The notes under the pieces: generated by a model | The model's database searches: none | What the model was told of the DNA's origin: nothing | Seen by the model: the letters and a program-made list of their open reading frames with translations, nothing else | Made by a program: the position numbers and the translations under genes | Source of the DNA: Chloroflexota bacterium | GTDB taxonomy: Bacteria > Chloroflexota > Ktedonobacteria > Ktedonobacterales > Ktedonobacteraceae | Direction of reading: 5' to 3' | Assembly (NCBI GenBank): GCA_902810755.1 | Contig: CADDYT010000051.1 | Span: 1 to 40,512 of the forward strand | DNA: 40,512 nt | Shown: positions 1 through 40,512 of the stretch, piece by piece | Layout of the letters: each line of letters opens with the position of its first letter | How positions within the stretch are numbered: the stretch's first letter is position 1

Positions 1-180
1 GGGTGGGTGGCTTGCCGTGTACGGGTGCGGGCTAGCCTGCGCGGGTGGGCTGGCCTGGGCGGCTGGTCTGCGACGGTGGGCTAGCCTGGACGGGTGGCCT
101 GCGAGGGTGGGTGGCTTGCCGTGTACGGGTGCGGGCTGGCCTGCGATGGGGCGCGGCGGCTGGCCTGCAGTGCGGAATGG
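1..180. repeat. Degenerate GC-rich repeat block at the left edge
   Basis: The block is built from variants of GGGTGGCCTGCG and GGCTGGCCTG. A roughly 41-base unit at 1-41 recurs at 105-145 with one visible difference (CTAGCC versus CTGGCC), a direct duplication with a 104-base period. The GGCTGGCCTG core resembles one arm of the hairpin repeats elsewhere in the window, so this may be a decayed, tandemly expanded member. It lies just upstream of the acyl-CoA synthetase. An open frame runs through it into that gene, but it is repeat, not protein. Confidence 0.7.
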
Positions 181-219
181 TCACTATCGGTAGATTCTAG
201 TAACACAGGGAGGGCAAAC

Positions 220-1965
220 ATGGGCATGATCAATGACGGGCTGTCGTACTGGCAGGCCGAAGCAGCTGGCGAACCACTGCTTGAAATGACCATCGGCGAC
301 TGCCTGGATCAACAGGCGGAGAAGCTTTCCACGCAGGAGGCTATCGTCTACTCCTGCTATCCTGAGTTCGGCGGCGCGCTGGATATTCGCTGGACGTTCG
401 CGGAATATCGGGATCGTGTGAACACAACGGCCAGGGGCTTGATGGCGCTGGGGCTGAAGAAGGGCGACCACATCGCTATCTGGGCGGCGAACCTGCCTGA
501 ATGGATTCTGCTCTATCTGGCAGCCGCCAGAGCCGGGCTGGTGGTGGTGACGGTCAACCCCGCCTACCGCGCTGCCGAGCTGGAATATGTTCTCAAGCAG
601 GGCGATGTGCAGGCGCTATTTTTCATGGCACGTGTGCGCGACCATGACTGCCTGGCGACCGTGCGCTCTCTGGTCACGCCGGGCGCGCGCAATGGTGAGG
701 TGAGCAGCGAGAAATTGCCCATGCTGCGCTACGTCTCCCTCGTCGGCGCGCCTCCTGTCGGCCTGACGGAGCAAACAGAATGGCGACCGGTCCTCTTCCG
801 CGAAATGGTGGCGGCAGGCGCGCAGGTGAGCGATGAGGCCCTGCAGGAGCGACAGGCGACGGTCACGCCGCAGGACTCGTTCCAGATTCTCTATACCTCC
901 GGCACAACAGGTTTCCCGAAAGGCGCGGTGCAATCGCATCGGGCCGTCCTCAATAACGGGCGGCTCTTTGCGCGCCGCTGGGGAGTGCGCCAGGGAGATC
1001 GCTGCTGCACCACCATGCCCTTCTTCCACGCCGGTGGCTGCGTCCTCGCCATCCTGGCCGATTTAGCCGTTGGCGCGACGCTGCATCCCCTGATCGCCTT
1101 CGAGCCTGCCCGCACCCTGCAAATTATTAACACGGAACGCTGCGCGATGTATGGCGGCGTTCCCACCATGCTGCTGGCGATGTTGCAGCATCCCGATTTC
1201 GATAAATACGACCTCTCTTCCCTGCGCTCGGTTGTCAGCGGCGGCTCGCCCGTTCCCGTGCATTTGATGGAGCAGGTGAAGGAGCGCATGGGGGCCGATG
1301 TTGCCATCGTCTTCGGCCAGACAGAGGCCAGCGCCGCCATCACGCTGACAAAGCCGGACGATTCGTTCGAGCGTAAATCGGCAACCGTTGGCGTTCCCTT
1401 GCCACATGGCGAGGTGAAGATCATGAACGCCGCTACCGGCGAAACCGTGCCGTGCGGCGAGCGTGGCGAGCTTTGCTGTCGCGGCTATCTGGTCATGCTG
1501 GGCTACTATCACATGCCGGAGAAGACGGCGGAAGCCATCGATAGCGATGGCTGGTTGCACACCGGCGATCTGGCGACGATGGATGCACAGGGCTACGTCA
1601 ATATCGTAGGCCGTCTCAAAGATATGGTCATTCGCGGCGGCGAAAATCTCTTCCCCTTTGAGATCGAAGAGTTTTTGATTCGCCATCCGAAAGTAGCCGA
1701 TGTGCAGGTTCTTGGCGTCCCCGACAAATTCTTCGGCGAGGAACTGCTGGCCGTCGTCATTCCGAAAGCGGGCGAGCAGCTCACAGAGCAAGAACTGCGC
1801 GACTACTGCAAAGGCCAGATCAGTCACCAGAAAATCCCGCGCTACTTCCAGTTCGCCGAATCCTTCCCGCTGACGGCCAGCGGCAAGGTGCAGAAGTTCG
1901 TGCTGCGCGAGCAGGCCATCAAAACGCTGGGCCTGGAAGAGATAGCAAAGATCAGGACGGCATGA
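220..1965 (+). CDS. Fatty-acyl-CoA synthetase (AMP-binding family)
   Basis: This adenylate-forming enzyme of 581 residues activates a carboxylic acid, probably a medium or long fatty acid, with ATP and then CoA. The ATP-binding signature TSGTTGFPKG is at residues 226-235. The later motifs GWLHTGDLA and GRLKDMVIRGGENLFPFEIEE are present, and the C-terminal catalytic lysine lies in TASGKVQKF. The start at 220 is chosen because GGGAGGG lies about 6 bases upstream and family homology begins there; the frame is open to 94, but that part is repeat DNA. The stop overlaps the next gene by four bases (ATGA), implying translational coupling. The exact substrate cannot be read from sequence. Confidence 0.93.
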   Translation: MGMINDGLSYWQAEAAGEPLLEMTIGDCLDQQAEKLSTQEAIVYSCYPEFGGALDIRWTFAEYRDRVNTTARGLMALGLKKGDHIAIWAANLPEWILLYLAAARAGLVVVTVNPAYRAAELEYVLKQGDVQALFFMARVRDHDCLATVRSLVTPGARNGEVSSEKLPMLRYVSLVGAPPVGLTEQTEWRPVLFREMVAAGAQVSDEALQERQATVTPQDSFQILYTSGTTGFPKGAVQSHRAVLNNGRLFARRWGVRQGDRCCTTMPFFHAGGCVLAILADLAVGATLHPLIAFEPARTLQIINTERCAMYGGVPTMLLAMLQHPDFDKYDLSSLRSVVSGGSPVPVHLMEQVKERMGADVAIVFGQTEASAAITLTKPDDSFERKSATVGVPLPHGEVKIMNAATGETVPCGERGELCCRGYLVMLGYYHMPEKTAEAIDSDGWLHTGDLATMDAQGYVNIVGRLKDMVIRGGENLFPFEIEEFLIRHPKVADVQVLGVPDKFFGEELLAVVIPKAGEQLTEQELRDYCKGQISHQKIPRYFQFAESFPLTASGKVQKFVLREQAIKTLGLEEIAKIRTA

Positions 1966-3293
1966 AGAGAAACGATACACACCTACGAGGTGGTTTCATC
2001 TTTTGTTGTTTGCTGATCGTTCTCAGCGCGTGTTCGCCTTCCGTCGGCAACGCGCCAACGCCAACGCCGACGGCGACGCATCTGGCGACGCCGACTCCCA
2101 CGCCGACAGCGACACCAACGCCCGCGCCTTTGACGAATAGCCAGCTCGCAGCAAAGATCGTGCAGGGGATGACGCTGGATCAGAAGCTGGGGCAGATGGT
2201 GATTGTGGAGTTCTATGGCTCGACCTACAACGCTGATTTGAGCCAGATGATTCAGGATAACCAGGTGGGCGGCGTGCTGATCGAGAATAAGAACGGCAAC
2301 GCGCAGACGCGCAACCAGCTGGTTGCGCTCAACGCCGCCATGCAGGCGCACGCGCACATCCCCATCTTCATCAGCACCGATTTCGAGGGCGGCGTCGTCA
2401 ACGAATTGCGGCTCATCACGGGCGAGCGGCCATCCGAGGCGCAGATCGGGGCGACGGACAACCCGCAGGTGGCCTATAACGCGGGCTATAGCGCGGCGCA
2501 GACGCTGACCTCGCTTGGCCTCAACGTCAACTTCATGCCCATCGTCGATGTGCTGACCAACCCGAATAATCCCGGCCTGCCGGATCGCACCTTCGGCTCA
2601 ACCCCCGCGCTGGTCACGGAGATGGGCCGCGCCTACCTGCAAGGGCTGACAAAAGGCGGCGTGATCGGCAGCCTCAAACACTTCCCCGGCCTCGGCAGCG
2701 CCACGCTCGACCCGCATTACTCGCTGCCCTACATGAACCGCAGCATGGCGACGCTCAACGCCATTGACCTCGTTCCCTACCGCATGCTGATCGCCGAGGG
2801 TATCGTGCCGATGGTGATGGTGACGCATATCCTCAACCCGCAGCTTGACTCGAAGCTGCCCACCTCGCTCTCGCCCAACGTCGTCACCGGCCTGCTGCGC
2901 GACCAGCTCCACTTTCAGGGCGTCATCATCTGCGACACGCTCTGGATGGGCGGTATCAGCAATACCTACTCGCTGCCCCAGGCCGCCGTTCTCACCATCA
3001 AAGCTGGAACCGACCTCCTGCTCGGCCCGCGCGGTCTCAGCGATACGCAGCACATGATCGCCGGGATGCGCCAGGCCGTCACCAGTGGCCAGATTTCCCT
3101 CAGCCAGATCAACACCTCCGTCACGCGCATCCTCACCCTCAAACTCCAGTACCACATCATCTCCCATCAGCAAGCTCTACAACTGGCCCGCTACGATGAT
3201 GTAGGGGAATCGAGGGGAGAGATAAGTAACGGGGCGCAGACGTTTGTGGGGACGATACAGGCGGCAGAGATCAGAAGGGTAAAAGCCCTTTAA
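1962..3293 (+). CDS. Glycoside hydrolase family 3 lipoprotein (NagZ-like beta-N-acetylhexosaminidase)
   Basis: The 443-residue secreted lipoprotein has an N-terminal hydrophobic signal ending in the lipobox LSAC (Cys24). A Thr/Pro/Ala-rich linker (about 31-57) follows, then a GH3 catalytic domain. KHFPG at 239-243 is followed by the Asp250-x-His252 dyad typical of NagZ-type enzymes, and the likely nucleophile is Asp325 in CDTLWMGG. NagZ-type GH3 enzymes remove beta-linked N-acetylglucosamine from peptidoglycan fragments or chitin oligomers; an extracellular anchor suits scavenging. The gene begins inside the stop of the acyl-CoA synthetase, an unusual operon partner. The last 30 or so residues look unlike the family and run into the convergent tspO-like gene with a four-base overlap. 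Confidence 0.9.
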   Translation: MKRNDTHLRGGFIFCCLLIVLSACSPSVGNAPTPTPTATHLATPTPTPTATPTPAPLTNSQLAAKIVQGMTLDQKLGQMVIVEFYGSTYNADLSQMIQDNQVGGVLIENKNGNAQTRNQLVALNAAMQAHAHIPIFISTDFEGGVVNELRLITGERPSEAQIGATDNPQVAYNAGYSAAQTLTSLGLNVNFMPIVDVLTNPNNPGLPDRTFGSTPALVTEMGRAYLQGLTKGGVIGSLKHFPGLGSATLDPHYSLPYMNRSMATLNAIDLVPYRMLIAEGIVPMVMVTHILNPQLDSKLPTSLSPNVVTGLLRDQLHFQGVIICDTLWMGGISNTYSLPQAAVLTIKAGTDLLLGPRGLSDTQHMIAGMRQAVTSGQISLSQINTSVTRILTLKLQYHIISHQQALQLARYDDVGESRGEISNGAQTFVGTIQAAEIRRVKAL

Positions 3294-3934
3294 TCCCCCT
3301 TTTTCTCCAGCGCCGGTACTGGCTTCACGAATGGGCCGACGTGGTAGAGGTCGTCGCGGTTCCAGAGCATCTGGAAGGTGGCGGCGGTGGTGGCGATGAT
3401 GAGCCAGATGAAGAGGGTAGCCAGGGAGAGCGCGACCTTTGTGTCCTTCATTTTGAAGAGGGCCACCGCGCCGCTGGCGATGGTGAGCAGGAACATGGTG
3501 ACGGTCAGCACGAAGGCGTTGATGGGGGAGCGCAGGCTGAAGTAAGCGGCGTTGAAGAGGATGTAGTCCAGCCAGGAAGCGGCCTGCAAGGCCAGAAAAG
3601 TATCGCGGCCCGGCGTCTCTCGCGGCCTGTTGAGCGCCTGCAAATTACCCCAGATCGTCAGGATGTTGTTGATGGTCCAGGCTGGCCCGAAGACCCACGA
3701 GGGCGGCGTAATGATTGCCTGTTTCAGGTTTCTGAAGTAATTGACATCGCCGAAGATATCCTCGCGCAGGCTCTGGCCCCTGTTGCCTCCAATGGCGCTG
3801 ACGAGGCCGGAAAGCCCGAAGGTCAGCGCCTGAATAACGACGTAAAAGATCACTCCCTGATACCAGCGAAAGCGCGGCTGCGGCTTCATTTCGCTTTTTA
3901 TTGACTTGATTACCCGTTCTACCGGTGAAGACAT
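3290..3934 (-). CDS. TspO/MBR family (tryptophan-rich sensory) membrane protein
   Basis: The protein has 214 residues and about five membrane segments. The family hallmark PPSWVFGPAWTINN is at residues 77-90, and later helices carry the expected W/N-rich ends. TspO proteins bind porphyrins and related ligands and modulate tetrapyrrole or stress responses. This one is longer than the usual 160 residues because of an N-terminal cytosolic extension and a longer loop after the first helix. The start at 3934 is preceded by AAGAAGGA at good spacing; an upstream in-frame start would add 23 unlikely residues. Its 3' end overlaps the GH3 gene tail-to-tail. Ligand and physiological role are unknown. 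Confidence 0.85.
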   Translation of the reverse strand: MSSPVERVIKSIKSEMKPQPRFRWYQGVIFYVVIQALTFGLSGLVSAIGGNRGQSLREDIFGDVNYFRNLKQAIITPPSWVFGPAWTINNILTIWGNLQALNRPRETPGRDTFLALQAASWLDYILFNAAYFSLRSPINAFVLTVTMFLLTIASGAVALFKMKDTKVALSLATLFIWLIIATTAATFQMLWNRDDLYHVGPFVKPVPALEKKGD

Positions 3935-4077
3935 CGTTTTTTCCTTCTTTCTTTCCTCACATATCCGCGCAGATTGCTCACACGCAAGGTGCGCCAGTGG
4001 CATCCAATCTGTTTCGGAGATATGACGCTATTGAGCGATGTAGCGGGTAAGCGAGACTTGCCCGGGCTGGCTTGAAA

Positions 4078-4653
4078 CTAGAGCGTCTGGATGAAGCTGG
4101 CGATGATGGCCTGGACTTCATCCAGACGGTTCTGGAAGAAGTGGTCGGCGCCCTGAATGGCGACCAGGCTTTTGGGGGGCGGCACCTGCTCGAACCACTG
4201 CTCGGTGAGTTTGAAGGGGGCAAGGTCGTCCTCGGTTCCCTGAATGATCAGTTTGGGTTTGTGGCTGCCCTGCAGGGTATCGCCGTCGAAGGAGCGAGCC
4301 GGGACGCCGAGGCCGATCATGGCCTGCACGCGATCATCGTTAGCAGCGACGCGTAGCCCGACCCAGGAGCCGAAGGAGAAGCCGGCCAGGATAACGGGCA
4401 GGCCGGGGTAGCGGCGGCTTAGAAAATCCAGCGCGTAGCGTACATCGTCCGACTCGCCGCGCCCCTCGTCATATGTTCCCGTGCTGTGGCCCACGCCGCG
4501 AAAATTGAAACGGAGCGCCGGAATGCCCAGCGCCTGCATGGTTTGCGCCACTTTGAAGATGACCTTGTTATGCATCGTGCCGCCATAGAGCGGGTGGGGA
4601 TGCAACGCCAGCCCGGCGTAACGCGGGTTGATGCCCGGCTCCTCCGACTTCAA
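4078..4653 (-). CDS. Alpha/beta hydrolase (COG2945-like), true start probably further upstream
   Basis: This small serine hydrolase has family motifs HPHPLYGGTM, FNFRGVGHS, nucleophile elbow GFSFGS (Ser93), acid GTEDD (Asp142 or Asp143) and base in GADHF (His171). The substrate is unknown; relatives are annotated as generic esterases or hydrolases. The coordinates begin at the first conventional start, a TTG with no ribosome site. The frame upstream to 4710 still reads as family sequence (ILHINIPTPQGHLEGIL), and a strong AAGGAGG sits 9 bases before an ATC codon at 4708-4710. The only in-frame ATG (4717-4719) is followed directly by TGA. Translation therefore either starts at a rare codon or the start has been damaged. 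Confidence 0.85.
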   Translation of the reverse strand: MKSEEPGINPRYAGLALHPHPLYGGTMHNKVIFKVAQTMQALGIPALRFNFRGVGHSTGTYDEGRGESDDVRYALDFLSRRYPGLPVILAGFSFGSWVGLRVAANDDRVQAMIGLGVPARSFDGDTLQGSHKPKLIIQGTEDDLAPFKLTEQWFEQVPPPKSLVAIQGADHFFQNRLDEVQAIIASFIQTL

Positions 4654-4816
4654 AATGCCCTCCAGGTGTCCCTGTGGCGTTGGAATATTGATATGCAGTA
4701 TCTGGCTGATGGCTCACATCCTCCTTTTCTCATGGCGACAGAAAAAGTGCTGTCCCTTTCCGCTCATTTTTGCGATTTACAACATTTGCGCCTGTTTTTA
4801 AGCAGTGTAGTATAGT

Positions 4817-4822
4817 ATTATA
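4817..4822 (-). promoter_or_regulatory. Candidate -10 element for the alpha/beta hydrolase
   Basis: On the minus strand these bases read TATAAT, about 110 bases upstream of the hydrolase start region. There is no convincing -35 hexamer at the usual distance, and the surrounding DNA is generally AT-rich, so this is a weak call. Confidence 0.35.
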
Positions 4823-4864
4823 TCATATTATTTGACCGAAAATGCCGACAGAGCAGAGATGAGC

Positions 4865-4907
4865 AAGTTGCGGCTGGCCAGCCCTTGCGGCTGGCCAGCC
4901 GCAACTT
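4865..4907. repeat. Single hairpin-repeat copy
   Basis: Two 17-base arms (4865-4881 and 4891-4907) are exact inverse complements around a 9-base loop. The core GGCTGGCCAG / CTGGCCAGCC is the same family as the larger clusters at 7.5, 9.3, 28-29, 32.4 and 35.9 kb. It sits between the divergent hydrolase and thymidylate-kinase-like genes, just upstream of the promoter at 4933, and could also act as an attenuator or insulator. Confidence 0.8.
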
Positions 4908-4932
4908 CATTACCGGTCGGTTCGTGCTGCAC

Positions 4933-4962
4933 TTGACAGAGAGCGGCGAATTGCAGCATAAT
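4933..4962 (+). promoter_or_regulatory. Sigma-70-type promoter for the tandem kinase genes
   Basis: TTGACA at 4933-4938 is followed, after an 18-base spacer, by CATAAT at 4957-4962. That predicts transcription from about 4969, some 40 bases before the ATG at 5009. Confidence 0.7.
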
Positions 4963-5008
4963 CGTTGCAAGGTATATGGTAGCGGCTTGCTGGTAAAAGG
5001 ACTCTTTG

Positions 5009-5773
5009 ATGGAAACATATGGATTGCATAAGTATCCTGGCCGCCTCTTCATCGTCGAAGGGGTGGACGGCTCAGGCAAAAGCACGCAGATCGCACTCTT
5101 GCGCCAGTGGCTTATCAGTGAAGGGTATCCTGTCTTCTTCAGTGAGTGGAATTCGTCTCCTCTTGTCAAGCAAACGACGAGCAAGGGCAAGAAAAAACAG
5201 CTATTGACGCCCACGACCTTCAGCTTAATTCATGCCACCGACTTCGCCGACCGCACGGAGCATGATATTATTCCCCCGCTCAAGGCCGGGGCTATCGTGC
5301 TGGCGGATCGCTACATCTATACCGCCTTTGCCCGCGACGTGGCGCGCAATGTGGATCGCCGCTGGGTACGCGAACTCTACCAGTTCGCCGTCAAGCCGAC
5401 CGTTGCCTTCTATTACCGCATCCCCCTGGAAGTCTCGCTCAGCCGCATCCTGACAGGGCGAGCCGAGCTGAAATATTACGAAGCCGGCATGGATCTGGGA
5501 CTGAGCAATGACCCCCTCGAAAGCTTTAAACTCTTCCAGCAGCGCATCGTCAACGAATATGAGGCGATGGTGGATGAATTTGGCCTGACGGTGATGGATG
5601 CCACGCTGCCTATCCCCGATCAGCAGCGGCGCATGCGCGAGATCATCAAGCCCTACCTGCGCGGCGTGCGGCGCATCCGCTCCTCGGCGCAGGAGTCGGC
5701 CTGGGCCGGGCTGGCGCGCGAAATGCGCCCCTCGCAGCCAGAGCTGCCTGAAGTGGGGAGAAGCGGGCGATGA
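5009..5773 (+). CDS. Thymidylate kinase-like P-loop protein (copy 1)
   Basis: This 254-residue P-loop kinase of the dTMP kinase fold has Walker A GVDGSGKST at residues 18-26 and a second motif ADRYIYTAFARD around Asp100-Arg101. Canonical dTMP kinases carry DR-Y/F-x-x-S followed by a lid; here the region after DRY differs and the protein is about 40 residues longer than usual. The substrate may therefore be dTMP or another (d)NMP. The ATG at 5009 is chosen over the adjacent TTG because AAAAGGA lies 8-9 bases upstream. It overlaps copy 2 by four bases, so the two are made together, possibly as a heteromer. A separate canonical tmk may exist elsewhere. Confidence 0.85.
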   Translation: METYGLHKYPGRLFIVEGVDGSGKSTQIALLRQWLISEGYPVFFSEWNSSPLVKQTTSKGKKKQLLTPTTFSLIHATDFADRTEHDIIPPLKAGAIVLADRYIYTAFARDVARNVDRRWVRELYQFAVKPTVAFYYRIPLEVSLSRILTGRAELKYYEAGMDLGLSNDPLESFKLFQQRIVNEYEAMVDEFGLTVMDATLPIPDQQRRMREIIKPYLRGVRRIRSSAQESAWAGLAREMRPSQPELPEVGRSGR

Positions 5774-6465
5774 CGAAGCTATCTTTCTATGGCATCGACG
5801 CCATCCACCTGCGAGAGCAGGAAGAGATTCTGCCTGGTCGCCTCATCGTCATCGAGGGAACCGACAGCGTGGGCCGTTCCACGCAGTTGAACCGGTTGCG
5901 CCCCTGGCTGGAGAGCAGCGGTTACGCCGTCGTGGACACGGAGATGACGCGCTCGGTGCTGGCCGGTCCGGGCCTGAAGAAGGCCAAAGAGGGCCACACC
6001 CTCGGCCCTATCACCCTGAACCTGTTCTACGCCACCGATTTCGTCGACCGCTTCGAGAACCAGATCGTCCCCGCTCTGCGCGCCGGTTTCATCGTCCTTA
6101 CCGACCGCTACATCTATTCCCTGATCGCGCGCGCCGTTGTGCGCGGGGCGGACCCGCACTGGATTCGCTCGATCTACGGCCTCGCCCTCAAGCCCGATGT
6201 CATTCTCTACCTCAAAATCAGCATTCACGACCTGATCCCCCGTGTCCTGCAGCGCGGCGGCTTCGACTACTGGGAATCCGGCATGGATATGCGCCTCGGT
6301 TCCGACCTCTTTGAAAGCTTCGTCAACTACCAGACGCGCCTGCTCAAGCAATTCGACACCATGTCCGAAGAATACGGCTTCCAGGTCATCGACGCCGGCC
6401 TGCCCATCGAGCAGGTTACCGAGCAACTGAAGGCAAGAATTTTTCCCCTGCTGCCGCAGGGATAA
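5770..6465 (+). CDS. Thymidylate kinase-like protein (copy 2) with altered Walker A
   Basis: The 231-residue paralogue of the preceding gene shares the layout: P-loop, ATDF-DR segment, TDRYIY motif and YWESGMDM region matching copy 1's YYEAGMDL. The P-loop reads GTDSVGRST (30-38), with Arg36 where Walker A has its invariant phosphate-binding lysine. The fold looks intact otherwise, so the protein may be a weak or specialised kinase or a non-catalytic partner of copy 1. It begins in the ATGA overlap of copy 1, a sign of translational coupling. Family membership is clear; activity is doubtful. Confidence 0.82.
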   Translation: MTKLSFYGIDAIHLREQEEILPGRLIVIEGTDSVGRSTQLNRLRPWLESSGYAVVDTEMTRSVLAGPGLKKAKEGHTLGPITLNLFYATDFVDRFENQIVPALRAGFIVLTDRYIYSLIARAVVRGADPHWIRSIYGLALKPDVILYLKISIHDLIPRVLQRGGFDYWESGMDMRLGSDLFESFVNYQTRLLKQFDTMSEEYGFQVIDAGLPIEQVTEQLKARIFPLLPQG

Positions 6466-6506
6466 CGCCCGTCGCGCCATCAGGCGGCAAGGCGGCAAAA
6501 AACCTA

Positions 6507-6535
6507 TTGCATAGAAGCAGTAAGTATGATATACT
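6507..6535 (+). promoter_or_regulatory. Promoter for rpmI-rplT
   Basis: TTGCAT (6507-6512) and TATACT (6530-6535) are separated by exactly 17 bases, giving a start near 6542 and a leader of about 225 bases before rpmI. Confidence 0.65.
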
Positions 6536-6541
6536 GCGTCT

Positions 6542-6766
6542 CGTTGCGGGGCCACTCCTGAAAAAGGCTTTCTGCGCCTTTGATGGACGAGCGAGGAAAC
6601 TCACAGGAGAACGGAAGGGACGGGAAGAGATCAACTCCTCTTCATCTCCATCATCTCTCCCCTCAGATACGCTGAGATGTACGAGCCTGCGTGGCAGGAC
6701 AGCATAGATGGGCGTGAAAACATGGTATTGCCCCCGCACGCGAGTAAAGTCAGGAAGAAAAGGATT
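6542..6766 (+). promoter_or_regulatory. Long untranslated leader of rpmI-rplT
   Basis: This is a gene-free stretch between the predicted transcription start and the L35 start. It has purine-rich and pyrimidine-rich tracts that can pair, for example GGGAAGAGAT near 6630 with ATCTCTCCC near 6653. L20 represses its own operon through leader or intergenic structures in other bacteria, so such a role is possible here, but no recognisable L20 box was identified. Confidence 0.35.
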
Positions 6767-6970
6767 ATGAAGCAGAAACTGAAAACACACAAGGCAATGG
6801 CCAAGCGCGTCAAAGTGACCGGCTCTGGCCGCTTCATGCGCCGCAAAGTGGCGATCAGCCACCTGCGCCGCCACAAATCACCCGAGGCCGTCCGTTCGGC
6901 GGACAAAGAGTTCGAGCTGGCGACCGGCGACCGCCGCCGCTTGAAGAGACTCCTCCCGTATGACTTCTAA
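6767..6970 (+). CDS. rpmI: 50S ribosomal protein L35
   Basis: The 67-residue basic ribosomal protein of the large subunit has the conserved N-terminus KLKTHKAMAKR-KVTGSG and the C-terminal RLKRLLPY. The ATG at 6767 matches the normal family start, although the frame is open further upstream. AAAAGG precedes it at short spacing. It is followed 85 bases later by rplT, the usual partner. The third usual member, infC, is not next to them; two nucleotide-kinase-like genes lie upstream instead. Confidence 0.95.
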   Translation: MKQKLKTHKAMAKRVKVTGSGRFMRRKVAISHLRRHKSPEAVRSADKEFELATGDRRRLKRLLPYDF

Positions 6971-7055
6971 AGTCCAGTTCTCACAACGAGACGAGAGAGA
7001 AACAGATCACCGAAGAGAGAAACATTCGATCAGTTATTATGGAGGATAAAGCAGT

Positions 7056-7418
7056 ATGCCCAGGGTAAAACGTGGCGTTACCGCTCACAAGAAGCATAAA
7101 AAAATTCTTGAGATGGCCGAGGGCCATCGTGGCGCGCGCAGGCGCCTGTTCCGTCCCGCCCACGAGTCCGTTATGCGCTCGATGGCGTATATGTATCGTG
7201 ATCGCCGCAATCGCAAGCGCGACATGCGCCGCCTGTGGATCACGCGCATCAACGCCGCCGCCCGCATGCACGGCGTCAGCTATAGCAAACTGATGCATGC
7301 CATCCACGAAGCAAACATCGACGTAGACCGCAAGATCCTCGCCGAAATGGCGGTCAATGACGAGGCAGCTTTCAGCGCGCTGGTGCAGAGAGCATTGGAT
7401 TCGGTCACGACCGTGTAA
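7056..7418 (+). CDS. rplT: 50S ribosomal protein L20
   Basis: The 120-residue ribosomal protein binds 23S rRNA early in large-subunit assembly. The sequence is full length and typical: MPRVKRGV start, RRRLFRPAHESVMRSM, YMYRDRRNRKRDMRRLWITRINAAAR, and the C-terminal IDVDRKILAEMA segment. GGAGG lies about 11 bases before the ATG. It is in an operon with rpmI. In other bacteria L20 autoregulates this operon. Confidence 0.97.
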   Translation: MPRVKRGVTAHKKHKKILEMAEGHRGARRRLFRPAHESVMRSMAYMYRDRRNRKRDMRRLWITRINAAARMHGVSYSKLMHAIHEANIDVDRKILAEMAVNDEAAFSALVQRALDSVTTV

Positions 7419-7454
7419 TTTTATGAAAAGATAACGTAGGGCGGAGACCGGAGA

Positions 7455-7790
7455 TAGGCCCCGTAGCCGCCGCAGGCCAGCCGCCAGGGCTGGCCCCATA
7501 GGCGTTAACTTAAGGCCGTGCGAGCGCCAGGCAGGCCAGCCGCCAGGGGTGGCCCTACTATAGACGCGACTCCCCAGGCGGCACGAACGCCGCGTCTCTC
7601 GTAGGGCCAGCCCTGGCGGCTGGCCTGCGGCGGCCTTCAGTTAACGCCTATGGGGCTGGCCCTACTATACAGGGGCATTCCCAGAGCTTGCGAGCCATCG
7701 TATATAGTAGGGCCAGCCCTTGCGGCTGGCCTGGAGGGGGCGCCATCGCTTAAGTTAACACCTATGGGGTCAGCCCTTGCGGCTGACCTG
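7455..7790. repeat. Hairpin-repeat cluster between rplT and the TrmH-family gene
   Basis: The region holds at least five hairpin modules: 7473-7496 (approximate), 7534-7554, 7605-7625, 7711-7731 and 7768-7788. Three copies of a second box, C(A/C)TA(G)GCGTTAACTTAAGG, lie at 7497-7515 and, inverted, at 7634-7652 and 7749-7766. Copies 7534-7554 and 7605-7625 face each other with flanking TACTATAGACGCG/CGCGTCT..GTA, so 7497-7652 forms one compound inverted repeat. The copy at 7768-7788 (GGTCAGCC...GGCTGACC) differs from its neighbour at 7711 by paired changes that keep the stem. Open frames crossing this block are not genes. Confidence 0.85.
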
Positions 7791-7823
7791 CGAGGCAGGG
7801 GCCTGACTTCTCAGCAAACGGCC

Positions 7824-8693
7824 ATGATACAGATTACCAGTCCTGCCAATCCGCGTATTAAGAGAGCGCGCGAACTGCATACGGGCGCGGGACGCAAAAA
7901 ACATCGCCTCTTTTTGATGGAAGGGCCGCATCTACTGGAAACCTTGCTGGATAGGGCAGTGAGCGGGGGTGAGGAGATGCTGCCGGAAGAAATCTTCTAT
8001 CAGCCGGAACTGCTACAGCGCACGGCAAAGGGGCGGGCCTTGCTAGAGCGCCTGTTGCGCTTTGAGGCCCTGTCACAACGGCTGGTAGAGGTGAGCGAGC
8101 GCGTGATTGAGGCGCTGAGTGATACGCAAACATCGCAGGGGGTTGTGAGTGTTTTGCCGCTTGCGCTCTTCGCCCCTGACCGTTTGCGCGCCAATCGTCC
8201 CGCCGCCTACCGGCCTGCCCTGCTCATTCTCGATGATATCACCGACCCCGGCAATATGGGAACGATCCTGCGCACGGCGCTGGCCGCGAATGTCGATGCC
8301 GTTCTACTCACGCCTGGTTGCGTTGACCCCTTCAATCCGAAGGTCGTGCGGGCAGCGGCGGGGGCGCATGTCGCGCTCCCCATAGAAATCGATATGTCAT
8401 GGAACGCCATTGCCCACAGGGTTGCGCGCCCGCAAGGCCCGCACGTGCTGCTGGCCGAGGCAGGTAGCCCACACATGTACTACACCCAGGACCTGACACG
8501 CCCGTTTGCGCTCATTATCGGCAACGAAGCGCATGGCCCTTCCCCCCAAGCGCGCTCGCTGGCCACACTGACGATCTCCATTCCCCTGGCGAACGGCGTA
8601 GAATCGTTGAATGCGGCTATGGCAACAGGCATCATTCTCTACGAGGGCGTGCGGCAGATGCAGGTAGCGCAAGAGGCAAAAAAGCAGGGATAG
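7824..8693 (+). CDS. TrmH/SpoU-family RNA 2'-O-methyltransferase
   Basis: This SAM-dependent enzyme of 289 residues methylates a ribose 2'-OH in tRNA or rRNA. An N-terminal substrate-binding region (SPANPRIKRARELHTGAGRK) precedes the SPOUT knot. The three SpoU motifs are present: ITDPGNMGTILRTA, IIGNEAHGPS and IPLANGVESLNAAMATGI. The ATG at 7824 is chosen because homology starts there and everything upstream is repeat DNA; no strong ribosome site is visible. The gene's last codons lie inside a perfect palindrome (8683-8730). The target RNA position is unknown. Confidence 0.9.
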   Translation: MIQITSPANPRIKRARELHTGAGRKKHRLFLMEGPHLLETLLDRAVSGGEEMLPEEIFYQPELLQRTAKGRALLERLLRFEALSQRLVEVSERVIEALSDTQTSQGVVSVLPLALFAPDRLRANRPAAYRPALLILDDITDPGNMGTILRTALAANVDAVLLTPGCVDPFNPKVVRAAAGAHVALPIEIDMSWNAIAHRVARPQGPHVLLAEAGSPHMYYTQDLTRPFALIIGNEAHGPSPQARSLATLTISIPLANGVESLNAAMATGIILYEGVRQMQVAQEAKKQG

Positions 8694-8730
8694 CCGCCTG
8701 CGCATCGATGCGCAGGCGGCTATCCCTGCT
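8683..8730. terminator. 48-bp perfect palindrome, probable bidirectional terminator
   Basis: The 24-base arms are exact inverse complements with no spacer (centre CATCGATG at 8703-8710). It covers the stop codon of the TrmH-family gene and ends 19 bases before the stop of the convergent zinc-ribbon gene. There is no U-tract on either side, so termination would depend on the hairpin alone. Confidence 0.6.
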
Positions 8731-8748
8731 CTCTCGCGTGTTGCGCTA

Positions 8749-8973
8749 TTACCAGTGGCTGCTCATCTCGCGGTGAAGATCGGGTTGCTGGACGAGCGCG
8801 GACACGCCACAGCTTTCGCATTCGTGGGGCGCGGCGCCCGTATGCACCATGCCGCACACTTCACACACCCAGCGGCGAACGGTGACCCGCGAGTGCGCCA
8901 GCACATTCATCGCTTCCTGCACCGCATTACTCTTTGCCCTGTGCCTGATCGTCCCTGTTCTCTGCGCAATCAT
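8749..8973 (-). CDS. Small zinc-ribbon (rubredoxin/rubrerythrin-like) protein
   Basis: The 74-residue protein has two metal-binding knuckles, CEVC (Cys37, Cys40) and CESC (Cys52, Cys55), in the context W-V-C-x-x-C-G-M-V-H-T-G, as in the C-terminal rubredoxin-like domain of rubrerythrins and in small zinc ribbons. A strong AGGAGG sits 6 bases before the ATG at 8973. It probably binds zinc or iron. It stands alone between two convergent or tandem genes, and no partner is suggested by context. Confidence 0.75.
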   Translation of the reverse strand: MIAQRTGTIRHRAKSNAVQEAMNVLAHSRVTVRRWVCEVCGMVHTGAAPHECESCGVSALVQQPDLHREMSSHW

Positions 8974-9263
8974 GAGTAGCCTCCTGTTTTATCTCGCTAT
9001 TTATCTCTATCTTCTTATTGCTCTCAAAGAGAGTGAGTGGATTGCACCTGCGTAAAGCCACTACGCCGGCGCGTTATCCAGAACGCCCGCATAACCAGCG
9101 ATGCGCGTCCGGTGATGTCACTACTCTAAGTGTAACAGGTGGCCTCACGAATAGTCCATGAAATAGCATGCAGCTTCTGGATACTACCTATAAGCAAAAG
9201 GTTATGTATGGAAAAAGAAAGATGGTGGAAGCAAAGGCAAGAAGAGAGATACGGAGTGAGAAC

Positions 9264-9475
9264 CAGGCCAGCCGCCAGGGGTGGCCCTACTATAGACGCG
9301 GCGGTCGTGCCGCCTGTGGAGCTGCGTCTATAGTAGGGCCACCCCTGGCGGCTGGCCTGCCCGGCGTTGGCACTGGCTTAAGTGAACGCCTATGGGGGTG
9401 GCCCTACTATACGCGGCGGCGCCACCAGCGGCACAACCGCCTCGTGTAGAGTAGGGCCACCCCTGGCGGCTGGCC
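9264..9475. repeat. Hairpin-repeat cluster upstream of the zinc-ribbon gene
   Basis: A perfect 36-base inverted repeat (9264-9299 and 9324-9359) is separated by 24 bases; each arm is itself a GGCCAGCC..GGTGGCC hairpin followed by CTACTATAGACGC. A second pair follows (about 9395-9416 and 9448-9477), introduced by the inverted CTTAAGTGAACGCCTATG box at 9377-9394. The rest of 8974-9512 shows no gene. Confidence 0.88.
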
Positions 9476-9512
9476 TGATCGGGCTGCGCCCTCTTCAGTG
9501 AATGTCTGTTAG

Positions 9513-11963
9513 TTACCTGTTCTGGTTGCCATTGCCGTTGGCCCTGTATTCCTCAAGCGGTCCCCATTGCTGGCCCTGCTGATTCGGTCGCCAGGGGCCG
9601 GGCCGCTGAGGATTCGGCCTCTGCTGGTTCTGCTCCCATTGAGGGTTCGATGGCCCCGGTCGCGCAGGAGCGGGGTTCGGCGTTGGCGGCGGCGATTGGC
9701 GGGGAGCGAAATTGCCGTACTGCTCCTGCTGATTGCCGTAGTTGCCATAATTCCCGTAGTTGCCATAAGCGGGCTGGCCAGGCTGGCTGGATGCGGCAGG
9801 GTAGAGTGGGGCAGCAGCGTTATCCCGACCAAAGCCCGTGTTCGCCGGCGAGGCGGGTGGCAGCGCGTTGTACGGATAGGAGCCGGAACCGATGGCGGGG
9901 CTAGAGGGAACCGCCGAGGCCGTGACGGTGCGGAAGAAGCCGCTCATGGTGAGCTGACCTTCTTCAGCCTCCTGGTAGGGTGAGACACTGACCATCGGGG
10001 TCGATACATCTTGATTCTCGCGCAGCTTGAAGGCTTCGGTCGAGGCGCGCAGCTGCTCAACGAGGCGAGAGAGGCGTTCCATGCTCTGCGAAGCCTCACG
10101 CGTACTCAGGCTGCTCTGTTGCGTACTTTCGGTGACAGCGCGCATGATTTGAGCAACCGCGTTGGAAGAGACCACCTGCTGGTTCGCCACCTGGTTGATA
10201 GTTTCAATTTCGTGTGCCTGTTGCTCAACGGCGGAGAAGAGGGATTCCAGCGCGACGCCCGCTTCCTGCGTCAGCGTGGCCCCGGTCGCCGTTTCGCGCT
10301 GCGTATCTTGCATTGCTTCGGCGGCAGCGGTGATGTCTTCGCGAACGATGCGGACGATACGAGCGATAGAACTGGCCTCTTCTTTGGCGCGTTCGGCCAG
10401 GCGGCGAATGTCGGCGGCAACCGCGCCAAAGCCCTTGCCGTTCTCGCCGGCCATCGCGGCCTGGATGGCTGCGTCAAGCGCCAGGCGGTTCGTCTGGTGC
10501 GCGATCTGGGAAATGGCATCGACGATGTTGTTGATCTCTTTCGAGCTTTCGCCCAGCGCATCCACTCTGCCGGATGTCACCTGCACGTTTTCGCGGATGC
10601 GGCCCATGCCTTCGACCGCCTGCTGCACGGCTTCACGACCGCCCTGCGCGTCACGACGGGCGGTGCGCGCCACGCTCAACAGCGCCTGGGCGCGTTCGGC
10701 CACGCGACGGCTATCTTCGGCCATATGCTCGACTTCGACCGTCGCCTGCCCGATCTGGCGAATCTGCATATCGCCGGTCTCCACCAGTTGCGTCATGCGA
10801 TCCAGAATGTTGACCGTTGTGCCTTCAACTTCGTGGGCCACCATCTTGACGCGCACCACCAGGCTGCTCAACTCTTCTACCATATAGTTGAAGGAGTCGG
10901 CCAGCACGCCCAGCGCGTCTGCCGTGACCTCGGCCTGCACACGCAGGTCACCTTCACCGACGCCGCTCACCTCACTCACCAGCTTCTCCACCTGCGCCTG
11001 CAAGTTGTCGCGCTGCGCCTGCGTCTCCTGAATCAGGTGGACGATGTTGTCCAGCATATTGTTCATCGACGACGCGACCAGGTAAATTTCGTCGCGGCCC
11101 GCAATGGTGGCGCGGGCGCTGGTTTCGCCTCTCGCGATACGCCGCGTCAGGTTGGCAAGCTGGCGCAGGGGAACCGTGATCGTCTGGTTGACCGCGTAGC
11201 CGATCAGGAAGACCAGCAGGATCGTGCTGACAATAGCGATAATCGTCGCGATACGCACCGGGTTGATCTGCGCGTCTCCCACATTCGACACCGTATTCCC
11301 CATTGACTGCGCCAGATTCACCAGGTGCTGCCAGCTATTTTCCAGGTTGATGTAGGCTTGCTGCGCCTTAAACAATGGCGTGTAGGCATCATTATAAGCG
11401 CGCGTGATATCTGGATTCTTCTGCTTCAGGATATCATCGAGTGCTGCCAACTCCTGTTGCTGGTAGGTTTTATATGTACTCCATTGCCCCTGTGCCAGAT
11501 TCAGCGTTTGCTGCTGATCCTTGATGATGGTGGTATTGGGGTCCTGGCTCACCAGGATACTGCTAACCTGCGCCATGTTGCTGGAAGTGGCGAGTTCGTA
11601 GTTTTGCTGGTAGCTGATTAAGTTCTGGTCAAACGTCGTCTGCAAGTCACTGATCTCATTGCTGGACTGTTGCCCACCGGCGATGAGGGAAGGGTCTGCG
11701 TTCGGTCCCTGGCTTAAAAAGGCGAAGACCTGGGCGTTGCGCGCCGTGAGGAGCGCCTCCATACGCTGCAGGTTGACCTGCTGTGCGTAAGCCTGACTCT
11801 GAGCCTCAAAGGTGATTGTGACCGCCTGCCCTCGTGAAATCAGAGAATTCACGTAGAATGTGCCGAGCAAGGCAATCACTATGGCCGGAATGAGGGTCGC
11901 GGCCGCAAATGCGATGAAGAGACGGCGGAAAATAGGCGTGTTACTCAGAAAGTTCAAATTCAT
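9513..11963 (-). CDS. Methyl-accepting chemotaxis-type receptor with low-complexity C-terminal tail
   Basis: The 816-residue receptor has TM1 (about 14-40), an extracytoplasmic mostly helical sensor (about 41-235), TM2 (about 236-258), HAMP (about 259-315), a second HAMP-like segment (320-375) and an MCP signalling hairpin. The hairpin tip reads QTNRLALDAAIQAAMAGENGKGFGAVAADIR (about 490-520 onward, cited here in part). After about 660 comes a tail rich in Gln, Pro, Gly and Asn with repeated YGN. MCPs normally signal to CheA through CheW; no che genes are nearby. The start has GAAGGGA upstream. The long tail lacks the pentapeptide methylation tether and is unusual. Confidence 0.9.
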   Translation of the reverse strand: MNLNFLSNTPIFRRLFIAFAAATLIPAIVIALLGTFYVNSLISRGQAVTITFEAQSQAYAQQVNLQRMEALLTARNAQVFAFLSQGPNADPSLIAGGQQSSNEISDLQTTFDQNLISYQQNYELATSSNMAQVSSILVSQDPNTTIIKDQQQTLNLAQGQWSTYKTYQQQELAALDDILKQKNPDITRAYNDAYTPLFKAQQAYINLENSWQHLVNLAQSMGNTVSNVGDAQINPVRIATIIAIVSTILLVFLIGYAVNQTITVPLRQLANLTRRIARGETSARATIAGRDEIYLVASSMNNMLDNIVHLIQETQAQRDNLQAQVEKLVSEVSGVGEGDLRVQAEVTADALGVLADSFNYMVEELSSLVVRVKMVAHEVEGTTVNILDRMTQLVETGDMQIRQIGQATVEVEHMAEDSRRVAERAQALLSVARTARRDAQGGREAVQQAVEGMGRIRENVQVTSGRVDALGESSKEINNIVDAISQIAHQTNRLALDAAIQAAMAGENGKGFGAVAADIRRLAERAKEEASSIARIVRIVREDITAAAEAMQDTQRETATGATLTQEAGVALESLFSAVEQQAHEIETINQVANQQVVSSNAVAQIMRAVTESTQQSSLSTREASQSMERLSRLVEQLRASTEAFKLRENQDVSTPMVSVSPYQEAEEGQLTMSGFFRTVTASAVPSSPAIGSGSYPYNALPPASPANTGFGRDNAAAPLYPAASSQPGQPAYGNYGNYGNYGNQQEQYGNFAPRQSPPPTPNPAPARPGPSNPQWEQNQQRPNPQRPGPWRPNQQGQQWGPLEEYRANGNGNQNR

Positions 11964-12157
11964 AAACTCAGTCCCTTCTCAGACGGTACGCGTGCTGCTG
12001 GCGCTGTGATGTATCCATCCATGTCAATGGTCGTGTCGAATCGTGCAAATACGTGGAAATGTACTATTCCCACCGTAGTTTACTCTACATTATCGGAAAA
12101 TGGAACCTTCTGGGGATGAGACTGGCCTGAATTTCCTACTCCAACCAGGGAAAAGCG

Positions 12158-12166
12158 TGCTATACT
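12158..12166 (+). promoter_or_regulatory. Extended -10 promoter for biotin carboxylase
   Basis: TGC directly precedes TATACT (12161-12166), the extended -10 form; no good -35 is visible. Transcription would start about 30 bases before the ATG at 12207. Confidence 0.5.
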
Positions 12167-12206
12167 ATCGACAAACGCAAAAAAAGATGCTTGAAGGAGC
12201 CTCTCT

Positions 12207-13790
12207 ATGGAAAAACACAGCGCCACCTGGCCTTTTCAAAAAGTCTTGATTGCCAACCGCGGAGAGATCGCCGTGCGCGTGATTCGCGCCTGCCGTGAGC
12301 TTGGCCTGCAAAGCGTTGCCGTCTACAGCGATGCCGACCGCGACGCTCTGCATGTGCGCATGGCCGACGAAGCCTATCATATCGGCCCGGCGCAGGCCAG
12401 CAAAAGCTACCTGCACATTCCGACCATCCTGGCGGTGGCGAAGCGTTCCGGCGCGCAGGCTATCCACCCCGGCTACGGCTTCCTTTCGGAAAACGCCGAT
12501 TTTGCCGAAGCCTGTCTGGCCGAGGGCCTGATCTTCGTTGGCCCGCCGCCGGGGCCGCAGCGCGCGATGGGCGAGAAGACGGCGGCGCGCCGCACGGCGA
12601 AAGCGGCAGGGGTACCCATCGTTCCCGGCGCCATGTCCGAGGTGGAAGATGACGCGCTGGCGGCAGAGATGGCGGAGCAGATCGGCTATCCCCTGATGCT
12701 CAAGGCGGCTGGCGGCGGCGGCGGCAAAGGCATCCGCCTGGTGCATGAGCCGAAAGACCTGCTGCCGAGTCTGCGCACGGCTCGCAGCGAGGCGAAAAGC
12801 GCCTTTGGCGACAGCCGCGTCTACCTGGAAAAAGCCATCTCGCCCGCCCGCCACATCGAGGTGCAGTTCATCGCCGACACGCACGGCAACGTCGTTCACC
12901 TCGGTGAGCGCGAGTGCAGCATCCAGCGCCGCCATCAGAAGCTGATCGAGGAATCGCCCTCGCCCGTCCTCACCGAAGATCAGCGCCAGCGTATGACCTC
13001 GTCTGTCGTCAACCTTGTGCGCGCCATTCACTATGTCAACGCCGGTACCGCCGAATTCCTGCTGGGGCCTGACGGCAACTTCTATTTTCTGGAAGTCAAC
13101 GCCCGCATTCAGGTCGAGCATCCTGTAACTGAGCTGCGTACCGGCATCGATCTCGTGCAGGAGCAGTTCCGCGTCGCCGCCGGGCTGCCGCTCTCGTTCA
13201 CGCAAGAGCAGATCGAGTTTCGCGGCGCCGCCATCGAGGCCCGTATCTCGGCGGAAGACCCGACTAACCGTTTCCTGCCGGCCACCGGCACCGTGCTGGC
13301 CCTGCAGGAGCCATCCGGCCCCGGTGTGCGCGTCGATAGCGGCCTCTACAACGGCCTGCGCGTCCCGCTTTTCTACGACCCCCTGCTCTCCAAACTCATT
13401 GTCTGGGGCCAGAACCGCGAGCAGGCCATCAACCGTCTGCGCCGCGCCCTCGACGAATATCAGATCCTCGGCGTGCGCACCACTATCCCCTTCGCTCGCT
13501 GGCTCACCGACCATCCCCGCTTCCTCGCCGGTGACTTCTCCACCGACTTCATCGCCGAAGAATGGCATCCCCGGCCCTCTGCCCAACCGGAGGAAGCCGA
13601 AGAAAGGGCACCGGCAAACATCAGCGACCACGCCCTCTCCAATGAGCAGGTTGCCACCATCATCGCCAGCCTGCTCATGAACGAACAGGTTGAGGCCGAG
13701 AAACTGCGCCGCCACCTCCCCGGCGAAAACGGCGCCGACCGCAGCCGCTGGCGCGATATTGGCCGTCGAGAGGCTATGCGGTCTTATTAA
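12207..13790 (+). CDS. accC: Biotin carboxylase (acyl-CoA carboxylase subunit)
   Basis: This 527-residue ATP-grasp enzyme carboxylates biotin with bicarbonate and ATP, the first half of acyl-CoA carboxylation. The start motif KVLIANRGEIAVRVIRA lies at 12-28, and HPGYGFLSEN and the glycine-rich ATP loop AAGGGGGKG (168-176) follow. The metal and catalytic segment has Glu296, Asn298, Arg300 and Glu304 (LEVNARIQVEHP). Beyond the usual 450 residues is a 70-residue tail ending SRWRDIGRREAMRSY, but no biotin-carrier domain. accB and carboxyltransferase genes are not adjacent, so they must be elsewhere. GGAG lies 9 bases before the ATG. It is probably acetyl- or propionyl-CoA carboxylase; the symbol reflects the domain. 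Confidence 0.93.
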   Translation: MEKHSATWPFQKVLIANRGEIAVRVIRACRELGLQSVAVYSDADRDALHVRMADEAYHIGPAQASKSYLHIPTILAVAKRSGAQAIHPGYGFLSENADFAEACLAEGLIFVGPPPGPQRAMGEKTAARRTAKAAGVPIVPGAMSEVEDDALAAEMAEQIGYPLMLKAAGGGGGKGIRLVHEPKDLLPSLRTARSEAKSAFGDSRVYLEKAISPARHIEVQFIADTHGNVVHLGERECSIQRRHQKLIEESPSPVLTEDQRQRMTSSVVNLVRAIHYVNAGTAEFLLGPDGNFYFLEVNARIQVEHPVTELRTGIDLVQEQFRVAAGLPLSFTQEQIEFRGAAIEARISAEDPTNRFLPATGTVLALQEPSGPGVRVDSGLYNGLRVPLFYDPLLSKLIVWGQNREQAINRLRRALDEYQILGVRTTIPFARWLTDHPRFLAGDFSTDFIAEEWHPRPSAQPEEAEERAPANISDHALSNEQVATIIASLLMNEQVEAEKLRRHLPGENGADRSRWRDIGRREAMRSY

Positions 13791-13794
13791 ATGG

Positions 13795-13860
13795 AGCAGT
13801 CAGGCAAAGGAAGGCCCCGAACGTCGACCGGCGTTCGGGGCCTTCCTTTGCCTGACTGCT
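13795..13860. terminator. 29-bp-stem hairpin between convergent genes
   Basis: Arms 13795-13823 and 13832-13860 are exact inverse complements around an 8-base loop (TCGACCGG). The hairpin lies 4 bases after the accC stop and 40 bases before the stop of the convergent solute-binding gene, so it can serve both. No U-tract is present. Confidence 0.75.
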
Positions 13861-13899
13861 TCGGAAAAGTGCTTGCCGGTTCTGGCGTCACTCCTCCTA

Positions 13900-15222
13900 C
13901 TACTGCACAGTCGCCTGCTTATTAGGATACTCAGCAACGGCGGACGCTGCAGTGGGCGGGAACACCGGAATCAAGTTTCCTTGCTGCCACTGGAACAGGT
14001 ATGCCAGGGCTGCGGTATTTGAGCCGGGTACCTCCGGGTTATCGAATTTCACAGCGCCTTGCACGGTGTTGAAGGTATCGCTAAGCAGTTCACTGAGTAG
14101 CGCCGCATTGCTAATTTTCCCTGCCTTTGTCAGCGCCTGCTGCATGACCTGTCCCGCCGAAAAAGCCTCTGCGGTGTCCGCGTTGATGCCTCCTGCCGTG
14201 CCGCCATAGAGGCTGAGGTAGCTCTGCACCATCTCGGCATTCTGGAAGTTGTTTACCTGGGGGTACCAGCCATTAGGGACAAAGACACCCTCAGCGGCGG
14301 AGAGACCAACGGCCTGGATAAACGACTGACCATCTCCAGGCCCGGCGGTGGCGACAATGGCCCTGGGGAAGTAGTGCGCCTTTTTAAAGGTTTGGATGAT
14401 AACCTTGACATCAGGGAGAAATGTCCCCAGCACGACTACCTCCGCATGAGCCTGGATGAGGTACTGAGCTATTGTTGTGTAATTCTTTGCATCCGTACTC
14501 AGGTACTCGATAATCCCATTGCCAGCTTGAATTTCTTTATTAGCATGTACTGCTGGCACAACTTGCTGAAGTTTGCCCTGCTGTACCAGCAGGGTTTGCG
14601 CTTCCACTACCTGTGGCAGCGTGAATGGATCATCGCTCTCGCTGGCGAAAGATACTGTCTTTGGACGCTCGTTCGGCGGCAGCGACATAATATAGTACGC
14701 GAAGCTGTCCAGGTTATTGATGACCGGCAGGGAGACGTCGAAGGCAGTAGGGTGATTCGGATTATTGAGCTGGAAGACGCTGGGCGCACCGCCTGATCCT
14801 TCCAGGAGAACATATCCGTATTTCTGAGCTACAGGCATAGCTGCTTTTGTTAGCAGGGAAGAGTATGGCCCAAGGACAAAGTCGACATGATCTCTGGTGA
14901 TGAGCGTCTGGTAGTCTTTTGTGACTGTATCCGGGTTGCTATCGTCTTTCATCTTTACCAGTTGGACGGGATGGCCGAGGATGCCGCCACTGCTGTTGAC
15001 CATGTTGGCCCAGAGCTGGTAGCCCTGATCCTCCGCTTTGCCATCCTCGGCGAAGTCGCCGGAGACAGGATAGGAGTAGCCAATAGTAATCGGTGTTCCT
15101 GTCGGGACATTGGTCGGGTTGCTGGAACTCTGGCTGCAGGCGGCGGTTCCTGCCAGCAGGATAATGGCGGTCGTGGCAAAATAGAGAAATCTTTTGATCC
15201 ATCCGGCATGCTGAATTAGCAT
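13900..15222 (-). CDS. ABC-type branched-chain amino acid/amide solute-binding lipoprotein
   Basis: The 440-residue Peripla_BP_6 (LivJ-type) protein has a membrane-spanning signal and lipobox-like TAAC (Cys29), a Ser/Asn/Thr linker, and then the two-lobe receptor domain starting ITIGYSYPVSGDFAEDGK. The sequence continues through DFVLGPYSS and GINADTAEAFSAGQVMQQA, typical of the family. It should bind an amino acid or related small molecule outside the membrane. No permease or ATPase genes flank it, so it either serves a remote transporter or is a sensor. GGGAGAG precedes the ATG. A hairpin separates its end from accC. Confidence 0.87.
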   Translation of the reverse strand: MLIQHAGWIKRFLYFATTAIILLAGTAACSQSSSNPTNVPTGTPITIGYSYPVSGDFAEDGKAEDQGYQLWANMVNSSGGILGHPVQLVKMKDDSNPDTVTKDYQTLITRDHVDFVLGPYSSLLTKAAMPVAQKYGYVLLEGSGGAPSVFQLNNPNHPTAFDVSLPVINNLDSFAYYIMSLPPNERPKTVSFASESDDPFTLPQVVEAQTLLVQQGKLQQVVPAVHANKEIQAGNGIIEYLSTDAKNYTTIAQYLIQAHAEVVVLGTFLPDVKVIIQTFKKAHYFPRAIVATAGPGDGQSFIQAVGLSAAEGVFVPNGWYPQVNNFQNAEMVQSYLSLYGGTAGGINADTAEAFSAGQVMQQALTKAGKISNAALLSELLSDTFNTVQGAVKFDNPEVPGSNTAALAYLFQWQQGNLIPVFPPTAASAVAEYPNKQATVQ

Positions 15223-15361
15223 CTCATCTCTCCCTGTTCTCTGAACCTGATCTAACTATGCGAAATTATGGTGCTGAACAACCGCGAATAGTGTAGCACA
15301 GGTAGAGCTATTTCCGGTGGAATATGGCCCAAAAGTGCTATATCGATACTGAACCAGCTGA

Positions 15362-15423
15362 AATGGCAAAGAGGAGGGAAGCAGTAAGAGCATTACCTTA
15401 CTGCCTCCCTCCTCTTTGCCATT
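15362..15423 (-). terminator. 27-bp-stem hairpin downstream of the PHP gene
   Basis: Arms 15362-15388 and 15397-15423 pair except at one position (A against C), with an 8-base loop. One arm overlaps the TAA stop of the PHP gene. It separates that gene from the solute-binding gene downstream. No U-tract follows. Confidence 0.7.
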
Positions 15424-16306
15424 ATTTCTCCTGCACGGGCGGCGGCAATTCAAAAGAGGGTGGGGTTTTGCCGCGCCGTTGGGCGGCGGCGGCTTTGAGT
15501 CGCTCGACGGCTTCGTGGGGGACGGGGCGACCGCCGAGGGGGGTGGGATGGATGCCGGGTCCGTGAAAGTCGGTGCCGCCGGTAGGAATCAGGCCGTATT
15601 CGTCGGCGAGGGCGCGCAGGGCGCGTTCGTCCTCCGGCGTGTAGGGGCCGTAGTAGGTCTCCAGGCCAACCATGCCAGCTTCGACGAGGCCGGGTAGCCA
15701 GGTGCGCAACTCCGCCAGGCCCGGCAGGTCGAGCGGATGCGCGATGACGGGCAGACCGTTGGCGCTGGCGATCAGGCGCACGGCGTCCTCCGGCGTGAGC
15801 CGGTAGCGCGGCACGTAGGCGTAGCAGCCGGTGCCGATGTATTTATCAAAGGCCTCACCGATGGTCTGGACGTAGCCCGCTTCGAGCAAGGCTCTGGAGA
15901 CGTGCGGGCGACCGACCGCTCCCTGCGCAATCTCGCGCACGCGCTCCCACGCGATGTTGACGCCCTGCTCGTTGAGCAGTTCGACCATACGCTGGCCGCG
16001 TCGCTCGCGCGCGTCGCGCAGCACCCTCAGGACGGCCTGAAATTCCGGGCGTTTATACTCCGGGTAGTAGCCAAGCACGTGAACTTCGCCCCCCGCCACG
16101 TCTGTATTGATCTCGATGCCTGGTATCAGTTCCATATCCAGCGCGTTCGCCGCCTCAATGGCCTCGTCCAGCCCCCCTGTTGTATCGTGGTCGGTCAGCG
16201 CCAGCACGCGCAGCCCGATCTCCCTGGCTCGCTGCAACAACTCCGTCGGTGAATAAATACCATCCGACGCCGTCGAATGGGTATGCAGGTCAATGTAATT
16301 TGTCAT
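15422..16306 (-). CDS. PHP-domain phosphoesterase
   Basis: The 294-residue metal-dependent phosphoesterase of the PHP superfamily (COG0613, relatives of RNase AM/YciV) carries the four expected motifs: YIDLHTHSTASDG at the N-terminus (His8, His10, Asp15), LTDHDTTGG, a central VIAHP, and the C-terminal GTDFHGPG. These residues bind a multi-metal centre. Relatives act on 3',5'-nucleoside bisphosphates or on the 5' ends of RNA. The ATG at 16306 fits the normal family N-terminus; a GTG at 16363 would add 19 residues not seen in the family. It is followed by a long hairpin and is in the same orientation as rny. Confidence 0.88.
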   Translation of the reverse strand: MTNYIDLHTHSTASDGIYSPTELLQRAREIGLRVLALTDHDTTGGLDEAIEAANALDMELIPGIEINTDVAGGEVHVLGYYPEYKRPEFQAVLRVLRDARERRGQRMVELLNEQGVNIAWERVREIAQGAVGRPHVSRALLEAGYVQTIGEAFDKYIGTGCYAYVPRYRLTPEDAVRLIASANGLPVIAHPLDLPGLAELRTWLPGLVEAGMVGLETYYGPYTPEDERALRALADEYGLIPTGGTDFHGPGIHPTPLGGRPVPHEAVERLKAAAAQRRGKTPPSFELPPPVQEK

Positions 16307-16389
16307 GCGAGAAAAACTTCTTCCCTTCTCAAAATTTGGGTCAGCATAATAATGAACTTTCACGCTCAGAACCGGGAATCGGCTTCGGG

Positions 16390-16476
16390 CGTGTCATGCT
16401 GAGTGAAGCGAAGCATCGGGACGCGGGATTGGTTTTCTGGCTTGCCCGGATGCTTTGCTTCACTCAGCATAACACG
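16390..16476. repeat. Inverted repeat of the TGTCATGCTGAGTGAAGCG type
   Basis: Arms 16390-16417 and 16449-16476 are inverse complements at 26 of 28 positions; both differences would still give G-U pairs in one RNA strand. The arm resembles a short sequence found as dispersed repeats in many bacteria. A related element (GTGTCAT...ATGACAC) occurs at 35745-35775. It lies between the PHP gene and the rny stop; it may also terminate rny. Confidence 0.75.
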
Positions 16477-16539
16477 CCTGCGAGAATTGCTGCTGATATC
16501 CTTTGTGAAACTTCATTATCCTGCCGACATTGTAAAATT

Positions 16540-18090
16540 CTAACGCGCATAATCGACGGCGCGCGTTTCGCGAACGACGCTCACCTTGATCTGTCCGGGG
16601 TAGTCAAGGTTTTCCTCGATTTTGCGGGCGATATCGCTGGCGAGGCGGTTGGCGGCGAACTCGTCGATCTCCTCCGGCTTGACAATGATGCGAATCTCGC
16701 GCCCGGCCTGGATGGCGAAGGATTTCTCCACGCCGGTGAACGAGTTGGCGATGCCCTCCAGCGCCTCAAGGCGTTTGATATACAGGTCAACGGTCTCACG
16801 GCGGGCGCCGGGGCGCGCGGCAGAGATGGCGTCTGCCGCCTGTACGATGGCGGCTTCCAGCGTCTGCGGCTCTGCCTCGGTGGCATGATGCGCGACCATA
16901 GCGTGAATGACCTTCGGCGATTTGCCGAAGCGGCGCGCTATCTCGCCGCCGACGATGGCGTGTGGCCCCTCAACCTCCTGATCGATGGCCTTGCCCATAT
17001 CGTGCAGCAGCGCCGCCGTCTTACAGACATTTACATCGGCTCCCAGCTCGTGGGCAATAGTGGCGGCGAGGATGGAGACTTCGACGGAGTGCGCGAGGAC
17101 GTTCTGCCCGTAGCTGGTGCGGAAGTGCAGTCGCCCCAGGATTTTGAGCAGTTCCGGCTGCAGACCGTGGACATTGGCCTCCATCGCAGCCCGCTCGCCC
17201 GCCTCGCGCACGATGGCATCCACCTCCTGCCGCGCCCTGGCAACCACTTCTTCGATGCGAGCCGGGTGTATGCGTCCATCGAGAATTAGCCGCGTCAGGG
17301 CGAGGCGCGCCACTTCACGGCGCACGGGATCAAAGCCGGAAAGAATTACCGCTTCGGGCGTGTCATCGATGATGAGGTCCACGCCGGTCGCGGCCTCAAG
17401 CGCGCGAATATTGCGTCCCTCGCGTCCGATGATACGTCCCTTCATCTCATCGTTGGGCAGCGGCACCACCGAGACGACAGCCTCGGCTACCTGGTCAGAG
17501 GCACATCGCTGGATGGCCAGGGTGATGATCTCGCGGGCGGTAGCCTCCGCCTCCTCGCGCGCTCTCTCCTCAATCATGCGCGCGCGATGGGCGGCCTCGG
17601 CGCGCACCGTCTGCTCGATACGCGTAAGCAGAACCTCTTTCGCCTGCTCCGCCGTCAGCCCGGAGATACGCTCAAGCTCGCTTGCCTGCTTCTGCCTGAT
17701 CGCCTCCGCCTCCTCGCGGGCCTGCTCTACGGATCGCTCGCGGGCCGCGAGTTTGCGCTCGCGAGCTTCAAGGGCATCCAATTTGCGTTCGAGCGTCTCT
17801 TCCTTCTGTTGCAGTCGTCGCTCCTGGCGCTGCAACTCGGCTCGCCGCTCGGCATTTTCGTGTTCAATCGTGGAACGAATGCGCGCGGTCTCTTCCCGCG
17901 TTTCGCGCAACGCCTCGCTCTGCTTCATCTGGACTTCCAGCAGTCGCCGCTCGCTGGCCTCCTTCTCCAGGCGCAGGCGTTCTTCGAAACGCTCTTTATT
18001 TTGCGTCTTGCCCCAGTAAAATCCCGCCGTCAGGGCGATCACCGCTCCTGCCAGCAGACCGAGGACAAAAACGATCTGAATTGGTGACAC
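16540..18090 (-). CDS. rny: Ribonuclease Y
   Basis: The membrane-anchored endoribonuclease of 516 residues starts bulk mRNA decay. Domains in order: one N-terminal TM helix (about 5-25); a long charged coiled coil (about 30-190) rich in Arg, Glu and Ala; a KH RNA-binding domain with [10 protein letters not shown] at 218-227; and an HD domain with HSVEVS, metal-binding His363-Asp364 in LLHDMGK and the HHATEAEP segment. The C-terminus matches the family through [13 protein letters not shown]. The start is GTG at 18090, with GGAGG 8 bases upstream. Length is the family norm. Confidence 0.97.
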
Positions 18091-18224
18091 GTTGGCCTAC
18101 CTCCAATTAGTTAAGGCAAACTGGCCTTGAGAAAAATGCTAGAATTACAATTACTATCGCATCAAAAGACAGCCGTCCACAAGCTCTACAACCGGCATAC
18201 AAAGATATGTACCATGCCAAGCAT

Positions 18225-18254
18225 ACTATATAGGAGTGTTTATCATACTGTCAA
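18225..18254 (-). promoter_or_regulatory. Promoter for rny
   Basis: On the minus strand, TTGACA (18254-18249) and TATAGT (18230-18225) are separated by 18 bases. It predicts a start near 18218 and a 5' leader of about 128 bases before the GTG. Confidence 0.7.
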
Positions 18255-18355
18255 GCGCGCATGTTGATGCTCTTCGGTTTTCTCGCGCAAAAGGCTCTTC
18301 ACCCTGTATTTTTGTGAGTAGCTGTGGGGGTAATCCGGCGAGCGAGACAACAGGT

Positions 18356-18398
18356 ACGCCCCGCGCCAGCGAAAACGGGCCGGGCTGGCGCGGGGCGT
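18356..18398 (-). terminator. Terminator-like hairpin after the SDR gene
   Basis: A 15-base perfect stem (18356-18370 with 18384-18398), very GC-rich, has a 13-base loop. It lies 33 bases beyond the SDR stop and before the rny promoter. There is no U-run, so termination is inferred from structure and position. Confidence 0.55.
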
Positions 18399-18430
18399 TA
18401 CTGGTAAAAACTTCTGGTAATAGCTCTCTA

Positions 18431-19198
18431 TCAGCGAGGTTGCATACGGATTGCGCCATCCAGCCTGATTACCTCGCCATTGAGCATGGGGTTTTCGATG
18501 ATGTGTTTTGCCAGGGCGGCGTATTCGGCGGGGCGGCCCAGGCGCGGCGGGAAGGGTACCTGCTGACCGAGGGAGATGCGCGCCGGTTCCGGCAGGCCCG
18601 CCAGCAGAGGGGTATCGAAGAGGCCGGGGGCGATGGTCATGACGCGAATGCCATAGCGCGCAAGCTCGCGGGCGATGGGCAGCGTCATGCCGACGATACC
18701 GCCCTTTGACGCCGAATACGCAGCCTGCCCGATCTGCCCCTCGAAGGCGGCCACAGAGGCGGTGTTGATGATGACGCCCCGTTCGCCTTCCGCGTCGGGT
18801 TCGTTCTCGGCCATGGCCGCCGCCGCCAGGCGAATCACGTTGAATGTCCCGATCAGGTTCACCTGAATGACCGTGTTGAACGAGGCCAGACGGCTCGGCC
18901 CATTCTTGCCCAGCACCTTCTCGGCTACGCCGATGCCCGCGCAGTTGATCGCCACGGAGAGATTGCCAGAGGTCGAGAGAGCTGCGTCAATCGCGCCCTG
19001 CACCGAAGCCTCATCCACCACGTCGGTCTTCACAAATATGACGGAATCGCCCAGTTCCCCGGCCAGCGCGTTGCCCAGCTCGCTGTTCAGGTCGGCAATC
19101 ACTACCTTCGCCCCCGCCTGGCTCAGCAGGCGCACGCAGGCCGCGCCCAGCCCGGAAGCGCCGCCCGTCACCAGAACACCCTTGTTCTTCAGATCCAT
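18431..19198 (-). CDS. SDR-family 3-hydroxyacyl-CoA dehydrogenase (type 2-like)
   Basis: This short-chain dehydrogenase of 255 residues has the NAD-binding motif TGGASGLG at 11-18, acidic DLN after the second strand (favouring NAD), NCAG, and the catalytic Ser148, Tyr161 and Lys165 in YSASKGG. The segment [21 protein letters not shown] and the C-terminal [15 protein letters not shown] closely resemble type-2 3-hydroxyacyl-CoA dehydrogenase (HSD10-like), which oxidises 3-hydroxyacyl-CoA in fatty-acid or isoleucine breakdown. It stands alone, followed by a hairpin. Substrate remains inferred. Confidence 0.88.
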
Positions 19199-19352
19199 AC
19201 CGTTCTTCTCTTTCCTTTCGCCTCATCGTTTGAGTTCATCTCACTTCATGGTCGCGTTGCCCATGTCAGATAAAGATCACAGAGAGGAGTATATCACATT
19301 GCAGGCGCGCAATTCATAAGTGAGTGAAAGCGGAAGCAGCCCGCCGGTCGAC

Positions 19353-19383
19353 GTGACCAATCGGGCTTTCGGCAAGGTATAAT
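19353..19383 (+). promoter_or_regulatory. Candidate promoter for the FAD amine oxidase
   Basis: A perfect TATAAT at 19378-19383 lies 60 bases before the ATG. The best -35 match is GTGACC (19353-19358), with a long 19-base spacer, so the -10 carries most of the support. Confidence 0.5.
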
Positions 19384-19443
19384 ATGCTCAAGCATACTTA
19401 TTACCATGTGGGTAGATAAACTGTTCTCTGGAAAGAGGAGCAT

Positions 19444-20637
19444 ATGAGCAGAAGACATACAGAAGTTCTCGTGATTGGCGGGGGCGTGATAGGAGGTTCG
19501 ATCGCGTATCACCTGGCGCGGCAGGGGCGTGGGGTGCTGGTGGTGGAGCGGGCGGATGTTGCTGTTGAGCCTGCGGCCTCGTGGGCCAGCGCGGGCGGCG
19601 TGAGGCGGCAGGGGCGGCATGGCGCGGAGGCGTGGCTGGCAAGCGAGGCAATTGCGCGCTGGCCGATGCTGGAAGAGGAGCTTGAGGCCGATATGGGCTA
19701 CCGGCAGGTCGGCAATTTGCTGCTGGCCGAGAGCGAGGCGGAAGCGGAGCAACTGGCGGCCCACGTGCAGCGCCAGCACGCCCTGGGCTTCTCTGATGTG
19801 CGCCTGCTCGACCGGCGAGAGACGCTGGCGCTGGTACCGGGCTTGAACGAGCGCGTGGTGGCAGGCAGCTTCAGCCCGGCGGATGGGCAGGCCGACCCGG
19901 CGCTGACCACGCGCGCCTTCGCCCGCGCCGCGCAGCGACATGGGGCCAGCTACTGGACGGAGACGATCTGTACGGCCCTGCTCGTGGAGGGCCAGCGCGT
20001 GGTGGGGGCGCGGGTGGAACGCGGCGAAGCGCAGGAGGTGCGAGCGGAGCAGATCGTCCTGGCGGCAGGCGCGTGGAGCAGTGAACTGATGGCAGCGATG
20101 GGCGTGCAACTGCCCATACGCACGCGAGCTTTGCAGATGGTGCTGTCAACGCCTGCCACGCCGGGCAGCCTGCGCCCGGTGCTGTCCGCGCTGGGCCGCT
20201 CGCTTTCGCTCAAACAACTGGACGATGGCGCGTTTTTGCTCGGCGGCGGCTGGCTCGGCCTGCCTGCTGCCGACCGGCGTTCCTACACACTGCTGCCGCA
20301 GCATATTGAGGGCAACTGGCGCACGGCCTGCGAACTCCTCCCGTCTGTAGGCCAGCAAACGATAGCGCGGGCATGGTGTGGGCTGGAGGCGCAGAGCTTT
20401 GACAACATTCCCTTCATCGGCCCGCTACCGGGATGGGAGGGATTGACCCTCGCGCTGGGCTTTTCCGGTCATGGCTTCGCCATCTCGCCTGCCGTCGGGC
20501 GCGCCGTCGCCGCTCAACTGGCGGGCCAACCAACGCCCGAACTGGACGACCTCAGCCCCGCTCGCGTCGCCAGCTTCGACCCCGACCGACTCGCGGCCTT
20601 CCTGGCAGAGGGGCCGACGGCAGCGGTGCTGGAATAA
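19444..20637 (+). CDS. FAD-dependent amine/amino-acid oxidase (DAO family)
   Basis: This flavoenzyme of 397 residues belongs to the glycine/sarcosine/D-amino-acid oxidase family. The dinucleotide motif VIGGGVIGGS is at residues 10-19, ER follows the second strand, ASWASAGGVRRQGRH is the typical flavin-contact segment, and the C-terminal GFSGHGFAISPAVGR binds FAD. It should oxidise the C-N bond of an amino acid or secondary amine. An excellent ribosome site (GAGGAG) precedes the ATG. It is a single gene, convergent with the aldo/keto reductase. Relatives include sarcosine oxidase beta-type subunits; the substrate cannot be told. Confidence 0.88.
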   Translation: MSRRHTEVLVIGGGVIGGSIAYHLARQGRGVLVVERADVAVEPAASWASAGGVRRQGRHGAEAWLASEAIARWPMLEEELEADMGYRQVGNLLLAESEAEAEQLAAHVQRQHALGFSDVRLLDRRETLALVPGLNERVVAGSFSPADGQADPALTTRAFARAAQRHGASYWTETICTALLVEGQRVVGARVERGEAQEVRAEQIVLAAGAWSSELMAAMGVQLPIRTRALQMVLSTPATPGSLRPVLSALGRSLSLKQLDDGAFLLGGGWLGLPAADRRSYTLLPQHIEGNWRTACELLPSVGQQTIARAWCGLEAQSFDNIPFIGPLPGWEGLTLALGFSGHGFAISPAVGRAVAAQLAGQPTPELDDLSPARVASFDPDRLAAFLAEGPTAAVLE

Positions 20638-20703
20638 TGGCAGTATGACATGCCCTGGCGCGGAACGAAAGCCCGGCGGCCCTGCTGCCTCTGCAATTGA
20701 ACC

Positions 20704-21513
20704 TTATGTCCCGGCCAGACGAGCGACATAGGCGCGTTCGTCGGGGCCAAACCAGGGCGGCTTCCCGGCTGCCGCGTTCTCGATGACATGGCCCGGCACA
20801 AAGGTAGCCGGGATCGCCACGTGGCAGCGTAGATCGCTCAAAATCCATTTCAGCAGCGCCTGCGCCCAGGTGGAGACGCCAAAGGCTTGCAGGGGCTGCA
20901 AGGCGGCGCGCGAAGGGACGCGGCGCATCAATTCTCCCTCGCCAAAGGGGCGCATGACAACCACACCCAGACCGAGATCGTCTGCCAGAGGTAAAATTTC
21001 ACGCTCCACCTCGCGCTGCAAGGGGTTATAGGGAATCTGGATGGCGCTGATACGCCCGCTCTGCATCACCTTGCGCAGTTCGGGGAAGGCTGCGCTGCTG
21101 TAATGCGTTACCCCGATGGCCCGCACCTTGCCCTCGCCCTTCAGACGTTCCAGCAGCGCCAGCCGCTGCGGCCATGCCACCAGATTGTGAATCTGGTAGA
21201 GGTCGATGTAGCCGTCGAAAAAGGCGAGGGCGTGTTCCACCTGCACCTGCGCCTCTCGTTCGCTCTCTGTCCAGACCTTCGTCGCTACCAGCGCCTGCTC
21301 GCGTCTGCCATCCAGCGTGCGGCCAAGCACGCGCTCGGCCTCGCCATACATTGGCGAAGAATCGAAGAAATTGGAGCCGACCGAAAAGGCGGTATTCACA
21401 ACCTCGTTTGCGCGCATCTCATCGGTCTGGCTCCGTACATCAAACGTGCGCCAGGTTCCCAGTCCAACCACCGGTACCTGAAATCCGGCTTTGCCTAACA
21501 TTCGGTGTTCCAT
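20704..21513 (-). CDS. Aldo/keto reductase
   Basis: The 269-residue TIM-barrel NADPH-dependent oxidoreductase has the complete catalytic tetrad: Asp51, Tyr56, Lys79 and His109. VGLGTWRTF at the N-terminus and IGVTHYSS and IQIPYNPLQRE in the barrel fit the family. It reduces aldehydes or ketones; the substrate is unknown. AGGAAACAA lies directly before the ATG. It is convergent with the FAD oxidase and reads away from the GT-C gene upstream. Confidence 0.9.
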   Translation of the reverse strand: MEHRMLGKAGFQVPVVGLGTWRTFDVRSQTDEMRANEVVNTAFSVGSNFFDSSPMYGEAERVLGRTLDGRREQALVATKVWTESEREAQVQVEHALAFFDGYIDLYQIHNLVAWPQRLALLERLKGEGKVRAIGVTHYSSAAFPELRKVMQSGRISAIQIPYNPLQREVEREILPLADDLGLGVVVMRPFGEGELMRRVPSRAALQPLQAFGVSTWAQALLKWILSDLRCHVAIPATFVPGHVIENAAAGKPPWFGPDERAYVARLAGT

Positions 21514-21612
21514 TTGTTTCCTGCTTCCTCAAACGTAACTTGCTACACATTGCAATGATATCACGTCTCACATGGCAAACTCGTAGGCGCGCTCATGCAT
21601 TGCCGCATGCGC

Positions 21613-23469
21613 TCAGGAGACAGGGTTTTGTCTCCTCTCCGGCCCCGGCCACAGCACGAACAAAGGATGAGCCGTTGGCCGACTGTGCTGCCCCCTTCTG
21701 CGGATGGTCAGCAGAGGCAGCAACCAGAGCCAGAGACCGGCGAAGTAGGCCCATCTGAAAGCGGGGAGGCCCGGTACATAGCTATACATCATCGGCCACG
21801 TGCTAAAGCTATAGAGGGAAAGCATGCTGAAAGCCATGAGCCGCACAGCCGCACCCGTATCTACCTGGCGAGCGGTTGATGGTTCGGAGCCGCTCGCCGC
21901 TTCAACCAGCGCGTACAGGCCGAAGAAGGTGACGGTATACCAGGGCCAGAACCAGGGCGAGCCAACGATACAGTAGAGCAGCCAGGCGAGAGCCAGCCAG
22001 CGCACCAGGCCGGATAGCGTGCGCATGCCCTTCCACCGCACGACTGTCCACCCACAGAGCAGCGCAAAAAGCACCACAAAGACGCCGATACTGAGCATGT
22101 GTACAGAGAGATCAAGGGATATGTTCATCGCGGGTGAAAGCCTGTGACCCGCCAGTGTACTCAGGCTGTTCACAAGACGAGCGACAAACTGCGCCAGCGA
22201 ATTGTCGGAATGGTTGGTGCCGGGGTTGACCCGCAGCACGTTGAGGGCCGCGCCGTTTTGCCAGAAGGGCAGGTAGAGCAGGACAACTGTCCCCAGGTAG
22301 GCCAGCGCAGTACCCGCGAGAGTGCGCCAGCGTCGCGGCTGCGACCAGACAAAGAGGAGAAAACCCGGTATCAGGATGACTATATTGAGTTTCAGGCAGG
22401 TCGCCAGCGCAAAGAGGATCACCGCCTGCAATAGCGTCGCCGCAGGAACGATGCCCGCATTCGCATGCTGACCGCGCGCCAGCAGCCAGAGCGTGAGCAG
22501 GACAAAAAGGAGGACGGTGGCATCATTATGCGCGTTGACACAGGCTTCAAAGAGTAACAGAGGATTCCAGGCAAAGGCCAGCGTCAGCAGCAGGCGCTTC
22601 TCGCGCAGGAAGGCCGCGTTGGCCCCCATGAGATAGCCGCTGATCGACCAGATGAGCATGGTGGAGGCGAGATGTATCGCCAACCCGAATAGCCGCAGCG
22701 CCAGCACCATCGCCACAATCTGTTTCCAGCCGAGCGTATCGACAATCATTTGCAATTCGCCGGTAATCATGGCCCAGACGGGGCCGTAGGCCGAGGGCTG
22801 CTTCACCCAGTAGACATAGGGATAGACCGGGTCGAAGTGAATCAGCGTCGGCAGCGCGGTTAGCGGGTTCTGGTGGTAGATCACATCCAGACGCGCATAG
22901 GCGATGTAGGAAAAGACATCGGAGGAGGTCACGACGGGAAAGGTGATGCAGCACAGCCCGAGCAGCAGGGTGGAGAAAAAGAGAGAACGCTGCGTGATGC
23001 GCGCGGGCAGGAAGCGCAGAGCCAGCAGGTACATGAGAAAGACGAGCAGGATTGACCCGACCAGGATACCCGTCTCTTCCCAGGCCAGCGGCCAGAGCGG
23101 TTTTGTTGCTTTTGCCGCGTGCAGTCCGGGTACGGAAATTGCCAGCGCCCACCCCGGAAAAAATTGTAGTGTCGGCTGGATAGACCAGCGCCAGATGCTT
23201 GCCAGCAGCGCGTCGTGAAACTGCAGGTATTGTAACGGCAGTACCGCGTCCAGCAAGACAAAAGTGGAGAGCATACCCGCGAGCATGAGCGCAAGCGGGA
23301 CAGAAGAACTGACGACCGGAAAGCTTTTACCGGCAACATATCCAGAAGAACGATTCATACCACCCATACTTCTAGCAATCCCTCCAGGCCAGGTAAATTT
23401 CCGCCATGCCCCATGACCCGGACGCCGGAGCAGTCGGTAGTGATCCAGAGCTTGCGGTAATGCAGCCAT
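21613..23469 (-). CDS. Polytopic GT-C glycosyltransferase (MptB/GT87-like)
   Basis: The integral membrane protein of about 618 residues has roughly a dozen hydrophobic segments. The block SSDVFSYIAYARLDVIYHQN followed by a Trp and SAYGPVWAM matches the GT-C pattern (Asp in the first outer loop, then YGP) seen in polyprenol-phosphate-mannose-dependent mannosyltransferases. It probably transfers a sugar from a lipid carrier outside the membrane. The start is uncertain: ATG at 23469 has AGGGG close upstream; ATG at 23367 is an alternative. A longer frame to 23694 is rejected because it would begin just below the terminator of the preceding gene. Confidence 0.75.
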   Translation of the reverse strand: MAALPQALDHYRLLRRPGHGAWRKFTWPGGIARSMGGMNRSSGYVAGKSFPVVSSSVPLALMLAGMLSTFVLLDAVLPLQYLQFHDALLASIWRWSIQPTLQFFPGWALAISVPGLHAAKATKPLWPLAWEETGILVGSILLVFLMYLLALRFLPARITQRSLFFSTLLLGLCCITFPVVTSSDVFSYIAYARLDVIYHQNPLTALPTLIHFDPVYPYVYWVKQPSAYGPVWAMITGELQMIVDTLGWKQIVAMVLALRLFGLAIHLASTMLIWSISGYLMGANAAFLREKRLLLTLAFAWNPLLLFEACVNAHNDATVLLFVLLTLWLLARGQHANAGIVPAATLLQAVILFALATCLKLNIVILIPGFLLFVWSQPRRWRTLAGTALAYLGTVVLLYLPFWQNGAALNVLRVNPGTNHSDNSLAQFVARLVNSLSTLAGHRLSPAMNISLDLSVHMLSIGVFVVLFALLCGWTVVRWKGMRTLSGLVRWLALAWLLYCIVGSPWFWPWYTVTFFGLYALVEAASGSEPSTARQVDTGAAVRLMAFSMLSLYSFSTWPMMYSYVPGLPAFRWAYFAGLWLWLLPLLTIRRRGQHSRPTAHPLFVLWPGPERRQNPVS

Positions 23470-23723
23470 CACGCCCCTGTCCTTTCTCGTAATTTGATTT
23501 ATTCCATAGAAATATGAGAACTTTTTCCAGATATTTTCTAACAAAATATTCCGTCTCAAGAGTATTTTTCTGTTGTTTGAAGTCGCTGGTGCTTGCTCAA
23601 ATACCGGGCAAGGTGGCATGCCTGGAACCTGCGAGGAGGCAGGAATAAGCATACCTGATCTGTGCGATGTTCTCTTGCCTTTCAGCATGTACACGTCAGG
23701 AAGATGCGGAGAGAGGACAACAC

Positions 23724-23760
23724 AAAAAGGCCCCGCCTTCCTGCCAGGAAGACGGGACCT
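23724..23760 (-). terminator. Rho-independent terminator of the GH5 gene
   Basis: On the minus strand a 15-bp stem (two G-U pairs) with a 3-base loop is followed by TTTTTGTG. It lies 22 bases after the GH5 stop and is the only textbook terminator with a U-tract in the window. Confidence 0.85.
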
Positions 23761-23781
23761 GAAACGGGTGGACTATGTCAG

Positions 23782-26373
23782 TTAGCCGGCGAAGCCGAGA
23801 ACATCAGAGCCGCCCTGGGTGCCGCTGTGGTTCCAGTATTCGGGGCGTTCGGCGACGAAGACGGCGCCGGAAGCGTAGGTTTGCACCGTCATCGAGACGG
23901 AGTAGCCATTCGTATTCGTGCCGGAATACAGGTGTTGCAGCACCATCTGCGTGATATCGACGGTCGAGCGGCTATGGGCAGGTACGGAGATGCCGCCCGG
24001 CGAATAGATCTGGCCGAGACCATTGGTCAGGGTAATGTAGATCAACTCGTTGGTACCCGTCGGATTCTGCAAGGTCAGCCACTCGTTGAAGTTAGGAGCG
24101 GTGTAGCCTTCGGCAAAGGTATAGATGGTCTTGCCGGCAGGCCCAGGTTGGCCGATGACATCGGTGCCGCCTTTGGCGGACAGGCTAAAGCCGTTCGGCG
24201 CGCTGACGGTATGGCTGTACTGGAAGAACAGCTCGCGCTCCACCACGATCTTTGCCCCGCTGGAAGAGACATCAGCCGAGACCGAGCTTTGCGGCGCGGC
24301 GCTATTGACGTTATAAATGTACTGGCTCTTCGCGCCGAGGGAGACCGTTGCCTGTTTGGTCGTCCCGTTGGTGAACTCCAGCGTAATGGTGACATTGGCG
24401 CTCGTATTGGCCGGGTCAACATTGGCGATGACCAGGTTTTCCTGCCAGTGCGGCTGGCTGCTGTTGCCGGTGAAGCCCTCGGCAAAGAGCCAGTCGTTGG
24501 AGAGATTCTGCACACCCACCACGACATTGCCGCCGGAGACCGTTCCCGCCGCACCCGCATTGATGTTGGAGAAGTAGTCAGGCCGCTCCACCAGAACCGG
24601 CAGGCTCGACGTGACCACGACTGCCGTATGTGCGGGCAGCGAAATGGAACCGGGGGCGATAGTGCCGCGCGTATTTGCCGGAACCTGCAACTTCTGCTGC
24701 CCAACCTGGTTACCATTGGCGTAATAGGTCGCGGTAATGCTCGCCTGGCTGCTCTGCGGGTTCAGAATCGTCAGGTAGGAGGTGTAACCGCCGCCGGACG
24801 GCACATCGGGGAAGTAGAAGGTTGTGCCGAGGCTCGTTGCTCCCATGACATCGTTGCCGCTGTTGATGCCGTGATAGTTGAAGTAAATGGGGCGCTCGGC
24901 CACGATACCGTTACAACCACCCGTCACGTTGACAATGGTTGAGACCGCATAGGAGGTAGACGAACTCGGCGATGAGATGCCCAGATCGTGATTGACCGAT
25001 TCGGTAACGCGGCTGGAATGAGGAACCGTCAGATTGACCTGTTTGGGCGAGCCACCCTGAATCAGGTAGTTCAACTGTACATTGCAATTGTTGAGCGGGT
25101 CAGGATTGCTCAGGGTCAGGTATTCATTGAAGCCCTGGCCCACCTTGCCCTCGGCAAAGTACCATATCTTACTGACCGGTGACGCAGGCTGTGTGGAGAC
25201 GCCCGCATCTGCGCGCAGGTGCTGATAGATCAGGAAGCCCATATTCTGGGCCGGGGTGCCGTTATAATCCATAATCAACTGCGGGTAGGTGCAGGGCTGC
25301 CCCTGCAAAGCCCATGCCCAGGCCAGCCAGCCGATATTGTGTCCTTCCAGATAGTTGAGCAACTGGCTCATGAAGCCGATGCCGCAGTCATACTGGCCGC
25401 TTTCCGCCGAGATGACAGGATAGGTATTGCTGATAGTGCCGAAGGCAGCGGGCCACGTACTCGGTTGCTTATCGGCATAGTTATAGGGGTGGGTATCATA
25501 GACCACATTGCCGCCGGTGATAGTATAGGTCGGCACCTGGCTCAGATCGAATGCCCAGTTCATGCCGCCCACGATCGCCAGATTGTTTGCGCCCGTGTTG
25601 CGGATAGCGGTGACGAGCGCCTGCATGCCGACAGCGGTATAGTTGAAGGTCTTTGTGCAGCCGCAGTCGTTTGAGTAGCTGGTATCTTTGGTAATACTGC
25701 AACCGCTCTGCCAGCAGCTCCATGAGGAAGGGTGCGGCTCGTTAAAGACTTCAAACAGGACGTTGCTGTAGCCCTTGTAAGCGGTGGCTACCTGCTGCCA
25801 GAAGGTGACGCTGTCGTTATCGGGCATGGCCCAGGGACCGCCGCCATCGCCAGATTGGCCGCCGGCATCGCTCCACTGCAGGTCGAGCATGACATTCAGG
25901 TGCATGTTCGTCAGGCTCGTCACAACGCTCTTCACCAGCGCCTGATAGCCGGAAGCGGTACAGTTACGGTTCGCCGCCCCCTTGAGCCAGAAGCCCTCGG
26001 AAAGGGGCAGGCGCACGGTATTGGCATACCAGTAAATACCGTTAGAGCCATTGGTGCCAGGCCCCATGAAGGCCAGGTGAGTCGCGTCAAAGAAGCCGTC
26101 GCCATTGCAGTCATACTCCAGACCGTCACGCCCGACGCCATGAAAGAGATAGGGATTATTGCTGGCATCCACAATCATATTGCCCTTCACGGTATAAGGG
26201 CCGTTGGCGGTCGTGCTGGAGTGTATGCGCGGTACCTGCTGTGCCTGCGCTGTTGCCGTTGCGGCGTGTGCGACATGCCCGGCATTGAACGAGGGCAGCA
26301 TCCCGATGGCCCCGGCAATGATGCTCAACAGCGCCACAACGCTTATTACTACACTTCTTCTTGTAACTAGCAT
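23782..26373 (-). CDS. Secreted GH5 glycoside hydrolase with four C-terminal beta modules
   Basis: The 863-residue exported enzyme has a signal peptide (about 1-38, ending AHA). It is followed by a GH5 cellulase-type TIM barrel: LFHGVG, a WSDAGG segment, acid/base Glu212 in EVFNEPHP, DTHPYN (about 294), and nucleophile Glu324 in ISAESGQ. Four related modules of about 110 residues then begin near 404 (WYFAEG), 519 (FYFPDV), 628 (WLFAEG) and 751 (YTFAEG). Each has a LTLxNP-like strand, and most end in an AERP-Y/F stretch followed by GG-D/N-V-x-G. They may bind polysaccharide or cell wall. ATG 26373 is preferred over TTG 26379 because AAAGGA sits 8 bases upstream. Substrate is probably a beta-glucan. 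Confidence 0.9.
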   Translation of the reverse strand: MLVTRRSVVISVVALLSIIAGAIGMLPSFNAGHVAHAATATAQAQQVPRIHSSTTANGPYTVKGNMIVDASNNPYLFHGVGRDGLEYDCNGDGFFDATHLAFMGPGTNGSNGIYWYANTVRLPLSEGFWLKGAANRNCTASGYQALVKSVVTSLTNMHLNVMLDLQWSDAGGQSGDGGGPWAMPDNDSVTFWQQVATAYKGYSNVLFEVFNEPHPSSWSCWQSGCSITKDTSYSNDCGCTKTFNYTAVGMQALVTAIRNTGANNLAIVGGMNWAFDLSQVPTYTITGGNVVYDTHPYNYADKQPSTWPAAFGTISNTYPVISAESGQYDCGIGFMSQLLNYLEGHNIGWLAWAWALQGQPCTYPQLIMDYNGTPAQNMGFLIYQHLRADAGVSTQPASPVSKIWYFAEGKVGQGFNEYLTLSNPDPLNNCNVQLNYLIQGGSPKQVNLTVPHSSRVTESVNHDLGISSPSSSTSYAVSTIVNVTGGCNGIVAERPIYFNYHGINSGNDVMGATSLGTTFYFPDVPSGGGYTSYLTILNPQSSQASITATYYANGNQVGQQKLQVPANTRGTIAPGSISLPAHTAVVVTSSLPVLVERPDYFSNINAGAAGTVSGGNVVVGVQNLSNDWLFAEGFTGNSSQPHWQENLVIANVDPANTSANVTITLEFTNGTTKQATVSLGAKSQYIYNVNSAAPQSSVSADVSSSGAKIVVERELFFQYSHTVSAPNGFSLSAKGGTDVIGQPGPAGKTIYTFAEGYTAPNFNEWLTLQNPTGTNELIYITLTNGLGQIYSPGGISVPAHSRSTVDITQMVLQHLYSGTNTNGYSVSMTVQTYASGAVFVAERPEYWNHSGTQGGSDVLGFAG

Positions 26374-26423
26374 GTACAAAATCCTTTACAGCACTACAAA
26401 TACTATTCCGATCATCCTCATCC

Positions 26424-26451
26424 ATTCTAACAGGGAAAGCCGATTCGTCAA
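26424..26451 (-). promoter_or_regulatory. Promoter for the GH5 gene
   Basis: On the minus strand, TTGACG (26451-26446) and TAGAAT (26429-26424) are spaced 16 bases apart, each matching consensus at five of six positions. The leader would be about 45 bases. The rest of 26452-26783 shows no gene or repeat. Confidence 0.6.
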
Positions 26452-26783
26452 TGTGTCAGAATGGTTCATATTATTCCAGTTTCTGGATTATGGCGATCAA
26501 GCCCTGGTTTTCAGCCGAACAGTTCTTGCGCCTTTTTTTCAGTATAGTGAGCAAGCAGAAATGCAAAGCCAGGACCAGCACATACGCTTACCTGCTCACA
26601 ATAAACGCCTGGCGGGCTGTTTTCCTGAGCGCCGCGCGCCGAAACAGGACTTTCTACTTTCCCATACTTCCCCCTCTTTGCTTCATGCAATGTAGTTAGA
26701 AATGCCGATCTATCCCCTCTAATAGAGTAGATCGATGTTTCCTGATCTAAGCAACATGCAGGCGAAACAATAGGAGAGAAATG

Positions 26784-27938
26784 CTATAGTGGCTCGCCCC
26801 TTTTCTTCCCCAGAATTTTCTCATTATCCTCGCCCAGCAAGGGGGGCGCTTTATACAGTCTGGTGGGCGTTTCGGAGAGGCGGATGGGGGAGCCGGAGAG
26901 TTTGATGGTACCGGCGGTGGGGTGCTGCGCCTCCCAGACGAAGTGGCGGAACTGCACCTGGGGATCGCGGAAGACCTGGCTGACGCTGTTGATGGAGCCG
27001 CAGGGGATACCGGCGGCGCGCATAGCAGCGAGCCAATCGTCGGTGTCGCGCTGGCGAAAGAGGTCTTGCAGGATGGGGATGAGTTCGGCGCGGTGCTGGA
27101 CGCGCAGGGGGTTGGTGGCGAAGCGCGGGTCTGTCGCCAGTTCCTCACGGCCTAGCAGGCGGCAGAGCGACTGGTAGAGGCGGTCATTACCGGCGGCGAC
27201 GACGACATAGCCGTTGCGTGTCTGAAAGGCCTGGTAGGGGACAATGTTGGGGTGGGCGTTGCCGTAGCGTTTTGCCTCCTCACCGGAGATCAGGTGGTTG
27301 GCGGAGACGTTGCCGAGCAGCGAGATGGCCGATTCGACGAGTGAGATGTCGATGTATTGCCCCTTGCCGCTCTGGTCGCGCACGTGCAGGGCCGCCAGGA
27401 TAGAGATGGTGGCGTACATGCCCGCCGAGATGTCGGCGATGGGCGTGCCGAGCCGCTGCGGCTCCCCCTCGACCTCGCCCGTGACGGCCATCAGGCCCGA
27501 TTCGGCCTGGGCTACGAAGTCGTAACCGGGTCGCGAGGCATTGGGTCCTTCTTTGCCGTAGCCGCTGATAGAGCAGTAGATCAAACCGGGGTTGAGGGCG
27601 CGCAGGTCTTCGTAGCCGAGGCCCTGCCTGTCCAGCGTGCCGGGGCGGAAGTTCTCTACCAGCACCGTCGCCGTCTTGATCAGTTCGAGCAATTGCTCTT
27701 TATCTTCTGGCTTGCTGAAATCCAGCGTGATGCTGTACTTGTTGCGGTTGAGCCCCAGATAGTACGCGGCCTCACCTGCGATATAGGGTGGGCCGTAGGA
27801 GCGTGTATCGTCGCCTTTGCCGGGCTGTTCCACTTTAATGACGGTCGCGCCCATATCGCCCAGCATCATCGTGCAGAAGGGGCCTGCGAAGACGCGCGAA
27901 AGATCAATCACCACAACGTCCGAAAGCGCCGCATCCAT
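26784..27938 (-). CDS. Class III CoA-transferase (CaiB/BaiF family)
   Basis: This 384-residue CoA-transferase exchanges CoA between an acyl-CoA and a carboxylate. The N-terminal VVVIDLSRVFAGPFCTMMLGDMGA and IKVEQPGKGDDTR are typical; the catalytic aspartate is Asp140 in RPGYDFVAQAESG. Relatives include formyl-CoA transferase, carnitine CoA-transferase and alpha-methylacyl-CoA racemase; the transferase group fits best. The start at 27938 is chosen from the family N-terminus and AGGA upstream; a TTG at 27959 would add seven residues. It stands alone on the minus strand. Confidence 0.9.
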   Translation of the reverse strand: MDAALSDVVVIDLSRVFAGPFCTMMLGDMGATVIKVEQPGKGDDTRSYGPPYIAGEAAYYLGLNRNKYSITLDFSKPEDKEQLLELIKTATVLVENFRPGTLDRQGLGYEDLRALNPGLIYCSISGYGKEGPNASRPGYDFVAQAESGLMAVTGEVEGEPQRLGTPIADISAGMYATISILAALHVRDQSGKGQYIDISLVESAISLLGNVSANHLISGEEAKRYGNAHPNIVPYQAFQTRNGYVVVAAGNDRLYQSLCRLLGREELATDPRFATNPLRVQHRAELIPILQDLFRQRDTDDWLAAMRAAGIPCGSINSVSQVFRDPQVQFRHFVWEAQHPTAGTIKLSGSPIRLSETPTRLYKAPPLLGEDNEKILGKKRGEPL

Positions 27939-28011
27939 AGAACGTGTCCTGCCTTTCAATCCTTTGTTTGCTCTAAAAAGGGCGGAGTGGGAACCAGAGC
28001 GGGGCTGGCCT

Positions 28012-28103
28012 CATAAGCGTTAACTTAAGGTCGCCCCAGGCCACCCGCCAGGGGTGGCCCTACTCTCTCCCCAGGCCAGCCGCCAGGGGTGGCCCTACTC
28101 TAT
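28012..28103. repeat. Two hairpin-repeat copies plus GTTAAC box
   Basis: CATAAGCGTTAACTTAAGG at 28012-28030 is followed by two direct hairpin modules, about 28038-28064 (GGCCACCC variant) and 28073-28101 (GGCCAGCC variant), each followed by CTACTCT. The second runs right up to the stop codon of the membrane-protein gene. Confidence 0.85.
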
Positions 28104-28997
28104 CTATATTGCCAGGTAGTCGTTCTTTTGCCGCACCAGGAAGAGAACGAACTGGTACATGGCAAAGAGTTCGAGCGCGAAGGGCAGATAGCCCGTGTAG
28201 CCGAGCAGGGGCATCTCGAAGATTTTCCAGAAGCCCACATATGGAATAGTATAATACCATTTTGGCAGCGCGTAGTAGTTCCACATTTCCCAGAAGAAGC
28301 CGCAGCAGAGACCGGCCAGCGGCAGCACGATGAAGCGCCAGTCGCCCACTGCGATGTGGGCCAGCGCCGATTTGCGCCGCAGCACGTTGTTGATAGGGTC
28401 GAGGATGAGCGCCATGCATAGCCAGATCAGGATGAAGCAGTAACGCGGGAACACCCAGGGCAGGATCAGGCAGGCGAGGCCCAGCAGGATCAGGGGGATG
28501 ATGACGCGGTTCGGCAGGCGCGGGCCGACCTCATCTGCGGGCAGGCGCGGGCGCAGCGGCTTGAAGGTCGAGAGAAATTCGGCGGTCTCCATGACGGCTG
28601 GCAGCACGGTGGCGAAGTCGAGGCTGACGATCAGCGTGTAGGACAGGCGGCTATAGGGCTGGTCGAGCAGGTAGTGCCAGTTCTGTACCGCGACATTCAT
28701 GCCCTCAAATACCCACCATACAATACTGGAAATGACAAAGATCTGGATGTAACGCCAGCGAGCGCGCGTGAGCAGCGAGGTGCCGTGTCGCATGACGACC
28801 AGCGCATCCATAAACATGATGTAGCCGAACCAGAGCGGGAAGAAGCGGTAGCGATAAAACGGGTCGATGCGCAGCCAGGAAGCGGCCCAGGCCAGCAGGC
28901 AGAGAGCCAGCGCGGCAAACCCATAGAGCGGGAAGCGTCTCCGGGCGACAGAGGCGGCGCTGGATGGCGATGGCGATTCGGATTGCGTTTTCAACAC
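28104..28997 (-). CDS. Unrecognised polytopic membrane protein with internal pseudo-repeat
   Basis: The protein has 297 residues and about eight hydrophobic segments, with no family recognised for certain. Two matching stretches stand out: Glu98-x2-Asn101-x5-Trp107-x-Tyr109 in WVFEGMNVAVQNWHY and Glu237-x2-Asn240-x6-Trp247-x-Tyr249 in FWEMWNYYALPKWYY, suggesting a duplicated half. Buried Glu, Asn, Trp and Tyr of this kind are seen in membrane enzymes acting on hydrophobic substrates, including carotenoid cyclases and hydratases, but this is only a resemblance. It lies directly downstream of the CarH-like gene on the same strand, with repeats between. The start is GTG, with AGGA 9 bases upstream. 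Confidence 0.72.
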   Translation of the reverse strand: MLKTQSESPSPSSAASVARRRFPLYGFAALALCLLAWAASWLRIDPFYRYRFFPLWFGYIMFMDALVVMRHGTSLLTRARWRYIQIFVISSIVWWVFEGMNVAVQNWHYLLDQPYSRLSYTLIVSLDFATVLPAVMETAEFLSTFKPLRPRLPADEVGPRLPNRVIIPLILLGLACLILPWVFPRYCFILIWLCMALILDPINNVLRRKSALAHIAVGDWRFIVLPLAGLCCGFFWEMWNYYALPKWYYTIPYVGFWKIFEMPLLGYTGYLPFALELFAMYQFVLFLVRQKNDYLAI

Positions 28998-29010
28998 GAT
29001 GTCAGTTCCT

Positions 29011-29137
29011 CATAAGCGTTAACTTAAGGCCGCCACGCAGGCCACCCGCCAGGGGTGGCCCTACTCTAGACGTCACAACCAGCGCCAGGCGAACTGAGTG
29101 GTCGGGTATAGTAGGGCCACCCCTGGCGGGTGGCCTG
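29011..29137. repeat. Inverted pair of hairpin repeats with GTTAAC box
   Basis: CATAAGCGTTAACTTAAGG at 29011-29029 is followed by arms 29038-29068 and 29107-29137, inverse complements at 30 of 31 positions (CTACTCTA versus CTACTATA). Each arm is a GGCCACCC-GCCA-GGGGTGGCC hairpin. It lies between the CarH-like gene and the membrane-protein gene and would form part of any shared transcript. Confidence 0.88.
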
Positions 29138-29169
29138 CGCTGCCTACGCCGTATTACACCGTCTATATG

Positions 29170-30324
29170 TCAGTTCCTACTCTCAGATCGGGAAGACAAC
29201 AGGCGTCGTATCCCGGAAGTGATTGTTTGCAAGTCTCCATGCAGATAGATACCCGGCACCTGCGGGATCAGGTGGGCGTATTGCTCCAGGGCCTGGCCGC
29301 CGAAGACGAAGTGCGGGCGCGGCGCGGGTAAATTCTGAACGCGGCGCCCCAGATCGATCAACGAGGCCATGTAGGCGGGCATGGTCAGAGAGACGCAGAC
29401 GATAGCCGGGTTCATCTGCTGAATGATGTGCAGCAGCCCCTCGATCTCGATGCTCTGACCGAGATAGGCTACGCTCATGCCGGCACGGCGCAAGATGAGG
29501 GCCAGCATCAGCACGGCCAGTTCGTGCGCCTCCCCCGGCGAGCAGCAGACGAGGACAAGCGGCGGGCCGGGCGGCGTGGGCGTCACATACAACAGGTTGG
29601 TGAGGACGCCGCGAAAGATGCCGCTGGCAAAGTGTTCAACCGCCACCGTCAGCTTGCCCTCTTCCCACATCCGTCCGATCTCCCACAGCGTCGGCGCGAT
29701 CAATTCGGCGCATACCTGCTCCACCGGATAGATCGCCAGCATCGAAGCCAGCAGGGCCTTCGCCGTCGTCTCATCGAGCGCGTTAAAGGCCTCCAGCAGA
29801 CTTTGAAGCGCCGCGCGCATGTTGAGCGTCGGCGGGTAGCGCACAAAAGTGACCCCCAGCTCGCTCAGCGCAGGCCACTGCCCATTGTCGGCCTGCGCGA
29901 TCGGCGCCTGCTTCCCTGCTTCAGGCTCTGTAGACGGTGGCTGCGGCAACGAGGAGGGTAGCGCGACATGAAAAAAAGGGACTCCGCCTGTCACAGCCTG
30001 TTCATGCTCGCGCAACTGCCGCCACCCTGCTTCCAGGTGGCGCAGCAGGGAAATGGCCTGGCTGATCGACATTCCGGCCTCGATCCGCTCCTTGAGCCAG
30101 CGGATCGTCGCCACGTCGCGCTCGGAATAGAGACGGTAAGCGTTGCCCGAACGGGCGGGGGAGAGGATCGTGTAGCGCCGCTCCCAGGCTCGCAGCGTGG
30201 GGGCCGGGACGTTCGTCTGCTGCACGACCGCCTTAGTATTAAAAACAGGAATGTCTGGAAACCGTTCGAGGTCAGGCCATTCAATGTGGCCCTCTCTCAC
30301 GTCCCTCTCGTCTTTTACGCTCAT
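29170..30324 (-). CDS. MerR-family cobalamin-binding regulator (CarH/LitR-like photoreceptor)
   Basis: The regulator has 384 residues. An N-terminal MerR winged helix (about 26-98; FNTKAVVQQTNVPAPTLRAWERRY) is joined by a Pro-rich linker to a helical bundle and a Rossmann cobalamin-binding domain. The light-sensing signature Trp-x9-Glu-His is exact: Trp220, Glu230, His231 (MWEEGKLTVAVEHF). The lower axial ligand is His267 in SPGEAHEL. CarH proteins bind adenosylcobalamin, repress as tetramers in the dark and fall apart in light, usually controlling carotenoid or photoprotection genes. ATG 30324 is the natural family start; upstream frame to 30828 is not coding. A candidate operator lies at 30407-30437. 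Confidence 0.9.
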   Translation of the reverse strand: MSVKDERDVREGHIEWPDLERFPDIPVFNTKAVVQQTNVPAPTLRAWERRYTILSPARSGNAYRLYSERDVATIRWLKERIEAGMSISQAISLLRHLEAGWRQLREHEQAVTGGVPFFHVALPSSLPQPPSTEPEAGKQAPIAQADNGQWPALSELGVTFVRYPPTLNMRAALQSLLEAFNALDETTAKALLASMLAIYPVEQVCAELIAPTLWEIGRMWEEGKLTVAVEHFASGIFRGVLTNLLYVTPTPPGPPLVLVCCSPGEAHELAVLMLALILRRAGMSVAYLGQSIEIEGLLHIIQQMNPAIVCVSLTMPAYMASLIDLGRRVQNLPAPRPHFVFGGQALEQYAHLIPQVPGIYLHGDLQTITSGIRRLLSSRSESRN

Positions 30325-30406
30325 ACGTTTCTCACTCAGAAATCCGGCCCTGTCGGGAACCGGGGCTTCCTTTTCACTATAACATATGTTCGCGTGCGAA
30401 GTCCAT

Positions 30407-30437
30407 AGTTTGCACAGTCTTGTACAGCTTTTGTCAA
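30407..30437 (-). promoter_or_regulatory. Candidate CarH-type operator: three direct repeats
   Basis: Read on the minus strand, TTGACAAAAGC, TGTACAAGAC and TGTGCAAACT follow each other head to tail at 11- and 10-base steps. Two match the TnnACA core known from CarH operators; the third has GCA instead of ACA. The first repeat doubles as a perfect -35 hexamer facing the CarH-like gene, so binding there would block it. No good -10 was found at 17-18 bases. The site could also affect the divergent yggS operon. Confidence 0.5.
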
Positions 30438-30596
30438 AGCCATGCCTGTACTCTAAAGATGGATGATCGGGGGTCGGCGGGTAATTTCTCGCTATTGACG
30501 AATGCCGCTCTGTATGGCACGATTCATCAGAGGAGCGTAACAAAAGCGTTGCCTGTACGTAAGTACCATAGAACACATGAACGGGACGAGGAAAAC

Positions 30597-31331
30597 GTGA
30601 CCGAGAAGCAAGCGAGCGAAGCGCGGGAATGGCTGGCGGCAAATATCGCCAGGGTGCGCGCGAACATAGCGCAGGCGGCGCAGAAGGTGGGGCGCAGCGC
30701 AGACGACGTGACGCTGGTGGCGGTCTCCAAGACGAAGCCGCTGGAACTCGTCCGGCTGGCGTATGAAGCCGGGGTGACCCACTTTGGCGAGAATCGCGTG
30801 CAGGAGGCATTGCCGAAGATCGCGGCATTTCACCCGCCGGGGGTGTCGTGGCAGATGATCGGCCACCTGCAAAGCAACAAGGCGGGGAAAGCTGCCGAGG
30901 CTTTTGACTGCGTGCAGAGCGTGGACAGCCTGCGCCTGGCGCAGGTATTGAACCGCCGCGCCGGGGAACTGGGCAAACGCCTGCCTGTTCTGTTACAGGT
31001 CAATGTGGCGGAAGAGGCTAGCAAGGAGGGTATGAGCGTGGCGGAGACACCGGCGCTGGCCCGCGAAATCGTCGCCCTGCCCCATCTTGAGGTGCTGGGC
31101 CTGATGACGATTGCCCCGCTGGTGGAAAACGCGGAGGAGGTGCGTCCCGTCTTTCGTGGTCTGCGCGAATTGCGCGAGCGCCTGCGGGAGGCCCTACCCG
31201 CCTCTTCCTGGTCTCAGCTTTCTATGGGCATGACCGACGATTATACTGTAGCAATTGAAGAGGGAGCCACGATCGTGCGCATCGGACGGGCGATTTTTGG
31301 CGAACGTGTTCACGGCATACAAGGAGCTTAA
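30597..31331 (+). CDS. YggS/PLPBP family pyridoxal-phosphate homeostasis protein
   Basis: The 244-residue single-domain protein of the alanine racemase-like fold binds PLP through Lys45 in LVAVSKTKP. Family motifs FGENRVQE, IGHLQSNK, LGLMTIAP and SMGMTDDY follow. It buffers PLP and affects amino-acid pools rather than catalysing a major reaction. The start is a GTG with GAGG about 6 bases upstream; the open frame to 30420 is non-coding leader and overlaps the putative operator. It heads a tight operon with DUF6391, yggT and DUF167 genes, a grouping seen widely in Gram-positives and cyanobacteria near cell-division genes. Confidence 0.93.
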   Translation: MTEKQASEAREWLAANIARVRANIAQAAQKVGRSADDVTLVAVSKTKPLELVRLAYEAGVTHFGENRVQEALPKIAAFHPPGVSWQMIGHLQSNKAGKAAEAFDCVQSVDSLRLAQVLNRRAGELGKRLPVLLQVNVAEEASKEGMSVAETPALAREIVALPHLEVLGLMTIAPLVENAEEVRPVFRGLRELRERLREALPASSWSQLSMGMTDDYTVAIEEGATIVRIGRAIFGERVHGIQGA

Positions 31332-31334
31332 AAA

Positions 31335-31829
31335 ATGAATGTTGAAGATGTGTTGTTTGGTCGCCGCATCCGGCAGAATCACGCGCTGGAACACGCGACG
31401 ATTACCGTGCTGAGCGGCATGGTGCCGAATCTGAGTATCAGCGCCCGCTCCAGTTCGCGTGGCTTCATCATTTTCGGCGACGTTGATCTGGGCGTGCTGC
31501 GGCTGGCTCTGGATGAGGCGCTGCACCGCTTGCAGGCGGGTGAGGCGGAGCTGGCCATTCACCCCAATTGCGGCACCAATCTCGTCATCGGCGTCTCGCT
31601 GATGGCGCTGGGTACCATGCTGGGTATGGCTTCCAGCCGAACACGCACACGTATCGCCACAACTGCTGCCTCGTCCCTTGCCGGTCTGATGGCCGCCCGC
31701 CCGGTCGGCGAGTTCGTGCAGAGACATGTGACGACGCTGCCCGATCTCGAAGGCGTGCGCGTGACAGATATTACGCGCCGCAAACTGCTCGGCTTTACGG
31801 TGATCGACGTGCGCACGGTGCAGGAGTGA
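31335..31829 (+). CDS. DUF6391-like membrane protein
   Basis: The 164-residue protein has the family motif RQNHALEHATI (13-23), a short conserved RSSSRGFIIFGDV stretch, a GTNLVIG segment with one or two hydrophobic helices (about 82-115), and a C-terminal alpha/beta tail. Function is unknown. The ribosome site AAGGAG overlaps the end of yggS, so it is translationally coupled to it. The His and Glu in the N-terminal motif look like potential metal ligands, which is inference. Confidence 0.8.
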   Translation: MNVEDVLFGRRIRQNHALEHATITVLSGMVPNLSISARSSSRGFIIFGDVDLGVLRLALDEALHRLQAGEAELAIHPNCGTNLVIGVSLMALGTMLGMASSRTRTRIATTAASSLAGLMAARPVGEFVQRHVTTLPDLEGVRVTDITRRKLLGFTVIDVRTVQE

Positions 31830-31845
31830 ATGTAGGAGTACCGGT

Positions 31846-32127
31846 ATGAGTTTGCTTTTCCCGGACGGCCTTCTCCACGGGCTGATTACCTATGGCATCG
31901 GCTTCATCATCCTGGCCATGCTTATACGCGCCATTGCTTCGTGGTTTGGCATCGACGAACGTTTCGCCTTCATTCGCTTTCTGGCGCGCATTACCGACCC
32001 GTTCATCGAACCCATTCGCCGCTACGTCAAGCCCGTCGCCTTCCTTGACCTCTCGTTCCTCATCGCCTGGTTCATGCTCAGCGTCCTCCAGATTCTCCTT
32101 GTCCAGGCTCTGCCTCTCGGCTGGTAA
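31846..32127 (+). CDS. YggT family membrane protein
   Basis: The 93-residue protein has two membrane helices (about 14-32 and 66-88) joined by a loop with the family motif FIRFLARITDPFIEPIRRYV. YggT proteins are linked to osmotic tolerance and, in plastids and cyanobacteria, to nucleoid or division positioning; the exact role is unknown. TAGGAG is 7-8 bases upstream. It is 16 bases after the DUF6391 gene and 6 bases before the DUF167 gene. Confidence 0.88.
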   Translation: MSLLFPDGLLHGLITYGIGFIILAMLIRAIASWFGIDERFAFIRFLARITDPFIEPIRRYVKPVAFLDLSFLIAWFMLSVLQILLVQALPLGW

Positions 32128-32133
32128 GAACGC

Positions 32134-32394
32134 ATGCGCATCACCGTGCGGGTCATTCCACGCAGCAGCAGGAACGCTATTGAGTGGGAGCGGACAGGCG
32201 AGACGCTGAAGGTGCATCTGACGGCCCCGCCGGTGGATGGGGCCGCCAACGAGGCGCTGATCTCTTTGCTGGCCAAGCGACTGGCTGTGCCGCGCCGGGC
32301 CATCAACATTGTGCGCGGCGCTACCAGTCGGCAGAAAACGCTGGAAATCGCGGGTCTGAGCGAAGAAATGCTGGAACGACTTTTAAGGCCGTAA
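32134..32394 (+). CDS. DUF167 (YggU) family protein
   Basis: The 86-residue alpha/beta protein has the family core VHLTAPPVDGAANEALI and the strand-turn IVRGATSRQKTLEI. The function of the family is unknown. It is the last gene of the yggS operon, followed at once by an inverted hairpin-repeat pair that probably ends the transcript. Confidence 0.88.
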   Translation: MRITVRVIPRSSRNAIEWERTGETLKVHLTAPPVDGAANEALISLLAKRLAVPRRAINIVRGATSRQKTLEIAGLSEEMLERLLRP

Positions 32395-32410
32395 TACAGA
32401 GACAAATAAG

Positions 32411-32507
32411 CAGGCCACCCGCAAGGGGTGGCCCTACTATATACGATGGCTGTACAAGCCGCAACAACGTATCGTATATAGTAGGGCCACCCCTTGCGGG
32501 TGGCCTG
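32411..32507. repeat. Perfect 37-bp inverted pair of hairpin repeats
   Basis: Arms 32411-32447 and 32471-32507 are exact inverse complements, spaced by 23 bases. Each arm folds as GGCCACCC-GCAA-GGGGTGGCC, with a GCAA loop (GNRA type), followed by CTACTATATACGAT. It lies between the yggS operon and the convergent kinase gene. The remaining 32508-32635 shows no gene. Confidence 0.9.
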
Positions 32508-32635
32508 TGGCGCGACTAAATAAAGCGGCGAAAGTCCTGCGGATAATTCCCGCTGTCGATAGCGGTGCTATCCCAATCATTTTCCGCAATTATTACGCCG
32601 TTTTATTTAGCCTGCATGGCTTTCTGCACCCAGGA

Positions 32636-35461
32636 TTAACTGCCGAGCAAGAACGTGCCGGAGACCGAGACCAGTTTGATGTGGTCGTTGGGGTCGACGT
32701 AGAGGACGACGACCGCCTTGTTGATCGGGTTGCCGTCGGGGCCGAAAGCGATCTGGCCACTGACACCCTGGAAGGCGTTGGGGCCGTTGAGCTTGCTCAG
32801 GGCCTGTTGCAACTCCACTGGCGTGATGCTCGTCTTTCCGCCGCTCAGGGCCATTTTGCTGGCATAGAGTAGCGCCTGCATGGCATCGTAGGAAAGGATA
32901 GCATCGTTATCAGCACGGTTATAGCCGTAGGGGCTGGCCGTGTGCGTGCGATTGGGGTCGTAGGTGTTGGCGTAGTCGTTGAAAAACGCCGGCGCCTTCG
33001 AGGCCAACCCCAGCGCGATCCACTCATCAGGATAGGCAAAGGCCGTGAAGTGCAGACGGCCAAAACCGGCCCGCGCGGTCGGCGGATAGCCTGCCAGTTC
33101 GTAGAGGCCGTCACCGCCCATCACTTGCAGGTTGGCAAACGGCCCGGACGTGGGCAGGTTCGTCAGCAGGACGCTGACATCGTTGGAATAGCCTGCAAAG
33201 TAGATCAGGTCGGGATTGTGCGACAGCGCATCCTGCAAAGCTGGCGGGATGGTCGATGCTTTCCCTTCCGTATATTTCTCGGTGACGACGATCTTGTTGC
33301 CATCGGCGGTGAACTGTTTCGAGAAACCGTTCGCCAGACTCTGGCTGTACGGGTCGGTCTGGTCTACAAAAAGGGCAACGTTATGCGCATGTAACGTATT
33401 CTCCGCGTACTTCGCGCCCGCCGACGCCTGTGTTTTGTCCGGCGCGTTGACGCGGAAGAAGTACGGTGAGGCATTGGTCAGCGAATCGCTGGAAGCTGTC
33501 TGCGAGACCATTGGAATGTGCGCTCTGGCGAGTACGCTGAGCGCGTCGATGGCACGCGAACTGAACGGCCAGCCCATCACGCCGACGAATGTCTTATCGG
33601 ACTGTGCCAGTTGCACGATCTGCTGCGCCACCGTCGTGGCATATGAGGCCTCATTGCCAGAGTTGGCGATGAGCAGGCGCACCTGCACATTACCCAGTTT
33701 CGCGCCATTGTTGAACTCTTCCTGCGCGATATAGGCCCCTTGCAGGTCGTCACGGCCAACCCCGTTATTGGTTCCGGTAATCATCGTCGCCACGACGAAG
33801 GTGACGTAGGGATTGCCGGAAGCCAGCACTTTCTGGTCTTCCAGGTAGATGTGCGCCTCGGCATCATTGGTATCGGTTGCGATAGCCTGGCTCAGCAGGG
33901 CATCAGCACCGCTCACATCGTTGGCCCTGATTCTGGCGGCGGCCTGTGTCTTGAGGCTGCCGTCGGTGCGCCCGGCCCCGGTATCAAAGGCGAAGCTGCC
34001 GTCGCTGATGCCGATATACTCGCCATCCGGCGCTTTCGTCACGCCGATGCCGTTGACCACACCTGATGGCGTGCCGCCTGTCCCCGTTCCCGTCGTCGGC
34101 GTGCTGCCGGTCGAGCTACCGAAGTGGTTGCGCACGTAAGGTAGCGCGAAGAAGACGCCGCCGAAAATCAGCAAAAGCACGAGAATAAACAACAGAAAAT
34201 TGCGTCCGACATGACTCTTCGGCTGCTTCTGCACCTTGCCGCCACCGGGGCCGAAGACGGGCGGCGACGAATACGGAGCCCCTTGCTGCCAGCCGCCGAC
34301 AGGAGTAGGCGGTGGCGGCGGCGGCATATTCGCGGGCCGTTGCGGCGTTGCCTGCCTGGCAGGAATAGTCGGTTGATTATGGATTGCATTCACCGCCGCC
34401 GCACTCGCGCTACCGGCTGCGGGAATCGGGCCGGATGTGCCGAGCGTGTAGCTACTGCCCCCGGCGGGGACGCCGAAGCGTTTCAACAGAATGTCATCGA
34501 TGGCCTGCTTCATGGCTGCCGCGCTCTGGTAACGCTGGTTGATATCGTTGGTCAGCGCCTTTTTCAGTACCTGCTCCGTCTCTGGCGAAATCTGCGGGTT
34601 CAGGGTGCGCACCGGTGGATAGGTAAACGGCGGGTGATTGCGCGGGTCGCGGTTGGTCAGCAGGTGGTGTAGCGTCGCGGCCAGCGCGTAGAGATCCGAG
34701 CGCGGGTCGGCGTTGCCCTGATACTGCTCCGGGGGGGCATAGCCCGGCGTTCCCAGCGCGGTCGTCTGCTTGCGTCTCGCATTGCGCATCTCGTCGGCGC
34801 GCGCAATGCCGAAGTCGACCAGATGCGCCTTCTTATCCTTGTTGCCGATGATGATATTGGCCGGCTTGATGTCACGATGCACAATCGGCGGCGTCTCATG
34901 CGAGAGGTAATCGAGAATATCGAGAATCTCGGAGGCATATTCGAGTACCTCGCGTTCCTTCATGGGCTGATTGATGCGGTCCATGCGGTCTTCCAGGTTT
35001 TCGCCGTCCACGAACTCCTGCACCATGAAGTAGCGCGAGCCTTCCTGGAAATGGTCGGTGACGTTGGGGATCAGCGGGTGATCCAGGTGCGCCAGTGTCG
35101 TGACTTCGCGTTTGAAGTTGCGCACATCTTCCTGCAACTTTGCCGGGTCGGTGTTATCGGAGATCAACTCTTTGATCACGACGGGCTTGCTATCCAGCCG
35201 CAGATCGGTTGCCAGCAGAGCGGCGCCCATGCCGCCCTGCCCCAGCACCTTCTTAATCTGATAGCGTCCACCCTGCAAGCGCGAGCCGGGCGTCAGCGCG
35301 CGCGAATTTCCGCCGGTGTTCCCTGCACTCGCCGCTGCCGCTGTCGCTGTCGCTGTCGGCGCGGCAGCACCGGCAGCGGGGTTGGAAGGAAGCATCTTGC
35401 CGCAATTGCCGCAATAGCGCACACCGTCGCGGTTTTCTGCCTGACAATATGGACATTGCAT
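32636..35461 (-). CDS. Receptor Ser/Thr kinase: zinc ribbon, kinase, TM, periplasmic binding domain
   Basis: This 941-residue fusion has an N-terminal zinc ribbon (Cys3, Cys6, Cys17, Cys20) and an Ala/Thr-rich linker. Its complete Hanks kinase has Gly loop GQGGMG 74-79, Lys97, HRDIKPAN with Asp197 and DFG 216-218. A Pro-rich juxtamembrane region, one TM helix (about 421-440), a Gly/Thr-rich spacer and a short repeat-like helical stretch (about 500-550) follow. The C-terminal half is an extracellular Peripla_BP_6 amino-acid-receptor domain. The architecture implies that binding of a small molecule outside controls phosphorylation inside. A good promoter lies upstream. It stands alone, with no phosphatase or transporter beside it. 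Confidence 0.92.
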   Translation of the reverse strand: MQCPYCQAENRDGVRYCGNCGKMLPSNPAAGAAAPTATATAAAASAGNTGGNSRALTPGSRLQGGRYQIKKVLGQGGMGAALLATDLRLDSKPVVIKELISDNTDPAKLQEDVRNFKREVTTLAHLDHPLIPNVTDHFQEGSRYFMVQEFVDGENLEDRMDRINQPMKEREVLEYASEILDILDYLSHETPPIVHRDIKPANIIIGNKDKKAHLVDFGIARADEMRNARRKQTTALGTPGYAPPEQYQGNADPRSDLYALAATLHHLLTNRDPRNHPPFTYPPVRTLNPQISPETEQVLKKALTNDINQRYQSAAAMKQAIDDILLKRFGVPAGGSSYTLGTSGPIPAAGSASAAAVNAIHNQPTIPARQATPQRPANMPPPPPPTPVGGWQQGAPYSSPPVFGPGGGKVQKQPKSHVGRNFLLFILVLLLIFGGVFFALPYVRNHFGSSTGSTPTTGTGTGGTPSGVVNGIGVTKAPDGEYIGISDGSFAFDTGAGRTDGSLKTQAAARIRANDVSGADALLSQAIATDTNDAEAHIYLEDQKVLASGNPYVTFVVATMITGTNNGVGRDDLQGAYIAQEEFNNGAKLGNVQVRLLIANSGNEASYATTVAQQIVQLAQSDKTFVGVMGWPFSSRAIDALSVLARAHIPMVSQTASSDSLTNASPYFFRVNAPDKTQASAGAKYAENTLHAHNVALFVDQTDPYSQSLANGFSKQFTADGNKIVVTEKYTEGKASTIPPALQDALSHNPDLIYFAGYSNDVSVLLTNLPTSGPFANLQVMGGDGLYELAGYPPTARAGFGRLHFTAFAYPDEWIALGLASKAPAFFNDYANTYDPNRTHTASPYGYNRADNDAILSYDAMQALLYASKMALSGGKTSITPVELQQALSKLNGPNAFQGVSGQIAFGPDGNPINKAVVVLYVDPNDHIKLVSVSGTFLLGS

Positions 35462-35525
35462 AGTTTCGCCTGCCTTCTAAAAGCACAGACCCGTCTCCCG
35501 GCCTGGCCTTTCTGAATCTCTGCCA

Positions 35526-35554
35526 ATTATACTGTGTTTTGCGTTCAGCGTCGA
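35526..35554 (-). promoter_or_regulatory. Promoter for the receptor kinase
   Basis: On the minus strand a perfect TATAAT (35531-35526) is preceded by TCGACG (35554-35549) with a 17-base spacer. Predicted start is near 35519, 58 bases before the ATG. Confidence 0.6.
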
Positions 35555-35710
35555 GACCCTGAAGGCCCGAATCATCTATACATACGCAAACCAGGGGCAA
35601 AAGTTCAACGGGACTGTAGCATACAAATGGAGAAAAGAGCCTCTCTCTTTTCCATGAAGAGAACAGTAGAAGGCAGAAGAATATTCCCCATCACAGCGTG
35701 CCTGTTCACC

Positions 35711-35728
35711 CATAGCATGCATGCTATG
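35711..35728. repeat. 18-bp perfect palindrome
   Basis: CATAGCATGCATGCTATG is its own inverse complement. It lies in a gene-free stretch (35555-35860) and could be a protein-binding site or a hairpin remnant; no function is indicated. Confidence 0.6.
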
Positions 35729-35744
35729 AACAAGTGGCTCTCCC

Positions 35745-35775
35745 GTGTCATTCTTCGCTACGCTCCGCATGACAC
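35745..35775. repeat. Short GTGTCAT...ATGACAC element
   Basis: Seven-base inverted ends (GTGTCAT/ATGACAC) flank TCTTCGCTACGCTCCGC. It resembles the element at 16390-16476 and similar dispersed sequences in other bacteria. A partial copy (CCGCATGACA) recurs at 36203-36212 on the far side of the repeat cluster. Confidence 0.55.
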
Positions 35776-35783
35776 GTCGACGA

Positions 35784-36196
35784 CGCTTTTTTCCGGCATG
35801 CCGTATGCCGGTCTCCCTCTGCTGGCCTGCCGGCTTCCTCTTATTACGACCCGGCAGCGCAGGCCAGCCGCCAGGGGTGGCCCGGTGGCCTTCACTTACG
35901 GGCCGGTCACAGCGCAAGCCAGCCGCCAGGGGTGGCCCTACTCTACAACGGACACTTGTACGGCTCGTGTAGAGTAGGGCCGCCCCTCATAAGCGTTACC
36001 TGAAGCCCGTGCGAGCGCGACGCAGGCCAGCCGCCAGGGGTGGCCCGGTGGCCTGAAGAGAATGGTTCTGAGGCCATCCCCTGGCGGCTGGCCTGCGGCG
36101 GCCTGAAGTTAACGCCTCTGGGGCCATCCCCTGGCGGCTGGCCTGTGCTGCGAGCTGTGACGAGGGGGCCAGCATACGGCATGCCATAAAAAAGTG
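35784..36196. repeat. Hairpin-repeat cluster bounded by imperfect terminal inverted repeats
   Basis: The ends 35784-35811 and 36169-36196 match as inverse complements at 24 of 28 positions (core CTTTTTT..GGCATGCCGTATG). Inside are hairpin modules near 35860-35884, 35925-35945, 35968-35986 (truncated), 36022-36046, 36072-36094 and 36122-36144. GTTAAC-type boxes lie at 35988-36005 and 36102-36120. No open frame of interest is present. It fills most of the 774-base gap between the kinase and the small membrane-protein gene. Confidence 0.75.
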
Positions 36197-36235
36197 GCCG
36201 TTCCGCATGACAGGTTCCCGATGGATTATAGAAGC

Positions 36236-36694
36236 CTAGAGGTGCTGGCAGCGAAGGGAGATGATGCCGGGTGCGAAGTGATTTGCCTTCTGCAAATATT
36301 CCTGTTCGTTCCCCTCAATCATCAACTTGTGCATCACTACCACGTCACCATCTGGCAATGGTTCGGCTGGCTGCAAGCATAACTCCATGACCGGACACCC
36401 GCGCTCGTAGACCTTCACCAGCCCTCCGGCTCCGGGAATACGATACACGCGGCTGTCAATCGTGGGACTCGCGACTTCCAGATAGCCAAACTTGATCAGT
36501 TGCTGGTACTGACTCTCAGAGAGCATCTCGCGCAGCAAGACCTTCGCCCGGCTCTCAGCCGAGAGATGCTCGCTAACCGATTCGCGCAGGCGACCAACGC
36601 CGCCGTCGGGCGACTGCGAGAGGTAGTAGATAGCCAGTAACAGGAACAGGAGCCATATTCCCAGGAACAGGCTCAGCGTTTCCAGCATGGACAT
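36236..36694 (-). CDS. Small membrane-anchored protein of unknown function
   Basis: The 152-residue protein has one N-terminal TM helix (about 5-25) followed by a cytosolic or external mixed domain. A helical part (ESVSEHLSAESRAKVLLREMLSESQYQQL) resembles a short helix-turn segment, followed by a beta-rich half. No family is recognised. The ATG at 36694 is preceded by GGAGGAG, a clear ribosome site; the frame upstream to 36757 is not needed. It lies 80 bases downstream of trmD on the same strand and may be co-transcribed. Confidence 0.75.
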   Translation of the reverse strand: MSMLETLSLFLGIWLLFLLLAIYYLSQSPDGGVGRLRESVSEHLSAESRAKVLLREMLSESQYQQLIKFGYLEVASPTIDSRVYRIPGAGGLVKVYERGCPVMELCLQPAEPLPDGDVVVMHKLMIEGNEQEYLQKANHFAPGIISLRCQHL

Positions 36695-36774
36695 AGGCGC
36701 TCCTCCGCCTGAACAGACAATATCGTACTGCAATGAGCATAGCACGCAGGCATACATTCAGTCAAGGGCAATTT

Positions 36775-37497
36775 CTACGTTTCTTCATCCAGTTCCTTCA
36801 GGAGTTTCTGATCCAGCTTACTGCTCAAATCCAGTTTCGCGAAGAGGTCGGGGCGGCGCTGGCGCGTGCGGCGCAGGGATTCTTTGCGCCGCCAGCGGGC
36901 GATCTGCTCGTGGTGGCCGGAGAGCAGGATGTCGGGGATGCGCCAGCCGCGAAATTCGGGCGGGCGCGTGTACTGCGGATATTCCAGCAGGTTGTTGCTG
37001 TGCGACTCTTCCTCGGTAGAGCCGCTGGCCAGCACGCCGGGGATGAGGCGGCTTACCGCGTCGACCACCACCATTGCCGCCAGCTCGCCGCCGGTCAGCA
37101 CATAATCGCCGATGGAAAGCTCATCGGTGACAAGATGCTCGCGCACGCGCTCATCGACGCCCTCGTAGTGGCCGCAGATCAGCGTGATACGCGGCTCCCG
37201 CGCCAGCTCACGCGCGATCTCCTGATTGAAGAGCCGCCCCTGCGGCGTCAGCAGGATGATCGGCCCGCCTTTGTAGACGGACTCGACGGCGTTGAAGATT
37301 GGTTCCGGCTTCATGACCATGCCCGCGCCGCCGCCATAGGGGTAATCATCGACGATATGGTGCCTGTCGGCGGTCACGTTGCGAATATTGTGCAGGTCGA
37401 TGCTGAGCAGCCCCTTCTCCTGCGCTCGCTTGAGGATACTTTCGGAGAACGGGCCTTCAAACATGTTCGGGAAAAGGGTAAAGATATCGAAATGCAT
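36775..37497 (-). CDS. trmD: tRNA (guanine-N1-)-methyltransferase
   Basis: The 240-residue SPOUT enzyme makes m1G37 in tRNAs reading codons starting with C or G, preventing frameshifts. Typical motifs are [11 protein letters not shown] at the N-terminus, [17 protein letters not shown] (about 50-66), [13 protein letters not shown], the SAM-binding knot [16 protein letters not shown], and [21 protein letters not shown] near the C-terminus. Length is normal. The start codon follows the stop of the cupredoxin-like gene by 6 bases. In most bacteria trmD lies in rpsP-rimM-trmD-rplS; here it is outside that cluster. Confidence 0.97.
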
Positions 37498-37503
37498 ACG
37501 CCC

Positions 37504-37914
37504 TCAAATTGCCGCGTCTACCGTAATCGTCAGATTCATGTTCGGCGTCACCGTGCTGGTGATGGTATAGGTGCCGGGGGTGTCGAAGAGCAGCACTTTT
37601 GACTGGCCCGGCGCAAAACGATTCGGGGTGACGAAGACGCGCGGGTCAACGGCGTTACTATTACAATGCTGATTGCTGCCCACGCACAGCACCTGCGTCA
37701 CGGTCGATGACTGATTGACAAAGCGGATTGTCTCGCCCTCGCTGATCTCCACGCTCTGCGGCGTGAAGCCCGTCGCCGTCATGTCGACAACCGGCGGCTG
37801 GTGGAAGTTCAGGTAGACAAGGATGACGATGGCAAAGCTGATTATTAATAAGAGCGGAGCCGAGACCGAAATGAGAATCGTTCTCGTTCGCCTGGACATT
37901 TTCAGTATCTTCAT
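37504..37914 (-). CDS. Membrane-anchored cupredoxin-like protein lacking copper ligands
   Basis: The 136-residue protein has one TM helix (about 12-36) and an external Greek-key domain (ATGFTPQSVEISEGETIRFVN, then FDTPGTYTITSTVTP). Alignment by spacing to type-1 copper proteins shows Thr73 for the first His, Ser120 for Cys, Thr123 for the second His, and only Met126 kept. Two cysteines in CVGSNQHC may form a disulfide. It is therefore probably not a redox copper protein but a binding or structural domain. AGGAG lies 8 bases before the ATG at 37914. It is coupled to trmD, an unexpected partner. Confidence 0.78.
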   Translation of the reverse strand: MKILKMSRRTRTILISVSAPLLLIISFAIVILVYLNFHQPPVVDMTATGFTPQSVEISEGETIRFVNQSSTVTQVLCVGSNQHCNSNAVDPRVFVTPNRFAPGQSKVLLFDTPGTYTITSTVTPNMNLTITVDAAI

Positions 37915-38035
37915 GGAATGCTCTCCTGTAATCGCAGCGATATTGTGCCTGTATGTTACAATAACACTGGTATGTCTGATTGGCAAGAGATGGTTGTAGG
38001 GTTGTTTCGATACCCCTACGTGTGGAGTGTGTTCT

Positions 38036-39688
38036 ATGTCCTGGTCCCAGAAACAGCAAACAGGGGACTGGTATGACCAGATGACGGTGCTGATCGGCAG
38101 CGCGATACGCCTGTTGAGCGGCGAGGCGGGGGTTTTTGTGGTGGCGAACGAGGCGTTCGACCCGCAGAGCAGCCCGGAATATGTGCTGTACCGCGTGCCT
38201 GAGCCTGCACTGCCCCTGTTACTGGCGGCTGCCTCTGAAGGAACGCGGCCCGGTTCTGCGCACCCGCTGGCCATCAACCCGTTGCCGCCTGCCGGTCTGC
38301 TGACGGTGCTGCCGGGATTATACGATACTGATATGGAGCAGGCGCAGGGAAACGAGGCGGAAGGAGGCGCGTGGGAGGCCGGGGATGTTGTGCATGGGGA
38401 GATCGTGCGTCGGCAGTTTGAGCTGTGTTCGCTTTTTGTTCATGACCCGGTAGGGATGCTGGGCTACCTGCATTTTGTGCGGCCTGCCGGGGCCAGTTCC
38501 TGTTTTGAGCATCACGACGCGCAACAGGGGGCGCTGCGGCTGTTTATCGCCCAACTGGCGGCGGGTTTGCGCGCCGCGTTGAAGGCGCGGGCGCTGGTCA
38601 AAGAGCAGGGCCGACTGGCCGCCATCTTCAAATATAGCGCGGACGGCATTCTGACCGTTGATAATGCCCTGCGCATCATCGACTTTAACCCGGCGATGGA
38701 GCGACTGACGGGGTGGAGGGAGAACGAGGTGCTGGGGCGTTTTTACTACGAGGTCTTGCGAGCAAGAGACTTGCAGGGCAATGAGATTGGCCTGCAGGAT
38801 TCGCCGCTTTTGCAGGCCCTGGCGGGCAACACGGTTGCCAATCGCGAGATGTATATTCCGGCACGGGACGGGCAGTTGTTCCCCGTGCGCGTCACTGCTT
38901 CCTGGGTGCGTTCCGCCTGGGGGGAGCCGATGAACGGCATTCTGAACGTGCGCGACATTACTCGCGAGCGCGAGGAGGAAGAGCAGCGTTCGACCTTTAT
39001 CTCCGTCATTTCGCACGAACTGCAAACGCCGATTGCCATCATCAAGGGCTATGCCTCGACGCTGGCGCGACCGGACGCGACGTTTGAACCGGCTTCGGCG
39101 CATACGCGCCTGGTGGCGATAGAGGAAGAGGCCGACCGCCTGAACCGGCTGGTGGGCAACCTGCTCTACGCCTCACGCATCGAGGCCGGAGGCCTGCAAA
39201 TGGAGGTCGTGCCGCTTGACCTGGCGAACCTGATTGAAAGCGTGGTGCGCCGCTTGCAGGCGAAGGCCCCGGATGTAACCGTCAGGCTCGACATCCCGGA
39301 TAACCTGCCGACGGTGATGGCCGATAGGGACCGTATCGAAGAGGTATTGCAAAATTTGCTGGATAATGCTATCAAGTATTCACCGCGCGAGCGTGTGGTC
39401 TGGCTGGCCTGCCGCGCGACCGGCGACGAGGTGGTGGTGAGCATCACCGATCAGGGTATGGGCATCTCGCTGCGTGACCAGGAGCAGATTTTCCAGCGTT
39501 TCCGGCGCGGGCGCGACTCCAGCACCTATTCGCTGCCCGGCGCCGGCCTCGGCCTCTACATCTGTCGCGCCATTGTCGAGGCGCATGGGGGCCATATCTG
39601 GGTCGAAAGTACCCTGCATCAAGGCTCCAGATTTTCGTTTAGTTTACCGCGCGTGGAAAAAGCGCAGTTGCCGATGGTGGTTTTTTGA
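38036..39688 (+). CDS. Cytosolic PAS histidine kinase
   Basis: The 550-residue sensor kinase has no TM segment. The N-terminal part (about 1-185) has a GAF-like composition, followed by a PAS domain (about 190-310; FKYSADGILTVD, RLTGWRENEVLG). Then come the HisKA helix with phospho-accepting His327 in FISVISHELQTP and a HATPase domain (LLDNAIKYS, DQGMGIS, GAGLGLYI). It should sense an internal signal and phosphorylate the regulator that follows by 3 bases. The ATG at 38036 has GGAG 8 bases upstream. It is divergent from the cupredoxin-trmD pair. The signal is unknown. Confidence 0.92.
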   Translation: MSWSQKQQTGDWYDQMTVLIGSAIRLLSGEAGVFVVANEAFDPQSSPEYVLYRVPEPALPLLLAAASEGTRPGSAHPLAINPLPPAGLLTVLPGLYDTDMEQAQGNEAEGGAWEAGDVVHGEIVRRQFELCSLFVHDPVGMLGYLHFVRPAGASSCFEHHDAQQGALRLFIAQLAAGLRAALKARALVKEQGRLAAIFKYSADGILTVDNALRIIDFNPAMERLTGWRENEVLGRFYYEVLRARDLQGNEIGLQDSPLLQALAGNTVANREMYIPARDGQLFPVRVTASWVRSAWGEPMNGILNVRDITREREEEEQRSTFISVISHELQTPIAIIKGYASTLARPDATFEPASAHTRLVAIEEEADRLNRLVGNLLYASRIEAGGLQMEVVPLDLANLIESVVRRLQAKAPDVTVRLDIPDNLPTVMADRDRIEEVLQNLLDNAIKYSPRERVVWLACRATGDEVVVSITDQGMGISLRDQEQIFQRFRRGRDSSTYSLPGAGLGLYICRAIVEAHGGHIWVESTLHQGSRFSFSLPRVEKAQLPMVVF

Positions 39689-39691
39689 GTT

Positions 39692-40429
39692 ATGGAAAAA
39701 GAGACATTTGGCTTCGATTCGCGTGATATGACCATTCTCGTCGTCGATGATGAGCCGCGCATCCGCGACCTTGTACGCCTGAATCTGGAACTGGAACACT
39801 ATACCGTGCTTGAGGCGAGCAATGGCTATGAGGCCCTGGAAGAGATACGCGAACACCTGCCCGATCTGGTGATTTTAGATGTGATGATGCCCGATATGGA
39901 CGGCTTCGAGACGCTGCGCGCCATTCGCGAGGTCTCCACCGTGCCGGTGATTATGCTTACCGTGCGCCAGAGCGACCAGGACAAGATACACGGGCTGGAC
40001 CTCGGCGCGGATGATTACATGGCGAAGCCGTTCAATCCGCGCGAACTCTCTTCGCGCGTGCGCGCCCTGCTGCGCCGCACCTACATGGCCGCGCCCGCCC
40101 GCAAGACGGTCATCGAGGTTGACCCCGACCTGAAAATCGATTTCGCGAAGCACGAGGTCATCGTGCGCGGGGAAAAAGTTGCCCTGCGCCCAACGGAGTA
40201 CCGCCTGCTCTATCACCTCGTCAACAATGCCGGGCGGTTGCTCACCCACGAGACACTCCTCTCCAAAGTCTGGGGCCGCGAATATCGCGACGAGGCTCAC
40301 TACCTGCGCCTCTACATCACCTACCTGCGTCAGAAGCTCGAAAAGGATCCGGCCCACCCGAAATACATTCTGACCGAGCGCGGCCTCGGCTATCGCTTCA
40401 AAGAGCTAGAGGATGCACCACATGCGTGA
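39692..40429 (+). CDS. OmpR/PhoB-family response regulator
   Basis: The 245-residue two-domain regulator has a receiver with acidic pocket Asp19-Asp20, phospho-acceptor Asp63 in ILDVMMPD, Thr in MLTV, and Lys113 in AKPF. It is followed by a winged-helix DNA-binding domain (about 136-240; [38 protein letters not shown]). It is paired with the PAS kinase upstream (3-base gap) and presumably activated by it. Targets are unknown. The gene is complete; it ends just before another repeat. Confidence 0.95.
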
Positions 40430-40445
40430 GCGTTTTTCCTCCGAA

Positions 40446-40512
40446 TCCCAGGGTACCCACAGGCAGGGTACCCGCAAGAGGTACCCCTACTATACACGAT
40501 TCGCCCGCTCGC
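40446..40512. repeat. Variant hairpin repeat (GGTACC type), cut by the window edge
   Basis: GGCAGGGTACCCGCAAGAGGTACCCCTACTATAC has the same order as the other modules (hairpin with GCAA, then CTACTATA), but the stem is GGGTACC/GGTACCC instead of GGCCACC/GGTGGCC. A further GGGTACCC lies just before it at about 40452. The partner arm is outside the window. Confidence 0.7.

Follow-up and report, generated by a model that had tools for sequence, protein, structure and literature searches.

REP elements tagged with GTAG or CGTC have been described in over 80 species, the GTAG kind occurring also in Chloroflexi, and the T. roseum family GTAG-23 is one GTAG REP family (PMC3733652). According to that study, GTAG REPs have stems of mostly 6-9 bp with alternative complementary residues, lie mostly in intergenic DNA, and form tail-to-tail dimers with variable spacers and head-to-head dimers with conserved ones, the spacers mostly measuring 20-100 bp; their tags supply stop codons, and RAYT genes are flanked by REPs (PMC3733652). 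In TnpAREP the catalytic residues include Y115 and N119.

Here we analysed a 40.5-kb stretch of DNA (the window) that, judged by its proteins, is from Ktedonobacterales. Its RNase Y is 86% identical to that of genome G036 and 85% to that of G046, the best among 400 genomes of the phylum, and a neighbouring protein shares 81% identity with one named Ktedonobacteraceae bacterium. We read the hairpins of the window, with a probability of about 87%, as non-autonomous GTAG-type REP elements, many of them paired as REPINs, that are recognized as single-stranded DNA hairpins by a RAYT. The reading is built on direct observation of anatomy, covariation, intergenic placement, inverted pairing and, in relatives, RAYT genes lying between such hairpins; a RAYT-type transposase has probably spread the repeats through the genome by copying.

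These findings fit the published frame of GTAG REPs (PMC3733652). As in the elements of Di Nocera et al. 2013, a tag stands beside a short stem with compensated residues, dimers are tail-to-tail and intergenic and, in relatives, a tag supplies a stop codon and RAYT genes are flanked; unlike there, no head-to-head pair of two tagged hairpins was counted in the window and the other loci examined, and the outer side bears a motif, CTTAAGTTAACGCCTATGG (PMC3733652). Pseudomonas REPINs likewise join two inverted REPs by a diverse spacer and fold as one hairpin, in another host phylum, whereas copying of the present pairs is putative (PMC8049555). REPtron Sm of S. maltophilia (TnpAREP group 3) shares GTAG immediately followed by an 8-bp palindrome with a short loop, which has 3 nt in REPSm and 5 nt in the window family; E. 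coli REP/BIME with its TnpAREP (group 2) shares the GTAG tag, inverted pairs and a mid-stem mismatch, but its elements are longer, at 29-37 nt, and have other loops (PMC8266576). A sequence-only reading of the window had called its hairpins REP-like, and the GTAG tag, 8-bp stem, inverted pairs, intergenic position and presence of such hairpins around RAYT genes of relatives bear this out.

Copies were collected with a covariance model, R1, built from 35 chosen aligned copies of the window and relatives. An unfiltered search of the window gave 21 matches at E ≤ 0.001, 20 of which are family hairpins spread over seven intergenic gaps; the other (4876-4899) is a palindrome without a tag and was left out of the family count. 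All 21 lie clear of called genes, as expected of GTAG-type REPs, in a window that is about 20% intergenic, and by coordinates no copy touches rplT (7056-7418), a hydrolase gene (4078-4653) or a YGGT gene (31846-32127). The sequence-only reading had placed the hairpins in at least seven gaps and in no gene, in agreement with these counts, and the covariance-model collection that it proposed has returned the 20 window hairpins together with copies in relatives.

Its description of about twenty hairpins followed by CTACTATA holds for the number and less well for the tag. GTAG (CTAC on the other strand) lies directly 5′ of the short palindrome in 14 of the 20 copies, in the exact form CTACTATA in 8 of these 14; that sequence occurs ten times in the window against 0.22 expected from shuffles, the other two occurrences being half-hairpins at 7654 and 9396. 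Read on the tag strand, the unit is in most cases made up of TATAGTAG or TAGAGTAG, then an 8-bp stem, a CTKGC loop, the 8-bp partner and a TG foot, with a window stem that is mostly GGCCASCC/GGSTGGCC. The remaining six copies have another 5′ flank. In two (7472, 7760) it is CCTATGG fused to motif CTTAAGTTAAC, which also recurs beyond the outer side of other copies; in two (35859, 36022) it is GGCCACCG; and the last two (36064, 36114) are 22-nt variants within a tandem. Copies occur in both orientations, at a density of 20 per 40.5-kb window (Table 1).

Table 1 Repeat features of the window. Bit scores are from covariance model R1, and z values refer to folding as single-stranded DNA.
Feature	Coordinates	Strand or parts	Evidence
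Hairpin, CCTATGG-type 5′ flank, no GTAG	7472-7503	-	R1 40.0 bits
Outer motif CTTAAGTTAACGCCTATGG	7496-7514	-	
Tail-to-tail REP pair (REPIN)	7531-7628	REP 7531-7562(-), spacer, REP 7597-7628(+)	z -10.1
Outer motif CTTCAGTTAACGCCTATGG	7635-7653	+	
Half hairpin, TATAGTAG tag	7654-7669	-	
REP, TATAGTAG tag (contains hairpin 7711-7731)	7703-7734	+	R1 48.6 bits
Outer motif CTTAAGTTAACACCTATGG	7749-7767	+	
Hairpin 7768-7788, T-A replacing C-G, CCTATGG flank	7760-7791	+	R1 38.8 bits
Tail-to-tail REP pair, C-C mismatch in both partners	9263-9360	.	z -14.9
Outer motif (+) fused to half hairpin with TATAGTAG tag (-)	9377-9411	.	
REP, TAGAGTAG tag, faces 9396 half hairpin	9447-9478	+	R1 44.4 bits
REP, GAGAGTAG tag	28036-28067	-	R1 45.4 bits
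REP, TAGAGTAG tag, oriented like the 28036-28067 copy	28071-28102	-	R1 45.9 bits
Tail-to-tail REP pair	29037-29138	.	z -9.4
Tail-to-tail REP pair, 99-nt interrupted palindrome	32410-32508	.	z -15.1
Hairpin without GTAG	35859-35890	-	R1 34.3 bits
REP, TAGAGTAG tag	35914-35945	-	R1 41.9 bits
Half REP (TAGAGTAG plus 5′ arm), faces 35914-35945	35970-35985	+	Repeat family D7
Hairpin without GTAG	36022-36053	-	R1 34.3 bits
Two tandem 50-bp units, one 22-nt hairpin variant each	36046-36145	+	R1 36064-36096 and 36114-36146, 21.9 and 22.5 bits; repeat family D9
REP, TATAGTAG tag, other stem GGGTACCT/GGGTACCC, unchanged loop	40463-40494	-	R1 42.3 bits

Elsewhere in the window, a degenerate repeat array rich in GGCTGGCCTG occupies its start (1-175), and two adjoining genes matching thymidylate kinase (5006-6465) overlap by four bases. 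At 29170-30828 a MerR plus B12-binding regulator stands beside a protein with homologues partly named lycopene cyclase domain. The 552-aa frame of this neighbour overlaps an opposite alanine-racemase-N gene, so its start probably lies further in. The regulator we take to be CarH-like.

Four complete tail-to-tail pairs with their tags facing across spacers of 50-54 nt lie in the window (Table 1), together with three partial pairs in which one partner is half-length (7654/7703, 9396/9447 and 35914/35970; spacers of 49, 51 and 40 nt). Four further complete pairs in other loci have spacers of 41-42 nt. In the complete pairs the middles of the spacers are diverse, as in REPINs, and their ends are complementary over 4-14 bases. 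Each complete window pair folds into a single long hairpin as single-stranded DNA (z -15.1, -14.9, -10.1 and -9.4), as do single pairs of G046 (z -11.2) and G022 (z -8.9). Where two copies run in the same direction, in a stretch of 91 nt, folding does not rise above shuffles (z -1.1). CRISPR was set aside as an identity for the repeats, the pairs being inverted rather than direct repeats, and integron sites were considered and set aside.

This folding raises the question of whether the long hairpin of the whole pair is the selected structure and the single hairpins are its by-products. The strength of the pair folds (z -9 to -15) and the description of REPINs as the replicating unit (PMC8049555) speak for it, as does the 9263-9360 pair, whose partners each carry a C-C mismatch that is lost in the single-hairpin fold of the pair and is healed only by such partner-to-partner pairing. 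Many copies in relatives, for example in G001, nevertheless pair locally while having no partner among the copies listed, and complete pairs number only four in the window; we consider the whole-pair structure unlikely to be the primary one.

The stems of single copies vary by matched changes. The hairpins at 7711-7731 and 7768-7788 are as the sequence-only reading had them; at stem pair 3 the first has C-G where the second has T-A. Across the window alone (18 rows, 16 distinct), two-sided changes occur in 3 of 8 pairs and 7 of 128 cells, with none in slid controls. The copy at 40463-40494 has two pairs with two-sided changes and a third altered in one arm (C-G to T-G), with tag, loop and fold kept. 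Within-window compensation is real and rests on few events. Six tagged copies out of 14 and 2 untagged ones have a C-C mismatch at stem pair 6 (columns 14-24), which is present in 6 of 16 distinct rows of the window alignment, so local complementarity is imperfect; the form GGCCAGCC..GGGGTGGCC, named in the sequence-only reading among the other copies, carries this mismatch in tag orientation and is not compensated. Though frequent in the window family, a mid-stem mismatch hurt cleavage of REPSm; in the E. coli REP the mismatch is conserved and repairing it cut activity, whereas here it is optional (PMC8266576).

Compensation between genomes is stronger than within the window. In alignment A1, which comprises 35 chosen equal-length copies (32 distinct) from the window and relatives with the structure named by the analyst, 96.9% of cells are paired and 6 of 8 pairs (34 of 256 cells) change on both sides, against 1-2 pairs and 2-10 cells in slid controls. 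Alignment A3 (74 rows, 62 distinct), which was fitted to the structure and is hence favoured by it, has 98.2% paired cells; two-sided changes affect 105 of 492 cells, spread over 6 of 8 pairs, against 1-3 pairs and 2-26 cells in slid controls. The number of additional pair types was no higher than in shuffles, 213 of 500 reaching it for A1 and 96 of 500 for A3; the shuffles take no account of relatedness. Among the chosen copies, tag and loop are near-invariant while six of the eight stem pairs change on both sides. The loci examined hold 80 deduplicated tagged hairpins of 16 stem types, with tags GTAG (72), GTAA (6) and GTAC (2) from a set imposed by the pattern, and with CT[TCG]GC as the only loops under a search pattern of C[TC]NGC. 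The proposed selection on the folded form gains support from this between-genome covariation beside a near-fixed tag and loop. Its opposition to plain duplication was a false contrast: stem types do differ between families, while identical partners within pairs and tandem blocks (36046-36145; L145) also occur, and REP families spread by copying, so that identical partners and tandem blocks resemble duplication.

Could the hairpins instead be transcribed RNA elements, such as terminators or mRNA-stabilizing 3′-end hairpins, kept for RNA function? The copies do lie in gaps, and in the five gaps bordered at each end by a gene call backed by Pfam or homology, the neighbours are co-directional in three (7.5, 28.0 and 29.0 kb) and convergent in two (9.3 and 32.4 kb); known REPs, too, often sit at 3′ ends (PMC3733652). 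No match was found in Rfam, however (0 among 4227 families above gathering score), and a terminator scan of 7.0-9.6 kb, the sole region scanned, gave four hits, at 8682-8730, apart from the hairpins. Both orientations occur, an RNA hairpin needs neither the tag nor inverted pairing, and the tag sits on the strand that a RAYT would read. We judge a primary RNA function very improbable, and the earlier suggestion of a small structured RNA found no support in the Rfam search, the two orientations or the strand of the tag; the hairpins may have a secondary RNA role. Separately, a 46-nt palindrome at 8684-8729 (20 pairs, loop of 6), whose minus strand bears a T run, lies at the end of a SpoU methylase gene and is likely a terminator.

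The REP reading leads to relatives of the window's genome. A pattern scan of genome contigs gave 28 stretches, all in one MAG, Ktedonobacteraceae bin_36 (G001), and the exact GTAG-plus-stem pattern of the window occurs in 1 of 47 genomes of the class. Hairpins of G001 have the window stem with tags such as ACATGTAG, AAATGTAG and ATATGTAA and a foot that is mostly GG. At E ≤ 0.01, R1 matches at least 20 of the 47 class genomes, with at least 14 matches in 12 of them, among the best 150 candidates per genome; there are at least 131 copies in G001, 134 in G022 and 120 in G047. In G036, whose RNase Y is the most similar to that of the window, R1 finds nothing at this threshold among the candidates scored. 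G046, second by RNase Y, combines tags TATAGTAG or TAGAGTAG with stem GGGCGACC/GGTCGCCC, the exact pattern for which is found in 9 of the 47 class genomes; the window and G046 have in common an extended tag of 12 nt, CGTGTAGAGTAG, and loops of the CTTGC/CTGGC type, with different stems. One G046 locus (L145, contig G046:C225) consists of four tandem 66-bp units with one TAGAGTAG hairpin each. Across the phylum, R1 at E ≤ 1e-5 matches at least 37 of 400 genomes among the best ~18 candidates per genome. Three of these, G243, G276 and G282, lie outside the 47 class genomes and, in the stretches read, have mainly GTAG-GGGCACCC-CT[TG]GC-GGGTGCCC-TGG, so the hairpin design extends past Ktedonobacteria. 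Viral contigs gave no exact match to the tagged pattern.

The window itself contains no RAYT gene; RAYT homologues are present in 20 of the 47 class genomes. Searching G001 with PF01797 yielded three matches, and the RAYT frame at L030:729-1211 (-) matches the NCBIfam model REP_Tyr_transpos (E 2e-21, 76.4 bits; curated cut-off 80). Within 140 bp of it lie three window-stem hairpins (629-649, 708-728 and 1350-1370 of L030), and the GTAA tag of the second contains the TAA stop codon of the gene. Beside the homologue in G022 (54-58% identity) are five tagged hairpins whose loop is of the same type and whose stem differs. With flank sizes picked after the copies were seen, the Poisson odds of such flanking copies are 3e-8 for G001 and 6e-11 for G022, or at most 2e-6 if each genome had 500 copies. 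A PDB sequence search with the G001 RAYT gave no match at E ≤ 0.01.

Among 30 RAYT-like loci, R1 at E ≤ 0.01 gave 19 matches in six, L067 (G001), L068 (G022), L071 (G046), L079 (G006), L089 (G047) and L091, and none in the other 24; in RNase Y control loci it matched 0 of 10. A looser hairpin count near RAYT genes was noisy, with 7 hairpins in 10 RNase Y controls, and the R1 search was used in its place. At L067, L068, L071 and L079 the gene has copies to its left and right within ~0.5 kb, the nearest on each side with its tag end toward the gene, an arrangement like a REPIN with the RAYT gene as spacer. At L068 the closest copy on the left (1316-1344) is weak, and one lying farther out (1040-1071) is oriented away. 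L071 has one weak match per side, the right one confined to the hairpin, whose 5′ flank is other than GTAG, and L079 has three matches, split one and two between the sides; the matches at these two loci are weak (E 9e-5 to 4e-3). The L079 hairpins read TGTAG-GGGCGTACCCTTGTGGTCGCCC-TG, the left one slightly altered. At L089 and L091 the matches are 0.6-1 kb distant. Copies from G001, G022, G046 (L071) and G047 (L089) are in R1, so their matches arise partly by construction; L079 has no row in the model and is thus an independent test. On either side of a second G022 RAYT (L090), two copies of another GTAG hairpin, GGACAAGATTTATCCTGTCC or a form differing by one letter, stand head to head.

Among 12 REP-rich genomes, a RAYT was found in six by homologue search and in eight when profile search was added, two of these being weak or partial; in G007, G021, G029 and G030 neither search found one. 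In G276 (C86:19421-20869) the two halves of the RAYT profile lie ~1 kb apart within one 526-aa frame, perhaps marking an inserted domain. Miniature IS200/IS605-like elements, IS ends moved in trans by TnpA, are a very improbable identity for the hairpins: the protein superfamily is the same and four of six RAYT proteins weakly score the IS200 model, but REP_Tyr_transpos scores 38-59 bits higher in those four, IS200 is unlisted for the other two, and the pairs are inverted with facing GTAG tags. The curated NCBIfam cut-off was passed by one of the six proteins tested (L069), from a locus without an R1 match.

Seven RAYT homologues have neither the HUH nor the YIxxN motif: L070 and L072-L076 (G038-G043), and L080 (G036). 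Catalytic residues were assigned by comparison with TnpAREP. Six of the seven homologues closely resemble one another, which suggests a conserved non-catalytic protein. R1 matches are absent from all seven genomes among the candidates scored; G027 and G031 also have none despite intact motifs, and the association of motif loss with REP absence is therefore one-sided.

For the RAYT-linked REPs we propose that, when the DNA becomes single-stranded, the GTAG strand would fold into the 8-bp hairpin with its CTKGC loop. A RAYT, a single-tyrosine transposase of the HUH type and a relative of the IS200/IS605 TnpA, would bind tag and hairpin, cut near the hairpin, and move or copy the element; new stem types would found new subfamilies. 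Recognition would need fold, tag and loop, which is proposed as the reason why stem letters mostly change in pairs. We infer that a RAYT binds, cuts and mobilizes these elements, and that the window's genome has, or once had, such a RAYT.

The family is new and its kind, GTAG REP/REPIN, is known, on a comparison with 24 published families by description rather than by consensus sequence. T. roseum, which we place in the Chloroflexi, is the host of one of the GTAG families; literature searches in one open-access library listed no REP paper on Ktedonobacteria. What goes beyond the known REP frame is that tag and loop stay nearly fixed from one stem type and genome to the next. Tentatively, and with more doubt than confidence, we suggest that Chloroflexota keep a single REP design, with a GTAG-type tag, a CTTGC-type loop and mostly a TG foot, in which the stem is replaced as a matched block from one related genome to another. 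RAYT and stem might then be a lock and key that have been re-keyed, the optional C-C mismatch belonging to the key, and the gene of the RAYT might be the spacer of a large REPIN ancestral to the small ones.

These results add from Ktedonobacteria a RAYT-linked REP/REPIN family with several stem subfamilies. Its near-fixed tag and loop combined with swapped stems form a natural experiment on what a RAYT reads in its hairpins, to which the genomes with motif-less RAYT homologues and no R1 matches may offer a genetic contrast.
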